Origin: Algimonas ampicilliniresistens
Lineage (GTDB): Bacteria > Pseudomonadota > Alphaproteobacteria > Caulobacterales > Maricaulaceae
Length of the DNA stretch: 64,000 nt
Reading direction: 5' to 3'
Assembly (NCBI RefSeq): GCF_030159955.1
Contig: NZ_BSNK01000001.1
Span: forward strand, 744,001-808,000
Positions 1 to 64,000 of this stretch are shown here, in pieces (positions within the stretch are counted from its first letter, which is position 1; the number at the start of each line of letters is the position of its first letter). A program made the position numbers and the translations under genes. The notes beneath the pieces are model-generated. The model was not told the DNA's origin. It saw only the letters and a program-made list of their open reading frames with translations, and ran no database searches.

Positions 1-1
1 T

Positions 2-667
2 GCCAGCGGCGCTGATTGTGCGCTCGCAGGGCCTATTCGGATCGCCGCCCCTCTTTCATTCGGCCTGTCACAGCTCGGCCCAGCCTTGATCGACTTCCAA
101 CATGATCATCCGGATATTGCGCTCGATGTGGACTTCTCTGATCGCAAGGTGGACCTGATCGCGGAAGGGATTGACTTAGCGGTACGGATTGGTCGGTTAG
201 ATGATAGTGCGCTGGTGGCGCGTAAACTGGCGGATGTGCGCATGCTCTGCGCTGCGTCCCCTGACTGGTTAGAACACCATGGTCCGGTGCAATCTATTGA
301 CGATCTGAACGGCGCGCCGGAACTGAGTTACCGGCTACGCACCGCCCGAAGCTGGCCCTACCGCGCTCCAGACGGTCAGCGCGGCACCCTATCCACAACC
401 TCTGTGATGCAAGCCAGCAATGGCGATTTTCTGACAGACGCGGCTATTGCTGGACTGGGGATCGTGATCCAGCCAGATTTTATCCTTTGCGACGCCGTGC
501 GGGCTGGGCAGCTTCTGCCGATGCTGCCAGACTATATTTTCGACGCCCCGAGCGTGTATGCCGTCTGGTCGCCAACCCGGCATATGCCTCGCCGAGTTCG
601 GATGCTGGTCGACACATTGGCGGACCGTTTTGGCGGCATCGCGCCGTGGTCCTTGGCTGCCAGATAA
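2..667 (+). CDS. LysR-family transcriptional regulator, C-terminal part (5' end outside window)
   Basis: The reading frame is open from base 2 and ends with TAA at 665-667, giving 221 residues that lack the start and the winged-helix domain. What remains is the periplasmic-binding-like effector domain typical of LysR regulators: it opens with GPIRIAAPLSFG, then has DLIAEGIDLAVRIG and a closing IAGLGIVIQPDF segment followed by PTRHMPRRVRMLVDTLADR. The closest LysR subgroup by these motifs is the one that regulates oxidoreductase and detoxification genes, but the target cannot be read. It could control the TonB receptor gene that starts about 150 bases downstream; no LysR box is certain. The truncation is only the window edge. 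Confidence 0.9.
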   Translation, partial: ASGADCALAGPIRIAAPLSFGLSQLGPALIDFQHDHPDIALDVDFSDRKVDLIAEGIDLAVRIGRLDDSALVARKLADVRMLCAASPDWLEHHGPVQSIDDLNGAPELSYRLRTARSWPYRAPDGQRGTLSTTSVMQASNGDFLTDAAIAGLGIVIQPDFILCDAVRAGQLLPMLPDYIFDAPSVYAVWSPTRHMPRRVRMLVDTLADRFGGIAPWSLAAR

Positions 668-737
668 CGCCTCATTCTGAGTAGTGTGACAAGTTTGCTA
701 CAGTGAATGCGCAATTATAGGCGCGACGTTACTGACA

Positions 738-749
738 TGACCTAGGTCA
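738..749. promoter_or_regulatory. Perfect palindrome TGACCTAGGTCA, candidate operator upstream of the TonB receptor gene
   Basis: A perfect 12-bp inverted repeat lies 66 bases before the GTG start of the receptor gene at 815, where a promoter or operator would be expected. TGACCT/AGGTCA half-sites resemble those bound by several dimeric regulators. The binding protein is unknown. Confidence 0.4.
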
Positions 750-814
750 AATTGGCAGGGTTCGACGCCAGACATAGCAGATTGACTATCTGACTGTGAA
801 AAGGGGACCTTCCA

Positions 815-3346
815 GTGAAAAAGACGAATATCCGTTCGGGCCTAACAGGCTCCGCCTCCGCCGTAGCCCTTGCGCTACTCATCGTTTCACCGGCTGCTGC
901 GCAATTGGTCGATGATGAAATCGTCGTAACCGCGCGCCGTGTGCAGGAAACACTGATCGAAGCACCTGTCGCAGTGACGGCGTTGTCGGAAGATCAAATC
1001 GAGAACTTAGGCATTCAGAGCATTGACGATGTGGCGCGCCACACGGCTGGCTTCTCCTTTTCCAATGCTTTCGGTCGCACGACGGAACGTCCCGTCATTC
1101 GCGGGGCCGCCAACATTCTGGCTGGGGTTCAGTTCGGTGTGGAGGCGGGCGCAGCCTACTTTATCGATGGTGTCTATTATTCGGGTGATCTGCAAGCGGT
1201 CGATATCCGCAATGTTGAGCGCGTCGAAGTCGTCAAGGGGCCGCAGTCTGCGCTTTATGGCCGGAACACCTATTCCGGTGCCATCAACTTTATCTCTAAA
1301 CGTGCGAGTAAGAGCGGCTGGGAAGGCTCGGTCGAAGCCACAGCGGCTGAGGATGACGAGTATCAGTTCTATGGCCGGGTTTCAGGGCCACTCGTTGAAG
1401 ACGTGATGGGTTTATCTCTCTCAGGCCGTTATTACGAATATGGTGGGGATAGCGAATGGACCAATGCAGCGGCCGCAGGCGCGCAAATGGGGTCCGAGGA
1501 ATCGATCAATTTGAACGCTACTCTGGACGTCAATTTTAATGATAGCACCACAGCGATCTTCCGTGCCGGTTATGCAAACGACACGGACGGCCCGCGCCCG
1601 TTCCGTCTGATCGGGGCCGAGCAAAATAACTGCTTCCCGGGCTACCGTTCCGGAGCCTATTATGATCCGCAAGGTGGACTGCCTGCCTTCCTATTACCCT
1701 TTGCGCCGTTCTCGGATATTTATCCGAACACGGTCACCACAGACAATAATTTCCAATATTTCTGCGGTAGCCTTGATCAATTTGAAGATCTGGACCCCAC
1801 ACAATCTCTCGACGGCACACCGTTTTTGGGTGTTGAACGTGACCTCTTCTTAGGGACCGCCTTGTTTGAAACTGAGTTCGATAACGGCATGGGACTTTCG
1901 GTCTCGGCTGGATATCGCAACCAAGAACTTCTGACGGGCTCTGATTCAGATCATCAGGACGGTTCGATCTTCTTCATTGGGATCAGCCCGTTTTTCTCCA
2001 TCCCGCAGGCAGACGCCTTCCTGAACACGACGGGTGTGAGTGAAGTCGAAGACATTTCCTTGGAGGCCCGTCTCAGCACGGACCCAACCAAGCCGATGCG
2101 GTTCTCAGTTGGTGCCTATTATTACAACCAGACCGACGAAGGCTTTAATGGTTCACTTGGTCGCGTCACAGCGGACGATGATCTCGGATTGCAGAGTGGC
2201 AATACACTCAGCATCGAGAACAAAGCGGTATTTGCCACGGCTGATTTCGATATTTCGGATCAACTGACGGCATCGTTTGAAGGTCGTTATCAGGAAGAAA
2301 TCAAAGGTCGCGATGAATTGGGCGGCGCCAATCTTCCAGCATATAGCAACGAAGTCACATTCGATGATTTCGTATACAAGGCTATCCTATCCTACGATGT
2401 GAATGATGATCTCTCGGCCTATGGCTCTTTTGCACACGGTGTGAAGCCGGGCGGGGTTAATGGCTCAATTGGTCTTGCATCAGGCGATGAATTCTATGCG
2501 CCAGAAGAAGTCGAAGCCTTCGAAGTCGGTCTTAAGGGCCGAGTTGGAGAAAATGTCCGCTTCACGTTCTCCGGCTATTTCAACGATATTGCTCAATATC
2601 AGCTGACCACACCGGTCGCGAGCATCACTGGCGGCAATGTCAACTCAGTCGCGACCAATCAGGGTAATGCCGAAATTATGGGCCTCGAATTCGAGGGCAG
2701 CTTTGACATTAACGACTTTATCCGGGTCGGCGGGTCTTACGCTTGGACTGACGCCGAGTTCACCTCGGGTTGTGATGACTTCCAATTTACACTGAACACG
2801 GGTGGGTATCTGATTGCAGCCTTTGATCGGACCAATCCGCCGACAACCGGGACGATCCGCGATTCAGCCAATCCAACAACGCCAACCTTTGATGCGGATG
2901 GACTGTTCACGGGAAATCTATCCTGCGATATTTCGGGCAATAAAGTTCCACTCACATCTGAGCATCAAGCATCGCTCTATGTTCAGAGCGAGTTCCCAAT
3001 CAGCGATAAAGTCGATGGCTTCGTCAATGCGGATTTCACGCATGAAAGTTCGAAGTTTATCCAGGTTCATAATTTGATGGAGACAGGGGGAACTAACATC
3101 CTCTCCGGTCAGATCGGCATCAAATACAATAATGTGCGTCTGGAAATCTTTGGCCGCAATCTAACGGACGAACGGACACCACCCGCCGCCACACGCTGGT
3201 TCGATCTGCTCGAAGGCTTCAATACGATTGGCTCTACGACACCGGGCGCAGCTTCGGTTGATCGCACAGTGGTCGGCCCACGCTCGACGTTCCTGTCTTA
3301 TCGCCGGGGTCGTCAAATTGGTGTACGGGCGAAACTCGACTTCTAA
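815..3346 (+). CDS. TonB-dependent outer-membrane receptor
   Basis: An 843-residue outer-membrane active transporter for an unknown large or scarce substrate. A signal peptide ends near residue 30 (VSPAAAQ), followed by a TonB-box-like DEIVVTARR segment at about 34-42, the plug domain with NVERVEVVKGPQSALYGRN near 130-153, and a long beta-barrel ending in a terminal Phe (AKLDF), the usual C-terminal signature of outer-membrane proteins. The GTG start is supported by AAGGGG eight bases upstream. It is alone on its strand between the LysR fragment and a VOC lipoprotein and is followed by a terminator-like hairpin. By family resemblance it is of the broad CirA/FecA type common in marine and sphingomonad-like bacteria; the substrate may be whatever the following catabolic cluster degrades. 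Confidence 0.93.
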   Translation: MKKTNIRSGLTGSASAVALALLIVSPAAAQLVDDEIVVTARRVQETLIEAPVAVTALSEDQIENLGIQSIDDVARHTAGFSFSNAFGRTTERPVIRGAANILAGVQFGVEAGAAYFIDGVYYSGDLQAVDIRNVERVEVVKGPQSALYGRNTYSGAINFISKRASKSGWEGSVEATAAEDDEYQFYGRVSGPLVEDVMGLSLSGRYYEYGGDSEWTNAAAAGAQMGSEESINLNATLDVNFNDSTTAIFRAGYANDTDGPRPFRLIGAEQNNCFPGYRSGAYYDPQGGLPAFLLPFAPFSDIYPNTVTTDNNFQYFCGSLDQFEDLDPTQSLDGTPFLGVERDLFLGTALFETEFDNGMGLSVSAGYRNQELLTGSDSDHQDGSIFFIGISPFFSIPQADAFLNTTGVSEVEDISLEARLSTDPTKPMRFSVGAYYYNQTDEGFNGSLGRVTADDDLGLQSGNTLSIENKAVFATADFDISDQLTASFEGRYQEEIKGRDELGGANLPAYSNEVTFDDFVYKAILSYDVNDDLSAYGSFAHGVKPGGVNGSIGLASGDEFYAPEEVEAFEVGLKGRVGENVRFTFSGYFNDIAQYQLTTPVASITGGNVNSVATNQGNAEIMGLEFEGSFDINDFIRVGGSYAWTDAEFTSGCDDFQFTLNTGGYLIAAFDRTNPPTTGTIRDSANPTTPTFDADGLFTGNLSCDISGNKVPLTSEHQASLYVQSEFPISDKVDGFVNADFTHESSKFIQVHNLMETGGTNILSGQIGIKYNNVRLEIFGRNLTDERTPPAATRWFDLLEGFNTIGSTTPGAASVDRTVVGPRSTFLSYRRGRQIGVRAKLDF

Positions 3347-3387
3347 GGTCGCCGATTTCAGGGCATCCCTGACACAGCGCAAATTGG

Positions 3388-3421
3388 ATAAGGCCCGGCG
3401 TCTATACGCTGGGCCTTATTG
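3388..3421 (+). terminator. Hairpin terminator after the first TonB receptor
   Basis: The arms ATAAGGCCCGG and CTGGGCCTTAT form a long stem around a short loop (CGTCTATACG), followed by T residues. It sits 42 bases after the receptor stop and just before the Shine-Dalgarno of the next gene, so it probably ends or attenuates the receptor transcript. Confidence 0.7.
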
Positions 3422-3434
3422 TTTGGGAGAAACG

Positions 3435-4052
3435 ATGATGATGAAACGTCTACTGACTTTAGCGGTGTGCAGCACCGCGCTTATGACCCTGAGCGCTTGT
3501 GCACACATCTCTGCGACTACAGAGGCTCTTAATGTGGCCGCACCGGATGCGGAGTCGCAGAAATTCGCGACTGACCTGCGGCGGACCTCGCTCATCGTCT
3601 CTGATATTGATGAAAGTTTGAAACTCTACCGCGACGTGCTCGGATTCGAGATCAATTACGACGCTGAAGTCACGATGAGCGGTAAGGCCCTGCCAGCGGG
3701 GGAACCCGGCGCGAAAGCGCGGCTCGTTCTGATTTCATCCAATGATAGTTGGGTCGGTTGGATCGGCCTTTTAGAATGGCTGGATCCGAAATTGGATATC
3801 CCTGAGCCGCGTCGGCGGATGGGCATTGGCGATGCGTTGCTGGTCTTCAATACCGAGAAAGTGGATGAGCATTGCGACGCAGCTGCTGAACTGGACGGCG
3901 TCTTCATGACGGCGCCGGCGGGCAATACGACCTATCCAGCGCGAGCAGGTGGCGAACCAATCGTGGTGCGGACCTGTTATCTATTCGATCGGGATGGATA
4001 TTTTATGGAGCTCAATAAAGTGCTCGATCGCGAGAACTATAATAAAGGCTAG
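3435..4052 (+). CDS. VOC-superfamily (glyoxalase/dioxygenase fold) lipoprotein
   Basis: A 205-residue protein. The start was placed at the ATGATGATGAAA run because GGGAGA lies just upstream and the first residues (MMMKRLLTLA, then LSAC) form a lipoprotein signal with the lipidated Cys at residue 22; the frame is open further upstream but that part overlaps the receptor gene. The body is a single VOC module: LRRTSLIVSDIDESLKLYRDVLGFEINYD is the classical first strand-helix unit, and the domain ends with YLFDRDGYFMELNKV. VOC proteins are usually cytoplasmic metal enzymes (glyoxalases, extradiol dioxygenases, resistance proteins), so an exported, lipidated copy is unusual. Substrate unknown. A second VOC lipoprotein occurs at 14292. 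Confidence 0.85.
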   Translation: MMMKRLLTLAVCSTALMTLSACAHISATTEALNVAAPDAESQKFATDLRRTSLIVSDIDESLKLYRDVLGFEINYDAEVTMSGKALPAGEPGAKARLVLISSNDSWVGWIGLLEWLDPKLDIPEPRRRMGIGDALLVFNTEKVDEHCDAAAELDGVFMTAPAGNTTYPARAGGEPIVVRTCYLFDRDGYFMELNKVLDRENYNKG

Positions 4053-4058
4053 GCGGCG

Positions 4059-4418
4059 TTAGCCGAGTAGCGTTTTTACATCTTTGATGATCCGCTCAAT
4101 CTGAACCGGCTTGGAGCGGATCAGAGGGTCATGGTCAGCCATACATTTTCGAACGTCATCAGCGTTGCCAGTGAGGAACATGAAGGGGACGCCCTGCTTG
4201 GCGAGTTCGCGCGCTACAAATTCAGATGTTCCACCTGTGACGTAGAAATCGAGCAAAGCCACATCTGGTGTGGGTTCATTGTCATTGCTGATGAGTTTAA
4301 GTGCTTCAGGGACCGAGGCGACAGGACCGATAATATCGTAACCTGCGTCTTCCATGACGCCTTCCATGTCGAGCGCGATGAATGGATCGTCCTCCAATAT
4401 CATCACGCGGTACGCCAT
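4059..4418 (-). CDS. Single-domain response regulator
   Basis: A 119-residue stand-alone receiver domain. The acidic pair follows ILEDD (E9-D11), the phospho-acceptor Asp is D57 in ALLDFYV, the conserved Thr is T83 in FLTGN and the conserved Lys is K103 in RSKPV, so all receiver catalytic positions are present. There is no output domain, so it would act by protein contact or as a phosphate shuttle. Sequence style (VMILEDDPFIALDMEGVMED) is typical of receivers that partner HWE/HisKA_2 kinases in alphaproteobacteria, but no kinase is encoded nearby. It ends tail to tail with the VOC lipoprotein, six bases apart. Confidence 0.9.
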   Translation of the reverse strand: MAYRVMILEDDPFIALDMEGVMEDAGYDIIGPVASVPEALKLISNDNEPTPDVALLDFYVTGGTSEFVARELAKQGVPFMFLTGNADDVRKCMADHDPLIRSKPVQIERIIKDVKTLLG

Positions 4419-4539
4419 AAAGTCAGTCTTCCTGTTTCGTTCAGCACAATTTCGTCTCGACTACGATATTGAAATACATCCCAGTCGGTTCTGTTCCGAA
4501 CCTGTACCAAATAATAACATAAATTAAGATTAAGGCTTC

Positions 4540-5208
4540 CTAAAAGAATTTTGTCGTTCCTGCAAATCCAACAATGATGAGCAGAAGATAGGTGATTCTG
4601 ACCCACAATCGGGATCGGTCCATCACGGCGCGCAAGGGCAGTTCAGTCTCATCAGATGAGCCTTTTTCGATCAATGTCATCAAGGCTGGTCCGACAGGTT
4701 TGAACCGCACATCGATCATGATGGCTGCAATGAAGATCAGTCCGAAAAGAAAGGCCTTTGCCGCTAGCCAGTTGAAAGAGAGTGGCGCGCCCAAAACTAA
4801 GCTGACGAACCCGATATAGAGATAACCCGCCGCAAGCGCCCATTTCAGGACCATCTCGACCTTGCGCAGCTTCGTGCCGCGCGGCGTCTGTCCGGCTTTG
4901 TGAGCCGCCCAGACGAGATAGACCCAAGCTGCAGAGATTGCCCAAGCAAGGATAAGCGCCCAAATGGGAAGGATCCAATAACCGCCCAGATGCGCCAAAG
5001 AGATGGAACTCCCCACCATCAAGGCCCAGGCTGTGCGCGGTCCCATATCGACCATGACGAGCACCTTGAGCAGAGCTAGCCGCTGATCCAGCGTATAGTC
5101 TTTGCGATTGCGGAACTGCTCGCCGAGTACGGCCACGCCGAGATCGCCGCCGAGCCAGAAGACGAACAGAAGAATATGGAGGTAGAGCGCGAGGCTGTAG
5201 AGATCCAT
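4540..5208 (-). CDS. Integral membrane protein, CopD/DUF2269-like
   Basis: A 222-residue protein with about five or six hydrophobic segments. The N-terminus LYLHILLFVFWLGGDLGV resembles the first helix of the CopD-type membrane domain (a His followed by WLGG). The function is not known; CopD-like proteins are linked to copper or haem-type redox chemistry, but the resemblance here is only to the fold-level pattern. Its ATG overlaps the TAA of the upstream gene by one base (TAATG), so it is co-translated with the DUF3108-like gene and is the last gene of the minus-strand catabolic block. It is followed by about 120 AT-rich bases before the response-regulator gene. Confidence 0.6.
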   Translation of the reverse strand: MDLYSLALYLHILLFVFWLGGDLGVAVLGEQFRNRKDYTLDQRLALLKVLVMVDMGPRTAWALMVGSSISLAHLGGYWILPIWALILAWAISAAWVYLVWAAHKAGQTPRGTKLRKVEMVLKWALAAGYLYIGFVSLVLGAPLSFNWLAAKAFLFGLIFIAAIMIDVRFKPVGPALMTLIEKGSSDETELPLRAVMDRSRLWVRITYLLLIIVGFAGTTKFF

Positions 5209-5933
5209 TAGCTGATCTCCACCAGCTCGGTCAGCTCATACCAAGTCTTCATATACCCGCCGACGCCGCCTTGGAGGAAAAACCCTTGCGCGTCGCGCGA
5301 ACACCACATTTCATAAGGCGGATGTTCTTCCGGCAGACCTTCTGCCGTATCGACGATGGAAAACTTGCGTGCTTCGAACGTGCCAGCGCCAACCGTAATG
5401 GTCTCGTCGCTTTCATAGACGATGCCGAAATTGAGTGGGAACAGTTCGGGGCCTGTCGCGCCGCGGTGATCGGGCGAACTCATCATGACCTGTTTGATGC
5501 TGATCTTGCCGGGCTTGGCATCCAGCGGAAAGAGGCGGCCAAGAAAGCCGTCATTTATGATGGCGTGATGGCCGAACCAAGGCGTGCGCTCGCTAACTTC
5601 GATTTCCGCGCTATTCGGGCCCGCCACGCGGTTAAACCCATTAAATCGGGCATGGGTGTCATTGAAGTTAAACCAGCCACAACCCTCAAACACGCCGCCA
5701 ACGGAGAGGCGCGAAAATCCGTCGATCGGGGCTAATGTATCCGTCTCAAAACTTGCAACGACATCGCGCAATACATCTGGCGCGTCGTCAATTTCGGTAT
5801 GTGCGTGCAGCACGGATGTGCCGTTGGTCTGCTCATGAAAGGTGAAAGTCTCGCGCCCGCGATCCTCATTCATGCGGTCAGGTTTGTGCGACGTATAAGA
5901 GATGCGTCCGCGCCATGTGCGATGTGTCTTCAT
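5208..5933 (-). CDS. Conserved protein of unknown function, DUF3108-like beta-sandwich
   Basis: A 241-residue soluble protein without a signal peptide. Regularly spaced beta-strand segments and the phrase ITVGAGTFEARKFSI, close to the GTFEARKF/GxfdavKv motif seen in DUF3108-type and related proteins, suggest an all-beta fold. There are no recognisable catalytic motifs. It overlaps the MDR reductase gene by four bases (ATGA) and the CopD-like gene by one base, so it belongs to a tightly packed operon with them. Its N-terminus (MKTHRTWRGRISYTSHKPDRMNEDRGRE) has the look of a ligand-binding or lipocalin-like domain. A role beside the reductase and VOC protein in degradation of the same compound is inference from context only. 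Confidence 0.55.
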   Translation of the reverse strand: MKTHRTWRGRISYTSHKPDRMNEDRGRETFTFHEQTNGTSVLHAHTEIDDAPDVLRDVVASFETDTLAPIDGFSRLSVGGVFEGCGWFNFNDTHARFNGFNRVAGPNSAEIEVSERTPWFGHHAIINDGFLGRLFPLDAKPGKISIKQVMMSSPDHRGATGPELFPLNFGIVYESDETITVGAGTFEARKFSIVDTAEGLPEEHPPYEMWCSRDAQGFFLQGGVGGYMKTWYELTELVEIS

Positions 5934-6922
5934 AGTTTCACCACTGCCTTTCCGACATTCTTTCCGCTGACTAAGCGCTCCATCAAGCCGCCTGCTTGGG
6001 CCAACCCTTCGACCTCATCATGCACGTAAGCAATCTTCCCCGATTTGACATGCGGCGCGATTTGAGCGCGAAACTTGTCCCATCGGTCGTAGTAATCATA
6101 AACGACCAAACCCATCATCTGGGCGCGCTTGCCCACGATCATGCCGACGGATGTCATGGCTGGCGCGCCGCCGTGATAGTGTCCGGCTAAACCGCACAGG
6201 ACGACGCGCCCGTAGAGATTGAGATGTTGCATGGCGAGCCCGAGAATCTTGTCGCCGACATTTTCAAAATGGACGTCGATGCCGTTCGGCGCGGCAGAGG
6301 CTAGCTCAGTTTCCCAACCTTCAGATTTATAATCGAGGCAGCGATCATAGCCGAAGGTCTCTTCCGCCAATTTGCATTTTTGTGGACCGCCAGCGATGCC
6401 GATAGTGCGGGCTGCGCCGCGCACTTTGGCTATCTGCGCTGCTGTGGCGCCTACGGGACCGGACGCAGCGTCCACAAGGAAGGTCTCGCCCTCTTGAATG
6501 CGCGCTAATTGCGTCACGCCGGACCACGCCGTCAAGCCGGGCATACCGAGTACGCCGACATAGGCGTCAAGCGGGGCAGCTTTGGGATCAATGACCTGGT
6601 ATTGATCGTCATAAAGGGCGACCCGCTCAGTCCAACCACCATCCATCGCGTGAATGAACTGGCCTTTATGGACTTTGGACGATCGACTCTCGACCACTTC
6701 GGCGACAATGGCCCCGGGGATCAGCCCGGAACCGGGCGTCGGCGCCGCTTCGCCCATATGCTGACCGCGCAGCCGTGTGCCAACATAGGGGTCGAGCGAG
6801 ATATAAAGAATTTCAGCGAGGATGCCGCCGTCCGGGCAATTGGGCGTATCGATATCGATCAGCTCGAAATCTTTCGCCTTGGGTTTATCGGTGAGCGCGT
6901 GTTTGAGGACGACCTGTTTCAT
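5930..6922 (-). CDS. Zinc-independent NADP-dependent MDR oxidoreductase
   Basis: A 330-residue medium-chain reductase of the leukotriene-B4 dehydrogenase/CurA/double-bond-reductase type. The N-terminal catalytic domain has ISLDPYVGTRL, the family's SLDPYMR-like motif, and no zinc-binding cysteines; the nucleotide-binding domain has VDAASGPVGATAAQIAKVRGAARTIGIAGG at about residues 150-180 and ends GRVVLCG. Members reduce activated C=C bonds in enones and enals with NADPH. It overlaps its neighbours on both sides by four bases, including the two-domain VOC gene upstream. A second member of the same family is found at 28577, also beside VOC genes, so the two halves of the cluster carry the same enzyme pair. 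Confidence 0.85.
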   Translation of the reverse strand: MKQVVLKHALTDKPKAKDFELIDIDTPNCPDGGILAEILYISLDPYVGTRLRGQHMGEAAPTPGSGLIPGAIVAEVVESRSSKVHKGQFIHAMDGGWTERVALYDDQYQVIDPKAAPLDAYVGVLGMPGLTAWSGVTQLARIQEGETFLVDAASGPVGATAAQIAKVRGAARTIGIAGGPQKCKLAEETFGYDRCLDYKSEGWETELASAAPNGIDVHFENVGDKILGLAMQHLNLYGRVVLCGLAGHYHGGAPAMTSVGMIVGKRAQMMGLVVYDYYDRWDKFRAQIAPHVKSGKIAYVHDEVEGLAQAGGLMERLVSGKNVGKAVVKL

Positions 6923-7800
6923 GTGTCTACAATCTCAATAAGGGTGCCATCAGGCGTTGTCAGGGTGACGGTACGTTTGCCGCCATAGAGAATACTGGGC
7001 GGCGTGATCGCGGTCTTTCCAGATCGAGCGAGCACGGCGTCGAAATCGGGGTGATAAAGCGTCCCGATGGCGATCCCAGGATGAAGTTCGCCCTCTCGTC
7101 GCGGGCGCGGGGTCGCGCCGTCCGGATATTGATCGACTTCTAGGAACACATCGCGCTCATGTTTGACCGTGGCCAGCGCGTGCAAGCTACCGTCGGGCAG
7201 TCCGTGCGCTTTGTTGATCATGGTATAATCAATTTCCATGGTCCGACCTGACGATAGACCAATCACGTCACGCAGAAAGGCGAGTTCGCGGTCCATATCG
7301 GAACTGCCCATGACCAGAATAAACAGGCTGTCGATCAGGCTGCTCGCCCGGGGCAGATCATATTCAGGCAAATCGTCATTGATCTGGGTGAGGTAGACGA
7401 CTTCCCGGTCCGGCCCCATCACTTGCATCGGGTAGATGGAATCGAGACCGGCGATTTTCTTGGGAGGGCCGATGATTTCGAAAGGGCTCTCGATCATGCG
7501 TGCATTCACCGCGTCTGTGTCCTGCGTACAGATCTCAATCGCGTTCCAGCCATAGCTTTTCAGCGGCTCATAGTCGGGATGTGTGTCCTGCTGGATCAGG
7601 CGGAGATAGACGTCGCGGCCAGAGGCCGGGCGTAAAAGGGCTTGCCGCCGCCCGCCGAGCCGGGGCGCGTTCCAGCTATTGGCCAACTCGCCGTGAAGGC
7701 GGCTCTCTTCGACGACTGTGTAATCGAGCCATGTTGTGTACCAATCGATGGATCGGTCGAGATCGGATGACGTCAAGGTTGCCGCGCGGATCAGATGCAC
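6919..7800 (-). CDS. Two-domain VOC-superfamily protein (extradiol dioxygenase-like)
   Basis: A 293-residue cytoplasmic protein with two tandem VOC modules. The first starts HLIRAATLTSSDLDRSIDWYTTWLDY and continues to about residue 120 with NAIEICTQD; the second starts near residue 165 at LFILVMGSSDMDRELAFLRDVIGL and ends with VTLTTPDGTLIEIVD. Length and domain layout match two-domain extradiol dioxygenases and related VOC enzymes. His at residue 2 of the domain and Glu at the strand ends are possible metal ligands, but the full 2-His-1-carboxylate set was not confirmed. The start overlaps nothing upstream (three bases after the FAD oxidase stop); the end overlaps the MDR start. The substrate is unknown. 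Confidence 0.75.
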   Translation of the reverse strand: MHLIRAATLTSSDLDRSIDWYTTWLDYTVVEESRLHGELANSWNAPRLGGRRQALLRPASGRDVYLRLIQQDTHPDYEPLKSYGWNAIEICTQDTDAVNARMIESPFEIIGPPKKIAGLDSIYPMQVMGPDREVVYLTQINDDLPEYDLPRASSLIDSLFILVMGSSDMDRELAFLRDVIGLSSGRTMEIDYTMINKAHGLPDGSLHALATVKHERDVFLEVDQYPDGATPRPRREGELHPGIAIGTLYHPDFDAVLARSGKTAITPPSILYGGKRTVTLTTPDGTLIEIVDT

Positions 7801-7803
7801 GGT

Positions 7804-9381
7804 CTAGACCTTGTTCAAGCCAAGGGATCCGGCATTCACCAACCCGTCTGGATCGAGCAGTGCCTTGATGCCGTCCAGCACGCCGCGGGTCTCGTCTGAC
7901 ATATTGTCGAGATAAGGATAGGTCCGACCGATTTGGAAATGGGCCGCGCCAAATTCGGTGAAAATGTCCAGGATATTCTGTCGGGCCTGTTCCACGACCG
8001 CTGTTGCGTCCGGGTTGGGGTCGAAGCGTTTGACGCGTTTGAGCGTTGCAGGCTCGACTGTTTGCTCGTGGATCGAATGGATTTCTTCGGGCCAGATAAA
8101 GACAGGCTCAACCAGATACCCATTGGTCGATAATGTCGTGATCAAATAGCCTGTCGTAATTTCGTGTTTGGCGAGTGCGTCTTTCATTCCGTCGAACATC
8201 GCATCAATCTTGGCGAAACAGGCCGGGCCGTCGCCCATCGACACGATCCCGTGGATCGGGACCCAGCGTTCGCCCTGCGGGCCAAGGATATTATTGAGCG
8301 GTGTGAACGGATTGGCGCGAATGATTTTCGGAATAGAATTTTCAATCGTGCGCGCACCATGCGCATCGGCAATGGCTTTGAGGCGGCTCATCTTGGCCGA
8401 GACTTCGCCTTCCGAATGACCTTCCACGACCCAATGTAGGGAATAGGCAGCATCACCAAGAAAGCTGCGCCCAGCCATGACGACCTTCGCGCCGTCCTTA
8501 ATGCCCTTGAGCAGGCCGCCTTTGGATTTGGTCACGACATTGCCGAGCGTTTTAAAGTCGGCCGCGAGGCCAGCCCGCTTCATCCTAACTTCCTGAAGTT
8601 TTGGATCGAACCCGAATAATTCGCAGGCAAAGCCAAGCCGACCAATCTCCGCCATCGTCTCGGTCCATGCGCTCGCATCATCGAACTCGACGCTGGCATG
8701 ATCTTCATGTGTCGGCAGCGGGATTAGGCGGAAGGTGGCTTCGGCTTTATAGCCCAGCGCCCCCGCATCGGACAGGAACAGACCAGTTAAGTCGGGGCCA
8801 TATTGCCGCCAAAACGGTTTGCCCTTGGGGCTGGCCGCTGTCCCGGTTTTGACAATAGTTCCGTCCGAGAGAACGATGGTCAATGACGTCACGGAGTCAG
8901 TCGAGGGACCATAGGTTCCAGCACCGAAAAAGGCGTTATTTTGCGATAATCCGCCGCCAATAGTTGAACTGATGCCTGATAGCGGCCCCCAGAATGGGGT
9001 CCGGAGACCTTTCGGTTTTAGCGCGTCATAAAGCTGCATCCAAGTCACCCCAGCCTGAACCGTGACTGTCATATCGGCTTCGTTGATCTCGATGATGTCG
9101 TTCATTTGCGACAGGTCGAGCATCGCCACGCCTTTCCGGTCCGGCGTGTAGCCTTTGGTGTAACTCATGCCGCCGCCGCGTGGGTTCAGTTTGATCTTGG
9201 CGCGATGGGCGACAGCGACGGCTTCAGCGAGTTGCTCAGTCGTGCGCGGTGAAATGACAAAATCGGCGAGGTCGCCCTTGGCCCATATATCTTCAGAGAA
9301 CAGGGCGCGACGGGCATCAACATCGTTCACCCCCTCTGTGCCAAGCAGTTGGGTTAGGCTATCGATCACAGGCTTATTCAT
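7804..9381 (-). CDS. FAD-binding oxidase of the PCMH/glycolate-oxidase type
   Basis: A 525-residue flavoprotein. The FAD-binding domain shows VISPRTTEQLAEAVAVAHRA, then PRGGGMSYTKGY near residues 68-79, TVTVQAGVTWMQLYDAL and SSTIGGGLSQNN near 135-150, all characteristic of FAD_binding_4 (PCMH) proteins. The C-terminal half ends in LDPDGLVNAGSLG, matching the DPxGxxNPGK-type tail. Relatives include 4-cresol dehydrogenase/vanillyl-alcohol oxidase types and D-lactate or glycolate dehydrogenases, which oxidise benzylic or alpha-hydroxy positions. It is probably the first gene of the tight operon running down to 4540, with an intergenic gap to the next minus-strand gene upstream. Confidence 0.85.
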   Translation of the reverse strand: MNKPVIDSLTQLLGTEGVNDVDARRALFSEDIWAKGDLADFVISPRTTEQLAEAVAVAHRAKIKLNPRGGGMSYTKGYTPDRKGVAMLDLSQMNDIIEINEADMTVTVQAGVTWMQLYDALKPKGLRTPFWGPLSGISSTIGGGLSQNNAFFGAGTYGPSTDSVTSLTIVLSDGTIVKTGTAASPKGKPFWRQYGPDLTGLFLSDAGALGYKAEATFRLIPLPTHEDHASVEFDDASAWTETMAEIGRLGFACELFGFDPKLQEVRMKRAGLAADFKTLGNVVTKSKGGLLKGIKDGAKVVMAGRSFLGDAAYSLHWVVEGHSEGEVSAKMSRLKAIADAHGARTIENSIPKIIRANPFTPLNNILGPQGERWVPIHGIVSMGDGPACFAKIDAMFDGMKDALAKHEITTGYLITTLSTNGYLVEPVFIWPEEIHSIHEQTVEPATLKRVKRFDPNPDATAVVEQARQNILDIFTEFGAAHFQIGRTYPYLDNMSDETRGVLDGIKALLDPDGLVNAGSLGLNKV

Positions 9382-9439
9382 TCGCCCGTTCTAACGCGGG
9401 TTGCAGAGGCTGTCTTGGCGTGGGTCAATCCGAGACCAC

Positions 9440-9898
9440 TCAGTCTGAGGCAATCCGCCGCTCCTCACAGAGTGTGCGCCGGATCAGAACTCCGTCCTTG
9501 ATGAAATGCCACGTACGGGACCTGAGTCCTTTGATGGGCGGTAAGATGATCTCCCAAAATACGACGCCCGGTAAATCTTTGCGATCTAAATGTAGCAGGA
9601 TCAGCCCATCCTTGGTTTCCCATGCCGAGCCCGCAAAGGTCGGCTCATCCCACCAGAGACGTCCATCGCGGAACGTTCCGTCCAGCCGTGCGCGGTCAAT
9701 CCGACCATCGCCATGGGTGAAGGTGTTGTGCTGAATATAGGCGAAGGGGCCATCGTCTGGAAACTCGCACACGACCCGGCTTTGATGCCGCTCGATCTCC
9801 TGTGCTTGCGCGTCCAGATGGATGTAGGTGCCGGTCCAGACCCCTTCATGCGCTCGCATGGCGGGCATGGTGTGATGAAACTCTGTATGGTGAGACAT
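9440..9898 (-). CDS. Small unknown protein, lipocalin/calycin-like (DUF3598-like)
   Basis: A 152-residue soluble protein. It begins with AMRAHEGVWTGTYIHLDAQ, a G-x-W-x-G pattern that often opens lipocalin-like barrels, followed by alternating beta segments and a C-terminal WHFIKDGVLIRRTLCEERR. No catalytic motif is evident. It reads in the same direction as the operon below it (58 bases from the FAD oxidase start), so it may be that operon's leading gene. It is divergent from the second TonB receptor gene, with about 190 bases between them that must hold both promoters. The family assignment is only a structural impression. Confidence 0.5.
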   Translation of the reverse strand: MSHHTEFHHTMPAMRAHEGVWTGTYIHLDAQAQEIERHQSRVVCEFPDDGPFAYIQHNTFTHGDGRIDRARLDGTFRDGRLWWDEPTFAGSAWETKDGLILLHLDRKDLPGVVFWEIILPPIKGLRSRTWHFIKDGVLIRRTLCEERRIASD

Positions 9899-10099
9899 GT
9901 TTGCAACAGTCAGCGCAAAAAGCGCATTGCAAATTGTTTCATGTCAAAAAGGTGACGGGCGAAGCAATCCTAAGCGGAGCGTGTCCACTGGAAAGTGCAA
10001 AACGAGGAGACGGGCCGAAGAGTCCGCTTCTTGGGACCAAAGAGTTTTCAAATGGCGCGTAATCCCCCGGTTGCGCGACGGTCTAAAGGAATGAAATCC

Positions 10100-12271
10100 A
10101 TGCTAACGAAGAGCCTCACTCGTACCGCCTCCATCGCTGCCTTAGCGGGCGCAATGCTGCTGCCCACTCATGCCTTCGGCCAAATTGACGAAGTCATCAC
10201 GACGGCGCAGCGCCGGACGCAATCTGCACAAGATGTTCCGGTGTCTTTGACTGTGCTGACAGCCGAAGATCTGGAAATCCGTCAGATCGAAGACACGCTC
10301 GACCTACAGAGTTTTGTGCCGAACCTTAATCTGGGCACCAATACGGGGACGGCCAACGCGGCGCGGATTTTCTTGCGCGGTATCGGTGAAGACGAATCGC
10401 GCGGCCTAGTGGAGCCCGCTGTCGGGACCTATGTGGACGGCGTCTACTATGGTCGCTTGGTTGGGTCCTTGTTTGATCTGGTCGACTTGGAACAGATCGA
10501 AGTTCTGCGCGGCCCACAAGGCACGCTCTATGGCCGGAACTCCAATGGCGGCGCGATCAAGATCACGACCAAAAAACCTGACACGGAAGCCTTCGCCGCG
10601 AATGGCCGCGTCACTTACGGCAATAATGAACGGTTCGACGTCAAAGGGTCGGTCAATATGCCGATTTCTGATACGACGGCTCTTCGCGTATCTGGTCTTT
10701 ACAAAAGCCGTGACGGTTTTTTCGACATTAATCCGAACGGGACGCTTGGCGGGACCAATTTTGAAAATGTCGGCGACCTAGAGACGATCGCATTCCGTGG
10801 CTCGCTGAGCCATGATGTTGGCGATTGGAACTTCCTGTTGATCGCGGACTATGCCGATGATGACAGTGATCCGATCCCATCCTCCATTGTTGATAGCCTT
10901 GATGCCGACGGCGATATTTTCACAGTCGAACCCGCTCCGGGGTCCTCCTGTGTTGATGGTGGTCCAGCGGACCGTGAGGCAGGGTCATTCCAGTTTACCC
11001 GTCCTGTCGGGTGTTTTGCGGGCTTCTTTAACGAGACCAAAAGCCAAGGTGTGTCGGGTCAAATCACGGGCGATGTGGGGCAGTTTACGATCCAATCCAT
11101 CACCTCCTTCCGTCGTCTTGATGATGACCTGTCGTCGCATATTGGTTTCCCCTATCGTCAGAACACAGATCAGGAACAGATCAGCCAAGAAGTCACGGCC
11201 AGCTCTAACTTTGACGGCGCGTTCAACTTTGTCACCGGGGCTTATTATTTCAAAGAAGACCTCAATCTTGATACCAGCTTCGTCTTCCCGTTCAGCGTGG
11301 CTGCGGACGTCGAAAGCTTCGCTGTCTTTGGGCAGGGCGAATATAGTGTCGGCGACATCACGCTGACAGGTGGCTTGCGCTACACGGATGAGGACCGCGA
11401 ATTCCAAGGGATTGCGCGGTCGTCCAACCTCACCAATGCGGTCGATGTGGGCGGCAGCAATGTCAGCTACAACGCGAAAATCGACTATGATGTGAACGAT
11501 GACGTGATGATTTATGCGTCTTACGCAACGGGCTTTAAGGGCGGCGCCGTATCACCGGATTGTTTCGGTCCGGCTGCTTGCTTCCAGCCAGTTGAAGAGG
11601 AAGAAGTCGGGACCATCGAAGTCGGCTTCAAGTCGCGGCTCGCTGATGATCGGGTGCGGCTGAACGGCACCTATTTCTTCAATCAGTATGACAATCTTCA
11701 GATCGCCGCCTCTGTGCCGGGCCTTGGCTTCACGCGGTTCAATGTCGACGAGACAGAGATTTCAGGCTTTGAATTCGACTTCACACTCGCGCCGACTGAG
11801 CGGTTTCAGCTGAATGCAAATCTAGGGCTACTGGACGCTAAATACACGTCACTGACATTGGCGCAGGCGGGAGGTTTAACCAATAACGGTGTGCCCTGTG
11901 CGGGCGGCGTTGTGACGATCGATTGCGCTCTTGGATTGGAGCTGAAAAACGCGCCGTCCTACAAGGCGAACATCAGCGCGCAATATACGCAACCGCTCGG
12001 CAATGCGGATCTCGTCATCTCAGGCGACATTTCGTTTGAAGACGATAGCTTCAATCTGGTCGCTAACTCTCCAGCCAGTGCCGCGACCGACATTCCGGAT
12101 CTCGCTAATGCCCGGATTGCCTATAAGCCAAACGATGCGTTCTGGAGCGTGGCTCTTTGGGCGCGCAACCTGACGGATAAGGAATATTATCGGGCGGGTA
12201 CGGCGACAGGGAATGCCGTCTATGCGGCTGAGCCACTTACCTATGGCGTGGATTTCGGCTTTAACTTCTAG
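10100..12271 (+). CDS. TonB-dependent outer-membrane receptor
   Basis: About 723 residues. The frame is open from 9995, and ATG codons occur at 10091 and 10100. AAGGA at 10086-10090 abuts the first ATG but lies nine bases from the second, so the second is preferred. The protein has a signal peptide (ending THAFGQ), a TonB-box-like DEVITTAQRR, a plug with VDLEQIEVLRGPQGTLYGRNSNGGAIKI, and a barrel with IYASYATGFKGG and a final Phe (GVDFGFNF). It heads the plus-strand catabolic block and is separated from the leuC-like gene by a hairpin. The substrate is not identifiable; it is clearly a different receptor from the one at 815. Confidence 0.92.
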   Translation: MLTKSLTRTASIAALAGAMLLPTHAFGQIDEVITTAQRRTQSAQDVPVSLTVLTAEDLEIRQIEDTLDLQSFVPNLNLGTNTGTANAARIFLRGIGEDESRGLVEPAVGTYVDGVYYGRLVGSLFDLVDLEQIEVLRGPQGTLYGRNSNGGAIKITTKKPDTEAFAANGRVTYGNNERFDVKGSVNMPISDTTALRVSGLYKSRDGFFDINPNGTLGGTNFENVGDLETIAFRGSLSHDVGDWNFLLIADYADDDSDPIPSSIVDSLDADGDIFTVEPAPGSSCVDGGPADREAGSFQFTRPVGCFAGFFNETKSQGVSGQITGDVGQFTIQSITSFRRLDDDLSSHIGFPYRQNTDQEQISQEVTASSNFDGAFNFVTGAYYFKEDLNLDTSFVFPFSVAADVESFAVFGQGEYSVGDITLTGGLRYTDEDREFQGIARSSNLTNAVDVGGSNVSYNAKIDYDVNDDVMIYASYATGFKGGAVSPDCFGPAACFQPVEEEEVGTIEVGFKSRLADDRVRLNGTYFFNQYDNLQIAASVPGLGFTRFNVDETEISGFEFDFTLAPTERFQLNANLGLLDAKYTSLTLAQAGGLTNNGVPCAGGVVTIDCALGLELKNAPSYKANISAQYTQPLGNADLVISGDISFEDDSFNLVANSPASAATDIPDLANARIAYKPNDAFWSVALWARNLTDKEYYRAGTATGNAVYAAEPLTYGVDFGFNF

Positions 12272-12295
12272 GCCAACATTTATCGTCTTTGATAA

Positions 12296-12326
12296 AGGGC
12301 AGTCGCGTTTTGGCGCGGCTGCCCTA
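12296..12326 (+). terminator. Hairpin between the TonB receptor and the leuC-like gene
   Basis: AGGGCAG-tCGCG and CGCGgCTGCCCT form an inverted repeat around TTTTGG, 24 bases after the receptor stop. The run of Ts after it is weak, so it may only attenuate transcription into the downstream genes. Confidence 0.5.
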
Positions 12327-12337
12327 TCTATGTGACT

Positions 12338-13711
12338 ATGGCACGCACGCTATTCGACAAAATCTGGGACGCGCACCGCGTTTCGACCCCAAAATCAGAT
12401 GAAGCGTCAGGCGAGGATTTGATCGCGATTGATCGCGTTTTCTTGCATGAACGCACGGGCTCTGTGGCGCTGGAAAGCCTGATGGCGTCAGGGCGTGAGC
12501 CCATCGATCCGACGCGCGTCTTCTGCACGATGGACCATATCGTCAGTACGGATGAAGGCCGGGGTCGCAATGATGCCCGTACCCCCGGCGGCGAGGTCTT
12601 TATCACCGCGACTCGCGCCGCCGCGCAAAAGACAGGGATCAATCTGATCGACGTGGACAGTGCGGATCAAGGGATCGTCCACGTCATTTCACCCGAACTG
12701 GGTATCGCTCAGCCCGGCCTTACGCTGGTCTGCCCCGATAGTCATACGTGCAGCCAGGGTGCGCTCGGCGCGGCAGCTTGGGGGATCGGCTCGACCGATG
12801 CAGAACATGCGATGGCAACAGGAACGCTGCGCCTGAAACGCCCGCCGCAAATGCGGATACGCGTGAATGGAACGCTAGCGGACGGTATCACTGCTAAGGA
12901 TCTAATTTTACATATTATCGGAACGCTCGGGGCGGATGGAGCGAAACGCTGCGCCGTCGAGTTTTGCGGTGAGGCCGTTGAAGCGCTTGGGGTCGAGGCC
13001 CGGCTGACCCTGTGTAATATGGCGGTCGAATTTGCAGCGTTCACAGCCATTATTGCCCCGGACGAGACGACGTTCGATTATCTCGAAGGTCGGCGTTTCG
13101 CTCCAAAAGCCGACGATTGGGACGCCGCGCTCGCCTATTGGCGGACGTTGATATCCGACGCTGACGCGACATTCGATTTTGAGCATGTATTCGATGCAAA
13201 AGAGATTGGTCACATGATCACGTGGGGCACATCACCGGGGCAGGCCGGTCGGCTCGATGGAACGGCTGACGCCTCTGATTATATGGGCCTTAAAGCCGGT
13301 GAGGTGATTGAGGGTCTGCCCATTGGCGGCGCGTTCATCGGGTCCTGTACCAATGCGCGGATCAGCGATCTGCGGGCCGCTGCCAAAATCTTACGCGGGC
13401 GCAAAGTCGCGGACGGTGTGACCGCGATCTGTGTGCCCGGATCAATGGCAGTGCGACGAGACGCCGAAGCCGAAGGGATTGACCAAATCTTCCGCGATGC
13501 GGGGTTTGAATGGGGCGAGGCAGGTTGTGCCTTTTGTTTTTATGCGGGCGGGCGCACCTTCGCGCCCGGCACGCGCGTCGTGAGTTCCACAAACCGAAAT
13601 TTTGAAGGTCGGCAAGGACCAAACGTCCGCACCCATTTGGCTAGTCCCGCCGTGGTCGCGGCCAGCGCCGTTGCTGGCAAGATCGCCGCGCCCGGAAACC
13701 CTTCGCCATGA
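12338..13711 (+). CDS. leuC: 3-isopropylmalate dehydratase large subunit-type protein (aconitase superfamily)
   Basis: A 457-residue aconitase-superfamily subunit counted from ATG at 12338 (GTG at 12332 is also possible). It starts MARTLFDKIWDAHRV as LeuC does, has CTMDHIVSTD at 63-72 and CPDSHTC at 132-138, and keeps the three 4Fe-4S cysteines: C337 in GSCTN, and C397 and C400 in AGCAFC. SSTNRNFEGRQG at 416-427 supplies active-site arginines. Such enzymes isomerise hydroxy-dicarboxylates and tricarboxylates by dehydration and rehydration. It overlaps leuD by four bases. It may be the leucine enzyme, but placement in a catabolic block with MmgE/PrpD genes allows a paralogue acting on another hydroxy-acid. 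Confidence 0.82.
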   Translation: MARTLFDKIWDAHRVSTPKSDEASGEDLIAIDRVFLHERTGSVALESLMASGREPIDPTRVFCTMDHIVSTDEGRGRNDARTPGGEVFITATRAAAQKTGINLIDVDSADQGIVHVISPELGIAQPGLTLVCPDSHTCSQGALGAAAWGIGSTDAEHAMATGTLRLKRPPQMRIRVNGTLADGITAKDLILHIIGTLGADGAKRCAVEFCGEAVEALGVEARLTLCNMAVEFAAFTAIIAPDETTFDYLEGRRFAPKADDWDAALAYWRTLISDADATFDFEHVFDAKEIGHMITWGTSPGQAGRLDGTADASDYMGLKAGEVIEGLPIGGAFIGSCTNARISDLRAAAKILRGRKVADGVTAICVPGSMAVRRDAEAEGIDQIFRDAGFEWGEAGCAFCFYAGGRTFAPGTRVVSSTNRNFEGRQGPNVRTHLASPAVVAASAVAGKIAAPGNPSP

Positions 13712-14304
13712 ACCGTCCTTTCACCACCCACACAGGTGTCGCTGCGCCGTTACGCGGTGACAATATCGACACGGATCAGATTATCCCATCGCGTGAGATG
13801 AAGACCGTGTCCAAGACGGGTCTGTCGGGCGGCTTGTTTGCAGGCCAGCGCTACACGACTGGTCGAACCCCAAACCCGGACTTTGTTCTCAATCAGCCAG
13901 ACTATGCGAACGCCACGATCCTCATTGGCGGACGTAATTTTGGCTGCGGTAGCTCGCGGGAACATGCGGTTTGGGCGCTAAAAGAATATGGTATCCGCGC
14001 AGTCATCGCGCCGAGTTTCGGTGAGATTTTCCACGGCAATCTGATCTCCAATGGTTTGTTACCGATCCAGCTAGCCAGCACCGTCATCGACCAACTGCCG
14101 CGCGAGGTCACAATTGATCTAACCGCGCAGACGATCAGCGGGCAGCGTTTTGAAATCGATGCGTCAGCGAAGCGCCGCCTCGTCGAAGGTCTCGACGCCA
14201 TTGCAGAAACCCTGCAAAGCCGGGTGGAGATCGAGGAGTTTCTGGAGCGTGATCGCATAGCGCGACCTTGGGTTTATGAGAGGGTAAAAGGATGTTTCAC
14301 GTGA
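13708..14304 (+). CDS. leuD: 3-isopropylmalate dehydratase small subunit-type protein
   Basis: A 198-residue swivel subunit that pairs with the large subunit just upstream (four-base overlap). DNIDTDQIIPSRE at 18-30 and GGRNFGCGSSREHAVWAL at 74-91 are the family signatures, and VIAPSFGEIFHGNLISNGLLPI follows. Length is normal for proteobacterial LeuD. Its last codons and stop (TGT TTC ACG TGA) lie inside a parS-like palindrome that also encodes the start of the next gene, giving a 13-base overlap. As with the large subunit, it may serve leucine synthesis or a catabolic dehydratase. Confidence 0.85.
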   Translation: MNRPFTTHTGVAAPLRGDNIDTDQIIPSREMKTVSKTGLSGGLFAGQRYTTGRTPNPDFVLNQPDYANATILIGGRNFGCGSSREHAVWALKEYGIRAVIAPSFGEIFHGNLISNGLLPIQLASTVIDQLPREVTIDLTAQTISGQRFEIDASAKRRLVEGLDAIAETLQSRVEIEEFLERDRIARPWVYERVKGCFT

Positions 14305-15284
14305 AACCATGGATGGTCATTGGGCTAATCGCGCTGTCTGCCTGCCAAACGACGAATGTCACCGAGGATGCCCCGGTCAGCGCTGACGTCACTCCTGTCG
14401 TTGACCAAGCTTGGGACGAAGTTCGAATTGGCACTTATAATAATCAGGATTTTGCCAAGCTGTTTACTGAGATCGGCGGGTACACAGCCGTTTATTCCGA
14501 TCCGGCAGTCATGATGTTGCAGCAAGACGGTCATGGCGCGCGCATCATATTGGAAGAAATGCCTATGGGCGCTCCGCAAGCCCGTGCGCCCGATGCAGCG
14601 AGTTGGGAGCCGGGCTGTTACTGGTCTCTGATGATGCGGGCCAAAAATGTGCCGTCGATTGTTGAGGATGCCAAGGCGCTCGGTTGGGAGCCCAAGACGC
14701 CGATCGCTTACCTTGAGTTCGGCCCATCCAAGCTAAATGTTGTTGTGTTGACCCATCAGGCGACGGGCACGCAAATTCAACTTTACGAACGCTTAACAAC
14801 ACCGCTGCCTGAAGGCTATCCAGACTTTGAACGCTTCGGCGTGCCGTTCAATATTATGCAAATGGTCAGTGATCGTGATGCGACCTACCGTTTTTTCACT
14901 GAGCAGCTTGGGTACGAAACCTTTTATCATGGCGAACCTTATGTGTCAGAAGAGCCAGAAATCATGCCGCTTGGCATTCCGGTCGAGTTAACGACAACCG
15001 TGCCCTATCGCGCTTCCATCGTGTCGCCGGTCAAAGGCATGGAAACGGGTCGGTTTGAGATGATCGAAGTGATGGGTGCAGATGCCGGGCTTACGGGTCG
15101 AGATTTCTCTGCGACTTGTACGCGTGAGGCTGTGGGACTGACGGAAGTTCGGTACCGAGTTAAGATTGATTCCCTGAAATCTCTAGCTCTTCTGCCAGAG
15201 GATCGCGCCGCTATTCCAGAGGGACATTCTTTGGTTCAGACCGCGCCAGATGGGGCCATGATCGCGTTTCTACCGCAACAATGA
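14292..15284 (+). CDS. Two-domain VOC-superfamily lipoprotein
   Basis: A 330-residue exported protein. MFHVKPWMVIGLIALSAC is a compact lipoprotein signal with the lipid-carrying Cys at residue 18. Two weak VOC modules follow: one around FAKLFTEIGGYTAVYSDPAVMMLQQDG to LNVVVLTHQATGTQIQLYE, the second around FGVPFNIMQMVSDRDATYRFFTEQLGYETFYHG to the end. Catalytic metal ligands were not assigned. The gene overlaps leuD by 13 bases and the MmgE/PrpD gene by four, so it is embedded in the operon. It is the second VOC lipoprotein of the cluster; periplasmic location of this fold is uncommon. Its 5' end doubles as a parS-like site. Confidence 0.75.
   Translation: MFHVKPWMVIGLIALSACQTTNVTEDAPVSADVTPVVDQAWDEVRIGTYNNQDFAKLFTEIGGYTAVYSDPAVMMLQQDGHGARIILEEMPMGAPQARAPDAASWEPGCYWSLMMRAKNVPSIVEDAKALGWEPKTPIAYLEFGPSKLNVVVLTHQATGTQIQLYERLTTPLPEGYPDFERFGVPFNIMQMVSDRDATYRFFTEQLGYETFYHGEPYVSEEPEIMPLGIPVELTTTVPYRASIVSPVKGMETGRFEMIEVMGADAGLTGRDFSATCTREAVGLTEVRYRVKIDSLKSLALLPEDRAAIPEGHSLVQTAPDGAMIAFLPQQ
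14293..14308. other. parS-like centromere site TGTTTCACGTGAAACC
   Basis: The 14-bp palindrome GTTTCACGTGAAAC is exact, and 15 of 16 bases match the ParB-binding consensus TGTTTCACGTGAAACA. ParB-parS is established for chromosome segregation, and parS sites cluster near the replication origin. The site spans the leuD stop codon and codons 1-6 (MFHVKP) of the following lipoprotein gene. No parA or parB gene is in the window. Confidence 0.75.
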
Positions 15285-16555
15285 CAACGACCAGTCAGGC
15301 GCTCGCCAAACAGCTTTCCCGTCCGATCATTGAGGCGGATCGTGAGCGTGCGCGTTTACTCCTACTCGATTGGACAGGGTGCGCCGTTGCGGGGCGGGCG
15401 GAACCGGCGGGTGTAAAGATTGCCGCCGCATTTGCCGATGAGGCGGGGCGTTGCACGCGGATCGGCTCATCGTCGGCCTCACCGCAAATGGCGGCGCTGC
15501 ATAATGGCTGTCTCGGCAATGTTCTGGAGATGGATGATGTTGACAAGCGCGCGGTGCTGCACGCCGCCCCGACCGTCATTCCGGCGGCATTAGCGATGGC
15601 CGAACATGTCAACGCGGACGCGGCTGACCTGCTCGACGCGATTGTGATTGGGTATGAGGCGACGATCCGCATTGGCCGAGCTGTCGGGCCGGGGCATTAT
15701 GCGTTCTGGCACAATACCGCGACCTGCGGTCCGTTCGGGGCAGCCGCGGCGGCCTGTCACCTGCTTTCCGGCAGCGACTTGGTCAGCGCACTCGGTCTCG
15801 CGGGGACGCAATCCGCTGGGCTGTGGCAGACACGCCATGAATCCGATTCCATGGCGAAACAGCTCCACGCGGGTCATGCGGCGCAGGTCGGCGTGCAATC
15901 GGCGCTGTTGTCCGCGCAGGGGTTCCAAGGTCCGCGCACGATTCTCGAAGGTGAACAGGGCTTCTTCAAAGCGCTCTGTCCGGGTGGTGATCCACAGGAT
16001 GTGCTCGCCGATTATGGCGGGTGGTTGCTGCACGAAACGTCGCTCAAACCTTACCCGGCTTGCCGCCATGCCCATCCGGCTATCGACGCGGCGCTGACCG
16101 CGACAGATGCGGGCGGGCCGATCACGGTGCGAACCTATGCCGATGCGCTAAAGTTCTGTGATCGCCCAAATCCTGAAACCGCCATCGAAGCCAAATTTAG
16201 TCTACAACATGCGGTCGCGATCTGCCTTGATAAGGGTATGCCCGAATTGTCAGATTTCGAACCGGGCGTCATTGCAACTCATGCAGCGACTCGCGCGCGG
16301 GTCACAGTGGAAAGAAGCGCCGACTTCGACGTGGCCTATCCAGCCCATTACGGCGCGAGTGTTGAGATCGACGGTAAGATTTCGACGGCCACTGACGCGC
16401 TTGGTGATCCAGAAGTCCCTATGTCGCTACAGCAAGTTCGCGAGAAGGCTGCGGGATTGATACGGCATGGCGGAATGGACGAAGCAGCAGCTAACGCGCT
16501 GATAGAGGCTGCGCTAACCGGATCGCTGGATGACTATCGCGAGACTCTGCCATGA
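15281..16555 (+). CDS. MmgE/PrpD family protein
   Basis: A 424-residue member of the MmgE/PrpD family, which includes 2-methylcitrate dehydratase and cis-aconitate decarboxylase (IRG1/CadA). N-terminal helical domain motifs include LLLLDWTGCAVAGR, NGCLGNVLEMDDVD and HAAPTVIPAALAMAEH; GHYAFWHNTATCGPFGAAAAACHLL and SLKPYPACRHAHPAIDAAL match family-conserved segments. The enzyme family removes water or CO2 from hydroxy- or unsaturated tricarboxylates without a metal. It overlaps its neighbours by four bases on both sides. It is one of two adjacent, different family members; they may form a heteromer or act in series after the LeuCD-type dehydratase. Confidence 0.85.
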   Translation: MTTTSQALAKQLSRPIIEADRERARLLLLDWTGCAVAGRAEPAGVKIAAAFADEAGRCTRIGSSSASPQMAALHNGCLGNVLEMDDVDKRAVLHAAPTVIPAALAMAEHVNADAADLLDAIVIGYEATIRIGRAVGPGHYAFWHNTATCGPFGAAAAACHLLSGSDLVSALGLAGTQSAGLWQTRHESDSMAKQLHAGHAAQVGVQSALLSAQGFQGPRTILEGEQGFFKALCPGGDPQDVLADYGGWLLHETSLKPYPACRHAHPAIDAALTATDAGGPITVRTYADALKFCDRPNPETAIEAKFSLQHAVAICLDKGMPELSDFEPGVIATHAATRARVTVERSADFDVAYPAHYGASVEIDGKISTATDALGDPEVPMSLQQVREKAAGLIRHGGMDEAAANALIEAALTGSLDDYRETLP

Positions 16556-17916
16556 CCGATATCTCTCGCGTCTTCGCGACTTACGCGCTGACCCAATCCG
16601 TTTTCTCAGACTCTGCCTATGACGCGGCGAAGACGTTTCTGCTCGACAGTCTCGGCGTCGGGATTGCGGGGTCGAACGCCCCGTTCCAAGACAGTGTCCA
16701 TGCCGTTGTCCGCCAATGGGGTGAGGGCGGCGATGTGCATCTTTGGGGGTGCGGCCAAACCGCGCCACAGGCGTCAGCCGCCTATTTGAACGGATTTCAG
16801 ATCCACTCGATGGAGTATGATTGCGTCCATGAACCCGCTGTCGTGCATCCCATGGCGACGATCTTGGCCGCTATTGGATCTGAAGTTGAAGCGCGGGGCA
16901 AGACGTCTGGTTTTGAGGTGTTGGAGGCCCTTATTGTCGCGGTTGATGTCGCCGTGGAACTCGGCGTCGCCGTCAAAAGCCCGCTGAAATTTTTTCGCCC
17001 CGCCACAGCAGGCTTATTCGGTGCAACGCTGGGGATTGCGCGCTTACGCGGTTTTGATGAGGCGACCGCTTTGTCAGCCATGGGCTGCGCCTTGGCGCAG
17101 TGTGCGGGCGTTATGCAGGCCCATGTCGAAGGCAAACCGACCTTACCCGTCCAAATTGCCGGCGCGGCGCGGGCGGCGGTCGTCGCCTGCGACCTTGCAC
17201 AAGCCGGACTGCACGGGCCGGAACAGTCGCTTGAAGGTCCCTTCGGCTACTTCGCTATGTTCGAAGATGAGGTCGATATGAAAGCCGCCGCTGCGCATTT
17301 AGGCAAAACTCACCGCATCACAGAGGTGAGCTGGAAACCGTTCCCAACGGGCCGCGCTGCGCAGGGCGGTATACCGCTGGTGCAACGCCTGATGGAGCAG
17401 GGGGTAACCGCTGAGAATTTAGAGTATCTCGAATTGCAAGCCCCGCCCATTATTCCGCGCCTTGTCGCCCGCCCGGCGACGACCGGGATGAGCCCCAACT
17501 ATGCGCGGCTCTGCTTTCCCTATCTGGCAGCCATCACATTGACTCGCGGCACAGTCGGGTTGGAGGATTTCACCCAAGACAGTCTGGACGATCCGGACTT
17601 GCTTACGCTCGCGGGCAAGATATCGGTCGTTACCAACCATGTTGAGGACCCGGCAGAATTCGTGCCGCAATCGGCCAAAGCTGTCCTGAGCGATGGGACA
17701 GAGCGGCTGGCGATGATCGCTAATCTATTCGGATCGCCGACCGACCCGCTGAGCCGCGAGCAACATTTGGAAAAATTTCGGACCTGTGTTGCCTTCGGCT
17801 TGAGCAAAGACAAGGCGGGCACGGTTGCAGACGGGCTTATCGCAAGGGTCGACCATCTAGAGCGGTTTGACGATGTGCGTGACCTATTTCGTCTGGCCGG
17901 AGGCATAATACTGTGA
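16552..17916 (+). CDS. MmgE/PrpD family protein (second copy)
   Basis: A 454-residue MmgE/PrpD member. Family segments include AKTFLLDSLGVGIAGSNAP, NGFQIHSMEYDCVHEPAVVHPMATILAA, RPATAGLFGATLGIARL and VSWKPFPTGRAAQGGIPLV. It is clearly diverged from the copy just upstream rather than a recent duplication. The His-Glu pattern in CVHEPAVVHP corresponds to the family's conserved active-site stretch. Start and stop codons overlap the flanking genes by four bases, which indicates translational coupling in one operon with the CoA ligase. The likely chemistry is dehydration, isomerisation or decarboxylation of a polycarboxylate; the actual substrate cannot be read from sequence. Confidence 0.85.
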   Translation: MTDISRVFATYALTQSVFSDSAYDAAKTFLLDSLGVGIAGSNAPFQDSVHAVVRQWGEGGDVHLWGCGQTAPQASAAYLNGFQIHSMEYDCVHEPAVVHPMATILAAIGSEVEARGKTSGFEVLEALIVAVDVAVELGVAVKSPLKFFRPATAGLFGATLGIARLRGFDEATALSAMGCALAQCAGVMQAHVEGKPTLPVQIAGAARAAVVACDLAQAGLHGPEQSLEGPFGYFAMFEDEVDMKAAAAHLGKTHRITEVSWKPFPTGRAAQGGIPLVQRLMEQGVTAENLEYLELQAPPIIPRLVARPATTGMSPNYARLCFPYLAAITLTRGTVGLEDFTQDSLDDPDLLTLAGKISVVTNHVEDPAEFVPQSAKAVLSDGTERLAMIANLFGSPTDPLSREQHLEKFRTCVAFGLSKDKAGTVADGLIARVDHLERFDDVRDLFRLAGGIIL

Positions 17917-19304
17917 GCGCTACCTATTTCGACTTTGTCGACCCGGATGCGATCCGTGCGGATCATCCCATCGGGGATGCGTTTGTTGACTTTGCCAAAA
18001 ATACGTCCCGCGATGCGTTGTTCGCGCATCAGGATCGGCTGTTCCGGCGTATGCTCACATTGGCGTGGAAAACGCCCTTCTACCAAAAACTCTGGGGCAA
18101 TCAGGGGATTGAGCCGGGCGATATTGATGGCCTTAAGGACATCAACAAACTGCCCATGTTCGACAAATCTGATCTTATGGCGAGCATCGACCGCATGCCG
18201 CCCCTTGGGGACATGACCGGACTTGAATCTTATCCAGCCGACAAACGACCACCGGTAAAAGTTCACACCACGTCCGGCACGACGGGAAAGCCGCAAGTCC
18301 TGGCATTTGGGCCAAAATCGCGTGAAGTTCAGAACCTTTTGCTCGCGCGTCTCTATACGCTGCAAGGTATTGGGCAGGGCGATATCGTCCATTCCGTCTA
18401 TGGCCACGGCCCGATCAATGGCGGTCATTATGTCCGCGAGGCTGTGACTCATTGGACGCAGGCCATCTTTCTCTCCGCCGGGACGGGCGTGGAAACGCGC
18501 TCCGTCAAACAGGTGCAAATGCTGGCCGATTTCAAATCCACGGCAATTGTGGGCTTTGCTGACTATATCAAAAAGCTCGCCACCGTGGCGCGAGAGCAGG
18601 GACTAGAACCTGGCGTCGACATTCCCGTGCGGACGATTTCTGGACATATGGGTCGTGAAGATAAAGGCTCCGTATCCGATATGTGGGGCGGCGCGGAATG
18701 TTATGATTGGTACGGCGTTGGCGATACGGGTGCAATTGCGGGTGAGGGACCGGACCAAGACGGGCTCTATGTGCTAGAAGACGCGCATTATCTTGAAGTT
18801 TGCGACATTGATACAGGCGTCGTCGTGCCAGACGGCCACACAGGCGACATGGTCGTGACCTGCCTGTTCAAAGACGATGTCTATCCGATCATCCGCTTCA
18901 ATACGCACGATGTGACGGCGGTTCGGTCCGGTAAAAGTTCGCTCGGTTTCAATCTCAACCGGATCGAAGGGTTTCTCGGTCGGTCCGATAATATGGTGAA
19001 GCTACGCGGCATCAATATCTTCCCGCAAGCGCTCGGCCCGCTGATGGAGGAGATCGATGCTTTTGGTGGCGAATTTTACTGCCGGGCTGAACGCGATCAG
19101 GCTGGGCGTGATGAGATGATCGTTGTGGCTGAAACGAATGCGCCCGCCACGCCGGAGTTGGAAGCCAAGTTCGAAGCGCTGCTCAAGAGTAAACTCGGTC
19201 TCGGCATGGGCGTAAAGCTTGTTCCGATGGGCACGACGGGCGACGTAACGCAAGTCGATGTGAGGCAAAAACCGATCCGATTGGTGGATACTCGCTTTGA
19301 CTGA
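17913..19304 (+). CDS. Phenylacetate-CoA ligase-like (PaaK-type) acyl-CoA/adenylate-forming enzyme
   Basis: A 463-residue adenylate-forming ligase of the PaaK group. VHTTSGTTGKPQ at about residues 111-122 is the phosphate-binding loop; YDWYGVGDTGAIAGE near 268 corresponds to the A5-type YGxTE region in altered form; GDMVVTCLFKDDVYPIIRFNTHDV and GFLGRSDNMVKLRGINIFPQ are the A7/A8 motifs, followed by a small C-terminal lid domain. Such enzymes activate aromatic or other carboxylic acids with ATP and CoA. The gene is coupled to the MmgE/PrpD gene upstream (four-base overlap) and overlaps the amidase by eight bases. The substrate is probably an acid made by the upstream enzymes. Confidence 0.85.
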   Translation: MSATYFDFVDPDAIRADHPIGDAFVDFAKNTSRDALFAHQDRLFRRMLTLAWKTPFYQKLWGNQGIEPGDIDGLKDINKLPMFDKSDLMASIDRMPPLGDMTGLESYPADKRPPVKVHTTSGTTGKPQVLAFGPKSREVQNLLLARLYTLQGIGQGDIVHSVYGHGPINGGHYVREAVTHWTQAIFLSAGTGVETRSVKQVQMLADFKSTAIVGFADYIKKLATVAREQGLEPGVDIPVRTISGHMGREDKGSVSDMWGGAECYDWYGVGDTGAIAGEGPDQDGLYVLEDAHYLEVCDIDTGVVVPDGHTGDMVVTCLFKDDVYPIIRFNTHDVTAVRSGKSSLGFNLNRIEGFLGRSDNMVKLRGINIFPQALGPLMEEIDAFGGEFYCRAERDQAGRDEMIVVAETNAPATPELEAKFEALLKSKLGLGMGVKLVPMGTTGDVTQVDVRQKPIRLVDTRFD

Positions 19305-20520
19305 GCGGCTAACCGCTCAATCCCGTCTGGAAGCCTGCTACGAAGCGATGAAGGCCGAGAATGATCGCATTAACGCGGTCATCGACGCTTTCAACGATCT
19401 CGCCATCCCCGAAATGGCCGATAGCGACATGCGCGCCGAAGACGGTCAGTCTTTGTCGCCCATCGACGGCCTGCCCATCGGCGTGAAGGCCAACATCGCA
19501 GTGGAAGGTAAATTCTGGCACGCGGGCATTAAGGCCTACGTATCGCGCAAGGCCGACGAAGACGCGCTCGTGGTCCAGCGCCTCAAAGCGGCCGGGGCTT
19601 TACTGGTCGGTACGTTGAACATGGAGGAGGGCGCGCTCGGGGCTCAAACTGACAATCCTTGGTTCGGCAAAACGATCAATCCGCTCAAGGATGGCTATAC
19701 GCCCGGCGGAAGCTCTGGTGGATCATCAGCAGCCGTTGCGGCGGGGTTCGTCGAAGCGGCCTTGGGCACGGATACGATGGGCAGCGTACGCATCCCGTCA
19801 GCCTATTGCGGCCTGTGGGGCTTCAAACCGTCTCATTCGAACGAGATGCTGCAAGGTGTCGTCCCACTCTCACAAACACTCGATACGGTGGGCGTTCATG
19901 CGGCGACGCTAGAGACCTGCGTGCAGGTGATGGAAGTGATTGCCGATGCGGATTTGTCGGGTGGTGTTCCGGGCAAGATCTACGCGCTCGATTGGGGTGA
20001 CTCGGTTGAATGTGAGTCATTCATTGTGGAAGAATTTGATATAATTTCAAAAGGTTACGCCAAGACTGATCTTAGCCCTTATGCCTATGGTCAATCCCGT
20101 CGCGCTGGGCTGATCTTATCTGAAGTTGAAGGCTATGACGCGCATGAGTCGCGATTGAAGAATAAGCCAGACGGGTTTTCTGACTTCTTCCGCAGCATGC
20201 TCGAATATGGTCGCGATTTGCCGCAAGATCGGATCGACGCAGCTTACGCTCATATTCGTGCGCTCCGCGCAGCAGAACTTCCGGATTTCATCCTTATGCC
20301 GACTGCGCCGCAAACTGCCTTTAAATTCGGCGATCCGGTTCCCGCAAATCAGGCGGATTTCACCGCCTTCGCGAACCTAGCCGATCGTCCCGCGATCGCC
20401 TTTCCGCTCGGTAGAGATCGGCGCGGATTACCCGCCAGCGCGCAGCTCGTCGGGCCAAGAGGGCGCGAGGCCGATCTGATCGCGACCGTGAAACAGTTTT
20501 TCAGAACTATGGGCCGATAG
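19297..20520 (+). CDS. Amidase signature family hydrolase
   Basis: A 407-residue amidase-signature enzyme starting at TTG, inside the end of the ligase gene. The catalytic Lys lies in LPIGVKANIAVEG (about residue 68), the Gly/Ser-rich core is PGGSSGGSSAAVAAG, and the nucleophilic Ser is in TDTMGSVRIPSAYCG; a Met replaces the usual Gly before the nucleophile's Gly (canonical TGGS). It is shorter than typical members (about 450-500 residues) mainly in the C-terminal half. It would hydrolyse an amide, or a similar acyl bond, in the cytoplasm. It is the last structural gene before the AraC-type regulator, with 45 bases between them. Confidence 0.85.
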   Translation: MTERLTAQSRLEACYEAMKAENDRINAVIDAFNDLAIPEMADSDMRAEDGQSLSPIDGLPIGVKANIAVEGKFWHAGIKAYVSRKADEDALVVQRLKAAGALLVGTLNMEEGALGAQTDNPWFGKTINPLKDGYTPGGSSGGSSAAVAAGFVEAALGTDTMGSVRIPSAYCGLWGFKPSHSNEMLQGVVPLSQTLDTVGVHAATLETCVQVMEVIADADLSGGVPGKIYALDWGDSVECESFIVEEFDIISKGYAKTDLSPYAYGQSRRAGLILSEVEGYDAHESRLKNKPDGFSDFFRSMLEYGRDLPQDRIDAAYAHIRALRAAELPDFILMPTAPQTAFKFGDPVPANQADFTAFANLADRPAIAFPLGRDRRGLPASAQLVGPRGREADLIATVKQFFRTMGR

Positions 20521-20565
20521 ACAGACGGGCTTGTTTGGACCTCCAAAACCTGTTTCTTTAACAGT

Positions 20566-21495
20566 GTGTCTAAGGTCGAACAGCGAGCGATTGCGGCCGT
20601 CGAGCGGGCGCATATGGCGGTCCGGAGGAATCCGAGCCAGATTGTGACGCTGGAGGAGGCCGCCGCTCAGGCGGGCTATTCCGCATCGCGCCTGCACGCC
20701 ATTTTCTCAGATCGATACGGTGAAACCTTTGGTGCTTTGGTGCGTCGTGTCCGGCTAGAGCATGCATGCAGATTAATGCGCGCCCGTCGCCACTGGAGCC
20801 TGACGCGCATAGCGTACCAGTCCGGCTATTCCGAAAGCTCCGATTTTACCCGATCTTTCCGCCGCGCCTACGGCCTAGCCCCAAGCCGTTGGGACAGGGT
20901 CGCGCCGCTCAACGGAGCGCGGAAAAATGAGAAGAATCGTCAAGCGGACACGATAGCGGCATGCGACACGGTTCTGATGCAGGCTGCTCCCGATACGAAT
21001 GCGCCGACGTGGCCCGTGCGGATCGAGGCTCGGCCCGCCCAACATGTGGCGGTCTATCCAGTGGCCGAGGCCGAACAAACCGGGCGCCTGCGGGAGGGGT
21101 GGGACCAATTCGAAGCATGGCTTTCGACCCGCGGGCAGATGCGGACGGATCGGCTCATGATGGGGCTGAGCTATGACAGTCCCTACGATACGCCGGGGTC
21201 TGTGTACCGATTCGAACTGGCTTATCCTGTTGACCCGAACACCAAAGCCGGAGCGGGTGTTGTGATCCGGGATTTACCGGCGACTCAGGCGGCTGTACTG
21301 TCTTGCAACGGTGATCTGGAAGTCTTTTCAGGGGCTTGGGACTATCTTTGCCGTATTTTCGTGCCGAACAGTCCGTGGGAGCCCGGACTAGGCCCGACAC
21401 TTGAAACCTATTTCGATGACCCCCGGCCGAGCGGGATGACACTATGGAATATGGACTGCATCGTGCCGGTCCAACGCAGCGGTGGAGCTGAATAA
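20566..21495 (+). CDS. AraC-family regulator with GyrI-like effector-binding domain
   Basis: A 309-residue regulator with GTG start. The N-terminal AraC double helix-turn-helix covers about residues 10-105 (LEEAAAQAGYSASRLHAIFSDRYGETFGALVRRVRLEHA, then LTRIAYQSGYSESSDFTRSFRRAYG). The C-terminal half (about 145-300) is a GyrI-like/AraC effector-binding domain, starting with VRIEARPAQHVAVYPV. This arrangement, DNA-binding domain first, is like Rob/SoxS-type or MarA-like regulators with a small-molecule sensor. It is in the middle of the catabolic block and overlaps the next gene by one base, so it is a good candidate for the local substrate-responsive activator. Confidence 0.85.
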   Translation: MSKVEQRAIAAVERAHMAVRRNPSQIVTLEEAAAQAGYSASRLHAIFSDRYGETFGALVRRVRLEHACRLMRARRHWSLTRIAYQSGYSESSDFTRSFRRAYGLAPSRWDRVAPLNGARKNEKNRQADTIAACDTVLMQAAPDTNAPTWPVRIEARPAQHVAVYPVAEAEQTGRLREGWDQFEAWLSTRGQMRTDRLMMGLSYDSPYDTPGSVYRFELAYPVDPNTKAGAGVVIRDLPATQAAVLSCNGDLEVFSGAWDYLCRIFVPNSPWEPGLGPTLETYFDDPRPSGMTLWNMDCIVPVQRSGGAE

Positions 21496-22298
21496 TGAGC
21501 TTAGACGACATTCTTGAGGCAATGGCGGGTCACTGGTCCGGCGCGGAAGTGATTACGGTCGACCCCGCAGCGGGGACAACGCTCTCATCCACCGGGCAAT
21601 TTGAAACGGTTACGGCGCTCGGCGGTGCGGGATCGCGGTCCAGCTACACGCAAGACATGTCCGGTCAGCCGGGGATGATGTGCGAAACGGTCTACCAGTT
21701 CGGGCCTGATAATGCCGTTACTATGGTCTGGATCCCAAATAGCGGGGAGGCGCAGATTTTCACGGGGCAGCGCAAGGGTGCGGTCATTACTGCGTCTCGC
21801 AATGCAGACGGCGGCATGACTCAAACTCAGGTCGCTGATTATTCGACGCCTGATCAACTTCAAAGCCGGATGATCATGACGATCCCGAATGGCCCAGAAA
21901 TGACGGTGTTTGAAGCGACCTATGAGCGGAAGACCGTCACGTCGGCACAGCCGAGCTGGCACGATCTAACCGTGGATAACCCGGCTCAGAGCCTCGCTTT
22001 CTACGAAGCCGTGTTTGGTGGATCGCCTATCCCGATCAGCATGGGCGATTATAACGATTATTGTCTGACCAATGCGAATGGTGATGTATTGGGAGGGCTG
22101 TGCCACGCGCGTGGCGGCAATGCCGGGCTGCCGCCTGTCTGGCTGACCTATTTTCCGGTCCCGTCGCTCGATGACGCGATTTCAACCGCCAAAGCCAGTG
22201 GCGGGACGCTTGTTTCTGGCCCGCACAAGGCCGGAGAGACACGCTATGCGGTGCTAAGTGATCCGTCCGGGGCCGCTTTCACAGTATCTGAGAGCTAA
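21495..22298 (+). CDS. DUF1579-like domain fused to a VOC domain
   Basis: A 267-residue fusion protein. Residues 1 to about 148 resemble a DUF1579/THAP4-type beta barrel (MAGHWSGAEVITVDPAAG, MCETVYQFGPDNAVTMVWIPN, EMTVFEATYERK). Residues from about 153 are a VOC module that starts WHDLTVDNPAQSLAFYEAVFGG and ends YAVLSDPSGAAFTVSES. Barrels of the first type can bind hydrophobic ligands or haem; the combination suggests a binding domain coupled to a VOC domain. It has no signal peptide. Its ATG overlaps the regulator's TAA, and it is convergent with the enoyl-CoA hydratase gene eight bases away. Activity is unknown. Confidence 0.7.
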   Translation: MSLDDILEAMAGHWSGAEVITVDPAAGTTLSSTGQFETVTALGGAGSRSSYTQDMSGQPGMMCETVYQFGPDNAVTMVWIPNSGEAQIFTGQRKGAVITASRNADGGMTQTQVADYSTPDQLQSRMIMTIPNGPEMTVFEATYERKTVTSAQPSWHDLTVDNPAQSLAFYEAVFGGSPIPISMGDYNDYCLTNANGDVLGGLCHARGGNAGLPPVWLTYFPVPSLDDAISTAKASGGTLVSGPHKAGETRYAVLSDPSGAAFTVSES

Positions 22299-22306
22299 TC
22301 CGCGTC

Positions 22307-23080
22307 TCAGTCGAAGTCTGGTCGCCGTTTCTCCATAAAGGCCGTGTAGCCTTCTTTGAAATCGTCGCTGGCGAAACCACCGAGGAAGAGGGCCTGCATA
22401 TCCGCCGTCTCCTCGCGCTGTCCGGCGGCATAGGCGGCAAACATATGTTTCATTGTCCGCGCACTCTGGCTTGATTGCGCAGCGATAGTCTCCGCATAAT
22501 CTAGGACGGCGCGCTCAATTTCGTCTGTTTTGACGACTTTATTGACTAAACCCATCTTCTCAGCGCGTTTTGCTTTGATGAGGCGGGCGGAGAAGAGGAT
22601 GTCTTTGGCGTTCGGTGCGCCGACAGCTTCGATCAATCGAGCGACATCAGAGAACGGGTAAACGAGGCCAAGCTTGGCAGGCGTGATGGCGAACTTCGAC
22701 GTGTTATCGGCAAAGCGGAGATCACAGGATAAGGCCAGTCCGAGACCGCCGCCAACGCAGGCGCCCCGGATCAATGCAATGGTTGGAACCGGGAAAGCGG
22801 CGAGGGCGTCCATCGCCGCCGATATGTCCGCGCTGATTTTGGCGCTGGATTCTGGCGTTTGGTAGAGTGTCCCGAACTCCGAAATATCGGCGCCGGAAGC
22901 GAAGTGCTCACCATCGCCTTGGACGATCAGAACCTTCGGATGGGTCGCTTCCAGTTCCGCCAGAATACGGGGTAGGGCAGCCCACATGTCGGCATTGATC
23001 GCGTTGCGGCGCGCCGGTTGCGACAGGGTCAGTCGGGCCATTCCGTCTTGCGGGAAATCCGTCTTTAGGTTGGGGGTCAT
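22307..23080 (-). CDS. Enoyl-CoA hydratase/isomerase family protein lacking both usual catalytic Glu residues
   Basis: A 257-residue crotonase-fold protein; the start at 23080 was chosen because its ATG overlaps the aldehyde dehydrogenase stop (ATGA). Oxyanion-hole segments GEHFASGADISEF at 58-69 and RGACVGGGLGLALSCD at 105-120 are present. At the positions of the two hydratase glutamates it has Gly114 (GGGLGLA instead of GGGxELA) and Ala135 (TPAKLGLVYP instead of PExxLG), so it may act as an isomerase, hydrolase, lyase or other crotonase-fold enzyme rather than a hydratase. It forms a two-gene operon with the aldehyde dehydrogenase. Confidence 0.85.
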   Translation of the reverse strand: MTPNLKTDFPQDGMARLTLSQPARRNAINADMWAALPRILAELEATHPKVLIVQGDGEHFASGADISEFGTLYQTPESSAKISADISAAMDALAAFPVPTIALIRGACVGGGLGLALSCDLRFADNTSKFAITPAKLGLVYPFSDVARLIEAVGAPNAKDILFSARLIKAKRAEKMGLVNKVVKTDEIERAVLDYAETIAAQSSQSARTMKHMFAAYAAGQREETADMQALFLGGFASDDFKEGYTAFMEKRRPDFD

Positions 23081-24507
23081 CCTTCGGAAAAGTCCTTCAT
23101 GGTCAGCGGGCAAGTCGTGTTGGCGATATACGCCTTCTGTCGGAAGAAGCGACGAAAACCCTCAATACCCATGCGCGACCCACCAAGGCCGGAGGCTTTG
23201 AAACTCTGTTTTGGAGCTTCGAAATACTGTCCTGTCAACGCTCCATCCATCAGGCTAATCGCGCCCGCATCGATTTGCTGCCCGATCGCTTTCGCCTCTT
23301 CTACCGACCCGGCAAAGACTGCGCCGGACAGGCCAAACACCGTATCATTAGCGAGCGCGATGGCCTCTTCAATCGTGTCATAAGCCATGACGGGAATGAC
23401 TGGGCCGAACGTCTCTTCGCGCATGATGTCCATGTCGTGCGTGACGTCTCGGATCACTGTTGGGGCCATCCAATAGCCGCCGCCATGACGCTCAATTGTG
23501 CCGCCCGACAGCACGGTCGCGCCATGTGCTTTAGCGGCATCAATCTGGCCTGAAACGATGGCTGCCTGCTTATAAAAGATGAATGGACCAATATCACCCA
23601 AACTTATATCAGGGAAATTGAAACTTATATTCTTAGCCTTATCAGTAAGTTGAGAGATAAAGTTCTCGTAATAGTTTCGCGGCACATAGACGCGTTCGAT
23701 ACTTTGGCAAGCCTGCCCTGTCGCGAGCACGGAGGCCCGTAAAGCGAGGGTTGAGGCCGCATCCATATCCGCCGATGCGGTCACGATGAGCGGATCTTTG
23801 CCGCCCAATTCGAGGTTCGCCGGGATAAGATTTTCCGCTGCCGCGAGCGCCACTTTGCGTCCCGTTGCGACGCTGCCCGTGAAGCAAACGCAGTCGATAT
23901 TTGGGATCAACGCCGCGCCCGTTAGCCCGTCGCCTTGGACGAAGCTGAGCCGGTCAGCCATGCCCGCTTCTGTAATCACGGGTGCGAGCGCGTCCGCGAA
24001 ACGCGGCGTCACTTCGCTCGGTTTGATGAGCGCGCAAGCCCCCGCCATCATCGCCGGAATGGCGTCAATGAAAGACAGGGTAATCGGGAAATTCCACGGG
24101 CTGATGACGCCGACCAATTGGTAGGGCACCAGCTCTGTCTGATGTTTGAAGTTCGGCTTGGCGCGGCCCTGGACCCAGTCTGGCTCATCGATCAGCGTCG
24201 GGGCTAGAGCGGCCCAACCGCGCATCGATCCGATGACGCCGAGGACTTCAGAGCGTGCGAGCTTGCGTCGTCCCGTATCGATTTCAAGCGCCGCTGCGAC
24301 GCTATCCGCGTGACGTTCTAACGCATCCGCTAAACCACGCATGGCATCGGCCCGACCCTCGATGCCAAGCGCGCGCCATTTGGTTTGCGCGTCGCGCAAG
24401 CGCCGGGCCTCGGCGGCGACTGCGTCAGCGTCCATCGCGACGATCTCATAGTCTGGCTCCCCTGTCCTCGGATTGACGACGGGGAGGGTCCGTGGATGCT
24501 TTGTCAT
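23077..24507 (-). CDS. NAD(P)-dependent aldehyde dehydrogenase
   Basis: A 476-residue aldehyde dehydrogenase. VGVISPWNFPITLSFIDAIPAMMAGACALIKPSE is the cofactor-binding hallmark, FTGSVATGRKV the G-x-x-x-x-G motif, the general base Glu lies in NLELGGKDPLIV and the nucleophilic Cys in TGQACQSIERVYV. The start was placed at ATG 24507; TTG 24513 is possible. It oxidises an aldehyde to an acid. It lies upstream of the crotonase-fold gene with a four-base overlap and is divergent from the nitrilase-fold gene, with 81 bases between. The order fits oxidation of an aldehyde intermediate of the cluster's pathway. Confidence 0.92.
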   Translation of the reverse strand: MTKHPRTLPVVNPRTGEPDYEIVAMDADAVAAEARRLRDAQTKWRALGIEGRADAMRGLADALERHADSVAAALEIDTGRRKLARSEVLGVIGSMRGWAALAPTLIDEPDWVQGRAKPNFKHQTELVPYQLVGVISPWNFPITLSFIDAIPAMMAGACALIKPSEVTPRFADALAPVITEAGMADRLSFVQGDGLTGAALIPNIDCVCFTGSVATGRKVALAAAENLIPANLELGGKDPLIVTASADMDAASTLALRASVLATGQACQSIERVYVPRNYYENFISQLTDKAKNISFNFPDISLGDIGPFIFYKQAAIVSGQIDAAKAHGATVLSGGTIERHGGGYWMAPTVIRDVTHDMDIMREETFGPVIPVMAYDTIEEAIALANDTVFGLSGAVFAGSVEEAKAIGQQIDAGAISLMDGALTGQYFEAPKQSFKASGLGGSRMGIEGFRRFFRQKAYIANTTCPLTMKDFSEG

Positions 24508-24588
24508 GGCCAATTCCTATTGCGCTCTTGCGTCAGCTGTATGACCCAGCGCAAAAACCCGCAAACTCGCATCGATAGGTCACACCGC

Positions 24589-25617
24589 ATGGAACTCTAT
24601 AAAGCGCTTGCTCTGCAGACTGAATGTGCCGCCGTGAACCGGGCCACCGACCGCGCGGAGGCTCGCGGCATTATGCAATCCAGTCTGGGGCGCATCACGG
24701 GTCAGTTGATGAGCGCGCTCGCCTTTCACGGGCCGAGCCTGAAGCTCGTCTGTCTGCCCGAATATTTCCTGACCAGCTATCCGGCGGGCGAAAGCGCGGC
24801 GGAATGGCGCGAAAAGGCCTGTGTGGCGATGGACGGTGAGATTTACGACCGAATCGGTGCGTTGGCGCAGAAAACTGGGCTATATATCGGCGCGAACCTT
24901 TATGAGACGGATCCGCACTTCCCAGAACTCTATTTCCAAGCCAGCACCATCACAGCGCCGTCGGGCGAGCTGGTGCTGCGTTATCGCCGCCTGATCAGCA
25001 TGTATGCGCCCAGCCCCTATGACGTCATGGACGCCTATCTGGAGCATTATAGCCTCGAGAGCCTGTTTCCGGTCGTCGATACGCCGCTGGGGCGTTTGGC
25101 TGCTGTGGCGAGTGAAGAAATCCGCTTTCCAGAGATTTCACGCATTCTGGCGGCCAGAGGCGCAGAAGTGATCCTGCATCCGACCTCAGAAGCCGCCTCG
25201 ACCCAATGGACCTATAAGAACATCGCCAAGATCGCCCGCGCGCAGGAAAACCAGTGCTACGTCATCTCGGCAAACTCAGCAGAGATTACCGGGACGGCGC
25301 TAGCGGCCGCCAGCACGGATGCGCGCAGCCAGATTGTCGATGATCGGGGGCTGATTTTGGCCGAAACACCCGGCGGAGAGAGTATCACGGCCTGTGCTGA
25401 CGTTGATATTCGCGCCCTGCGCGACCGACGTGCGCGCAACGGCATGGATAATATGCTCGCCCGCCAACCAGCGGAACTTTACGCTAAAATGTACGGAACG
25501 CTGGATATGCATCCAAGCGGATCGCTCGGCGATGGCAGCGCCGCACCGAAGAAAGACTTCTATAAGCGCAGACAGGATGAGGTGATTGCGCGGTTGAGCA
25601 CGTTGGGCGTGATTTAA
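24589..25617 (+). CDS. Nitrilase-superfamily (carbon-nitrogen hydrolase) protein with altered catalytic triad
   Basis: A 342-residue nitrilase-fold protein from ATG 24589 (ATG 24541 is also in frame). Of the Glu-Lys-Cys triad, only Glu is clear: E58 in LVCLPEYF. The Lys position (canonical YRKxHL) reads RYRRLISMY, so R134 replaces Lys; the Cys position (canonical ICYDxRFPE) reads VASEEIRFPE, so S175 replaces Cys. LHPTSEAASTQWTYKNIAKIARAQENQCYVISANSAE is otherwise a normal family core. It may be a non-catalytic or re-purposed member. It stands alone, divergent from the aldehyde dehydrogenase. Family membership is firm; enzymatic activity is doubtful. Confidence 0.8.
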   Translation: MELYKALALQTECAAVNRATDRAEARGIMQSSLGRITGQLMSALAFHGPSLKLVCLPEYFLTSYPAGESAAEWREKACVAMDGEIYDRIGALAQKTGLYIGANLYETDPHFPELYFQASTITAPSGELVLRYRRLISMYAPSPYDVMDAYLEHYSLESLFPVVDTPLGRLAAVASEEIRFPEISRILAARGAEVILHPTSEAASTQWTYKNIAKIARAQENQCYVISANSAEITGTALAAASTDARSQIVDDRGLILAETPGGESITACADVDIRALRDRRARNGMDNMLARQPAELYAKMYGTLDMHPSGSLGDGSAAPKKDFYKRRQDEVIARLSTLGVI

Positions 25618-25691
25618 CCGCGACCCTTGTCTTGAGCAGGGAATTACGAAAGACGGACTGATCCTAAATCCAATCAAAGTCGGTGCCTTCC

Positions 25692-26198
25692 ATGAAATCG
25701 GTCATTTTCCCTTCGATAGTACTCATCGCCGCCTCGCTCGCTGGATGTCAGAACGATTCCTCCACCTTCACTTCAGCTGACCGAGCCAACATCGAAGCCG
25801 CGTCTAAAGTCTGGGTTGAGACTTATAATCGCAATGATTGGGAAGTGCTGTCGGAGCTTTTCACGACAGACGCGGTCATGATGCCGCCAAACGGACCGAT
25901 CGTGACTGGCCGTGAGGCCATTGCGGCTTGGGAAGCAGACAATGAAACGGGTTTTCGAATCGGGTTTGAGATTGATGCCATCGAGGGCAGTGGGATCATG
26001 GCCTATGTCCGCGGGCGTTCCTGCGTATTCATACCTGATGGCGCAGGCGGATACGGGGTGGATGTGGGCAAGTTCTTGGAAGTCCGCAGGAGGCAATCCG
26101 ACGGCACTTGGTTAATCGAAGCTGACAGCTTCAATTCCGACCTAGGTATTGGGTCCGCGCTATTGGATAGCTGTCCCCTGAATCTTTCTGACGAATAG
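25692..26198 (+). CDS. DUF4440/SnoaL-like lipoprotein
   Basis: A 168-residue protein. The ATG at 25692 gives a lipoprotein signal MKSVIFPSIVLIAASLAGC with lipidated Cys19. The remainder is an NTF2-like fold of the SnoaL/DUF4440 type: IEAASKVWVETYNRNDWEVLSELFTTDAVMMPPNGPIVTGREAIAAW. Such domains bind small molecules and sometimes act as isomerases or lyases. The function here is unknown. It lies between the nitrilase-fold gene (74 bases upstream) and the convergent YCII gene (27 bases downstream). It is another exported small binding-fold protein in this cluster, along with the two VOC lipoproteins. Confidence 0.75.
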   Translation: MKSVIFPSIVLIAASLAGCQNDSSTFTSADRANIEAASKVWVETYNRNDWEVLSELFTTDAVMMPPNGPIVTGREAIAAWEADNETGFRIGFEIDAIEGSGIMAYVRGRSCVFIPDGAGGYGVDVGKFLEVRRRQSDGTWLIEADSFNSDLGIGSALLDSCPLNLSDE

Positions 26199-26225
26199 CT
26201 AAGTCAGACAGTAGGTAGACCTCTA

Positions 26226-26603
26226 CTAAGTATATTTTGGCATATTCGCGCGAATCTCATCTTGATCCCAGATCACGCCGCCCATCCATTCGCCGCAGGC
26301 CGGGGCGAAGTGGTAGGCGGTGATTGAGGCGTACATGTTCGAGCTGATATAAGGGTCGCCGTCCATTTTGGCGATCGCGGCTTCTTTGCTCTCCGCCGGG
26401 ATCAGGAAGGTGCTGCCGATGATCGGGCCGTCCGCTGTGTCGCGGATCGGGCCGGCGACGCGGTAATCGCTATTATTCGCCTCGATATGATCGAGATGGC
26501 CGAACAGATGCTCGTTACGCAGCGGCGGCGTATCCGGCCCATCCATACAGATGACTAACCAGGTTGGCGTTTTAAGACGAGGGACGCGTTTTGCTTTTGA
26601 CAT
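26226..26603 (-). CDS. YCII-domain protein
   Basis: A 125-residue protein if started at ATG 26603; the frame stays open to an ATG at 26666, which would add 21 residues. YCII-type features are the opening WLVICMDGPDTPPLRNEHLFGHLDHIEANN, the mid-section GPIRDTADGPIIGSTFLIPAESKEAAIAKMDGDPY and a final Y-rich segment. YCII proteins are small dimeric alpha-beta barrel proteins related to muconolactone isomerase-type folds, commonly found with aromatic or chloro-aromatic degradation genes. An ATG at 26666 directly abuts a GGAGG sequence with no spacing, so the shorter start was preferred. It is divergent from the symporter gene. Confidence 0.7.
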   Translation of the reverse strand: MSKAKRVPRLKTPTWLVICMDGPDTPPLRNEHLFGHLDHIEANNSDYRVAGPIRDTADGPIIGSTFLIPAESKEAAIAKMDGDPYISSNMYASITAYHFAPACGEWMGGVIWDQDEIRANMPKYT

Positions 26604-26665
26604 GAGGCTCTGAATAATGGGCTTGGCGGTTTCCCGACTGACTTGCGTCAAATGACCGAGTAGCA

Positions 26666-26680
26666 TCCTCCTTAGGAGGA
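26666..26680. promoter_or_regulatory. Palindromic Shine-Dalgarno region TCCTCCTTAGGAGGA
   Basis: A 15-base palindrome (centre base unpaired) contains AGGAGG on both strands. On the plus strand it is the ribosome-binding site of the symporter gene (seven bases before ATG 26687). On the minus strand the GGAGG abuts ATG 26666, so it would work poorly for that start. A hairpin here would hide the plus-strand ribosome-binding site. Confidence 0.5.
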
Positions 26681-26686
26681 CAGAGT

Positions 26687-28102
26687 ATGCAGGGGAATAC
26701 CATCATTATTGCGACATTGGTCGCATACAAGCTGCTGTTGTTAGGCATCGGCCTATGGGCGAGCCGCCGCGTCGGCAGCGAGGGCGACTTCTTTCTGGCC
26801 GGGCCGGGCAAAGACGGCGGGGGGCTGGGCGCGTGGACGGCGGGGCTGTCCTATGCGGCCTCGACATCCTCGGCTTGGGTTCTGCTCGGTTTTACGGGCA
26901 TGGTTTTTACGCAAGGGTTTGTCGCGCTTTGGCTCGTCCCGGGGATTTTCGGCGGTTATATGCTGACCTGGCTCGTCATGGGGCCGCGCCTGAATGCGGA
27001 GACACGTGAGCGCGGGCATATCACCGTGATCGATTTTCTGGTCGCCGATGCGGGGAAGTGGGCGCGGACCATCGGTTTGGTCGCCGCCGCGCTGATTCTG
27101 TTCTGCTTTGTCTTCTACATTGCCGCGCAATTCCAAGCAGCGGGTAACGCGTTAACCGAAGTGTTTGGGATGAGCGCGACGGAAGCGATCCTGCTCGGGG
27201 CGGCGGTGATCCTGATCTATTGTCTGCTCGGCGGGTTTCTCGCGGCATCGATCACGGACGCGTTGCAAGCCGGGGTCATGGTTATCGCGTGTATCATTGT
27301 CCCGATTGCCGCCGTGAATGCGGCGGGCGGTTTGGAAGCTGTTATGGAATCGCTCCGGTTTACGGCGCCTCAATCCTATTTCAGCGCGACGGGCGGGGCG
27401 TTTGGCATGGCCGGCATTGGCGCGGCGATGGGTCTTCTCGGGACGGGTCTGGGCGCACTGGGGCAGCCGCAATTGTTAAACCGGATTATGGCGGTTCGTA
27501 GTCAGTCTGAACGCCGACGCGGCGCGGCTATCACGGTTGGCTGGGGCATCCTTATCTATAGCGGCCTCGTTCTACTCGCGCTGAGCGGTCGAGCGATGGC
27601 ATTGGACACTGGCGGCGAAAGCCTCTTCTTCGCCGCAGCGAGCGCCTATCTTCCCGCCGCCATCGCCGGGATTGTGATCGCGGCCGTCCTGTCCGCCGTA
27701 ATGAGTACGGTCGATAGCCTGCTGCTCGCGGCGGCCTCTGCAGTCAGCCACGATAGCGGCTTGCGCTGGTCTAGCCCAAAACGAGGCTTGCTGATGGGTC
27801 GGCTCGCTATGATCGGCGTCGCCGTCGTCGCTGTTTTGGTGACACTCTATGCGCCGACGGACATTTTCTCACGCGTGCTATTCTCTTGGGTTGCACTGGG
27901 CGCAGCCTTCGGGCCGAGCATTTTGACCCGTTGCTTGGGCTGGAAGGTCAAGGGCGGGGCCGTGCTGATGGCCGTTCTAGCGGGCTTCATCATTGCCGTG
28001 GGCGCCTACAATATCGACGGATCGCTGGCTGACGTCATCGAGAAATGGGGCAGCTGGGCCGTCGGCCTTATCATTCTGACAGTTGGGAGAGATCGTTCAT
28101 GA
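26687..28102 (+). CDS. Sodium:solute symporter (SSS family, PutP-like)
   Basis: A 471-residue inner-membrane transporter with about 13 hydrophobic segments. SYAASTSSAWVLLGFTGMVF near 60-75, LGALGQPQLLNRIMAVRS around 260-280 and VMSTVDSLLLAAASAVSHD around 335-352 are typical of SSS members; the Ser-Thr-x-x-Ser of VMSTVDS corresponds to the sodium site. AGGAGG seven bases upstream supports the start. It heads an operon in which every following gene overlaps or nearly abuts (VOC, MDR, VOC, MFS, hydrolase). The solute is unknown; by position it could be the cluster's carboxylate or another small substrate. Confidence 0.9.
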   Translation: MQGNTIIIATLVAYKLLLLGIGLWASRRVGSEGDFFLAGPGKDGGGLGAWTAGLSYAASTSSAWVLLGFTGMVFTQGFVALWLVPGIFGGYMLTWLVMGPRLNAETRERGHITVIDFLVADAGKWARTIGLVAAALILFCFVFYIAAQFQAAGNALTEVFGMSATEAILLGAAVILIYCLLGGFLAASITDALQAGVMVIACIIVPIAAVNAAGGLEAVMESLRFTAPQSYFSATGGAFGMAGIGAAMGLLGTGLGALGQPQLLNRIMAVRSQSERRRGAAITVGWGILIYSGLVLLALSGRAMALDTGGESLFFAAASAYLPAAIAGIVIAAVLSAVMSTVDSLLLAAASAVSHDSGLRWSSPKRGLLMGRLAMIGVAVVAVLVTLYAPTDIFSRVLFSWVALGAAFGPSILTRCLGWKVKGGAVLMAVLAGFIIAVGAYNIDGSLADVIEKWGSWAVGLIILTVGRDRS

Positions 28103-28575
28103 GCAGCTATGTCAAACGCACCACACTAATGGTGCGCGATATGGACCGCGCGCTGGAGTTTTACCGCGACGTCCTGAAAGCCGATATTTGGTTCGATACA
28201 CCCTTCACCCTGTCGGGCGAAGGTCTGCCTATTGGCAAAAAAGGCGATGAGCTTCGGCTCTGCATCGTCAAATTCGCCCATGACGAGATTGGTATGATCG
28301 GCCTCATGGAATTTCAGGAGCCGCCTGTTGAGGTGCCGGAGGTGAGCTATGATCTGGGTTACGGAAAACCCGTCTTCGTCGTGGTGGCTGACGATGCGCA
28401 GGGCATTCATGACCGAGCGGTCAAACATGGCTTCAAACTACGCCACGCCCCACGCGAATGGTCCACAACCGGGGCCAAGGGTGAGACGAAACACTTCCTC
28501 TCGACCAACCTCTGGGACGCGGACGGTCATTTCTTTGAATGTAATCAGGTGACACGCATTGACCCGGCTCCCTGA
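28099..28575 (+). CDS. VOC-superfamily protein (single domain)
   Basis: A 158-residue cytoplasmic protein. Its ATG overlaps the symporter stop (ATGA) and follows GGGAGA. One VOC module starts VKRTTLMVRDMDRALEFYRDVLKADIWFD and ends FLSTNLWDADGHFFECNQVTRIDP; the final H/E pair is at the position of a metal-binding Glu strand. Its closest relative in the window by layout is the lipoprotein at 3435 (both have the FxLSGxxLPxGxxG-like stretch). One base separates its stop from the MDR reductase ATG. The substrate is not known. Confidence 0.8.
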   Translation: MSSYVKRTTLMVRDMDRALEFYRDVLKADIWFDTPFTLSGEGLPIGKKGDELRLCIVKFAHDEIGMIGLMEFQEPPVEVPEVSYDLGYGKPVFVVVADDAQGIHDRAVKHGFKLRHAPREWSTTGAKGETKHFLSTNLWDADGHFFECNQVTRIDPAP

Positions 28576-28576
28576 T

Positions 28577-29635
28577 ATGCCGGACCGGAAAGAAGCCCGA
28601 AAGCAGGCCAGTAAACAGGCATGGGGCGTCGCGGCACGGCCCAATGGCCCGCCCAAACCGACGGATTTCGTCTTTAAGGACGAACCAATTGGCGATGTGG
28701 GTGAGGGCGAAGTTCTGCTCGAAACGCTCTATCTCGGCATCGCGCCCGTCATGCGAATGTATATGATGAACGGGCCGGAATGCCCGATGCCAATGGCTGG
28801 CGAACCCCCGCTGGCAATGGGGGATACCATCCACGGACGCGGCGTCGCGCGCGTGCTGGAGAGCCGACATCCAGACTATGCGGTCGGCGATGTGGTGCAA
28901 GGGCAACTTGGCTGGCAGACACATAAAATATCGAAGATGACGGCGCGAGAACGTTTTCTGCGCGTGACCGAGCATGACCTGTCTTACGCTCTGGCCGTGC
29001 GCATTCTCTCTATGACCGGATTGACCGCTTACTCGGCTTATAAATATCGCTGTGATCCCAAAGCGGGCGAGACTTTGGTTGTTTCGGGCGCGGCGGGCGG
29101 CGTCGGTCATTTGATCGTGCAACTGGCCAAGGCGGACGGTCTGCGTGTCGTGGGCATTGCCGGCGGACCCGACAAATGCGCCATCGTCAGCGACCTCGGG
29201 GCCGACGCGGTGATCGATTATAAAGCTGAGGATGTGGCCGCGCGGATCTCGGAAACCTGCCCTGACGGGATCGACATATATTTTGACAATGTCGGCGGTG
29301 AGATCTTGATGGCGTGTCTCGATAATCTAGCCATGAGCGGCCGCGTCCTGCTGTGCGGTTCGATCAGCGAATATGGCCGCGCGGAACCGTTTGGCCTGAC
29401 CAATTATACGCGTCTGCGCCGGGCCGAAGCCGATATGCGCGGATATTTTGTCTATAACCATCTGCATAGATTCGATGAAACGGTCAGCGCGCTGGCTGGG
29501 ATGATCCGGGCGGGCACGCTCAAACCTCTGGTCGATGAATTGGTTGGGTTCGACAAAATGCCAGAGGCGCTGATCGGCGTTTATGACGGCACGAATGTCG
29601 GTACGCGATGCGTGAAGGTGAAGCTTGATGACTAA
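28577..29635 (+). CDS. Zinc-independent NADP-dependent MDR oxidoreductase (second copy)
   Basis: A 352-residue medium-chain reductase, counted from ATG 28577 two bases after the preceding stop. The coenzyme-binding motif VVSGAAGGVGHLIVQLAKADGLRVVGIAGGPDKC is near residues 166-200 and IDIYFDNVGGEILMACLDNLAMSGRVLLCGSISEY follows. No zinc cysteines are present. It is a homologue of the 5930 gene but has a longer N-terminus and different sequence, so it is an ancient paralogue. It lies between two VOC genes and overlaps the following one by eight bases. Reduction of an alpha,beta-unsaturated carbonyl is the family's usual reaction. Confidence 0.87.
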   Translation: MPDRKEARKQASKQAWGVAARPNGPPKPTDFVFKDEPIGDVGEGEVLLETLYLGIAPVMRMYMMNGPECPMPMAGEPPLAMGDTIHGRGVARVLESRHPDYAVGDVVQGQLGWQTHKISKMTARERFLRVTEHDLSYALAVRILSMTGLTAYSAYKYRCDPKAGETLVVSGAAGGVGHLIVQLAKADGLRVVGIAGGPDKCAIVSDLGADAVIDYKAEDVAARISETCPDGIDIYFDNVGGEILMACLDNLAMSGRVLLCGSISEYGRAEPFGLTNYTRLRRAEADMRGYFVYNHLHRFDETVSALAGMIRAGTLKPLVDELVGFDKMPEALIGVYDGTNVGTRCVKVKLDD

Positions 29636-30077
29636 ACCGCAAATCCGCTTTCAACGCGCCAACTATCTGGTTGCCAATCTGGACCGCGCGCTGACCTTCT
29701 ATCGCGATGTGCTTGGCTTTGATGTCGTCTTTATCAAGGATAGTGAGGCGGACAGCTATAGTTATGACGTCTTCGAAATCGAGCGGGGGTCAACCATGCG
29801 GTTCTGTGTCCTGCGCACTGAAGACCAGCCCAACGTTATGGCGCTGACAGAAGTCGCGGACTTACCGCCGACGGAAGCCACGCCGCGCCGGGCAGGGGTC
29901 GTCTTGGAAGCGGCGAATATCGATGACGCCGTCGCCGCATCGCGTGCGCTTGGTTTAACGATCTACCGCGAAGACCACCTCGTGACCAAAGATGGTCGTG
30001 AGGGGGTTGAATATGGCATTGTCGACTTCGACGGCAATCTCGTGGTGCTCTACCTCATTCGGAAGGACGCGCCGTGA
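29628..30077 (+). CDS. VOC-superfamily protein (single domain)
   Basis: A 149-residue protein. The module begins IRFQRANYLVANLDRALTFYRDVLGFDVVFIKD and ends DGREGVEYGIVDFDGNLVVLYLIRK, covering the standard beta-alpha-beta-beta-beta duplication. Its start lies inside the end of the MDR gene (eight-base overlap) and its stop overlaps the MFS start by four bases. With the VOC gene at 28099 it sandwiches the reductase. The precise reaction is unknown; glyoxalase-like or dioxygenase-like isomerase roles are possible. Confidence 0.8.
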   Translation: MTKPQIRFQRANYLVANLDRALTFYRDVLGFDVVFIKDSEADSYSYDVFEIERGSTMRFCVLRTEDQPNVMALTEVADLPPTEATPRRAGVVLEAANIDDAVAASRALGLTIYREDHLVTKDGREGVEYGIVDFDGNLVVLYLIRKDAP

Positions 30078-31387
30078 GCGAACAGAACCCACAACAAACA
30101 AGTGACGGCTATCCAACTCCAAAATATGCGTGGACGCTGGTCGCATTTCTGACCTTGGCCTATATTTCTAGCTTCATTGATCGCTACATTCTCGGTCTGC
30201 TGATCGACCCGATCAAAGCTGACACAGGCGCGACGGATTTCCAGATGGGTCTTTTATCGTCAGCCTTTACTTGGGTCTATGCACTCGCCGCCTTGCCGCT
30301 GGGTTTCATGGTCGACCGACGGGCGCGCACCAAATTGGTCGCGATCGGGATTTTCCTCTGGTCTCTCGCAACAATCTGGACCGGCGTCGCCAAATCCTTC
30401 TTCCAGCTCTTTTTAGCGCGGATGAGTGTCGGGGTTGGTGAAGCCATTCTCAGCCCGGCGGCCTTCTCCATGATCGGCGACAGCTTCCCGAAAGAGAGAC
30501 GCGGGCTGCCCATCGCAGTTTATTCGATGGCGTTGGTGATCGGCGCGGCCGTCGCGAACCTCCTGTCTGGAGGGATCCTAAAATGGGCTGCAACAATCGG
30601 CGAAGTCTCGCTGCCATTTGTCGGCCAAATCGCGACCTGGCAGTTCATTTTCATCGTTGTTGGCCTTCCGGGGTTCATTCTGGCAGCAGTCTTTCTGTTT
30701 CTGCGCGAACCGCCCCGGATTGAAAGTAGTCCGCGAGAAGGCGCCTCGCTGGGTGATGCTTTCGTCTGGATCGGGCACAACTGGGCGGCCTTCTTCACTT
30801 TCGTGCCGATTTTCATGTGTATGGTCGCGATTGCTTACGGGCAGTTTTTTAACGCCCCCATGTTCTCTCGGACTTGGGGGTGGGATCCTTCCAATTATGC
30901 GCTGATCAATGGGCTTTCGATCTTGGCGATCAGCCCTCTGACCTATATTTTCGCGGGACGGTATTCCGACCGGAGGGTCGCAGCCGGGGATGCAACCGCC
31001 CCGTTGAAACTCGCTATTCTGGGCCTCTTCATTATGATCCCAACAGCCGCGATTGCGCCCATGATGCCTGCTGGCTGGATGGCGTTTGCGGTGTTTTGCG
31101 TCACGACAGCCGGTATTGGGTTGGTCAGCGCAACGGGCGTGAATGCGCTGCTCGCCATTGTGCCCGGCGATGTGCGCGGTGTGGTGGTGGCGATCTATTA
31201 TTTCTTCATCAGCTTTATCGGCGGTGCGCTCAGCCCGCCCTTCATAGGGTGGCTTAACGACGCATATTTTGCCGGAGAGGGCTTGCGCTACGCTATGGCG
31301 ATTTATCCACTTGTCTTCGGCCTGCCCGTTATGCTGCTATCCTCTGTGACGCTGAAATACTATCGACAGGTTCTCACTCATGCCTAA
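30074..31387 (+). CDS. MFS transporter
   Basis: A 437-residue major-facilitator protein with 12 hydrophobic segments. The first loop pattern YISSFIDRYILGLLIDPIKADTGATDFQMGLLSSAFTWVYALAALPLGFMVDRRARTKL contains the MFS D-R-R signature between helices 2 and 3, and the sequence is of the spinster/hexuronate-like type common in sphingomonad-type degradation clusters. It probably imports or exports a cluster substrate or product. The start overlaps the upstream VOC stop by four bases and the end overlaps the hydrolase start by eight. Confidence 0.9.
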   Translation: MSEQNPQQTSDGYPTPKYAWTLVAFLTLAYISSFIDRYILGLLIDPIKADTGATDFQMGLLSSAFTWVYALAALPLGFMVDRRARTKLVAIGIFLWSLATIWTGVAKSFFQLFLARMSVGVGEAILSPAAFSMIGDSFPKERRGLPIAVYSMALVIGAAVANLLSGGILKWAATIGEVSLPFVGQIATWQFIFIVVGLPGFILAAVFLFLREPPRIESSPREGASLGDAFVWIGHNWAAFFTFVPIFMCMVAIAYGQFFNAPMFSRTWGWDPSNYALINGLSILAISPLTYIFAGRYSDRRVAAGDATAPLKLAILGLFIMIPTAAIAPMMPAGWMAFAVFCVTTAGIGLVSATGVNALLAIVPGDVRGVVVAIYYFFISFIGGALSPPFIGWLNDAYFAGEGLRYAMAIYPLVFGLPVMLLSSVTLKYYRQVLTHA

Positions 31388-32015
31388 AACACGACCGGCA
31401 ATCGTTTTCTTGCCGCCTGCGCCGCATACAGGCGCATTCTTTGACACTATCCGTTCAACATTAGGCGAAGTCGGCACGCTGGCGCTGACCTATCCCGGTT
31501 ATGGTGATCAAGCGCCAATCGCACAGTCGTCTATACGCGACTATGCGGAGGCGCTTGTTCAAGAGATTCCGAAGAGCGCTGTTCTAATTGGGTTTCACAC
31601 AGGAAACCTCGTCGCAGCCGAGATTGCGAAACGTAAAACGATAGCAAAAATCGTTATGATCGACATTCCCTATTTCGACCAAGATACACGCGACGCATAT
31701 GCAGCGAAACTGCCTGATGATCCCGAAAAGGACGCGTTTCGCGCTGCGTTTGCCTATGATCCTTTTACCGAGTTCTCGGATATCCCTTGCTCTGTCTCAG
31801 TCATCGCCACGCAATCTAATCTTCTGGACCCAACCCGAAACGCCGCCAAAGCTTTAGGCGTGTCTTTGACCGAGCGCATGGACGTGACCGCGCCAGTGTT
31901 CGAAGCTCATGCCAAAGAGATGGCGGCGGAAATCCTGTCAGCCATCAAATTGGGGGATGAGGGACCGGATGAGCGACACGCGCTGCTACATGCTGATTAC
32001 GGCGAAAATCCATGA
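31380..32015 (+). CDS. Alpha/beta-hydrolase-fold protein with non-canonical nucleophile elbow
   Basis: A 211-residue alpha/beta-hydrolase-like protein. PPAPHTGAFFDTI and TYPGYGDQ are the usual N-terminal strand and oxyanion features. The nucleophile elbow reads IGFHTGN at 70-76, where the G-x-S-x-G Ser is replaced by His73 (Thr74 follows). A late Asp/His pair is plausible (AHAKEMAAEIL at the end). It is shorter than most family members, without a clear lid. It is translated from within the MFS gene end, and the DUF1330 gene starts 47 bases before its stop. Confidence 0.7.
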   Translation: MPKTRPAIVFLPPAPHTGAFFDTIRSTLGEVGTLALTYPGYGDQAPIAQSSIRDYAEALVQEIPKSAVLIGFHTGNLVAAEIAKRKTIAKIVMIDIPYFDQDTRDAYAAKLPDDPEKDAFRAAFAYDPFTEFSDIPCSVSVIATQSNLLDPTRNAAKALGVSLTERMDVTAPVFEAHAKEMAAEILSAIKLGDEGPDERHALLHADYGENP

Positions 32016-32277
32016 TCGGGACGCCTTTATCGCAGGTTACGCCAAGGCGACGGCGCCGTTGGTTGAGCGTTTCGGTGGGCGCTATGTCTTGCGTGCGCCC
32101 GGCGCAGACCTAATCGAAGGCGACTTCGGCGACGGCGCCTCCATTGCGATCTCCGAGTGGCCGGATAAAGCGGCAGCTCTGCGATTCTGGAATTCACCGG
32201 AATATTCCAAAGCCAAGCCGCTCCGTGCTGGATTGGCGGATGTGCAGGTCTTGTTGGTGGAGGCCCCGAAGCTATGA
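31969..32277 (+). CDS. DUF1330 family protein
   Basis: A 102-residue protein. YMLITAKIHDRDAFIAGYAKATAPLVERFGGRYVLRAPGADLIEGDF, then IAISEWPDKAAALRFWNSPEYSKAKPLRAGLADVQVLLVE, is a textbook DUF1330 (dimeric alpha-beta barrel) pattern. The start at ATG 31969 is the one that begins the domain; it overlaps the hydrolase gene by 47 bases in another frame. It overlaps the next gene by four bases. DUF1330 proteins often accompany aromatic-degradation genes, but their reaction is not established. Confidence 0.8.
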   Translation: MSDTRCYMLITAKIHDRDAFIAGYAKATAPLVERFGGRYVLRAPGADLIEGDFGDGASIAISEWPDKAAALRFWNSPEYSKAKPLRAGLADVQVLLVEAPKL

Positions 32278-33092
32278 AAATATTCCTTCTGACACTTGCG
32301 GCTCTGTCAGTCGCTTTTCCAGCTGTCGCGCAAGATAAGGATCCGGCGACTCGAATTGCGGAACGCGATCTACGCGAGTTCAAAAAATTAGTGCCTGGTA
32401 TTTATACCAATGAAGAGCAGGTCTATTTTCAGGGCAATTTGGATATGCCCGAAGCGGACCGGGTTCCGCGCATCGAACTGGTTGTTGAACGAGTCGGTGA
32501 CAGTTTTGAAACGACAACGAGCTGGTCTGATGGACGGGTTATCAAGGCCCGACATGATTACCGTGTCGAGGATGGAGCGATCCGTGCGAGTGTGATCCGT
32601 TTTGGTCGGGCTGACTGTGAGCGTACTTTCGTGCGTGAGTATGAAAGTTTCCGCGGTGAAGGCTGCGGCGGAACGGTCGTCTTGTCGCCAGAGGGGTTTC
32701 GTCTCTCTGCTGGGTCTGAGACCTTCAACATGCTTCGCGCCCGCCCGTTTAAATGCTGGGTCAGCCCGCGCAAAGAGGACGGTGAATACGCCTTTTACAA
32801 TGACCTCCAACTGCATGATCAAGGCGGTCGGGTCTGGATCGATGCCACCGATGAGCATCCACGTGTCGGTCTGAAAATGCGCAATGTGCAATGGCCGACT
32901 GGCATCAATCGCGACTCGCTCGTGCTCTACACCTATCTCGGCGATGATGAAGATTACGCGCCCGGCTATACGTGGACCGATCCGAAAACGGAGCGTCTCG
33001 CCATCAATATGCGTTGGCTGCAGGCCTCCTGCACAGCGGGCGAAGTGACCTACACCCCCGGCATCAACCTCAAAACAGGAAGTGGAAACTAA
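32274..33092 (+). CDS. Exported CpcT/CpeT-like protein
   Basis: A 272-residue protein with a cleavable signal peptide (MKIFLLTLAALSVAFPAVAQ). The mature start has LREFKKLVPGIYTNEEQVYFQGN, similar to the opening of the CpcT/CpeT (DUF1001) lyase-like barrel, and a Cys-containing core (DCERTFVREYESFRGEGCGGTVVLS). CpcT proteins attach bilins to phycobiliproteins, but distant relatives with other roles exist outside cyanobacteria, so no bilin role is claimed. It is coupled to DUF1330 (four-base overlap) and lies one base from the DUF1838 gene, suggesting joint export to the periplasm. Confidence 0.55.
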   Translation: MKIFLLTLAALSVAFPAVAQDKDPATRIAERDLREFKKLVPGIYTNEEQVYFQGNLDMPEADRVPRIELVVERVGDSFETTTSWSDGRVIKARHDYRVEDGAIRASVIRFGRADCERTFVREYESFRGEGCGGTVVLSPEGFRLSAGSETFNMLRARPFKCWVSPRKEDGEYAFYNDLQLHDQGGRVWIDATDEHPRVGLKMRNVQWPTGINRDSLVLYTYLGDDEDYAPGYTWTDPKTERLAINMRWLQASCTAGEVTYTPGINLKTGSGN

Positions 33093-33093
33093 C

Positions 33094-34011
33094 ATGAAAA
33101 AGCTATTGCTTGCAGCGGCGGCTGCATTGGCGCTGGGAGGCGTTGCCTCTGCTCAAACGATGACCATGCCTGATGGAGCCGTAAAGGATGGAGTGATCGA
33201 TTTGACGACGCCTGAAGGCGTGATGATGGCGAACCGCAAAGTTCAATGCTCCACGATCGACGAAAAACCGATCACCTATTATTGGCATGGCCAAGCCTAT
33301 TCTCGCCGTATGGGCGAGCGCGATAAAAAGCTGTTCGATGTCGAAGGCATGAACATTCGCCAGTGCGGAGCCGTCAATGATGCGGAACGCGGCATGGGCT
33401 ATAAGCTCGTGAGCCGAGAAATCCTGCTCTACAAAGATTCTAAGACGGGTGAAGTTTTAAAAACGTGGGACAACCCTTGGACGGGTGAAACCCTAGAGGT
33501 GATGCACGTCGCCAATGATCCAGTGAATTTCACCAGCTATATGAATAATCGTGACGGTAGCCCGGGGGCGTTCCGCGGTGACATCATGGGCAATCATTTC
33601 CAGATGAACTCAACCTTCCCACTCTGGTACCCCAACCCGCTAGCATCCGACTATCAAGCCGAGATCGGCGGTACCTACCACGCAACGGAAATGTTCAATT
33701 TCCTAGGCCGCGTGGATGAGTTGACCGATCCTACGGTCGATACAGCCCCGATTGCAGTCGGTTGGGCCCGGATGAGCGATTGGCTCCCCTGGATGAAAAT
33801 GAATGGTCGTGAAGGCATCATCTATATGCACACGGCGGGTCTGAAGCTGGACAGCTTTGATGATTTGTCCGACACGATGAAGGCGGAAATTGCGATGCAT
33901 TATCCAAAATACACGGCCCCGCCGCCCGTGTCCGACCCTCGTAAAAACATGACCAGCTGGAAGTACTACAAGGCTGTCCGGGAGGGTGAAGAGATTCTGC
34001 CCGAACGATAG
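33094..34011 (+). CDS. DUF1838 family exported protein
   Basis: A 305-residue protein with a signal peptide (MKKLLLAAAAALALGGVASAQ). The body has the conserved feel of DUF1838 (TYYWHGQAYSRRMGERDKKLFDVEGMNIRQC, then RYILLYKDSKTGEVLKTWDNPWTGE-type, SDWLPWMKMNGREGIIYMHTAGLKL). The biochemical function of the family is unknown. It is the last gene of the cluster's plus-strand operon and is followed by a strong hairpin terminator, after which nadC lies convergently. Its presence with a CpcT-like protein suggests an exported pair working on the same small molecule. Confidence 0.75.
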   Translation: MKKLLLAAAAALALGGVASAQTMTMPDGAVKDGVIDLTTPEGVMMANRKVQCSTIDEKPITYYWHGQAYSRRMGERDKKLFDVEGMNIRQCGAVNDAERGMGYKLVSREILLYKDSKTGEVLKTWDNPWTGETLEVMHVANDPVNFTSYMNNRDGSPGAFRGDIMGNHFQMNSTFPLWYPNPLASDYQAEIGGTYHATEMFNFLGRVDELTDPTVDTAPIAVGWARMSDWLPWMKMNGREGIIYMHTAGLKLDSFDDLSDTMKAEIAMHYPKYTAPPPVSDPRKNMTSWKYYKAVREGEEILPER

Positions 34012-34026
34012 AAGTTCGAAGAATTT

Positions 34027-34054
34027 GGTCCCGGCATTTATTGCCGGGGCCTTT
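34027..34054 (+). terminator. Rho-independent terminator of the cluster operon
   Basis: GGTCCCGGCA and TGCCGGGGCC form a GC-rich stem with a TTTAT loop, followed by TTT. It lies 15 bases after the DUF1838 stop and marks the right end of the catabolic cluster. Confidence 0.8.
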
Positions 34055-34111
34055 CACGATTCAGCACCGGGAAGAGGGCAGCAAAAACTCTGATCGTTTG
34101 CTTGCGCCCGA

Positions 34112-34975
34112 TCAGGCCGCATCCATGCCAATATCGAAGTTCGGCGCACTATGCGTGAGGGCGCCGACGCTGATGACATCGACACCCGTTTCCGCAATGG
34201 CGCGAACCGTGTCGAGATTGACGCCGCCAGAAGCTTCGATAGTCACATCGTCTTTTTCAAAACCCCGAATAATCGCATGCGCCTCGCGCAGCGTGTCCAG
34301 ATCCATATTATCGAGTAGAACGACGTCCGGCCGGTAAGGCAGAACGCGTTTGAGTTGGTCAATGGTGTCGACCTCGACGCTGACCATGCTCATATGGTCG
34401 CGCTGCGCCATCACTGTTGTGAGGGCGGCATCGACACCACCCGCGAGCGCAATGTGGTTGTCCTTGATCATGATCGCTGCGGCGAGACTTTCGCGGTGGG
34501 TGAAGCCGCCGCCAGCCAGCACGGCCCGCTTTTCCAACGCGCGGAGACCCGGTGTCGTCTTGCGGGTCGCGGCGATGCGGGCCTCTGTGCCGTCGATAGC
34601 CTTCACATAGTGCGATGTCAGCGTGGCAACGCCGCTCATCCGGCCAAGAAAGTTGAGCGCGACTCGTTCCGCTGAGAGCAGCGAGCGGCTGGGTCCAGCG
34701 GCACGCGCAATGATCGTCCCGGCTTTGACTGTGCCGCCGTCACCGATGTCGACCGTGAAGCTCACAGTTGGGTCGACGAGCGCATAGGTCAGCTCTGCTG
34801 CCTGCATGCCGGCTATTACTCCGTCTTCACGGGCTCGCATGACCAGAGACCCGGTCGCAGATTCGGGAACTAAGAGGTTAGCGGACAGATCGCCGGACAC
34901 GCCGAAATCTTCTTCCAAGGCGCGGCGGACGACCGGTTCGATGACGATGCGGGGGAGTGGAGGCAGAATTGGCAT
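34112..34975 (-). CDS. nadC: Nicotinate-nucleotide pyrophosphorylase (quinolinate phosphoribosyltransferase)
   Basis: A 287-residue enzyme of de novo NAD synthesis: quinolinate plus PRPP gives nicotinate mononucleotide, CO2 and PPi. EEDFGVSGDLSANLLVPES at the start, ARKTTPGLRALEKRAVLAGGGFTHR near 136-160, DNHIALAGG, VEVDTIDQL and EASGGVNLDTVRAIAETGVDVISVGALTHS are the family signatures. It starts ten bases after the TetR gene stop and reads in the same direction, so it is probably co-transcribed with that regulator rather than directly with nadB, which lies beyond the divergent small membrane gene. nadA is not in the window. Confidence 0.95.
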   Translation of the reverse strand: MPILPPLPRIVIEPVVRRALEEDFGVSGDLSANLLVPESATGSLVMRAREDGVIAGMQAAELTYALVDPTVSFTVDIGDGGTVKAGTIIARAAGPSRSLLSAERVALNFLGRMSGVATLTSHYVKAIDGTEARIAATRKTTPGLRALEKRAVLAGGGFTHRESLAAAIMIKDNHIALAGGVDAALTTVMAQRDHMSMVSVEVDTIDQLKRVLPYRPDVVLLDNMDLDTLREAHAIIRGFEKDDVTIEASGGVNLDTVRAIAETGVDVISVGALTHSAPNFDIGMDAA

Positions 34976-34984
34976 GGGTGCGCT

Positions 34985-35476
34985 CTAGCCAGTCGGGAAG
35001 GGCACGTCGAGGCCGACGGCCGTTAGAACGCCCCAGCCTTCGATAGCTGAGAGTAATTCAAGCGCCCGGTCTGGCTCAGTCAGGCGCGCAGCCAGCCAGT
35101 CTCGAAAATGTTCTCCGATGGCTTGTCCGACAGCTTTTGCGGTCTCGTCACCGCGCAGAGACAATGAAGCCAATTCAAGGAACACGGCGATAGACTGGCT
35201 GAACATCCCACTTTGCATCGCCGCGCCGATCATGGGCATCAGCTGGTCCGCGGGCATGGGAATGGCCGGAAGCGTTGTTTCCAGTGTGACGGAATTTCGT
35301 TCGGCGATTTCTTTAAGCGCGGCTTCCATCACCCCGGCTTTGGAGCCGTAATGATAGACCAGCATCCGGTCAGATGTCCCTGCGGCCTTGGCCATCGGGC
35401 GCAGGCTGGCCCCGCTGATCCCGTGGATCAGGACATAGTCGGCCAGCGCGTCCGTATATTTCAGTTTTTCACTCAC
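34985..35476 (-). CDS. TetR-family transcriptional regulator
   Basis: About 163 residues from GTG 35476 (GTG 35485 and 35506 are also in frame; the last would place operators inside the gene). The N-terminal HTH is ALADYVLIHGISGASLRPMAKAAGTSDRMLVYHYGSKAGVMEAALKEIA; the rest is a helical ligand-binding domain. It is divergent from a small membrane protein gene at 35537, with two tandem palindromes between them, so autorepression and repression of that gene are likely. nadC follows ten bases downstream, which may place NAD synthesis under the same control. The ligand is unknown. Confidence 0.85.
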   Translation of the reverse strand: MSEKLKYTDALADYVLIHGISGASLRPMAKAAGTSDRMLVYHYGSKAGVMEAALKEIAERNSVTLETTLPAIPMPADQLMPMIGAAMQSGMFSQSIAVFLELASLSLRGDETAKAVGQAIGEHFRDWLAARLTEPDRALELLSAIEGWGVLTAVGLDVPFPTG

Positions 35477-35487
35477 TTGACTCACTT

Positions 35488-35503
35488 TGTAGCGATCGCT
35501 ACA
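35488..35503. promoter_or_regulatory. TetR operator candidate 1: TGTAGCGATCGCTACA
   Basis: A perfect 16-bp palindrome that lies directly before the regulator's likely GTG start. It shares the half-site TGTAGC with the second palindrome, 18 bases away centre to centre. Confidence 0.75.
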
Positions 35504-35505
35504 CA

Positions 35506-35521
35506 CGTAGCAACTGCTACA
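35506..35521. promoter_or_regulatory. TetR operator candidate 2: CGTAGCAACTGCTACA
   Basis: An inverted repeat with half-sites GTAGCA and TGCTAC around AC, 18 bases from the first operator centre to centre. It is 16 bases before the membrane protein ATG at 35537. Two sites at near two helical turns suggest binding by a pair of dimers. Confidence 0.7.
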
Positions 35522-35536
35522 ATTGAGGGTGCCGAT

Positions 35537-35923
35537 ATGGACCGCAAATTCACTTTCATAATCTTTGGTATCATAGTCTGGTTAGGCGGCGTGGTCTTAA
35601 TCCGTGTGCTGCATCCCTTTATGTATGGCGACGTTTTTCTACATTCGCTGCTTCTCTTTATTGGCTTCCTCACGGCCCCTCTGACACTCATCCCGGTTGC
35701 GAAACTGACTGGTCGAACCAAGCACGACATGTTGGTCCCAACCGCGATCATGGCGATGCCGTCCATGTTGATGGATGCTTTGGCGACGACATTCGATGCG
35801 GCAGGACTCAGCCATATTTATGCTAACACGGCGCAAGCCAGTGCTTACTCAGCTGGCGTGCTGTTGCTGGCGTTCTGGGGGTTCTTCTTCTTCGCGCTGC
35901 TATGGCACCGCGAGCCAGCCTAG
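35537..35923 (+). CDS. Small membrane protein, DUF5367-like
   Basis: A 128-residue protein with four hydrophobic segments (FTFIIFGIIVWLGGVVLIRVL; DVFLHSLLLFIGFLTAPLTLIPVAKL; LVPTAIMAMPSMLMDALA; SAYSAGVLLLAFWGFFFFALLW). The opening pattern resembles DUF5367, small inner-membrane proteins of unknown function. The ATG was chosen because GAGGG lies upstream and the earlier part of the frame runs through the TetR gene. The divergent layout with a TetR gene and shared operators is typical of an inducible efflux or detoxification gene. It is convergent with nadB, three bases apart. Confidence 0.7.
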   Translation: MDRKFTFIIFGIIVWLGGVVLIRVLHPFMYGDVFLHSLLLFIGFLTAPLTLIPVAKLTGRTKHDMLVPTAIMAMPSMLMDALATTFDAAGLSHIYANTAQASAYSAGVLLLAFWGFFFFALLWHREPA

Positions 35924-35926
35924 GAT

Positions 35927-37459
35927 TTACTCAAGGCGGTCATAGGTCAGGAAGCTGGACCGGGATGTGGGCGATTCTTCCGCGAAGTCTTCACGGTAAT
36001 GACCGCCCCGGCTTTCTTCGCGGGCCAGCGCACCTGCAGCGATCATGTGACTGGCAATCAGGGGGTTGGCGCGTCCGACCCGGCCGATCAGACCGTCAAT
36101 AATATCAAGCAGGCGGTTGAGCCCCGCCGCACTCCGCCGCACCCCACACAACTCAGTCATATTATTGCGGAGCGACTGACTCACATCTGTGCCCATCGAC
36201 AACCACGGTTGCACGCGGACATTCTCCGCCCGGCGCTCTGGCAGGGTGCAGCTATTGATGTGTTCAGCGGCACGGCCCCCGAACACGACGGCTTCTAGCA
36301 AGCTGTTCGACGCGAGGCGGTTGGCTCCGTGCAGGCCCGTGGCCGCGCATTCCCCGATCGCATAGAGACCGGGCAGGGATGACTGGCCGAAACTATCCGT
36401 CGCGACCCCGCCCATATGATAATGCACGGCAGGCGCAACCGGGATCAGCTCGGTGCGCGGATCAATGCCCGCGCTCATGCAGCTTTCAAACACGGTTGGA
36501 AATTCTTCGGGGAAATGACTGCCGACGGTTGCCCGGCAATCAAGGAAAGGCGGTCGCCCAGCTTGGATTTCTGCAAAGATCGCGCGCGCCACATCATCGC
36601 GCGGGGCCAACTCACCTTGGGGCGAGTATTTCTGCATGAATCGCCGCCCATTGGCGTTGACGAGGGTTGCGCCTTCGCCGCGCAACGCTTCGGTCGCCAG
36701 CGGGGCCGGATCGCGACCAATATCGATGGCGGTGGGGTGAAACTGGACGAACTCCATGTCTCGCAACTCTGCGCCGACCACAGCGGCCATACCGAGTGCG
36801 TCGCCGCGCGCCGTGCGAGGGTTGGTGGTGACGGAGAATAATCCGCCCACGCCGCCTGTCGCTAACACAGTGACGTCTGCCTCGAGGGCGAGCAGCGCGC
36901 CGTCATCTTGGCGGGCGAGCGCCCCGGCAATGCCGCCGTGAGCATCAAGGAGCAGGCTTTCCGCGCGCCAACCGATCAAACCTTCGATGTGATCGGCTGC
37001 TTGCGCGTGTTTGACCATGACTGTGATGATTTCCCGTCCTGCCGTGTCGCCTTTGACCCGGGCGACGCGCGGCAGGGAATGGGCGGCCTCTAAGGAGAGA
37101 TAAAGCTCGCCCTGTTCGTTGCGATCAAACGGAACCCCCATGGCGTCTAGATCGCGCACCCGGCTTGCGCCCTGTTCGGCAACGAGACGCGCGATAGCGG
37201 GATCGACAAGGCCGTCACCGGCCGCAATCGTATCGGATGCATGGCTTTCCGGGCTGTCTTCATTCGACAAGGCTGCGGCGATTCCGCCTTGTGCCCAGGC
37301 CGAGGCCGCCCCTTTAGATGACCGCCGCGATGTCAGCACATAGACGGGTCGCGGCGCGAGCTTGAGCGCGAGATATAGACCGGCCAATCCCGCCCCGACA
37401 ACGAGGACGGACCCCGCCGGAAGGCGTTTACGGTCGAGTGTGCCAATGGCTGTCGTCAA
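35927..37459 (-). CDS. nadB: L-aspartate oxidase
   Basis: A 510-residue flavoenzyme that oxidises L-aspartate to iminoaspartate for NAD synthesis. The FAD-binding N-terminus is VLVVGAGLAGLYLALKLA near 18-35; SSKGAASAWAQGGIAAALSNEDSPESHASDTIAAGDGLVD is the substrate-domain signature; MGGVATDSFGQSSLPGLYAIGECAATGLHGANRLASNSLLEAVVFGGRAA is near the C-terminal FAD contact. A helical C-terminal domain follows. The gene is alone on its strand here and is separated from nadC by the TetR/membrane pair. The C-terminal tail is about the usual length. Confidence 0.95.
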   Translation of the reverse strand: MTTAIGTLDRKRLPAGSVLVVGAGLAGLYLALKLAPRPVYVLTSRRSSKGAASAWAQGGIAAALSNEDSPESHASDTIAAGDGLVDPAIARLVAEQGASRVRDLDAMGVPFDRNEQGELYLSLEAAHSLPRVARVKGDTAGREIITVMVKHAQAADHIEGLIGWRAESLLLDAHGGIAGALARQDDGALLALEADVTVLATGGVGGLFSVTTNPRTARGDALGMAAVVGAELRDMEFVQFHPTAIDIGRDPAPLATEALRGEGATLVNANGRRFMQKYSPQGELAPRDDVARAIFAEIQAGRPPFLDCRATVGSHFPEEFPTVFESCMSAGIDPRTELIPVAPAVHYHMGGVATDSFGQSSLPGLYAIGECAATGLHGANRLASNSLLEAVVFGGRAAEHINSCTLPERRAENVRVQPWLSMGTDVSQSLRNNMTELCGVRRSAAGLNRLLDIIDGLIGRVGRANPLIASHMIAAGALAREESRGGHYREDFAEESPTSRSSFLTYDRLE

Positions 37460-37539
37460 GCTGTGCCTCGCAGGAACGTGATCGTTGCGCCTAGACGAAG
37501 GCGGCTTGCGAGGGAAGGGCGATGCGTTAGAGAGCCGCT

Positions 37540-38145
37540 ATGCAACTTTATGATTATCTACCCTCCGGCAATAGCTACAAAGTGCGTTGGGTCGCCGCAC
37601 GTCTGGGCCTGAAATATGACCATATCGACGTCGATATCCATGCCGGCGACACGCATACAGAAGCGTTCTTGGCGCTCAATCCGGCCGGGCAAATCCCGCT
37701 ACTGGTTCTGGACGATGGCCGGACCTTGGCCGAGAGTAATGCGATCATTCGGTTCTTGGCCGATGGCAGCGATCTCGTCCCCGCCGACCCCTATGCCCAC
37801 GCAAAAATGCTGCAATGGCAGTTTTGGGAGCAGTATCGACATGAGCCTGCCATCGCTGTGGCGCGCTTTATTTGTAACTATGATCGCGAAATGCGGTCTG
37901 ACGAACTCGCCGCTCTGATGCCGAAGGGTGAGGCGGCTTTGGCGACTATGGACGCGCATCTGGCGGATCGGGACTGGTTTGTCGGCCAACAGTGCAGCCT
38001 CGCCGATGTGTCGCTTTATGCTTACACCCATGTGGCCGAAGAAGGCGGTTTCGATCTGTCGCAATATTCGGCGGTTCAGGCGTGGCTCACACGCTTCGCA
38101 TCACAGCCCAATCACTTAAAGATCACCGATCATCCGAACGATTAG
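37540..38145 (+). CDS. Glutathione S-transferase family protein
   Basis: A 201-residue GST-like protein. The thioredoxin-fold N-terminal domain has YDYLPSGNSYKVRWVAARLGLKYDHIDVDI, where Ser in PSGNSYKV is the likely glutathione-activating residue, with the cis-Pro segment NPAGQIPLLVLDDGRTLAESNAIIRFLADG at about 48-76 giving the G-site. The C-terminal helical domain contains FVGQQCSLADVSLYAYTHVAEEGGFDLS. It conjugates or otherwise uses glutathione for detoxification; the substrate is unknown. It is divergent from nadB and lies 23 bases before the esterase lipoprotein. Confidence 0.88.
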   Translation: MQLYDYLPSGNSYKVRWVAARLGLKYDHIDVDIHAGDTHTEAFLALNPAGQIPLLVLDDGRTLAESNAIIRFLADGSDLVPADPYAHAKMLQWQFWEQYRHEPAIAVARFICNYDREMRSDELAALMPKGEAALATMDAHLADRDWFVGQQCSLADVSLYAYTHVAEEGGFDLSQYSAVQAWLTRFASQPNHLKITDHPND

Positions 38146-38168
38146 GACGCTTCGCGCGTAGTCTTTCC

Positions 38169-39020
38169 ATGAAATCTTTCAAACTCTCCGCTCTTCCCGC
38201 TTTGGCTATGCTGCTTGTGGGCTGTTCTGCTGCCGGTGTGCTCAATGGAATCACGCCGTCCGGTAGTTTCGATCGTGACAAGAATATCGCTTATGGTGAC
38301 AGCGACCGTCAGACGATGGATGTCTACCGTGCGTCCGAGCCGAAGGCTGGTTCGCCCCTCATTGTCTTCGTGCATGGCGGCGGTTGGACGCGCGGCAATA
38401 AGGGCATGTACAAATTTGTCGCTGAGGGTTTCACCAAGGATGGTTTTGACGTCGTGGTCCCCAATTATCGAATCTATCCGAGTTCAATTTATCCAGAGAT
38501 GATCGTGGACACAGGGGCTGCGGTAAATGCCGCCGCTGATATGTTTCCCGACCGATCCATCGTACTGATCGGTCACTCTGCCGGAGCCTATAATGTGTTG
38601 ATGGCGGCAATGGCGCCAGAGATTTCCAAGGTAAGCGTTTGCCCACAGATAGCCGGGATCGTCAGCCTAGCTGCTCCGACGGGGGCTTATCCCATGACGG
38701 ATGCGCCCTACACGACCATCTTTCCTGGCCGCTTCAAAGGCGATGACGCGCCAATGGGTCGGACCGCTGATCGATTGCCACCTGTCTGGCTCATCAATGG
38801 CGGTGAAGACACAACGGTGGGTCCGGCGAATGCAACACTATTGGCAGAGCGTCTGGAGGAAGGCGGTTTGCGTGCCTCCTCAACGATCTATGAGGACATG
38901 AACCATATCGATCCTGTGCGCGTTCTCTCCCGCCATTTCGACGGTAAGAGCCCGCTCAAGTCTGACATAGTGCGGTTCATCGACGGACTTCCGACTGGGA
39001 CGGATCATTGCGCGCTCTGA
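38169..39020 (+). CDS. Alpha/beta-hydrolase esterase lipoprotein
   Basis: A 283-residue protein. ATG 38169 gives MKSFKLSALPALAMLLVGC with lipid Cys19. The fold has VFVHGGGWTRGNKG (the HGGG oxyanion motif of hormone-sensitive-lipase-like esterases), VVVPNYRIYP and the nucleophile elbow IGHSAGAYN; the acid is probably in NGGEDTTVGP and the His in MNHIDPV. It would hydrolyse esters in the periplasm or at the outer membrane. It overlaps the DUF2233 gene by 13 bases. Confidence 0.85.
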   Translation: MKSFKLSALPALAMLLVGCSAAGVLNGITPSGSFDRDKNIAYGDSDRQTMDVYRASEPKAGSPLIVFVHGGGWTRGNKGMYKFVAEGFTKDGFDVVVPNYRIYPSSIYPEMIVDTGAAVNAAADMFPDRSIVLIGHSAGAYNVLMAAMAPEISKVSVCPQIAGIVSLAAPTGAYPMTDAPYTTIFPGRFKGDDAPMGRTADRLPPVWLINGGEDTTVGPANATLLAERLEEGGLRASSTIYEDMNHIDPVRVLSRHFDGKSPLKSDIVRFIDGLPTGTDHCAL

Positions 39021-39727
39021 TTGGCCTTTTGTTAGTTCTCGCGGCCTGCCGTGCCGATGCGGCTGTGCCTGTTTGCAAATCCACAACCTTTGAGACCGTT
39101 GCGCATATTGTTTGCTCTGTCCCGCGCGATGCGTTGATAGAGCTGCATCTCAGGGCTTCTGATGGGACACCATTAGGACAGTTTGATGTGCTTGAGAAAA
39201 GTATCGGTCAGCCTCTTATCATGGCCATGAATGCGGGCATGTATCATGAAGATCGTTCACCCGTCGGTCTCTATGTCCAAAACGGTGAGGCCGTGAGCCC
39301 GCTTGTGACGCGACCCGGCCCTGGTAATTTCGGTCTGGTGCCCAACGGTGTCTTCTGGAGCGATGGCAAGCAGGTGCATGTGACTGAGACGCTGCGGTTC
39401 GAAGAGATGGATGTTACACCTGAATTCGCCACACAGTCGGGGCCAATGCTGGTCATCGAAGGCGCGCTTCATCCGCGCTTCAGGTCGGACAGCAATAGCC
39501 GAAAAAGACGGAATGGCGTGGGGATCGTTGATGATAAGGTCGTCTTTGCTATCAGCGACGCACCTGTAACATTTCACCATTTCGGGCGTCTGTTTCGGGA
39601 TGAATTGGGCGCTGATAATGCGCTGTTTCTGGATGGCTCAATCAGTCGGATTTATGCACCAGAACTCGACCGTTCAGAGCGGGGGTCGGATCTTGGCCCG
39701 ATGGTCGTGATTGTTGATGCACCCTAA
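39008..39727 (+). CDS. Phosphodiester glycosidase-like (DUF2233) exported protein
   Basis: A 239-residue protein with TTG start. The N-terminus MRALIGLLLVLAAC is a short export signal with a possible lipid Cys14. Conserved blocks are MAMNAGMYHEDRSPVGLYVQNGE, GNFGLVPNGVFW, TQSGPMLVIEGALHPRF and NALFLDGSISRIYAPEL, which match the DUF2233/NAGPA type glycosidase (uncovering-enzyme) pattern. This family hydrolyses sugar phosphodiesters, probably of cell-envelope glycans. It is coupled to the esterase gene and ends tail to tail with the BLUF gene, sharing CTAA. Confidence 0.8.
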   Translation: MRALIGLLLVLAACRADAAVPVCKSTTFETVAHIVCSVPRDALIELHLRASDGTPLGQFDVLEKSIGQPLIMAMNAGMYHEDRSPVGLYVQNGEAVSPLVTRPGPGNFGLVPNGVFWSDGKQVHVTETLRFEEMDVTPEFATQSGPMLVIEGALHPRFRSDSNSRKRRNGVGIVDDKVVFAISDAPVTFHHFGRLFRDELGADNALFLDGSISRIYAPELDRSERGSDLGPMVVIVDAP

Positions 39728-40104
39728 CTGGCGAGTTTGTCGATTCTTTGGCGTTCTGTGCGACGTGCCTTCAAGGCCATGATCGCCATTTTGACTTCAT
39801 ATCCGTCATCATCACTGGCTTTGCAGAAGCCCATAGCCATTTGCCGGAATTCTCGGGCCTTGCATTGTCGCGCTAGCAATATTTCGCAGCCCATGTGACG
39901 CGGGTCTTTTTTGATCCGATTGTAAACGGCTCGAACTGTCTCCTCATCGCCTTCCAAGATCTGCAAAATGCCCCGGTCCGACACCAGAAGTGCGCCCGTT
40001 AAATTGGCTGCTTCGTTCGAAGCGCGAGACTCTAACGCGATTTGGCGCATTTGGTCCTGTGTCACATCGACGGTGATGACTGAGCTATAGATGAGTTGAA
40101 ACAT
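39724..40104 (-). CDS. Short BLUF-domain blue-light photoreceptor
   Basis: A 126-residue protein from ATG 40104 (upstream codons add 11 residues). The domain binds FAD and senses blue light. The key residues are present: Y6 in MFQLIYSS, N30 (or N34) in ASNEAANLTG and Q48 in GILQILEG; RIKKDPRHMGCEIL completes the motif. The semi-conserved Trp before Met-Gly-Phe is replaced by Met89 (EFRQMAMGF). There is no output domain, so it probably signals by binding a partner. The C-terminal tail KARRTERQRIDK is basic. The stop overlaps the DUF2233 stop. Confidence 0.87.
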   Translation of the reverse strand: MFQLIYSSVITVDVTQDQMRQIALESRASNEAANLTGALLVSDRGILQILEGDEETVRAVYNRIKKDPRHMGCEILLARQCKAREFRQMAMGFCKASDDDGYEVKMAIMALKARRTERQRIDKLAS

Positions 40105-40285
40105 ACTGACCAATCTCCCACATTCCCGCGCGGTCAAATGCGGATGGCAGCCCCTTAGGGGGGTGGCTTAACAGTAAGGTTGCAAAACGAGGTTAGGGTC
40201 ACGTTAATTCATTCATCCCCCTTATTTTTGAGCGGGAACAGACTTCCGCCTTTTCATCGCGCGATAGGACCGCTAGCGGCGTTTC

Positions 40286-41419
40286 GTGACAATCGAACCG
40301 ATACCTCAGCCGGCGCGACTATATTCGCTACAAGCGCTCCGCGGCGTAGCGGCCTTGCTGGTCGTGATTTTTCATGCCGCTGCAATCTGGCGGGAGATTT
40401 CAGGCACGACCGGGTTTCCAGGTTTCTGGGATCGGGGTTGGGTCGGGGTCGACCTGTTTTTCGTGATCAGTGGTTTTGTGATGGTCTGGGTGGCGGGCGA
40501 CCGCACACCGGGTCTTCGCTCGGCAGGGCGGTTCCTCTTTGACCGGGCGACGCGTATCTATCCGCTTTGGTGGATATTTTGCAGCTTGATGGCGCTTTAT
40601 TTTCTCATCAGCTATGGTCAACCGGCTGCGCCAGATCGCGAAAGCGCAGACGGAGCATGGAGCGTCTTTGTCGCGTCTATGGCCCTGTGGCCGCAAGGCG
40701 AAATGCCCCTTCTTCCCGTGGGTTGGACGCTAACGTTTGAATTAGCCTTTTACGCCCTGTTCGCTGTCTTACTGCTCATCCCCCCTTATTTTCGCGGCTG
40801 GGTGATTGGGGCGTGGGGCGTGTTTCTAATCCTTATCGGACTGAACCAACCGTTTCAGGATTTCTCTCCGAATAGTTGGATCGGAATTTTGGTGCATCCG
40901 CTCTGCCTCGAATTCGTCTTTGGCGCGCTGATCGCCTATTTGGTTAAGTCCGTCTCGATTTCAGATGTGTTGGGTCGCTGGTTCGTGGCGGCGGGCCTCG
41001 TCCTGTCTGCAGGATTGCTTGTGTCAGGCTTTGGCTATGGCGGTGAAGGGTTGGTGAAAATGCGCGTGCCCGTTGCCGGAACGATCGCCGCCGTCATGCT
41101 GCTCGGTCTGGTCATATGGGAACGTTCCGGCGGATTATCGGTGCCCCGCTTTCTGCAAGTGCTTGGCGACGCTTCCTATACGCTCTACCTGTCGCACTTC
41201 CTCGTCTTGTTGACCCTGAAGCGACTTCTAGTTCCGACGGGTTTGTTTAACGACGCCAGTCTTTCATCACTGTACGGCTTCATGGCGCTTAGCACGTTGG
41301 CTAGTATCGTCGCGGCTTTACTGCTCTACAGGATGGTCGAAAAACCGCTCCTGACCCTCAGCCGTGCGCCTCTTGCCAAGTGGCGCCGCAATGAGAGTCT
41401 TACTAAGAGCCGACTCTAG
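40286..41419 (+). CDS. Acyltransferase family 3 membrane protein
   Basis: A 377-residue inner-membrane acyltransferase with GTG start. YSLQALRGVAALLVVIFHA at 10-28 is the family start, with the catalytic His; GFPGFWDRGWVGVDLFFVISGFVMVW is the second signature; about ten hydrophobic segments follow and LGDASYTLYLSHFLVLLTLKRLL is near the end. Such enzymes put acyl groups on sugars, lipid A or polysaccharides. Tail-to-tail overlap with the next gene (CTAG) is seen. It is separated from the divergent BLUF gene by about 180 bases that carry a CCCCTTAGGGG repeat. Confidence 0.88.
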   Translation: MTIEPIPQPARLYSLQALRGVAALLVVIFHAAAIWREISGTTGFPGFWDRGWVGVDLFFVISGFVMVWVAGDRTPGLRSAGRFLFDRATRIYPLWWIFCSLMALYFLISYGQPAAPDRESADGAWSVFVASMALWPQGEMPLLPVGWTLTFELAFYALFAVLLLIPPYFRGWVIGAWGVFLILIGLNQPFQDFSPNSWIGILVHPLCLEFVFGALIAYLVKSVSISDVLGRWFVAAGLVLSAGLLVSGFGYGGEGLVKMRVPVAGTIAAVMLLGLVIWERSGGLSVPRFLQVLGDASYTLYLSHFLVLLTLKRLLVPTGLFNDASLSSLYGFMALSTLASIVAALLLYRMVEKPLLTLSRAPLAKWRRNESLTKSRL

Positions 41420-42747
41420 CGTTCGTCAGGTGTCAAATCCATCAGGTCGGCTGAGAAGACGAAAGATGTGAAACCTGGAAAATCTCGACCATCATCATAA
41501 AGGTCAGGGAATAGACCTTGTTCCATAAGTTTCCGGTTGGTCATGCCGAAGAGATAATGCCAGATTTGCGTATATAGATGCTCATAGGGCGTACCGTATT
41601 CCATCATCGTTAGGCCAGAGAGATCATCCTTGAGGTTGTCGTATTCATTGGCGAGATGGTCGATAATGATATTGTTGCTAAGTGTTCTTGCCGCTTGCAC
41701 CATTTCGCGATCTTCTGCCGCGAAAACAGGAACCCGAAGCTGATACGTGTTCCCATCCCAAGCGAGGTAGTTCAGCGAAACGAGATAATCTAATATGGAA
41801 GCAAGCTGGCCTGAGGGCAGGCCTGTTGTCGCCGAGATATCGCGGGCAAGGCGGTCACCTCGTCTTATCGCAATCAGGACTTGCCCGGCATCTTTCAGAA
41901 ATGGATCCTGATAGTAAGGAGATAGAGCGCGCTGCGTTTTTCTGGCTAAGCCATTTTTCCAGCCCTCGGTTGTCCGAATGCGTCTGTTGATCTGCCATAG
42001 ATGGTCCGGCAATCCGGTTCTTGGCAATGCAGCGTGATCTCCAAATGTCGTGAATCGTATCCCGTTCACGGTGCGATTATGAGATCCCCAATATAAGCCC
42101 TTAAGGCTATCCTCGTGGACTGTTTCCTTAGCCCAAGGAATGAATTCGAACGTCTGAGGCATGTTGTCCGCAGTTGTTCTATAATTTCCGTTTGCCGTGA
42201 TATCCAACCCATCCCAGTCTAATGAGAATGCGCCGAGTAGCGCGTAAGCTAGCTGCGCATCGGTCACGCCTTCGACATCATAGGCTTCGAATAAGCTTTG
42301 GAATTCGGCCCATCGCTCTACGTAAATTTGGGTCAGAGCAGACGCGTAGGGGCTGGTTTTCTCGATCAACAGGTCATGATCTTCTATAGTGAAATAGGGG
42401 AAGTTCAGAACATAGGTTTTGCCCGCGTCTTTCCGTATGAGACCTAGCGATAATAGGCGGTCAAGATCGACGTCAGATTGATTGAGCTTGTCTTGAATGA
42501 AGTCGGAGTCTCGGGGCGCGTCCGCTAAATCCTGTAGCAGGTGTGACACTGGTTCTTTACGAATGACCGTGATCGGATCGTCTAGACCTGTCAGCTTGTT
42601 TTGACCCGTTATGCCGACAGAAAGTCGAGTGTAGCCGCTGCTCTCGACAGGAATAGTCTCACTAGTCTCAGGCGCTTCGACCGAACAGGCGGCAGATGTC
42701 AGTCCGAAGGCAAGGGCTATGAAAAGTATCCGGGTGATATGAAACAC
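41416..42747 (-). CDS. Predicted lipoprotein with duplicated winged-helix-like segments, function unknown
   Basis: A 443-residue exported protein not recognised as a known family. MFHITRILFIALAFGLTSAAC is a lipoprotein signal with Cys21. Two similar segments occur: residues 93-128 (LDRLLSLGLIRKDAGKTYVLNFPYFTIEDHDLL) and 312-350 (LASILDYLVSLNYLAWDGNTYQLRVPVFAAEDREMV). Each has a helix-then-beta-hairpin layout like a winged helix, followed by an ED-H/R element, so the protein looks like an internal duplication. A winged-helix fold on a secreted lipoprotein is unusual. It is encoded convergently with the acyltransferase and divergently from the TPP riboswitch. Confidence 0.65.
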   Translation of the reverse strand: MFHITRILFIALAFGLTSAACSVEAPETSETIPVESSGYTRLSVGITGQNKLTGLDDPITVIRKEPVSHLLQDLADAPRDSDFIQDKLNQSDVDLDRLLSLGLIRKDAGKTYVLNFPYFTIEDHDLLIEKTSPYASALTQIYVERWAEFQSLFEAYDVEGVTDAQLAYALLGAFSLDWDGLDITANGNYRTTADNMPQTFEFIPWAKETVHEDSLKGLYWGSHNRTVNGIRFTTFGDHAALPRTGLPDHLWQINRRIRTTEGWKNGLARKTQRALSPYYQDPFLKDAGQVLIAIRRGDRLARDISATTGLPSGQLASILDYLVSLNYLAWDGNTYQLRVPVFAAEDREMVQAARTLSNNIIIDHLANEYDNLKDDLSGLTMMEYGTPYEHLYTQIWHYLFGMTNRKLMEQGLFPDLYDDGRDFPGFTSFVFSADLMDLTPDER

Positions 42748-42913
42748 CTACGATAGTTGTCGTAATAGCCTTTCTAATCATAAAATCCTGTCCGTGACAA
42801 TGGCGGCCTTGCGTCGAAACTGGCGATCAACCTTCCGGGGTGGTTTTCAAAAACTATGAGAATGGCAGTACGTCTTGCACGGGGCGGCAATTATGCGCAT
42901 AGCTAAGCACATC

Positions 42914-42993
42914 CGAGGGGCACCTGCCTGGCCATTGTCCAGCGGGTTGAGACGAACCCTTTGAACTTGATCCGGTTGATCCCGGCGGAAGGA
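42914..42993 (+). promoter_or_regulatory. TPP (THI-box) riboswitch
   Basis: The conserved core is present: GAGGGGCACCTGCC, a P3 stem (CTGGccattgtCCAG), GGGTTGAGACGAACCC for the CUGAGA-type loop and GAACTTGATCCGGTTGATC, then CCGGCGGAAGGA. This matches the pyrimidine and pyrophosphate-sensing arms of the thiamine pyrophosphate aptamer with small substitutions (TTGAGA for CTGAGA, GGCAC for GGTGC). Its last bases (AAGGA, 42989-42993) are the Shine-Dalgarno of the gene at 42999, five bases away, so ligand binding should hide the ribosome-binding site. It precedes a four-gene operon that ends with thiC. Confidence 0.88.
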
Positions 42994-42998
42994 CGGAC

Positions 42999-43553
42999 AT
43001 GAAACGTGGTTTCACGCGCATTGGCGCCATTTCTTTAATGCTGGGCCTCGCGGCCTGCGCGTCCGTGAGCGCCTCTGCGCCCGAGACCGCACCAGATAGT
43101 TCGATGGACGCGCAGGCGCCTTTGAGCGTGTTTCTGGTTCGCCATGCTGAAAAGAAAACGGGTGATGACCCGTCCCTGACACTGGCGGGGGAGGCGCGGG
43201 CGTTGGCTTTAGCGGACCTGCTGGAGGATGCGAACATTGAGCGCATTCATAGCAGCGATTATAAACGCACGCGGGAAACCGCCGCGCCGCTTGCGGCACG
43301 CCTCAGCCTTGAGGTGGAACTGTATGACCCGCGCGATCTGCCGGGCATAGCGCAGCGCCTGAAGGCGGAGGGCGGGCGTCACCTCGTCGTTGGCCATAGC
43401 AACACAACGGGCGAGCTGACCGAGCTGCTCGGTGGCGAGGGCGGTGCGCCCATTGTCGAGGCGACCGAATATGATCGGCTCTACCACGTCACGACAGGTG
43501 CGGATGGTGAGATGGTCAGCACGCTACTACGATTTGGCCAGCGCTCGCCGTGA
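42999..43553 (+). CDS. Histidine-phosphatase (SixA/phosphoglycerate-mutase-like) lipoprotein
   Basis: A 184-residue exported phosphatase under the TPP riboswitch. MKRGFTRIGAISLMLGLAAC is a lipoprotein signal with Cys20. The catalytic RHAE motif is at 48-51 with His49, SSDYKRTRETAAPLA is the RxxxT region, and the second His is H133 in VVGHSNTT. The family transfers phosphate from small molecules or proteins via phospho-His. Under control of a thiamine-sensing switch, a plausible but unproven role is release of thiamine from thiamine phosphates in the periplasm. It overlaps the next gene by four bases. Confidence 0.87.
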   Translation: MKRGFTRIGAISLMLGLAACASVSASAPETAPDSSMDAQAPLSVFLVRHAEKKTGDDPSLTLAGEARALALADLLEDANIERIHSSDYKRTRETAAPLAARLSLEVELYDPRDLPGIAQRLKAEGGRHLVVGHSNTTGELTELLGGEGGAPIVEATEYDRLYHVTTGADGEMVSTLLRFGQRSP

Positions 43554-44080
43554 GCGAAGCTGAGTACACTCTAGCTAAGGATTGGCTTCGCGCTGACGAG
43601 CGGGTTATCTGGTCATATGTGCAAAGCGGAGAGCGCGCGATGCATGAAGCTGCGCCGAACAAATATCGCCAGCTTCGGATCACGAGTGCAATCATTGTCG
43701 GCTTTTTTATCACTTTCCCTATTTGGTCTGGAGACGAACAAGACCGTCTTCAATTCCTTTCGATAATTGGGGTTATCGCTCTAGCTGGCCTGTTCAGTCG
43801 CTATGATTGTTTGCCAAAAATCTACGATTGGTTCGGGCGAATATTTCCGTCGTCCGTTCAAACATATTTTTCTTGTGTCGTGACCGAAAGCCGCGTCTTG
43901 CTGTTTAGCTTATCAGGCGACAGTCCGGTGTCGCTACCGCGCAGCCAGTTAAAACGCGTCTGGCAAGATTTTGCCGAAGGCGCGCCAGCTTTGATGTTCA
44001 GAACCGATCATCCGCGGCGGGACTACGCTTTCATCAGCACAACCGATTTTACCCCAGCTCTTCGTGTGCTCAAAAGTTGA
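43550..44080 (+). CDS. Membrane protein of unknown function in the thiC operon
   Basis: A 176-residue protein with two adjacent hydrophobic segments (about residues 46-58 and 70-82) between a polar N-terminus (MSEAEYTLAKDWLRADERVIW) and a C-terminal soluble half. The ERVIWSYVQSGERAM and SCVVTESRVLLFSLSGD pattern resembles bacterial PH-like membrane-associated domains, but no family was recognised with confidence. It is coupled to the phosphatase gene (four-base overlap) and lies ten bases before the MBL gene, so it is under the same TPP riboswitch. No function is assigned. Confidence 0.6.
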   Translation: MSEAEYTLAKDWLRADERVIWSYVQSGERAMHEAAPNKYRQLRITSAIIVGFFITFPIWSGDEQDRLQFLSIIGVIALAGLFSRYDCLPKIYDWFGRIFPSSVQTYFSCVVTESRVLLFSLSGDSPVSLPRSQLKRVWQDFAEGAPALMFRTDHPRRDYAFISTTDFTPALRVLKS

Positions 44081-44090
44081 GAACGTACCC

Positions 44091-46854
<2,764 letters not shown>

Positions 46855-46924
46855 AGTCGATCTATGGAAGGTCTGTCGGAAATTTGAAGAATAAAGAATC
46901 TAACGGAAAGTCTAATTCAAAAAA

Positions 46925-48667
46925 ATGATCAAAGGCATACAACTTAAATCCTATAAACGCTTTGATGATTTTCGACTTACTGCGAGAAAGGGAAATATAC
47001 TTGTTGGTCCTAATAATAGCGGAAAATCCTCTATTTTGGACGCGCTTAGATTGACGGAAATCGGTCTAAAGCAAATGAAAAGAAACCCAACTTACATCCG
47101 ACATGGGACCACAGGGTTTCTTGGGTACCAAATTCCTGATTCATCTCTCCCATTCACTATCGCGAATTCCGTAAGAAATTACGGTAATGGCGATGCTGAA
47201 ATTATCATTACTCATGAAAACGGTAATAAAGCAGTGTTTTTGGCTCATCCGGACCGATCTACTCGATTCTATGTCCAGACCAATTCCGGCCAGCCTAGAA
47301 CTGCGGTGGCATATCGAAAATCGTTTCCAATAGAGCTGCTAGTAGTGCCCACTCTAGGTCCGTTGGAGATAAACGAAAGGGTAAGAAAGCCTGAAACTAT
47401 TGAAAAGAATATGGGAACTAGGATTGCGGCCCGAAACTTCAGAAATATATGGAAATATAAACCGCCTTCAGATTTTTCTGTCTTCCAAAAGAGGATTGCT
47501 GACGTTTGGCCTGGGATCACCATTGACGCACCAATCGTTGAGATGGGAACTCCTCAATATCTTACAATGTTTTTTAATGAAGGTCGTATTCCTCGAGAAA
47601 TACAGTGGGCTGGTTTTGGTTTCCAAATTTGGCTACAGTTACAAACGCATCTTGCGAGGGCTACAGAGAATTCAATATTGGTTCTTGATGAGCCTGATAT
47701 ATACCTTCATCCAGAGCTGCAGCATGCTCTATACCACGATGTATCATCGCAATTTAAGCAGTATTTTATTGCAACACATGCAACTGAAATAATTAACGAA
47801 TCCCCTACTCAGGACTTGATCGTTATTGACCCTATGGCTGCGAGAGGAAAACGCATCGCGACCGAAGAGCAATATGTAGCAATGTTGGATTACATTGGTT
47901 CCGCACAAAATGCTGATTTTGCTAAAATATCTCGTGCTAAAAAAGTTATTTTTGTGGAAGGAAAAGACGCTAAAATACTGCGCATGTTCGCAAAGAAATT
48001 TGGCTATACGAAGTTGGCATCAAGTAGCAGAACTCCAATACAGAGATTAGGCGGATTTACCCAGAGTAGTCGTGCAAAGGCAACTGTCTGGGCATTTAAA
48101 GAGTTGTTAGGTGTGAATGTGGAAACTCTCTGTCTGTTTGATAGAGATTACAGGTGCGAAAAAGAGGTTGAAAATTTCAAAAGCGAAATGGAGCAAGGTA
48201 ACCAAAAGTGCTTTGTTTTGAAACGTAAGGAAATTGAAAATTACCTCTGCGATTGTGGAGCAATTTCTTCTGCAGTGAATAAAAGACTCGATAAATCTGG
48301 GCGGCCGTATTCATGTTCAATTTCAGATATACGTGCTTTAATGGAAGGCGTATTTGATGAAATGAAAGATGAATGTAATGGTCAAATTTTAGGGGATTAC
48401 ATACGCTTCTATGCGAAAGCAGATAAACATACTGACACATCAACTCATGTGAAAAATGCCAATAAGCAATTCAATGCAGAATGGGCCACTTTCGAGGGGC
48501 GTTTGGCTTTGGCTCCAGGTAAGGATGTTATTAAGCGTATTATGTCTTCAATACAGAATGAATATGACGTTTCTATCACCGTTAACATGATAGTTAGCGA
48601 GATATCGCGCGATACTAGTAATGACTTGACTTCTTTTCTTGGGCAAGCTGAACTTTTTATGAGATAG
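46925..48667 (+). CDS. OLD/PARIS-like fusion: ABC-type ATPase with C-terminal Toprim/DUF4435 nuclease domain
   Basis: A 580-residue protein, probably anti-phage. Residues 1-330 form an AAA_15-type ATPase: Walker A GPNNSGKS at 28-35, a signature-like AGFGFQ at 229-234, Walker B ILVLDEPD at 251-258 and the switch His H285 in IATHATE. Residues about 338-450 form a Toprim-like domain: VEGKDAK at 344-350 (E345), then FDRDYR at 405-410 (D406 and D408) and KRKEIENYL at 433-441, a DUF4435 hallmark. This is like OLD nucleases or a fused AriA-AriB (PARIS). Codon use is visibly AT-rich compared with all neighbours, which suggests horizontal gain. It stands alone between thiC and a gene-less region. Confidence 0.85.
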   Translation: MIKGIQLKSYKRFDDFRLTARKGNILVGPNNSGKSSILDALRLTEIGLKQMKRNPTYIRHGTTGFLGYQIPDSSLPFTIANSVRNYGNGDAEIIITHENGNKAVFLAHPDRSTRFYVQTNSGQPRTAVAYRKSFPIELLVVPTLGPLEINERVRKPETIEKNMGTRIAARNFRNIWKYKPPSDFSVFQKRIADVWPGITIDAPIVEMGTPQYLTMFFNEGRIPREIQWAGFGFQIWLQLQTHLARATENSILVLDEPDIYLHPELQHALYHDVSSQFKQYFIATHATEIINESPTQDLIVIDPMAARGKRIATEEQYVAMLDYIGSAQNADFAKISRAKKVIFVEGKDAKILRMFAKKFGYTKLASSSRTPIQRLGGFTQSSRAKATVWAFKELLGVNVETLCLFDRDYRCEKEVENFKSEMEQGNQKCFVLKRKEIENYLCDCGAISSAVNKRLDKSGRPYSCSISDIRALMEGVFDEMKDECNGQILGDYIRFYAKADKHTDTSTHVKNANKQFNAEWATFEGRLALAPGKDVIKRIMSSIQNEYDVSITVNMIVSEISRDTSNDLTSFLGQAELFMR

Positions 48668-49413
48668 TGAGACTCTGCGTAAGTTGTAGTGGATTGAGTA
48701 GAATTCCCGTGCCTTGTTTCTGGACTAGACTAGTCGCATTTTAGTCAGATGAACTTCTTTCCCCATATTAGGTGGTGTTATCCCGCGCGGCCTCTCAATC
48801 ACATTCTGGCTCATCCCCGCCTGTTCCACCCGAAAGTCACGCGCCGTTCGGCACTTCGCTGTTTTCAATCCCCCGGACTGAAAATCAGTACCGTAATCAT
48901 ATCCTCTCTCTCCTAAAGTCAGCGACATTCACACTGTCCGTTGCAGGCACGAGGTGGGGCATATCCCTCGGTGCAATGGGCCGGTGTGAGGGTTTGGTTT
49001 GGGGTGCGGGGAGCGTTCCGCTTGAGGGGTCCTGTCATGGGATTTCCGCGCCGAGCCAAGCGGGCGCTCGTCGGGCTTATGCACCCGGACGCGCTCTCTT
49101 GCCTTCCACCTTTGATGGATGTCGGTCTGTGTGACCCGCGAGAGCCAAACATCCCCGCCCGCCGCGTTCGGCAAGTGGGCTTAGGCCGCGGACCTTGTGC
49201 AGATGAGCAGACGTCAGAGGCGGCGAGGTCAGGCTAAACACTGCGCGCGGGCCTCTGCCTGTCGTAAATTGGTGTGTTCTTGTCTCTATCCATCGACGGG
49301 TAGAGGCCCGCGCCTCGTGTCACTTTTGATGCGATCCAACTAAGCCGACCCCGCGATGGGCGGCAGGACGTGGGCGCTTGTCCAGAAATGATCGGCCTTG
49401 CGACAGAACGGTC
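48668..49413. other. Gene-poor region after the defence-like gene
   Basis: Short open frames exist on both strands, but none has a family motif, good ribosome-binding site and usual codon use together. A 67-codon minus-strand frame (48725-48928) is the best of them and is unsupported. The left part carries GACTAGACTAGTC at 48723-48735; the right part carries the strong hairpin at 49245-49313. It may be a scar of the island's insertion. Confidence 0.4.
49245..49313. repeat. Long hairpin with a 20-bp stem and 29-base loop
   Basis: The arms 49245-49264 (starting GCGCGGGCCTC) and 49294-49313 (ending GAGGCCCGCGC) pair over 20 positions with only two G-U type mismatches; the loop is 49265-49293. 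It is much longer than the terminators in this window and lies far from any gene end, so it may be a structured RNA, a bidirectional terminator or a mobile-element remnant. Confidence 0.75.
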
Positions 49414-49791
49414 ATGGACCTATCCCATCTTATCGCTGATCTTGCCTTATATCTCGCTGGGGGGCTGACCCTGTTGGTTGCGCTGGCGCATGGTTGGCTT
49501 GGGGCGACGAAGATTGTGGAGCCAGCCCAGGCCGCGCCGAGCGCGAAACGCATATTGCACGCGATCATGTTTCTATCGGCGGTCTATTGGTTTGCGGCGG
49601 GGTTGTTGCTGTTGGCGACGCCGACGCAGTTCGCGGGCCATGTCCGTTTTTGGGTCGTGATCGGCTGTGTGCTGATGTTGGGCGGCGGCGGGATCGGCAA
49701 TGTCTGGGCCATGCGGGGCCGACATTTTGGTGGCTATGCGTTGCTGGTGATTTCGGCTCTGGCCCTGTTCGGGGCTCTATTGGGTATTTGA
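49414..49791 (+). CDS. Small integral membrane protein, function unknown
   Basis: A 125-residue protein with four hydrophobic segments (LIADLALYLAGGLTLLVALAHGWLG; ILHAIMFLSAVYWFAAGLLLLA; FWVVIGCVLMLGGGGIGNVWAM; GGYALLVISALALFGALLGI). ATG 49414 was chosen as the start of the hydrophobic pattern. The family was not recognised. It is 25 bases before another small membrane protein gene in the same direction, with which it probably forms an operon. Confidence 0.55.
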   Translation: MDLSHLIADLALYLAGGLTLLVALAHGWLGATKIVEPAQAAPSAKRILHAIMFLSAVYWFAAGLLLLATPTQFAGHVRFWVVIGCVLMLGGGGIGNVWAMRGRHFGGYALLVISALALFGALLGI

Positions 49792-49816
49792 ATTGGGATT
49801 TAGGGGGGCGTCCAAA

Positions 49817-50266
49817 ATGACCGAATATGAGCATGTGCAGCTATTCTTCCAGATCGTGAATGTCGCGAACGGGACGATTTCCAACTATATGACGTTGGTG
49901 TTCGGGATGTTGGTGACGAGCTATCTCGCCGCGCATCGACTTGATCGGCTCATGGCGGGGATTGCGCTGGCGATCTACAGCCTATTCGCGCTGGGGCTCT
50001 GTAATGAGGTTTTCCAAGTCTATAGCGATTTCGCGCGGTTGGGCTTGCAGATATCGGAGTTCGGCAGCGTACCGGAGACGGCGCTGGGGTGGTTCGGCCC
50101 GGTGGCGCTCGGCCCCGATGGGTTAACGGCCATTCCGGTCATCATCCTGACAGTGACGCTCGGCGCCTATATCGGATCGATCCTGTTCTTTTTCCGGGCG
50201 CGCAAGGCGAATAAGTCGAGCGATGTCGAGCCGGTTGAGGCGAGCGTGACGGTGGCAACCGATTAA
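49817..50266 (+). CDS. Small membrane protein, function unknown
   Basis: A 149-residue protein with ATG 49817 after a GGGGGCG stretch. Hydrophobic segments are near residues 20-40, 48-64 and 103-125, and the C-terminus is polar (ARKANKSSDVEPVEASVTVATD). No family was recognised. The position right after the other small membrane protein suggests they work together. An 80-base gap follows before the exported DUF1579-like gene. Confidence 0.5.
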   Translation: MTEYEHVQLFFQIVNVANGTISNYMTLVFGMLVTSYLAAHRLDRLMAGIALAIYSLFALGLCNEVFQVYSDFARLGLQISEFGSVPETALGWFGPVALGPDGLTAIPVIILTVTLGAYIGSILFFFRARKANKSSDVEPVEASVTVATD

Positions 50267-50346
50267 ACAGACCTGTTTGGTTTGATTAGAGTGGCGATGC
50301 GACGCGTTGCTAAATTGAAGACTGTCGAGAAAAGGAGCCCGACACC

Positions 50347-50976
50347 ATGAAAACGAAACCCTTGAAGATATTATGGCTCACGGCAGCCGTTATTCTGCCC
50401 TTGAGCGTCTCTGTGACGGCCTATGCTCAAAATGCCGAGATGCCAGCAGACGCAGTCGAAGAGGCCGCTTCTCCGCTCGTACCTGCGCTGGAGAAGTTTC
50501 GTCCGCTGATCGGGACATTCGATATAAGTGGCGTGCGCTACACGCCTAATGGTGAGGTTCCGCTCACGCCTACGCAATCTGCGACACAGCCCATCATGGG
50601 CGGTTATGGTCTTCAGGATATGTCGCAGATCGATGTGGGTTCGCCAGAGTTGATGGGTTTACAATCGACAATCACTTACGATCAGTTTCGCAAGATCTAT
50701 CGGGTGACCTTGTTGGACGATACGCTCGGTCTGATGGATGTTTACGAAGGGGACTTCGACACAGACACTGTGCTGAGTGTGACCAATCTTCGTAGCGACA
50801 CACATTTTCCGATCGGCCCAAATGGCGAAGCTATGCATTTCAAACTACGGTGGGACTTGGGCGCGTCGCCGATCACTTACGAACTTCTGATGACTGTCGA
50901 TGGTGGCGAGAGTTGGGACAATTTCTCTAAGATGACTTACACAAAGACGTCGGCGTCTACCTCTACAAAGGACTGA
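50347..50976 (+). CDS. Exported DUF1579-like protein
   Basis: A 209-residue protein with a signal peptide (MKTKPLKILWLTAAVILPLSVSVTAYAQ). The mature part has FRPLIGTFDISGVRYTPNGEVPLTPTQSATQPIMGGYGLQDMSQIDVG and a long beta-strand pattern, similar to DUF1579-type barrels (GxWxG replaced by GTFDISG). Such domains may bind hydrophobic ligands. The 5' leader contains AAAAGGAG just before the start. It is a single-gene unit, followed by about 130 bases before the radical SAM gene. Confidence 0.6.
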   Translation: MKTKPLKILWLTAAVILPLSVSVTAYAQNAEMPADAVEEAASPLVPALEKFRPLIGTFDISGVRYTPNGEVPLTPTQSATQPIMGGYGLQDMSQIDVGSPELMGLQSTITYDQFRKIYRVTLLDDTLGLMDVYEGDFDTDTVLSVTNLRSDTHFPIGPNGEAMHFKLRWDLGASPITYELLMTVDGGESWDNFSKMTYTKTSASTSTKD

Positions 50977-51105
50977 GGTTACGCTGTCCACAGGAGAGGT
51001 GGTTGAAATATTGACGAATAAGGAAAAAATTCCTAATTCTGTCTCATCATCAATCATCGCTTCGTTTGGGCCAAATTCGGGAGCGGCAATCTTGCGAGAC
51101 TCCTC

Positions 51106-52233
51106 ATGGCCCAGCCCAACATCCTGCCCTTTCAACAGCCCAAGCGTGAGCTGAAAATTCGAGAGAAGGGGCGCGGCGCGCGCAGTAATGTGACGGGGCG
51201 CTATGAGCCGCTGACGCGGGAACGGTCAGAAGAGGATTGGGATGCGCTCCCGATTGAGGACCGCGCGCCGGCCAAGACGTCGCTGACGGTCGAATTTCCG
51301 CGCACGATCATCAACAAGGTGGTCAGTCCCTATGTCGGGTTTGAGCGCTCGATCAATCCCTATCGCGGCTGCGAACATGGCTGCATCTATTGTTTCGCGC
51401 GGCCGACGCACACCTATTACGGCCTCTCTGCCGGGCTTGATTTCGAAACGCGGCTCTATGCGAAGCCCTCGGGGCCGGAGCTGCTGAAACGCGAATTGTC
51501 GAATCCGCGCTACAAAGTCCGGCCGATCATGATCGGCACGAATACGGACGCTTATCAGCCGGTTGAGCGCGAGCAGTTAATTATGCGCGGTTTGCTGCAA
51601 GTCTTGTCCGATTTTCGTCATCCGGTCTCGATCCTGACCAAGTCGAACCTGATTACGCGCGATCTGGATATTCTTGGTCCCATGGCGGAACGCGGGATTG
51701 CGCGAGCGATGGTGTCGATCACGACGCAGGACCGGGCGCTGGCTCGCGCAATGGAGCCGCGCTGCCCGACACCGGAACGCCGCTTTGAAGCGCTGGGGCA
51801 GTTGGCGGCGGCGGGGATTCCGACAGGTATCATGCTGGGTCCGATGATCCCGGGGCTGAATGATAGTGAGTTGGAGAGCATTATGACGCGCGCAGCCGAA
51901 CTCGGGGCCAGCTACAGCGCCTATACGGTGCTGCGCCTGCCGCAGGAGGTCAGTCCAATCTTTCAGGAATGGCTGGAGGCCTTCGCGCCAACCCGCGCGC
52001 GGCGGATCATGAACCACATTCGCACGATCAATGGCGGCAAGGATTATGATCCGCATTGGTCACGCGGAGAGGATAGCGAAGTGAAGACGCCGTTCCGCAA
52101 GTTGATTGCGCAGCGCTATTATCACGCGCAACGCCGGACCGGGATTATCCCGCGCGAACAGCGTGTATCGCTGGACTGCACGCAGTTCCGTGTTCCGGAA
52201 AGAGTCAGCGGGCAGGGCGATTTGTTCGGGTGA
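51106..52233 (+). CDS. PA0069-family radical SAM protein (spore photoproduct lyase-like)
   Basis: A 375-residue radical SAM protein. The iron-sulfur motif C-x3-C-x2-C is at C89, C93 and C96 in YRGCEHGCIYCFARPTHTYY, followed by LDFETRLYAKPSGPELLKRELS and MIGTNTDAYQPVEREQLIMRG. This matches the PA0069/SplB-like group annotated as DNA-repair related in other genomes, but its reaction is unproven. It starts at ATG 51106 in a gene-free leader and is followed by about 240 bases before the cold-shock gene. The C-terminus ends in a basic region (RYYHAQRRTGIIPREQRVSLDC). Confidence 0.87.
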   Translation: MAQPNILPFQQPKRELKIREKGRGARSNVTGRYEPLTRERSEEDWDALPIEDRAPAKTSLTVEFPRTIINKVVSPYVGFERSINPYRGCEHGCIYCFARPTHTYYGLSAGLDFETRLYAKPSGPELLKRELSNPRYKVRPIMIGTNTDAYQPVEREQLIMRGLLQVLSDFRHPVSILTKSNLITRDLDILGPMAERGIARAMVSITTQDRALARAMEPRCPTPERRFEALGQLAAAGIPTGIMLGPMIPGLNDSELESIMTRAAELGASYSAYTVLRLPQEVSPIFQEWLEAFAPTRARRIMNHIRTINGGKDYDPHWSRGEDSEVKTPFRKLIAQRYYHAQRRTGIIPREQRVSLDCTQFRVPERVSGQGDLFG

Positions 52234-52470
52234 GGGGGTATTAACCTTCAACAAACCTTCATGGTGACTAGACTTGCTATCACGCAGACTTATCCCCATA
52301 TGCCCTTTATCGACTTAAGGGCCAGATCATCGGCCTGCCGCTTGCTCACGATTTATCGTGGCCCGGCGCAGAATGCTTTTCCTACCAGACGTCGAGACTG
52401 GCCGCGCAATTTGCGTGGCATCCGATCGGCACGTCGTCGATCGGAAACCGACGATCTAAAGGATTACACT

Positions 52471-52689
52471 ATGTCGGATATGCAAACAGGTACTGTTAAG
52501 TTTTTCAACACCACTAAAGGCTTCGGCTTTATCGCGCCTGAAGGTGGCGGCGACGATGTGTTCGTTCACATCTCTGCTCTGCAGCGCTCTGGTTTGGACA
52601 GCATCAACGAAGGCGACAAGGTTCAGTTCAACACAGCTGTCAATCAACGCTCAGGCAAGACTGCCGTTGATTCCATCTCAATGGGCTAA
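52471..52689 (+). CDS. Cold-shock protein (CspA family)
   Basis: A 72-residue single cold-shock domain. MQTGTVKFFNTTKGFGFIAPEGGGDDVFVHISALQRSG contains RNP1 (KGFGFI) and RNP2 (VFVHI). It binds single-stranded RNA and DNA and acts as an RNA chaperone. AAAGGA lies upstream. A long untranslated leader (about 237 bases back to the radical SAM stop), typical of cold-shock genes regulated by mRNA structure, precedes it, and a strong terminator follows. Confidence 0.95.
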   Translation: MSDMQTGTVKFFNTTKGFGFIAPEGGGDDVFVHISALQRSGLDSINEGDKVQFNTAVNQRSGKTAVDSISMG

Positions 52690-52713
52690 GGCTTACGCCT
52701 CATTCTGAATTTG

Positions 52714-52741
52714 AAAGGCTCCCGAAAGGGGGCCTTTTTTT
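52714..52741 (+). terminator. Rho-independent terminator of the cold-shock gene
   Basis: AAAGGCTCCC and GGGGGCCTTT form a GC-rich stem around GAAA, followed by seven Ts. It is the clearest terminator in the window and separates the cold-shock gene from the convergent SemiSWEET gene. Confidence 0.92.
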
Positions 52742-52756
52742 GTGCCTAACGATCGA

Positions 52757-53062
52757 TCAGTCGCCGACCACGATCGACCGCACACGGTCCCGGCTCGACA
52801 CGTGTCGATGGCGATTGCGGATGATGAGGGCAAGGATGACCAGCGCAAAGGCTAGAGTCACGAGGTTGGCCAAGATCACGGGCCAGCTGCCCACAGCCAC
52901 GCCGTAAGCGAACCATAGCGCAACACCGGCTGAGAAGATTGCATACATCGGCAGCGAGAGCCCGTCTGTCCGTCCTGTGCGAACGCAAGCCAACGCTTGT
53001 GGCAAGAAAGACAAGGTTGTTAGGCTGGCGGCAATGTAGCCGATGATGTCAATTGTGCTCAT
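52757..53062 (-). CDS. SemiSWEET sugar transporter
   Basis: A 101-residue protein from ATG 53062 with three membrane helices, which makes it the size of a bacterial SemiSWEET half-transporter. SLTTLSFLPQALACVRTGRTDGLSLPMYAIFSAGVALWFAYGVAVGSWPVILANLVTLAFALVILALIIR carries the PQ-loop motif (LPQ) and a W-x-x-Y core. It works as a dimer to move sugars passively. The frame is open further upstream but that part lacks motif support. It is convergent with the cold-shock gene. Confidence 0.87.
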   Translation of the reverse strand: MSTIDIIGYIAASLTTLSFLPQALACVRTGRTDGLSLPMYAIFSAGVALWFAYGVAVGSWPVILANLVTLAFALVILALIIRNRHRHVSSRDRVRSIVVGD

Positions 53063-53209
53063 AACGTCGAATCTAAATGCGTCGCATAATTTCGGAAGGC
53101 TCACCTGTGCAGGCAGTCCTTGCGAAAATGCGGGGTGCGGCTGTGCAGATCTGCACATTGTCAGGGCAGGCCAACTGCGGTCGTGATTTCTACGAGTAGC
53201 GACTGAACT

Positions 53210-54073
53210 CTATCGCGCCTCTGATTCCAAAATTTTCAGTGCGGGCTCAATCCGAATGGCGTGTGACCAACCAACGGTCGCCATAACGCGCTTGCCGTCC
53301 TCGGTTAGTGTCCGGATAACGTTCAAGAGGTGCTGATCTCTTATGTCATTGCCATATTCAAACATGTCGTTGAGGAATCCAGGGCTTGCGTGAACGCCCT
53401 GCATTGCGTGCCAGCTCTCACCATCCGGAAACTCTACCGACCAAGCCGCATCGAAGGCTCCAATATCATCAATTACACCTTTGATGCCGGGTCGTTTTCC
53501 GCGATCGGCAATGATGCTCGACATGCGGTCGCGCGCCGCTTCGGGGGATACGCCTTTACTGCCAGAATAGGGGCGAAGCAAAAGGTAGAGGGCGACTTGT
53601 CGGTCAGAGAATCGTTTACGGAGCTGTTCAGGCTCACAGGCCCGACAAAGCTCCCATGTGTAGAGCGCAAGGCCGTCTCGCTTGGCCATTGCGGCCAAGG
53701 CTCCGCTTTCGCCAAATGACTGAACCGGATCCATAAAAGGCGGTAGCACAAAGCCCATACGCCCTTCGACAAGCACGATATCCGGTTTGAAACTGTCAAA
53801 CTGATGGTTGAGCTCGGCAAATTGAGGGTGAGTTGGGTCTGAACTGTGTGTCGCCCCAAAGATCAGGGCTTCGCCGGTGCCAGCAGAAGTCTGGCGGATA
53901 ATGGGTGGTTCTACGGTGTGAGAGATGGCCTCATAGGCGTCCCAACTCAGAAGCGGGTAATCGACATAGTCGGTGTTCAGATCATAGGTGGGCGGCGACC
54001 GCCAGGCCATCAGCGCGACATAAGTAATAGCGATTGCCAGCAGAACGGTCAGGGCTAAGGCTAAGCGTTTCAT
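53210..54073 (-). CDS. TraB/GumN-like protein
   Basis: A 287-residue protein with an N-terminal membrane anchor or signal (MKRLALALTVLLAIAITYVALMAW) from ATG 54073; the earlier part of the frame translates through a tRNA gene. The core LIFGATHSSDPTHPQFAELNHQFDSFKPDIVLVEGR is the TraB/PrgY-type motif (GxxH plus E). Members bind or degrade small peptides in some systems, and others have unknown roles. It lies about 70 bases from tRNA-Asp, in the same direction. Confidence 0.7.
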   Translation of the reverse strand: MKRLALALTVLLAIAITYVALMAWRSPPTYDLNTDYVDYPLLSWDAYEAISHTVEPPIIRQTSAGTGEALIFGATHSSDPTHPQFAELNHQFDSFKPDIVLVEGRMGFVLPPFMDPVQSFGESGALAAMAKRDGLALYTWELCRACEPEQLRKRFSDRQVALYLLLRPYSGSKGVSPEAARDRMSSIIADRGKRPGIKGVIDDIGAFDAAWSVEFPDGESWHAMQGVHASPGFLNDMFEYGNDIRDQHLLNVIRTLTEDGKRVMATVGWSHAIRIEPALKILESEAR

Positions 54074-54143
54074 AGCGATCTCCGAATGACGGAGACAGCG
54101 CCCCGCGGAGGGGATAATCGCATGAATGTCACGGAGACGCCAA

Positions 54144-54220
<77 letters not shown>

Positions 54221-54295
54221 TTATTAGCGTGAGCGGGCAGATAGGCGGAACAAATCGGGGCGTCAACGTGAAAACTGGGGTAAACTCATAAGATG

Positions 54296-54670
54296 TCAGT
54301 CTAAAGCAAACTTTTTGCGGACAGCCTTGGTCAAAGTCGCCGTGACAACCGTGTGGGACGTCTGAAGCCGCTCTTCGACATCATCCAGTTCAAGCCGATC
54401 AAGCTTCAACATGACCAAGTTTCCGCGCGGCATATGGGTGTGACGTTGCGCGACCTCTGCGGCGATCAACATCGCGGCTATTTCCGGGCTAGGGGTCTTT
54501 AGGGTCAGTTGCGCTTTGCCGGGATTGAGGATCGCGAACATTTTAAACGTGTCGGGATCGCCAACCTTATAGACATGGCTGCCCATCCACTGCTCCGTCA
54601 TAAAAACGGATGGCAGTGCCATAGCCGCCTTATGGACGTCCGCATCGCTGATCGGTGGAGTATTGCTCAT
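54296..54670 (-). CDS. MmcQ/YjbR family protein
   Basis: A 124-residue protein of the MmcQ/YjbR group. VHKAAMALPSVFMTEQWMGSHVYKVGDPDTFKMFAILNPGKAQLTLKTPSPEIAAML fits the cyclic double-hot-dog-like DNA-binding fold reported for this family. The ending LDDVEERLQTSHTVVTATLTKAVRKKFALD is slightly basic. It lies between the two tRNA genes, divergent from tRNA-Val. Confidence 0.75.
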   Translation of the reverse strand: MSNTPPISDADVHKAAMALPSVFMTEQWMGSHVYKVGDPDTFKMFAILNPGKAQLTLKTPSPEIAAMLIAAEVAQRHTHMPRGNLVMLKLDRLELDDVEERLQTSHTVVTATLTKAVRKKFALD

Positions 54671-54738
54671 ATTATCTGCTTGGCAGAATTGCCATGGGCT
54701 GTGAAGCTTGGCATAGGCCCCGACCGAAAGATGATTTG

Positions 54739-54814
54739 GGGCGGTTAGCTCAGCTGGTAGAGCATCTCGTTTACACCGAGAGGGTCAGCGGTTCGAACCC
54801 GTTACCGCCCACCA
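54739..54814 (+). tRNA. tRNA-Val (anticodon TAC)
   Basis: 76 bases including an encoded CCA. The acceptor GGGCGGT pairs with ACCGCCC, TAGCTCAGCTGGTAGAGC is the D-arm, CTCGTTTACACCGAG is the anticodon arm with TAC in the loop, and GGTTCGAACCC is the T-arm. It is followed immediately by the convergent DUF389 gene. Confidence 0.97.
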
Positions 54815-54834
54815 TCTTCGATGAATTTCAAAGC

Positions 54835-55842
54835 CTATCCGATTGAAATCCGCGCGCCGAGATCAAGAATGATGATCAACGCGATGCACAGGGTCAGAAA
54901 CCCGACCGATAATCCGAGGTTGAGGAAGACGGCGCGGGTTGCGTCTTGACGCTCCAGCCATTGTCGTGGTCGAATTTTGCGCAGACGGAAGACAACCAGT
55001 GCGGCGAAGACCAAGCTGGCGACATTGAGCGCCAGTAACAACGCTGCGCGCAGGGCGAGTTCCCACTCTCCGCTTCCTAGAAATAGCCCGACAGCAGCGC
55101 CAGGCGGTAGCAATGCGGCTGCGACCATCACGCCGACTAAGACAGCGCCTTGTCCCCGCGCCATGGATAGGGCTGCCGCACAGCCAGCGGCGATAGCCAA
55201 GGCCATACCATCCAGCCGGACTTCGGCACGGCTAATCAGTTCTCGGCTCTGCAGATCGACTGGAATCATGAAAGAGATCAGCACAGAACAGAGTAACGCC
55301 AGCGCGATACCGACGACCAATGTGCGGGTTGATCCATACAATAAGGTCCGATCGCCCAATGCAGCGCCGAATGCGAAGCCGAGAATCGGTCCGAGCAGAG
55401 GGGCGATGACCATCGCGCCGATGACGCCAGCTACACTGTCCGAATTTAATCCGATCGCTGCGACAATCGTCGATAGGGCTACAAGGATCAGAAAATCTCT
55501 GTCGAGTGTCGCGCCGAGGGAGATGTCGTTGAAAATTTCTTCGCGGAGGGCCTGTGTCCGTTGCTTTGGGTTTTGCGAGGACGATTGCGCCTCGGTGAGC
55601 TTTGGGGCCGTGGCCTCAATAGGAATCAGACTGATTCGCCACTCCGTCTCGTCCTCCAGACAAGTGTAGAGATTATCCATCAAAGCTTGACCGGATTCAT
55701 CGCGCAGGAAAACGTTGATGAGTTTGCGATCTCGCTGTTCGAGCGGAATAACGTAATAATCGATCGGGTCAGCGGCGCGGATAGCCCGTATGACTGTGTC
55801 AAACGTGTCCGTGTCGCGCAGGTGTATATCAAGGCGTCGCAT
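54835..55842 (-). CDS. DUF389 (TIGR00341-type) membrane protein
   Basis: A 335-residue protein. The N-terminal soluble part (residues 1 to about 105) holds a ferredoxin-like half, and the DUF389 domain follows: SLGATLDRDFLILVALSTIVAAIGLNSDSVAGVIGAMVIAPLLGPILGFAFGAALGDRTLLYGS, then about seven hydrophobic segments including GVMVAAALLPPGAAVGLFLG. The function of these proteins is unknown. It stands alone between tRNA-Val and the porin gene. Confidence 0.88.
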   Translation of the reverse strand: MRRLDIHLRDTDTFDTVIRAIRAADPIDYYVIPLEQRDRKLINVFLRDESGQALMDNLYTCLEDETEWRISLIPIEATAPKLTEAQSSSQNPKQRTQALREEIFNDISLGATLDRDFLILVALSTIVAAIGLNSDSVAGVIGAMVIAPLLGPILGFAFGAALGDRTLLYGSTRTLVVGIALALLCSVLISFMIPVDLQSRELISRAEVRLDGMALAIAAGCAAALSMARGQGAVLVGVMVAAALLPPGAAVGLFLGSGEWELALRAALLLALNVASLVFAALVVFRLRKIRPRQWLERQDATRAVFLNLGLSVGFLTLCIALIIILDLGARISIG

Positions 55843-55917
55843 GTCCGCCTCTTAGAGCGTCAAAAGCCGTCGCGAAACGGTTCCTTTTCGGTCGAACAAT
55901 ATGATCCCGTCGCAGCC

Positions 55918-57300
55918 TCAGAAGCTATAGGTCATCTGTACGAAACCGAAGACTGAGCCGTTTCCGCTTGGCCCGTTCGGAACGGTTTTGGCAAACCGTC
56001 CAAAAATTAAGCCGGATCCGCCGACTTCAAGTCTGAGCGTCTTAGGAACGACCCAATATCGCGCGCGGGCATCAATTTCGTGCCCGATGAAGCGTCCAGA
56101 GTTGCCGCTTGGATCTCTGAGTTTTGCGACGACCCAGGAATCGCTCGCACTGTCCAAATGGGCGGCGTGATAATAAAGACGCGCGTCCCAGCGATCATTG
56201 GGTTTGATCTCGAACCTGACACCCGGCGCGGACAAGTTGGCGGGGGTCAGGGGTCCGAAGGTGGAGGTGTTGTTGAGATCGGTCCGGCGGCCTCCGAACA
56301 GCCGCTCATGCTGACCGAAAATGTCATCGGTCGGATCATTATCGCCGCTGGCATAATAATATTCGAACGCAAGATGAGGGCGCCACGGCGCGTCCCACGT
56401 ATAGCCGATGGAGGCGAATAGCATGGAGGCCCGGACATCCAGATCATTCTGATCTGACGCCGCGCTGCTCGCCTTGCGTGTTCCGTGCCTAAATGACCCC
56501 TCCAGATCGATATCCCATTGTCCGGGCGCTGCTAGCCGATAAATCCGAGCCCCAGGGGCAATGTAGCTGCGGTTCGGGGTTTGCAGCGTGTCTTTATCGC
56601 GTTCGTTCAGACCATAGACGAAGGCTTCGCCCCAGAGCCCCGGTACGCGCTCACCCAAGAGGTCCGCACGACGATAATGCGCGGCCCAGATGCGTCGTCC
56701 CCACTGCTCTTCATCGCCAGATAGGGCGTTGTCGTCCAATTCGCTCCGGCTGGACGGAAACCGTCCTATCGGAACGACATAGAAGAGATGGAGCTCATCG
56801 CCATTAGTCGTCTCGGATTGAAAATAGGCTCCAGTATAGCTCTTGATAACATTGCCAAAATCGGCCCGTTCAATCTGGCGTTTTGAGCCTATCGAAACGG
56901 TCTGACGCCCCAGCGTGAGTTTGCCCTTGGATCCAGCGCCTAAAAGGCCGGGTAAGGCGTCAATTCGCGAGTATAATTGCAAAATGTCGAGCGGGTTGAC
57001 GGTGGAGCTTGTCAGCGGCGTGCCGCTGTCGTCCAGATAGGCGCGGCTATCTTGAAGCTCCAGCCCGAAAGTAATCGGTCCGGTGTCAGCCTTGATGTCT
57101 ACTAGAGTTCGGAACAGCAGCAGTTGGTCACCGCCGGATCTATTCACACGAAACTGGTTTTGGGTCGATTGATAGCGGACCCGGCTTTCCCCGTGAACGC
57201 TCAGCCAATCCGGTGTCTCTGACTGCGCATATATTGGTGCGCTGCCCATCGTGGACAGGATTGCTAAAAGAGAGAGAAGGCGCTTTGGACGAAACCACAT
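55918..57300 (-). CDS. Alginate-export-type outer-membrane beta-barrel protein
   Basis: A 460-residue outer-membrane protein with a signal peptide (KRLLSLLAILSTMGSAPIYAQ). SVHGESRVRYQSTQNQFRVNRSGGDQLLLFRTLVDIKADTGPITFGLELQDSRAY is the start of an alginate_exp-type barrel; alternating beta strands continue to the Phe terminus (FVQMTYSF). Despite the family name, members often form pores for aromatic or other substrates rather than alginate. It is divergent from the PQQ dehydrogenase gene, with about 185 bases of shared promoter region. Confidence 0.8.
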   Translation of the reverse strand: MWFRPKRLLSLLAILSTMGSAPIYAQSETPDWLSVHGESRVRYQSTQNQFRVNRSGGDQLLLFRTLVDIKADTGPITFGLELQDSRAYLDDSGTPLTSSTVNPLDILQLYSRIDALPGLLGAGSKGKLTLGRQTVSIGSKRQIERADFGNVIKSYTGAYFQSETTNGDELHLFYVVPIGRFPSSRSELDDNALSGDEEQWGRRIWAAHYRRADLLGERVPGLWGEAFVYGLNERDKDTLQTPNRSYIAPGARIYRLAAPGQWDIDLEGSFRHGTRKASSAASDQNDLDVRASMLFASIGYTWDAPWRPHLAFEYYYASGDNDPTDDIFGQHERLFGGRRTDLNNTSTFGPLTPANLSAPGVRFEIKPNDRWDARLYYHAAHLDSASDSWVVAKLRDPSGNSGRFIGHEIDARARYWVVPKTLRLEVGGSGLIFGRFAKTVPNGPSGNGSVFGFVQMTYSF

Positions 57301-57484
57301 AGGGACGTTCTTTCGCGGCGTACTGACGCACCTCCTTAGAGTGGCCTTAAAGAATGTGCCACAAAAAGTTCACAAACATTCATTCTACCTGAAAGCGGTA
57401 TCGGATGATGGATACGATAGGCCCTCGCTTGGCAGCGGGGCGGAATAGGATAGTCTGACCGTAAGATAATCTGGGGGTGAGACT

Positions 57485-59629
57485 ATGCGCGCATGGCTGG
57501 CAACGACTTTTACATTCGGACTGTTGCTGAGCGGTTGCGCCGATCCGTCTAGCAAAGAGATCGCCGAAGCACCGCCCGCACCAATCTTCGCAGCTGTGGA
57601 TGACACACGTCTCTTGACCGCGTCAGGGGGTGAAGAATGGCTCACCTATGGCGGGACCTATGATGAGCAACGTCATTCGACGCTGGACCAAATCAACCGT
57701 GAAACGGTCAGCGATCTGGGCGTTGCTTGGACCTATGATCTGGCGACCAATCGCGGCGTTGAAAGCACGCCGATCGTTGTAGACGGGGTTATGTATGTCA
57801 CGTCGGCTTGGTCGGTTGTGTATGCCCTAGACGCACGAACGGGCGAAGAGCTTTGGGTGCATGAACCGGACGTCGATCGCGCCGTCGGTGTCAAAGCCTG
57901 CTGTGATGTCGTGAATCGTGGCGTGGCCGTCTATGACGGGAAGGTCTTTGTTGGTGTGATCGACGGACGTTTGCAGGCCCTCGACGCGCTGACGGGTCAG
58001 TTGATCTGGGACGTGGTCACGGTCGATCAGTCCAAGCCTTATACGATTACCGGCGCGCCGCGCGTCGTGAAGAATAAAGTCTTGATCGGCAATGGTGGGG
58101 CAGAGCTCGGCGTTCGGGGCTATATCTCGGCTTATGATGTCGATACGGGCGACAAAGTCTGGCGCTTCTACACAGTGCCCAATCCGAACAAGCAGCCAGA
58201 CAATGAAGTTTCCGACGCAGCGTTTGAGCAGGTGGGCAATGTTACCTGGGGCGATACGGGCGCTTGGACGACCGATGGCGGCGGCGGCACGGTCTGGGAC
58301 TCTATCGTTTATGATGAGGTCAATGACCGTATCATCTTTGGGGTTGGTAATGGCAGCCCGTGGAACTGGGTCAGACGCGACCCGTCAGGGCTCGATAATT
58401 TGTTCCTGTCCTCCATCGTGGCTGTGGATGCGGAGACCGGCGACTATGCGTGGCACTTTCAGACCACGCCGGGCGACACATGGGACTATACAGCGACCCA
58501 GACCATCATTTTGGCGGACTTACCGCTCGGTGAGGGGGATGCCAGCCGCCGCGTAGCGATGCAGGCTCCAAAGAATGGCTTCTTCTATGTTATCGATGCC
58601 GCGACAGGGGAGTTTTTGCAGGGGGCACCCTTTGTTCCCCAGAACTGGACGACGGGCCTGACGGAGGATGGACGCCCAATTTTCACAGCGGAGTCTCGTG
58701 ATCTGTCGACCCCCTTCTTCCAGACCCCCGGCCCGCTTGGCGCACATAATTGGCACCCGATGGCCTATAATCCTGATCTGAAACTGGCCTACATTCCGGC
58801 GCAGGAAATTCCGGCGGGTTATGTCGCTGATCCGCTTGCAGAGACACAGCCTGCCAAGTGGAATACGGGAATGAACTTTGCGGATGGAACACCGCCTGAG
58901 TTTACGCCTGAAATCCGATCCATGCTCCGGCCTTTGCTGAAAGGTCGTCTCATCGCTTGGGACCCCATCAAGATGGAGCCGCGGTGGGTGTACGAGCATA
59001 ATAATGCTTGGAATGGGGGCGTGCTCTCGACCGCAGGCGGGTTGGTGTTCCAAGGACAGTTAGAGGGTGATTTTTCAGCGTTTGATGCGGCCACGGGTGA
59101 GAAGCTCTGGTCACAGGACGTTAGGTCCGGCGCAGCGTCTGGTCCCGGAACCTATATGATTGATGGTGAGCAATATGTGACGATTACGACTGGGTGGGGG
59201 TCAGCTTATGCCCTTTCAGCGGGCTTTGGGTATGATAAAGCCGTTAGCCCTACAGTGGGCAAGGTCGTGACGTTCAAGTTAGGCGGCGACGAGATTATTG
59301 CTAGACCAGATCTGCCCCAAATCGAGATGACGCCTAAGGCTGACCGCTTCGGCGATGACGCTATGCTGGCTGAGGGATTGGTCCATTATGCGCGTAACTG
59401 CGCCGTCTGCCACGGCCCGTTCACACAAAGCTCCGGCGTGTTGCCTGACCTGCGGTGGTCCGAGATCACGGGTGATGCAGAGATCTGGAATGATGTGGTC
59501 CATGACGGCTCGCTCGCAGGGAACGGCATGGTGTCGTTCAGCGACGTCTTGAGCGCAGCCGACATTGAGGCGATCCGAGCCTATGTGTTGGCGCAAGCCC
59601 ATGCGGGCGCAGGGTCTACGACCAACTAA
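57485..59629 (+). CDS. PQQ-dependent quinohaemoprotein alcohol dehydrogenase (lipoprotein)
   Basis: A 714-residue periplasmic enzyme that oxidises alcohols and passes electrons to cytochrome. MRAWLATTFTFGLLLSGC is a lipoprotein signal with Cys18. The vicinal disulfide is C139-C140 (VKACCDVV), E207 in GNGGAELGVRGY is a metal ligand, the catalytic Asp is D334 in TWDYTATQ and a C-terminal cytochrome c has C639-A-V-C642-H643. The residue two after D334 is Thr, not the Asp of lanthanide enzymes, so a calcium-type enzyme is expected. It is the only gene of its transcript here and probably shares its promoter region with the porin. Confidence 0.92.
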   Translation: MRAWLATTFTFGLLLSGCADPSSKEIAEAPPAPIFAAVDDTRLLTASGGEEWLTYGGTYDEQRHSTLDQINRETVSDLGVAWTYDLATNRGVESTPIVVDGVMYVTSAWSVVYALDARTGEELWVHEPDVDRAVGVKACCDVVNRGVAVYDGKVFVGVIDGRLQALDALTGQLIWDVVTVDQSKPYTITGAPRVVKNKVLIGNGGAELGVRGYISAYDVDTGDKVWRFYTVPNPNKQPDNEVSDAAFEQVGNVTWGDTGAWTTDGGGGTVWDSIVYDEVNDRIIFGVGNGSPWNWVRRDPSGLDNLFLSSIVAVDAETGDYAWHFQTTPGDTWDYTATQTIILADLPLGEGDASRRVAMQAPKNGFFYVIDAATGEFLQGAPFVPQNWTTGLTEDGRPIFTAESRDLSTPFFQTPGPLGAHNWHPMAYNPDLKLAYIPAQEIPAGYVADPLAETQPAKWNTGMNFADGTPPEFTPEIRSMLRPLLKGRLIAWDPIKMEPRWVYEHNNAWNGGVLSTAGGLVFQGQLEGDFSAFDAATGEKLWSQDVRSGAASGPGTYMIDGEQYVTITTGWGSAYALSAGFGYDKAVSPTVGKVVTFKLGGDEIIARPDLPQIEMTPKADRFGDDAMLAEGLVHYARNCAVCHGPFTQSSGVLPDLRWSEITGDAEIWNDVVHDGSLAGNGMVSFSDVLSAADIEAIRAYVLAQAHAGAGSTTN

Positions 59630-59641
59630 GCAAGACAGGCG

Positions 59642-60331
59642 TTAGTCAGCTTGAAATAAATCTTCGTGGATAGTTTCGCTGGCAATGCCTTCGCCGTTCA
59701 TGGCGGCGGCACCCATTGGCGATCCAAGCAATCCGAAGACGGCTTCGAATTCTGCTTTTGAATTGATGTGCGGATAATCGCCCTCAGGTTCCGGGACATC
59801 TAAAAATTTGCATAATGGCCCCCAGCCGTGTTTGGCTTCGAAGACCAGCAAACGGTCAGGTCCGAAAGCACCCTTAACCTTGGCCGTATGCGCGTTGAAG
59901 GCCGCGATCATGTCAGCCTTGTCATTGATGTCACCACCAAGTTTGTCATCGATTGTGGCTTTGATCATCCGCCCCCATTTGGTTCCAGACTGGAAACCTT
60001 GGAGTCTCTTACTAAAGATCGTGTCTTGCGTCGAAGCGAACCAGCGTTCCGCATCTCGAACGGATAGGATGACCTTTGCATCGGGATAGGCATCGGCCAG
60101 TTCTCGCCAATAGTTAGAGGCCGGGTAATCAACCGTTGAGGCATAGCCGTTGAAAATTGTGTCCCAGTCAGGATTTCCAGCAGCGGCTTCAAGCCAGAGA
60201 TCAACGTGCCCGGGCGTCCCTAAGACTTCGCTCATGTGATAACAGGGGGCTTCAAGCAGAGTTTCGAGCGCAACCTTTAGTGAAGCCGTGCCCGTTCGCC
60301 CAAACCCGGCTCCGATAATCCTTAAAGTCAT
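59642..60331 (-). CDS. Sulfotransferase family protein
   Basis: A 229-residue protein of the Sulfotransfer_4-like group. MTLRIIGAGFGRTGTASLKVALETLLEAPCYHMSEVL has the phosphosulfate-binding loop (GRTGTASL), and KVILSVRDAERWFASTQDTIF is the second PAPS-contact segment. It would transfer sulfuryl groups from PAPS to a small molecule or lipid. It is convergent with the PQQ dehydrogenase gene, 12 bases apart. The downstream half (DYPHINSKAEFEAVF) is normal for the group. Confidence 0.85.
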   Translation of the reverse strand: MTLRIIGAGFGRTGTASLKVALETLLEAPCYHMSEVLGTPGHVDLWLEAAAGNPDWDTIFNGYASTVDYPASNYWRELADAYPDAKVILSVRDAERWFASTQDTIFSKRLQGFQSGTKWGRMIKATIDDKLGGDINDKADMIAAFNAHTAKVKGAFGPDRLLVFEAKHGWGPLCKFLDVPEPEGDYPHINSKAEFEAVFGLLGSPMGAAAMNGEGIASETIHEDLFQAD

Positions 60332-60463
60332 AATTCTGCCCCTGTGTTCACCTGTCCCTAAAGGTCAAACTAATCATAGTAAGATAAACGATTGCGACCG
60401 CCACGAGCATTGGCTGAATGACGGCACTTTCCAAAAGACGCCGGAGCCCTTAGGTCGCGGCGC

Positions 60464-61453
60464 GTGAGCGTTCTACCGACAGATTACCATATCAGCGTCG
60501 CGCCGATGATGGATTGGACGGATCGGCATTGCCGGTTCTTTCATCGCCAACTGTCCCAGCGTGTTCGTCTCTATACGGAAATGGTCGTTGCCGACGCGAT
60601 CATTCACGGCCCTACTGAGAGGCTTCTGGCCTTCGATGCGGTCGAGCATCCGGTCGCTCTACAATTAGGCGGATCGGACCCTGAAAAGCTACGAATAGCC
60701 TCTGAAATGGGGGCGAGTTTTGGCTATGATGAAATCAATCTCAACATCGGTTGCCCATCGGACCGCGTACAATCAGGTCGTTTCGGGGCCTGCCTAATGG
60801 CGGAGCCCGATCTGGTCGCTGATTGTTTTACGGCCATGGGAGAGGGCGCTCGCGAAACAGAGATTACCATAAAATGCCGCCTCGGTATTGATGATCAAGA
60901 GATTGCGAAGACACTCCCGCATTTTATCGAGACCGTTGCTAAGGCAGGCTGTGAGACTTTCATTGTGCATGCGCGCAAAGCTTGGCTGCAAGGGCTGTCG
61001 CCGAAAGAAAACCGGACGGTGCCGCCGATCGATTATGATCTCGTTGCGCAGATGAAAGCGGACTTTCCTGACTTATCGATCATCGTGAATGGGCAAATTG
61101 AAACGGTCGCGCACGGGCTGACGGTCGCTGACGGATTAGACGGATTCATGATGGGCCGCGCCGCATATAATGATCCGTGGAGTTTGACGGCGGTCGACCC
61201 GGCCTTTGGCGATGGTCCAGCCGCAATCGATCGTCATCAGATCGCGGAGATAATGGTGCGCTATCTCGAACGGGTTCAAGCTTCGGATCGGTCGGCTAAA
61301 TCCCTGATCCGGCACATGATGGGCCTGTATTCTGGCCAGCCCGGTGCAAGAACTTGGCGCAGAACCCTTTCTGAAGGATTGTCAGCAAAAATGACGCCGT
61401 CAGAAGTTCTTGTGGCCGGGCTTGGGGTCATGACGACGGGGCAAGCGGCTTGA
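60464..61453 (+). CDS. dusA: tRNA-dihydrouridine synthase A
   Basis: A 329-residue flavoenzyme that reduces uridine to dihydrouridine in the tRNA D-arm. SVAPMMDWTDRHCRFFHRQLSQRVRLYTEMVVADAIIHG at 11-49 is the DusA start pattern, NIGCPSDRVQSGRFGACLM at 94-112 holds the catalytic Cys (C97) and ITIKCRLGIDD follows. GTG start. It overlaps the TauE/SafE gene by four bases (TTGA). Confidence 0.93.
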   Translation: MSVLPTDYHISVAPMMDWTDRHCRFFHRQLSQRVRLYTEMVVADAIIHGPTERLLAFDAVEHPVALQLGGSDPEKLRIASEMGASFGYDEINLNIGCPSDRVQSGRFGACLMAEPDLVADCFTAMGEGARETEITIKCRLGIDDQEIAKTLPHFIETVAKAGCETFIVHARKAWLQGLSPKENRTVPPIDYDLVAQMKADFPDLSIIVNGQIETVAHGLTVADGLDGFMMGRAAYNDPWSLTAVDPAFGDGPAAIDRHQIAEIMVRYLERVQASDRSAKSLIRHMMGLYSGQPGARTWRRTLSEGLSAKMTPSEVLVAGLGVMTTGQAA

Positions 61454-62286
61454 GTGAGCTGCTCCCGCTGATCGCTCTGCTAATCGCGGTTGGAGCATTA
61501 GCTGGCTTTACGGCAGGTCTGTTCGGCATTGGCGGCGGCGCTGTCATGGTGCCAGCTTTGTTCTTTGCTTTCACCGCAATCGGCGTTGATCCCGAGGTCA
61601 TTATGCATTGCGCGGTCGCGACCAGTGTTTCCGTCATCATCATCAACGGCTACCGCTCGACGCGGTCTCATTTGGCGCGCGATAGTGTCGATATGGAGCT
61701 GCTTTGGCCTCGCCAAGGGTGGCGGAGTTATGCGCTCTGGATCGGGGTTGGGTCGTTCATCGGCGCTTGGTGGCTGGCTCCACGACTGAGTTCCGATAGT
61801 TTGACGTTGGTCTTTGCCAGTGTGGCGATGGTCGTCGCGCTACAATTCATTATCGGGCGGCCCGATTTCACGTTGCGGCAGAGTGTGCCAGGCGGCCTGT
61901 CGCCGCCATTGGTGGGGAGCTCGGTCGGCGCGCTGTCCGCGATCATGGGTATTGGGGGTGGGTCGATCAGTGTGCCGTTGCTGACCCTATGCGGCGTTCC
62001 GGTTCACCGGGCCGTTGGGACAGCGGCGGGCTTCGGCCTCGCAATTGCGATCCCTGCAACAATCGGGTTTGTTTTGTCTGGTTTGGAGGTTGTTGGACGA
62101 CCCCCAACCTCACTCGGTTACGTCAATCTGGCTGGGTTTGCGCTGATTGCGGCGAGTGCTTGGTTCATCGTGCCGTGGGGGACGGCCTTAGCGCACAAGC
62201 TCAAAGCTGTCCCGCTTCGGCGTATATTCGGAATTTGCTTAGCGCTCGTCGCCCTCAATATGGCGCGCAAGACCGGGCTATTCTAG
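61450..62286 (+). CDS. TauE/SafE family sulfite-exporter-type permease
   Basis: A 278-residue membrane protein with about seven or eight helices. The two duplicated signature segments are LAGFTAGLFGIGGGAVMVPALFFAF near 17-41 and GALSAIMGIGGGSISVPLLTLCGVPVHRAVGTAAGFGLAIAIPATIGF near 157-205. It probably exports sulfite, sulfoacetate or an organosulfonate. It is coupled to dusA (TTG start) and its stop shares CTAG with the protease gene. Confidence 0.9.
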   Translation: MSELLPLIALLIAVGALAGFTAGLFGIGGGAVMVPALFFAFTAIGVDPEVIMHCAVATSVSVIIINGYRSTRSHLARDSVDMELLWPRQGWRSYALWIGVGSFIGAWWLAPRLSSDSLTLVFASVAMVVALQFIIGRPDFTLRQSVPGGLSPPLVGSSVGALSAIMGIGGGSISVPLLTLCGVPVHRAVGTAAGFGLAIAIPATIGFVLSGLEVVGRPPTSLGYVNLAGFALIAASAWFIVPWGTALAHKLKAVPLRRIFGICLALVALNMARKTGLF

Positions 62287-62807
62287 CGGCGTAGGATAAG
62301 TTGATTGGGGGTGGCTTCGACCTTCTGGAGTTGACCAAGAAAGCTCATACCGAGCAGCGACACATGCAGGCCCTCGGGTAGCACCACGGCAGAGACGTTT
62401 TGGACGCGCACGCCCCCAATTTGGACGTGTTTGAGCGTTACGGCTGCTGCCATTGTGCGTCCGTTGGCTGTATCCACGGGACGGTCATAGATGAGGCTAC
62501 GGACATTAATGCCTGCGCGGCGCGCATCCTCTAACGTCAGGGCAACGACTGATGCACCTGTATCGATGAGAAATTTGACGGATCCGGAATTGACCCGGGC
62601 TTGTGTGTAAAACTGCCCATTCGTCCGTGGGATCGACACGACAGACGCGCTGGTTGGCTGATGAATTTTTGGTGGTTCAACGACCTTGCTCTCGACCTCG
62701 CTCTCAACTGGAACAGCGGCGGCATCGGACTTCTCTGCGATGTAATAGGTTCCGCCGACGGAGACAGCGATAACAAGGGCAGCTTGGAAGAGAAGTGACG
62801 GTGACAT
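62283..62807 (-). CDS. Retropepsin-like aspartic protease (TIGR02281 type)
   Basis: A 174-residue protein. An N-terminal hydrophobic segment (LLFQAALVIAVSVGGTYYIAEK) anchors it, then a linker, then the protease half: FLIDTGASVVALTLEDARRAG at 79-99 contains the D82-T-G motif and LHVSLLGMSFLGQLQKVEATPNQLILRR closes the domain. Such proteases work as dimers. The position, convergent with the TauE gene, is not informative. Confidence 0.88.
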   Translation of the reverse strand: MSPSLLFQAALVIAVSVGGTYYIAEKSDAAAVPVESEVESKVVEPPKIHQPTSASVVSIPRTNGQFYTQARVNSGSVKFLIDTGASVVALTLEDARRAGINVRSLIYDRPVDTANGRTMAAAVTLKHVQIGGVRVQNVSAVVLPEGLHVSLLGMSFLGQLQKVEATPNQLILRR

Positions 62808-62936
62808 GGGCGCAATCTAGCCCGACGGGGTTAAATCGACCGAAATGAACAGAATTAAAGAGCCCTTACTAAGCTGCGATGCACTGTCACAGTATTTTGC
62901 GGTGACGGTTGGGACGAACAGTTCTATGGCGCTGTT

Positions 62937-63899
62937 ATGACGGATTCCCGGCCATTCGATGATGTGCGCGCACTCGCTGCGTCTGTCCCTGAACGCGACT
63001 CAAAGCTCTATGAAGGTTTAATGGCGCGGTCGGATGGTTTGGGTCGAAACCTGCGCCCGCTAGGCTCACTGGCAAGCCCATTGGCACGGATCGCATCTGT
63101 GCAGGGTGAGGTGGCCCCTCGTTTAGCCCGCCCGCTCGTTGCGGTTTTCACGGGCAGCCACGGGACGATGACCGACGCGCCAGCGCAAACAGCTATTCGT
63201 GTCGCCAACCTGTCCAGTGGATCTGCTGCCGTTCGCGGCGCGGCGCAAGCTGCGGGGGCGGCCTTCAAGGTCTATGAATTTGGCAACGATCATCCATCTG
63301 CCGACTATCGTGAGGGTCCGTCTCTGTCAGAGCATGATTGTGCGGGTGCGGTGGCGTTCGGCATGGAAGTTGTTGCAGAGGGCGCCGAGGTGATTGTGCT
63401 CGGCAATGCCGGGTTCGGCTCCGCCACTGCCGCCGCCGCTATGGCGCGCAGCCTGTTTGGCGGCGCGGCAGATTATTGGGCGGGCGGATCTGGCGAAAAA
63501 GCGAAGGTCCGGATTGAAACCGTTGCAAAAGGCGCCCGCACAAATTCTGACCTCCTATCAGACCCACTTAACATTCTGCGCGCCTTTGGCGGTCGCGATT
63601 TAGCCGGAACAGTCGGTGCGATCTTGGCCTGTGCACATCAGCGTATTCCGGTCATCCTCGATGGCTATGTGGTTTGCGCGGCCGCAGCGGTTGTCCATGC
63701 TCTCAATCCGGATGCGGTGGCGCATTGTTTAGCGGGTCACGTGACAGCCGAACCTGCACACCAAGCCTTGCTCGACCGGATGGACTTAGAGCCTGTTCTT
63801 GATCTTGGCATTAATATTGGTGACGGCACGGGTGGAACTTTGGCGCTCAGCCTGCTGCAGTCGGCCAGCGCAGGTTTGGGAACCCTCGGCACGACTTAA
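62937..63899 (+). CDS. Diverged CobT homologue (nicotinate-nucleotide-dimethylbenzimidazole phosphoribosyltransferase-like)
   Basis: A 320-residue protein that aligns by eye with CobT over its whole length. LVAVFTGSHGTM (canonical GDHG), NLSSGSAAVRGAAQAAGAAFKVYEFG and DLGINIGDGTGGTLAL near the C-terminus are recognisable. Both catalytic glutamates seen in studied CobT enzymes differ: the GEMGIGNTT segment is GNAGFGSAT (N157 for Glu) and the GEGTG segment is GDGTG (D296 for Glu); GDHG reads GSHG. It may have lost or changed activity. No other cobalamin gene lies nearby, and no cobalamin riboswitch was seen in the leader. Confidence 0.75.
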   Translation: MTDSRPFDDVRALAASVPERDSKLYEGLMARSDGLGRNLRPLGSLASPLARIASVQGEVAPRLARPLVAVFTGSHGTMTDAPAQTAIRVANLSSGSAAVRGAAQAAGAAFKVYEFGNDHPSADYREGPSLSEHDCAGAVAFGMEVVAEGAEVIVLGNAGFGSATAAAAMARSLFGGAADYWAGGSGEKAKVRIETVAKGARTNSDLLSDPLNILRAFGGRDLAGTVGAILACAHQRIPVILDGYVVCAAAAVVHALNPDAVAHCLAGHVTAEPAHQALLDRMDLEPVLDLGINIGDGTGGTLALSLLQSASAGLGTLGTT

Positions 63900-63964
63900 A
63901 CTAGGCAAGTATTTGCATCTTGATCGATTATGAGGGTCATGATGACCACTTTTCGGCAAAGAAT

Positions 63965-64000
63965 ATGAGCGTTTTCTCCCATCCAGATTTTGACGATCAT
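63965..64000 (+). CDS. Start of a probable Glu/Leu/Phe/Val dehydrogenase, cut by window end
   Basis: The last 12 codons read MSVFSHPDFDDH, the typical N-terminus of leucine/phenylalanine-type amino-acid dehydrogenases (often VFSxPDFDxHE). The frame runs off the window. The identification rests on this short motif only. Confidence 0.5.
   Translation, partial: MSVFSHPDFDDH

Follow-up and report, generated by a model that had tools for sequence, protein, structure and literature searches.

A parS-type palindrome at a gene junction

The stretch of DNA analyzed here (the window: 64,000 nucleotides of the Algimonas ampicilliniresistens genome, C1:744,001-808,000) carries a leuC-like and a leuD-like gene followed by an open reading frame for a putative lipoprotein, and at the junction of the last two lies a 16-bp sequence of parS type. 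Positions within the window are as follows.

12332..13711, + strand: leuC-like gene, directly upstream of the leuD-like gene, identified by profile matches
13708..14304, + strand: leuD-like gene (3-isopropylmalate dehydratase small subunit family; TIGR00171 180.4 bits, NF002458 227.9 bits, PF00694)
14278..14284, + strand: GAGAGGG, plausible Shine-Dalgarno sequence for the ATG at 14292, picked out by eye from the sequence
14292..15284, + strand: 330-aa open reading frame starting MFHVKPWMVIGLIALSAC, putative lipoprotein (lipobox LSAC, by eye)
14293..14308, no strand: parS-type 16-mer TGTTTCACGTGAAACC, 15/16 to the perfect palindrome
14294..14307, no strand: exact 14-bp palindromic core GTTTCACGTGAAAC, read directly

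The leuD-like gene scores over the cut-off of both TIGR00171 and NF002458, and its stop codon (TGA, 14302-14304) falls within the palindrome. The start codon of the lipoprotein reading frame (ATG, 14292-14294) begins one base ahead of the 16-mer and overlaps it, GAGAGGG ends 7 nt before this ATG, and the N-terminus reads MFHVKPW, with the 16-mer touching codons 1-6 (codons 1 and 6 partly). No Pfam or NCBIfam model matched the putative lipoprotein. Compared with the parS palindrome TGTTTCACGTGAAACA, the window sequence TGTTTCACGTGAAACC agrees at 15 of 16 bases, retains the full 14-bp core and departs only in the last (edge) base. The original prediction had described a near-perfect parS, with an exact 14-bp palindromic core and one edge base off, built into the leuD stop, the next start codon and the first six codons of the lipoprotein gene, and both parts of this description are borne out by the sequence and the coordinates of the reading frames. 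The site is an example of a 16-bp palindrome fitted into coding DNA as stop and start; no mention of the reading MFHVK was found in the literature searched.

Of 41 genomes searched, own included, 7 have the lipoprotein. Its ortholog in G015, the best-matching relative, is 67% identical and belongs to the same gene pair, with parS absent: the leuD-like protein there ends RPWVY before the stop, and the lipoprotein starts MGLLTRLLL. The only named ortholog found in one contig scan, in a Hyphomonadaceae MAG (L252), has no such 14-bp core in 9 kb, and its upstream sequence differs. As far as these comparisons reach, the window site appears to be lineage-specific. Because G015 has a close LeuD-like match in the same gene setting (78%) plus a second, more distant one elsewhere (42%), the leuD-like copy in the window may be a paralog rather than the leuD of the leucine pathway.

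Copy number, chance expectation and ParB

Within the window, a scan allowing up to three mismatches to parS returned one further place, with exactly three mismatches (shuffle control, mean 0.14). When Markov models of order 1-4 were trained on 864 kb of this genome, the expected number of sites with one mismatch or none was 0.0005-0.0006 per 64 kb; for the whole genome (3.26 Mb), the expectation was about 0.0006 perfect, 0.02-0.03 one-mismatch and 0.004 edge-mismatch copies, as well as 0.004-0.005 14-bp cores. The genome scan observed 12 perfect, 3 one-mismatch and 2 two-mismatch parS, and the reversed-sequence control of the same scan returned 0. Perfect and one-mismatch copies are thus commoner than chance (12 vs about 0.0006 and 3 vs about 0.03, respectively), and the observed counts rule out a chance origin of the site. 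Among the three one-mismatch copies, the window site is the edge mismatch, and the other two are mismatched in the core.

Five of the perfect copies lie within 1.2 kb (C2:411,072-412,290), among parA, rsmG-like and mnmG-like genes (named by eye; ParB alone was tested with profiles) and adjoining parB. In the parA reading frame, at its 5' end as listed, the site reads GTG-FHVKH; the rsmG-like reading frame has VSRET and the mnmG-like one MFHVKQ. The other 7 of the 12 perfect copies are stray, at about 30, 45, 73, 280, 440 and 520 kb from this cluster and, for one, at 1.43 or 1.08 Mb; five are intragenic and all read VSRET, and the two at or near gene starts read FHVK. The window site is one among about ten stray copies in all.

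A 14-bp palindrome at a start codon occupies the classical position of an operator. With the palindrome exactly at the gene junction, it could be read as the binding site of an operon transcription factor, or as an element of translational coupling, with the likeness to parS secondary. We regard this as improbable: the identical core occurs at parAB and inside unrelated genes, for PBP1C-type, chalcone-synthase-like and AtuA proteins and for a Cys/Met-type PLP enzyme (identified by eye), and no obvious pathway links these.

In Bacillus, 16-bp palindromes termed NBS, distributed along the chromosome arms, are read by the ParB paralog Noc. Two half-site bases, numbered from the G inward, distinguish an NBS from parS (PMC7383237), and the window site has the parS bases. 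Both arms of the core carry G1 and A6, the bases that separate parS from the Noc site under this numbering; a Noc binding site would have A1 and C6 instead.

The genome's own ParB is intact, with ParB_N, HTH and C-terminal domains, and its best PDB match is Caulobacter ParB (6t1f, E 1.5e-61). All eight parS-contacting residues listed for the Caulobacter protein (Q162, G170, K171, S172, R173, N178, G201 and R204; PMC7383237) are identical in the aligned sequence, as counted by eye with a chain numbering offset of 10, which fits T179 and A184 too. The same genome thus encodes a chromosomal ParB with complete domains and parS-type DNA-binding residues, and the part of the original prediction that made the site a ParB target holds up to this extent. 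A second ParB-like reading frame at C2:164k scores 56.5 bits, below the family cut-off, and was considered as a possible reader of the stray sites; G015, in which all three parS lie in the cluster, has a similar weak match. Beside this reading frame, the sample C2:165001-185000 has a GC fraction of 0.617, compared to 0.526-0.581 in the other 40 samples, and is possibly an island.

The edge variant of the window site recurs in other genomes. G027 has just two sites with one mismatch or none, and both carry it; in G037 it stands at a cluster position where G033 has a perfect site; and in G367 and G326, each of the four stray copies with one mismatch is off at the edge. In G350 both one-mismatch sites are mismatched in the core; with two core mismatches there and two in the present genome, one-mismatch copies are therefore not solely edge variants. 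Similarly, the Pseudomonas aeruginosa cluster sites parS1 and parS4 end ACC, sharing the edge base of the window site, and are described as bound next after the perfect parS2 and parS3 (PMC4368675). From these sequence comparisons, the edge mismatch is probably tolerated by ParB, and ParB binding of the window site is likely.

Position relative to the origin

The original prediction had further placed this catabolic cluster in the origin-proximal domain, a claim that the map of the genome contradicts. The GC-skew switch, parAB and the five clustered parS all lie at C2 about 0.405-0.412 Mb. Skew was sampled in 40 segments of 20 kb and in the window, together 864 kb of 3.26 Mb. Its sign changes from negative to positive at the C2 parS cluster and back at C1 about 1.29 Mb; on C1 the samples between 0 and 1.265 Mb, the window among them, are positive. 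The site is 1.17 Mb from the origin cluster, or 1.34 Mb under the other contig order, which is at least 72% of half the chromosome.

Both contig orders are compatible with the GC skew. Order B, in which the start of C1 is joined to the start of C2, yields two arms of nearly the same length, about 1.70 and 1.55 Mb (arithmetic from the skew), and synteny with G015 appears to favor it weakly. C2:245k and C1:255k, 744k and 820k match one and the same arm of G015, C1:905k matches the other arm, and the near-origin matches are opposite in sense to C2:245k; given these mixed matches in arm and sense, inversions have therefore occurred. If the contigs were two separate replicons, their arms would differ greatly in length; the relative G015 is a single contig. 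The sole dnaA-like match above cut-off (C1:59642-61027) is 0.47 or 1.21 Mb distant from the origin marked by the skew, and dnaA was dropped as an origin marker because this match, at C1 60 kb, is away from the skew switch.

In G015, the orthologous gene pair (1.407 Mb) and the parS cluster (0.364 Mb) are 1.04 Mb apart, and the skew changes sign within 0.18-0.32 Mb and again within 1.90-2.04 Mb, such that proximity to the origin fails in the relative as well. That the site belongs to an origin-proximal centromere, as first proposed, agrees with a sequence that is parS and can hardly be true otherwise: the origin markers are 1.17 or 1.34 Mb distant, the window sits inside the positive-skew stretch of C1, the gene pair of G015 is far from its cluster, and the position is conserved neither in G015 nor in L252. 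Even C1 as a separate replicon would be expected to put the skew origin at its end, 0.76 Mb away. Barring contig misassembly, this explanation is already refuted. Many equally good copies spread evenly over the genome, or a site far from the origin and not bound by ParB, had been named as grounds for giving it up; the 12 perfect copies exist and are unevenly spread (five clustered, seven elsewhere), and the site is indeed far from the origin. Far position and copy number refute the origin inference and leave the parS identity of the site intact.

Dispersed parS in this genome, the order and the class

At the orthologous place of the seven stray perfect sites, parS was found in none of one to five same-genus genomes each (orthologs aligned: L001 5, L002 5, L003 1, L009 2, L010 5, L011 3, L012 5), and two of these comparisons are weak: L003 has a single, distant match, and for L002 the genes end differently. 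At four intragenic stray sites, the 16-mers of the orthologs differ from parS at 5 to 14 positions. A parS site with one mismatch or none is present in 34 of 41 genomes (own included). Among the 20 relatives (of 40) with listed positions, 17 keep all such sites within one stretch of less than 5 kb, two of them having just one site; in G004, G016 and G021, one or two one-mismatch copies lie away from the cluster.

To survey the order more broadly, 399 genomes (own included) were searched, and seven have at least seven perfect parS (G333 13, the present genome 12, G350 12, G332 8, G242 8, G367 8 and G326 7), the next highest count seen being 5. Among the other six, five look dispersed and G333 is an array; four of these five are fragmented, with dispersal judged from separate contigs, and G326 is a single contig. 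The array of G333 (C11:47002-48577, L204) packs 12 perfect parS into 1.6 kb; parB is about 4 kb away, and the array reaches the contig end. A thirteenth perfect copy stands at the start of contig C60, and the array may be longer.

In a survey of the class, 13 of 385 genomes (own included) have at least seven perfect parS, with a maximum of 78 in G635; places were listed for G697, G774 and part of G635, and those of G616 and G607 were left out. G635 is an alphaproteobacterium of 1.8 Mb (L253-L264) whose perfect parS, among those listed, fall on many contigs and often in short arrays. One of these (L253) has a 37-bp period, and the arrays are mixed with degenerate copies, for example TGTTTCGCGCGAAACA and TGTTTCTCGTGAAACA; parS seems to be a proliferating repeat in this genome. 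In G774, 18 perfect parS occur on C5, C12 and C34, some of them grouped at 33-34 bp spacing on different contigs.

Another possibility is that the stray copies were carried along at the edge of a mobile element or dispersed repeat. In G367, G326 and G242 the stray parS share a genome-specific extension or motif on one side, with flank scores of 14.86, 15.04 and 15.14 compared to random maxima of 8.60, 10.40 and 10.67, and they look like parts of short dispersed repeats. In the present genome the flank score is 8.79, which 0 of 40 random draws reached, so that some weak sharing is possible; the score barely exceeds their maximum of 8.67, however, and the flanks show no motif in common. Moreover, G006 and G015 align to L001, L009 and L012 without insertion or change of length at the site. 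As an account of the copies in this genome, a mobile origin is accordingly unlikely in our judgment.

The flanks differ among the three genomes. In G367 the stray parS (L165, L171, L183-L188) have a one-sided extension (YGACCG...CGTCGT...), strongest in L183 and L185 and also found at the cluster sites in L177. In G326 all five stray parS (L189-L193; one edge-mismatched) are flanked on one side by a AAACANGAACA-like extension, and the three origin-cluster copies are without it. In G242 a TCAA...TACGG-like motif stands at similar distance on one side of L170, L176, L201, L202, L203 and L182.

Two genomes of genus g21, G350 (8 stray perfect copies) and G332 (4), share two pairs of sites inside orthologous genes (L174/L197 in G350, L175/L169 in G332). 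The shared sites are identical at 16/16 bases in a surrounding 1.2 kb with 69% and 70% identity, and, with the site itself counted, 11 of 1146 and 16 of 1173 aligned 16-bp windows match exactly. Sites kept intact amid about 70% identity suggest that some intragenic stray parS are under selection. Six stray sites of G350 and two of G332 are unshared, from which most stray sites seem to turn over, at a high rate. The conservation in g21 is no evidence for the window site itself.

Several known systems bear on what such a site could do. In Caulobacter crescentus, five strong parS within 5 kb lie about 8 kb from the origin, and extra parS clusters away from the origin disturb segregation, being best tolerated within about 500 kb around ori, disfavored mid-arm and tolerated to a limited degree near ter (PMC5815017). 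Like Caulobacter, the present genome has 16-bp palindromes of the same class, a homologous ParB with the eight contacts identical and sites inside genes; unlike Caulobacter, it has stray full-consensus copies at 0.03-0.52 Mb and beyond 1 Mb. Hyphomonas neptunium, probably of the same family as the window organism (judging by L252, a Hyphomonadaceae MAG), also has a perfect-consensus parS, bound by ParB in vitro, but the two parS reported are both upstream of the parAB operon (PMC6650430). P. aeruginosa does have ParB-bound parS outside the ori domain (parS5-parS10), described as weakly bound, with two mismatches (PMC4368675), whereas the present genome has seven perfect copies outside the cluster and the window site has an edge mismatch only. 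No description of perfect parS dispersed across an alphaproteobacterial genome was found in the literature searched, to which the comparative parS survey of Livny (2007) may add.

Taken together, we consider it probable that the 16-mer is an ectopic, dispersed parS. It would nucleate the organism's own chromosomal ParB at a distance of some 1.2-1.3 Mb from the origin, and would have arisen in this lineage between two genes, at a spot where the palindrome was able to double as stop and start codon. A ParB dimer would bind the two half-sites, as expected from established ParB biochemistry, close as a CTP clamp and then slide for some one or two kilobases across the leuCD-like genes and the lipoprotein gene; Caulobacter ParB in E. 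coli spreads at most about 2 kb from single sites (PMC5815017). Such a small ParB island would take no part in the first, ParA-driven movement of the origin. Together with the other stray sites, it may make up a secondary pattern along the arms in which ParB, and possibly SMC, is loaded; the island could load SMC or dampen transcription of the operon, a role either useful or merely tolerated.

Because mid-arm clusters are disfavored in Caulobacter (PMC5815017), a site in this position would be expected to be costly unless it is weak or the lineage differs. The copy could instead be young and selectively neutral, a palindrome reached by drift as a convenient overlap of stop and start, which ParB may bind and on which nothing depends; this overlaps with the reading as an ectopic parS, and the two are not mutually exclusive. 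The absence from G015 and L252, the one base short of consensus and the cost of mid-arm clusters in Caulobacter (PMC5815017), by which a harmless site may be a weak one, all agree with neutrality, set against a chance expectation of about 0.005 14-bp cores in the genome and seven further stray perfect copies, and we rate it at somewhat short of an even chance.

The single site in the window is best understood as a further case of a known kind of parS, and the dispersed set of perfect sites as a new form of it. The seven out-of-cluster copies in this genome and the five dispersed-looking genomes of the order suggest that the constraint to the origin was relaxed or turned to use several times. 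On a broader and more tentative view, which we hold to be possible rather than probable, the centromere may be dispersed in several alphaproteobacterial lineages, with perfect parS repeatedly gained along the arms and some of them selected; ParB would then act as a chromosome-wide loader or organizer, and the window site would be a junction-embedded member of this set. Lineages whose parS are dispersed can be set directly against those in which they are clustered, and what confines centromeres to the origin thus becomes testable.
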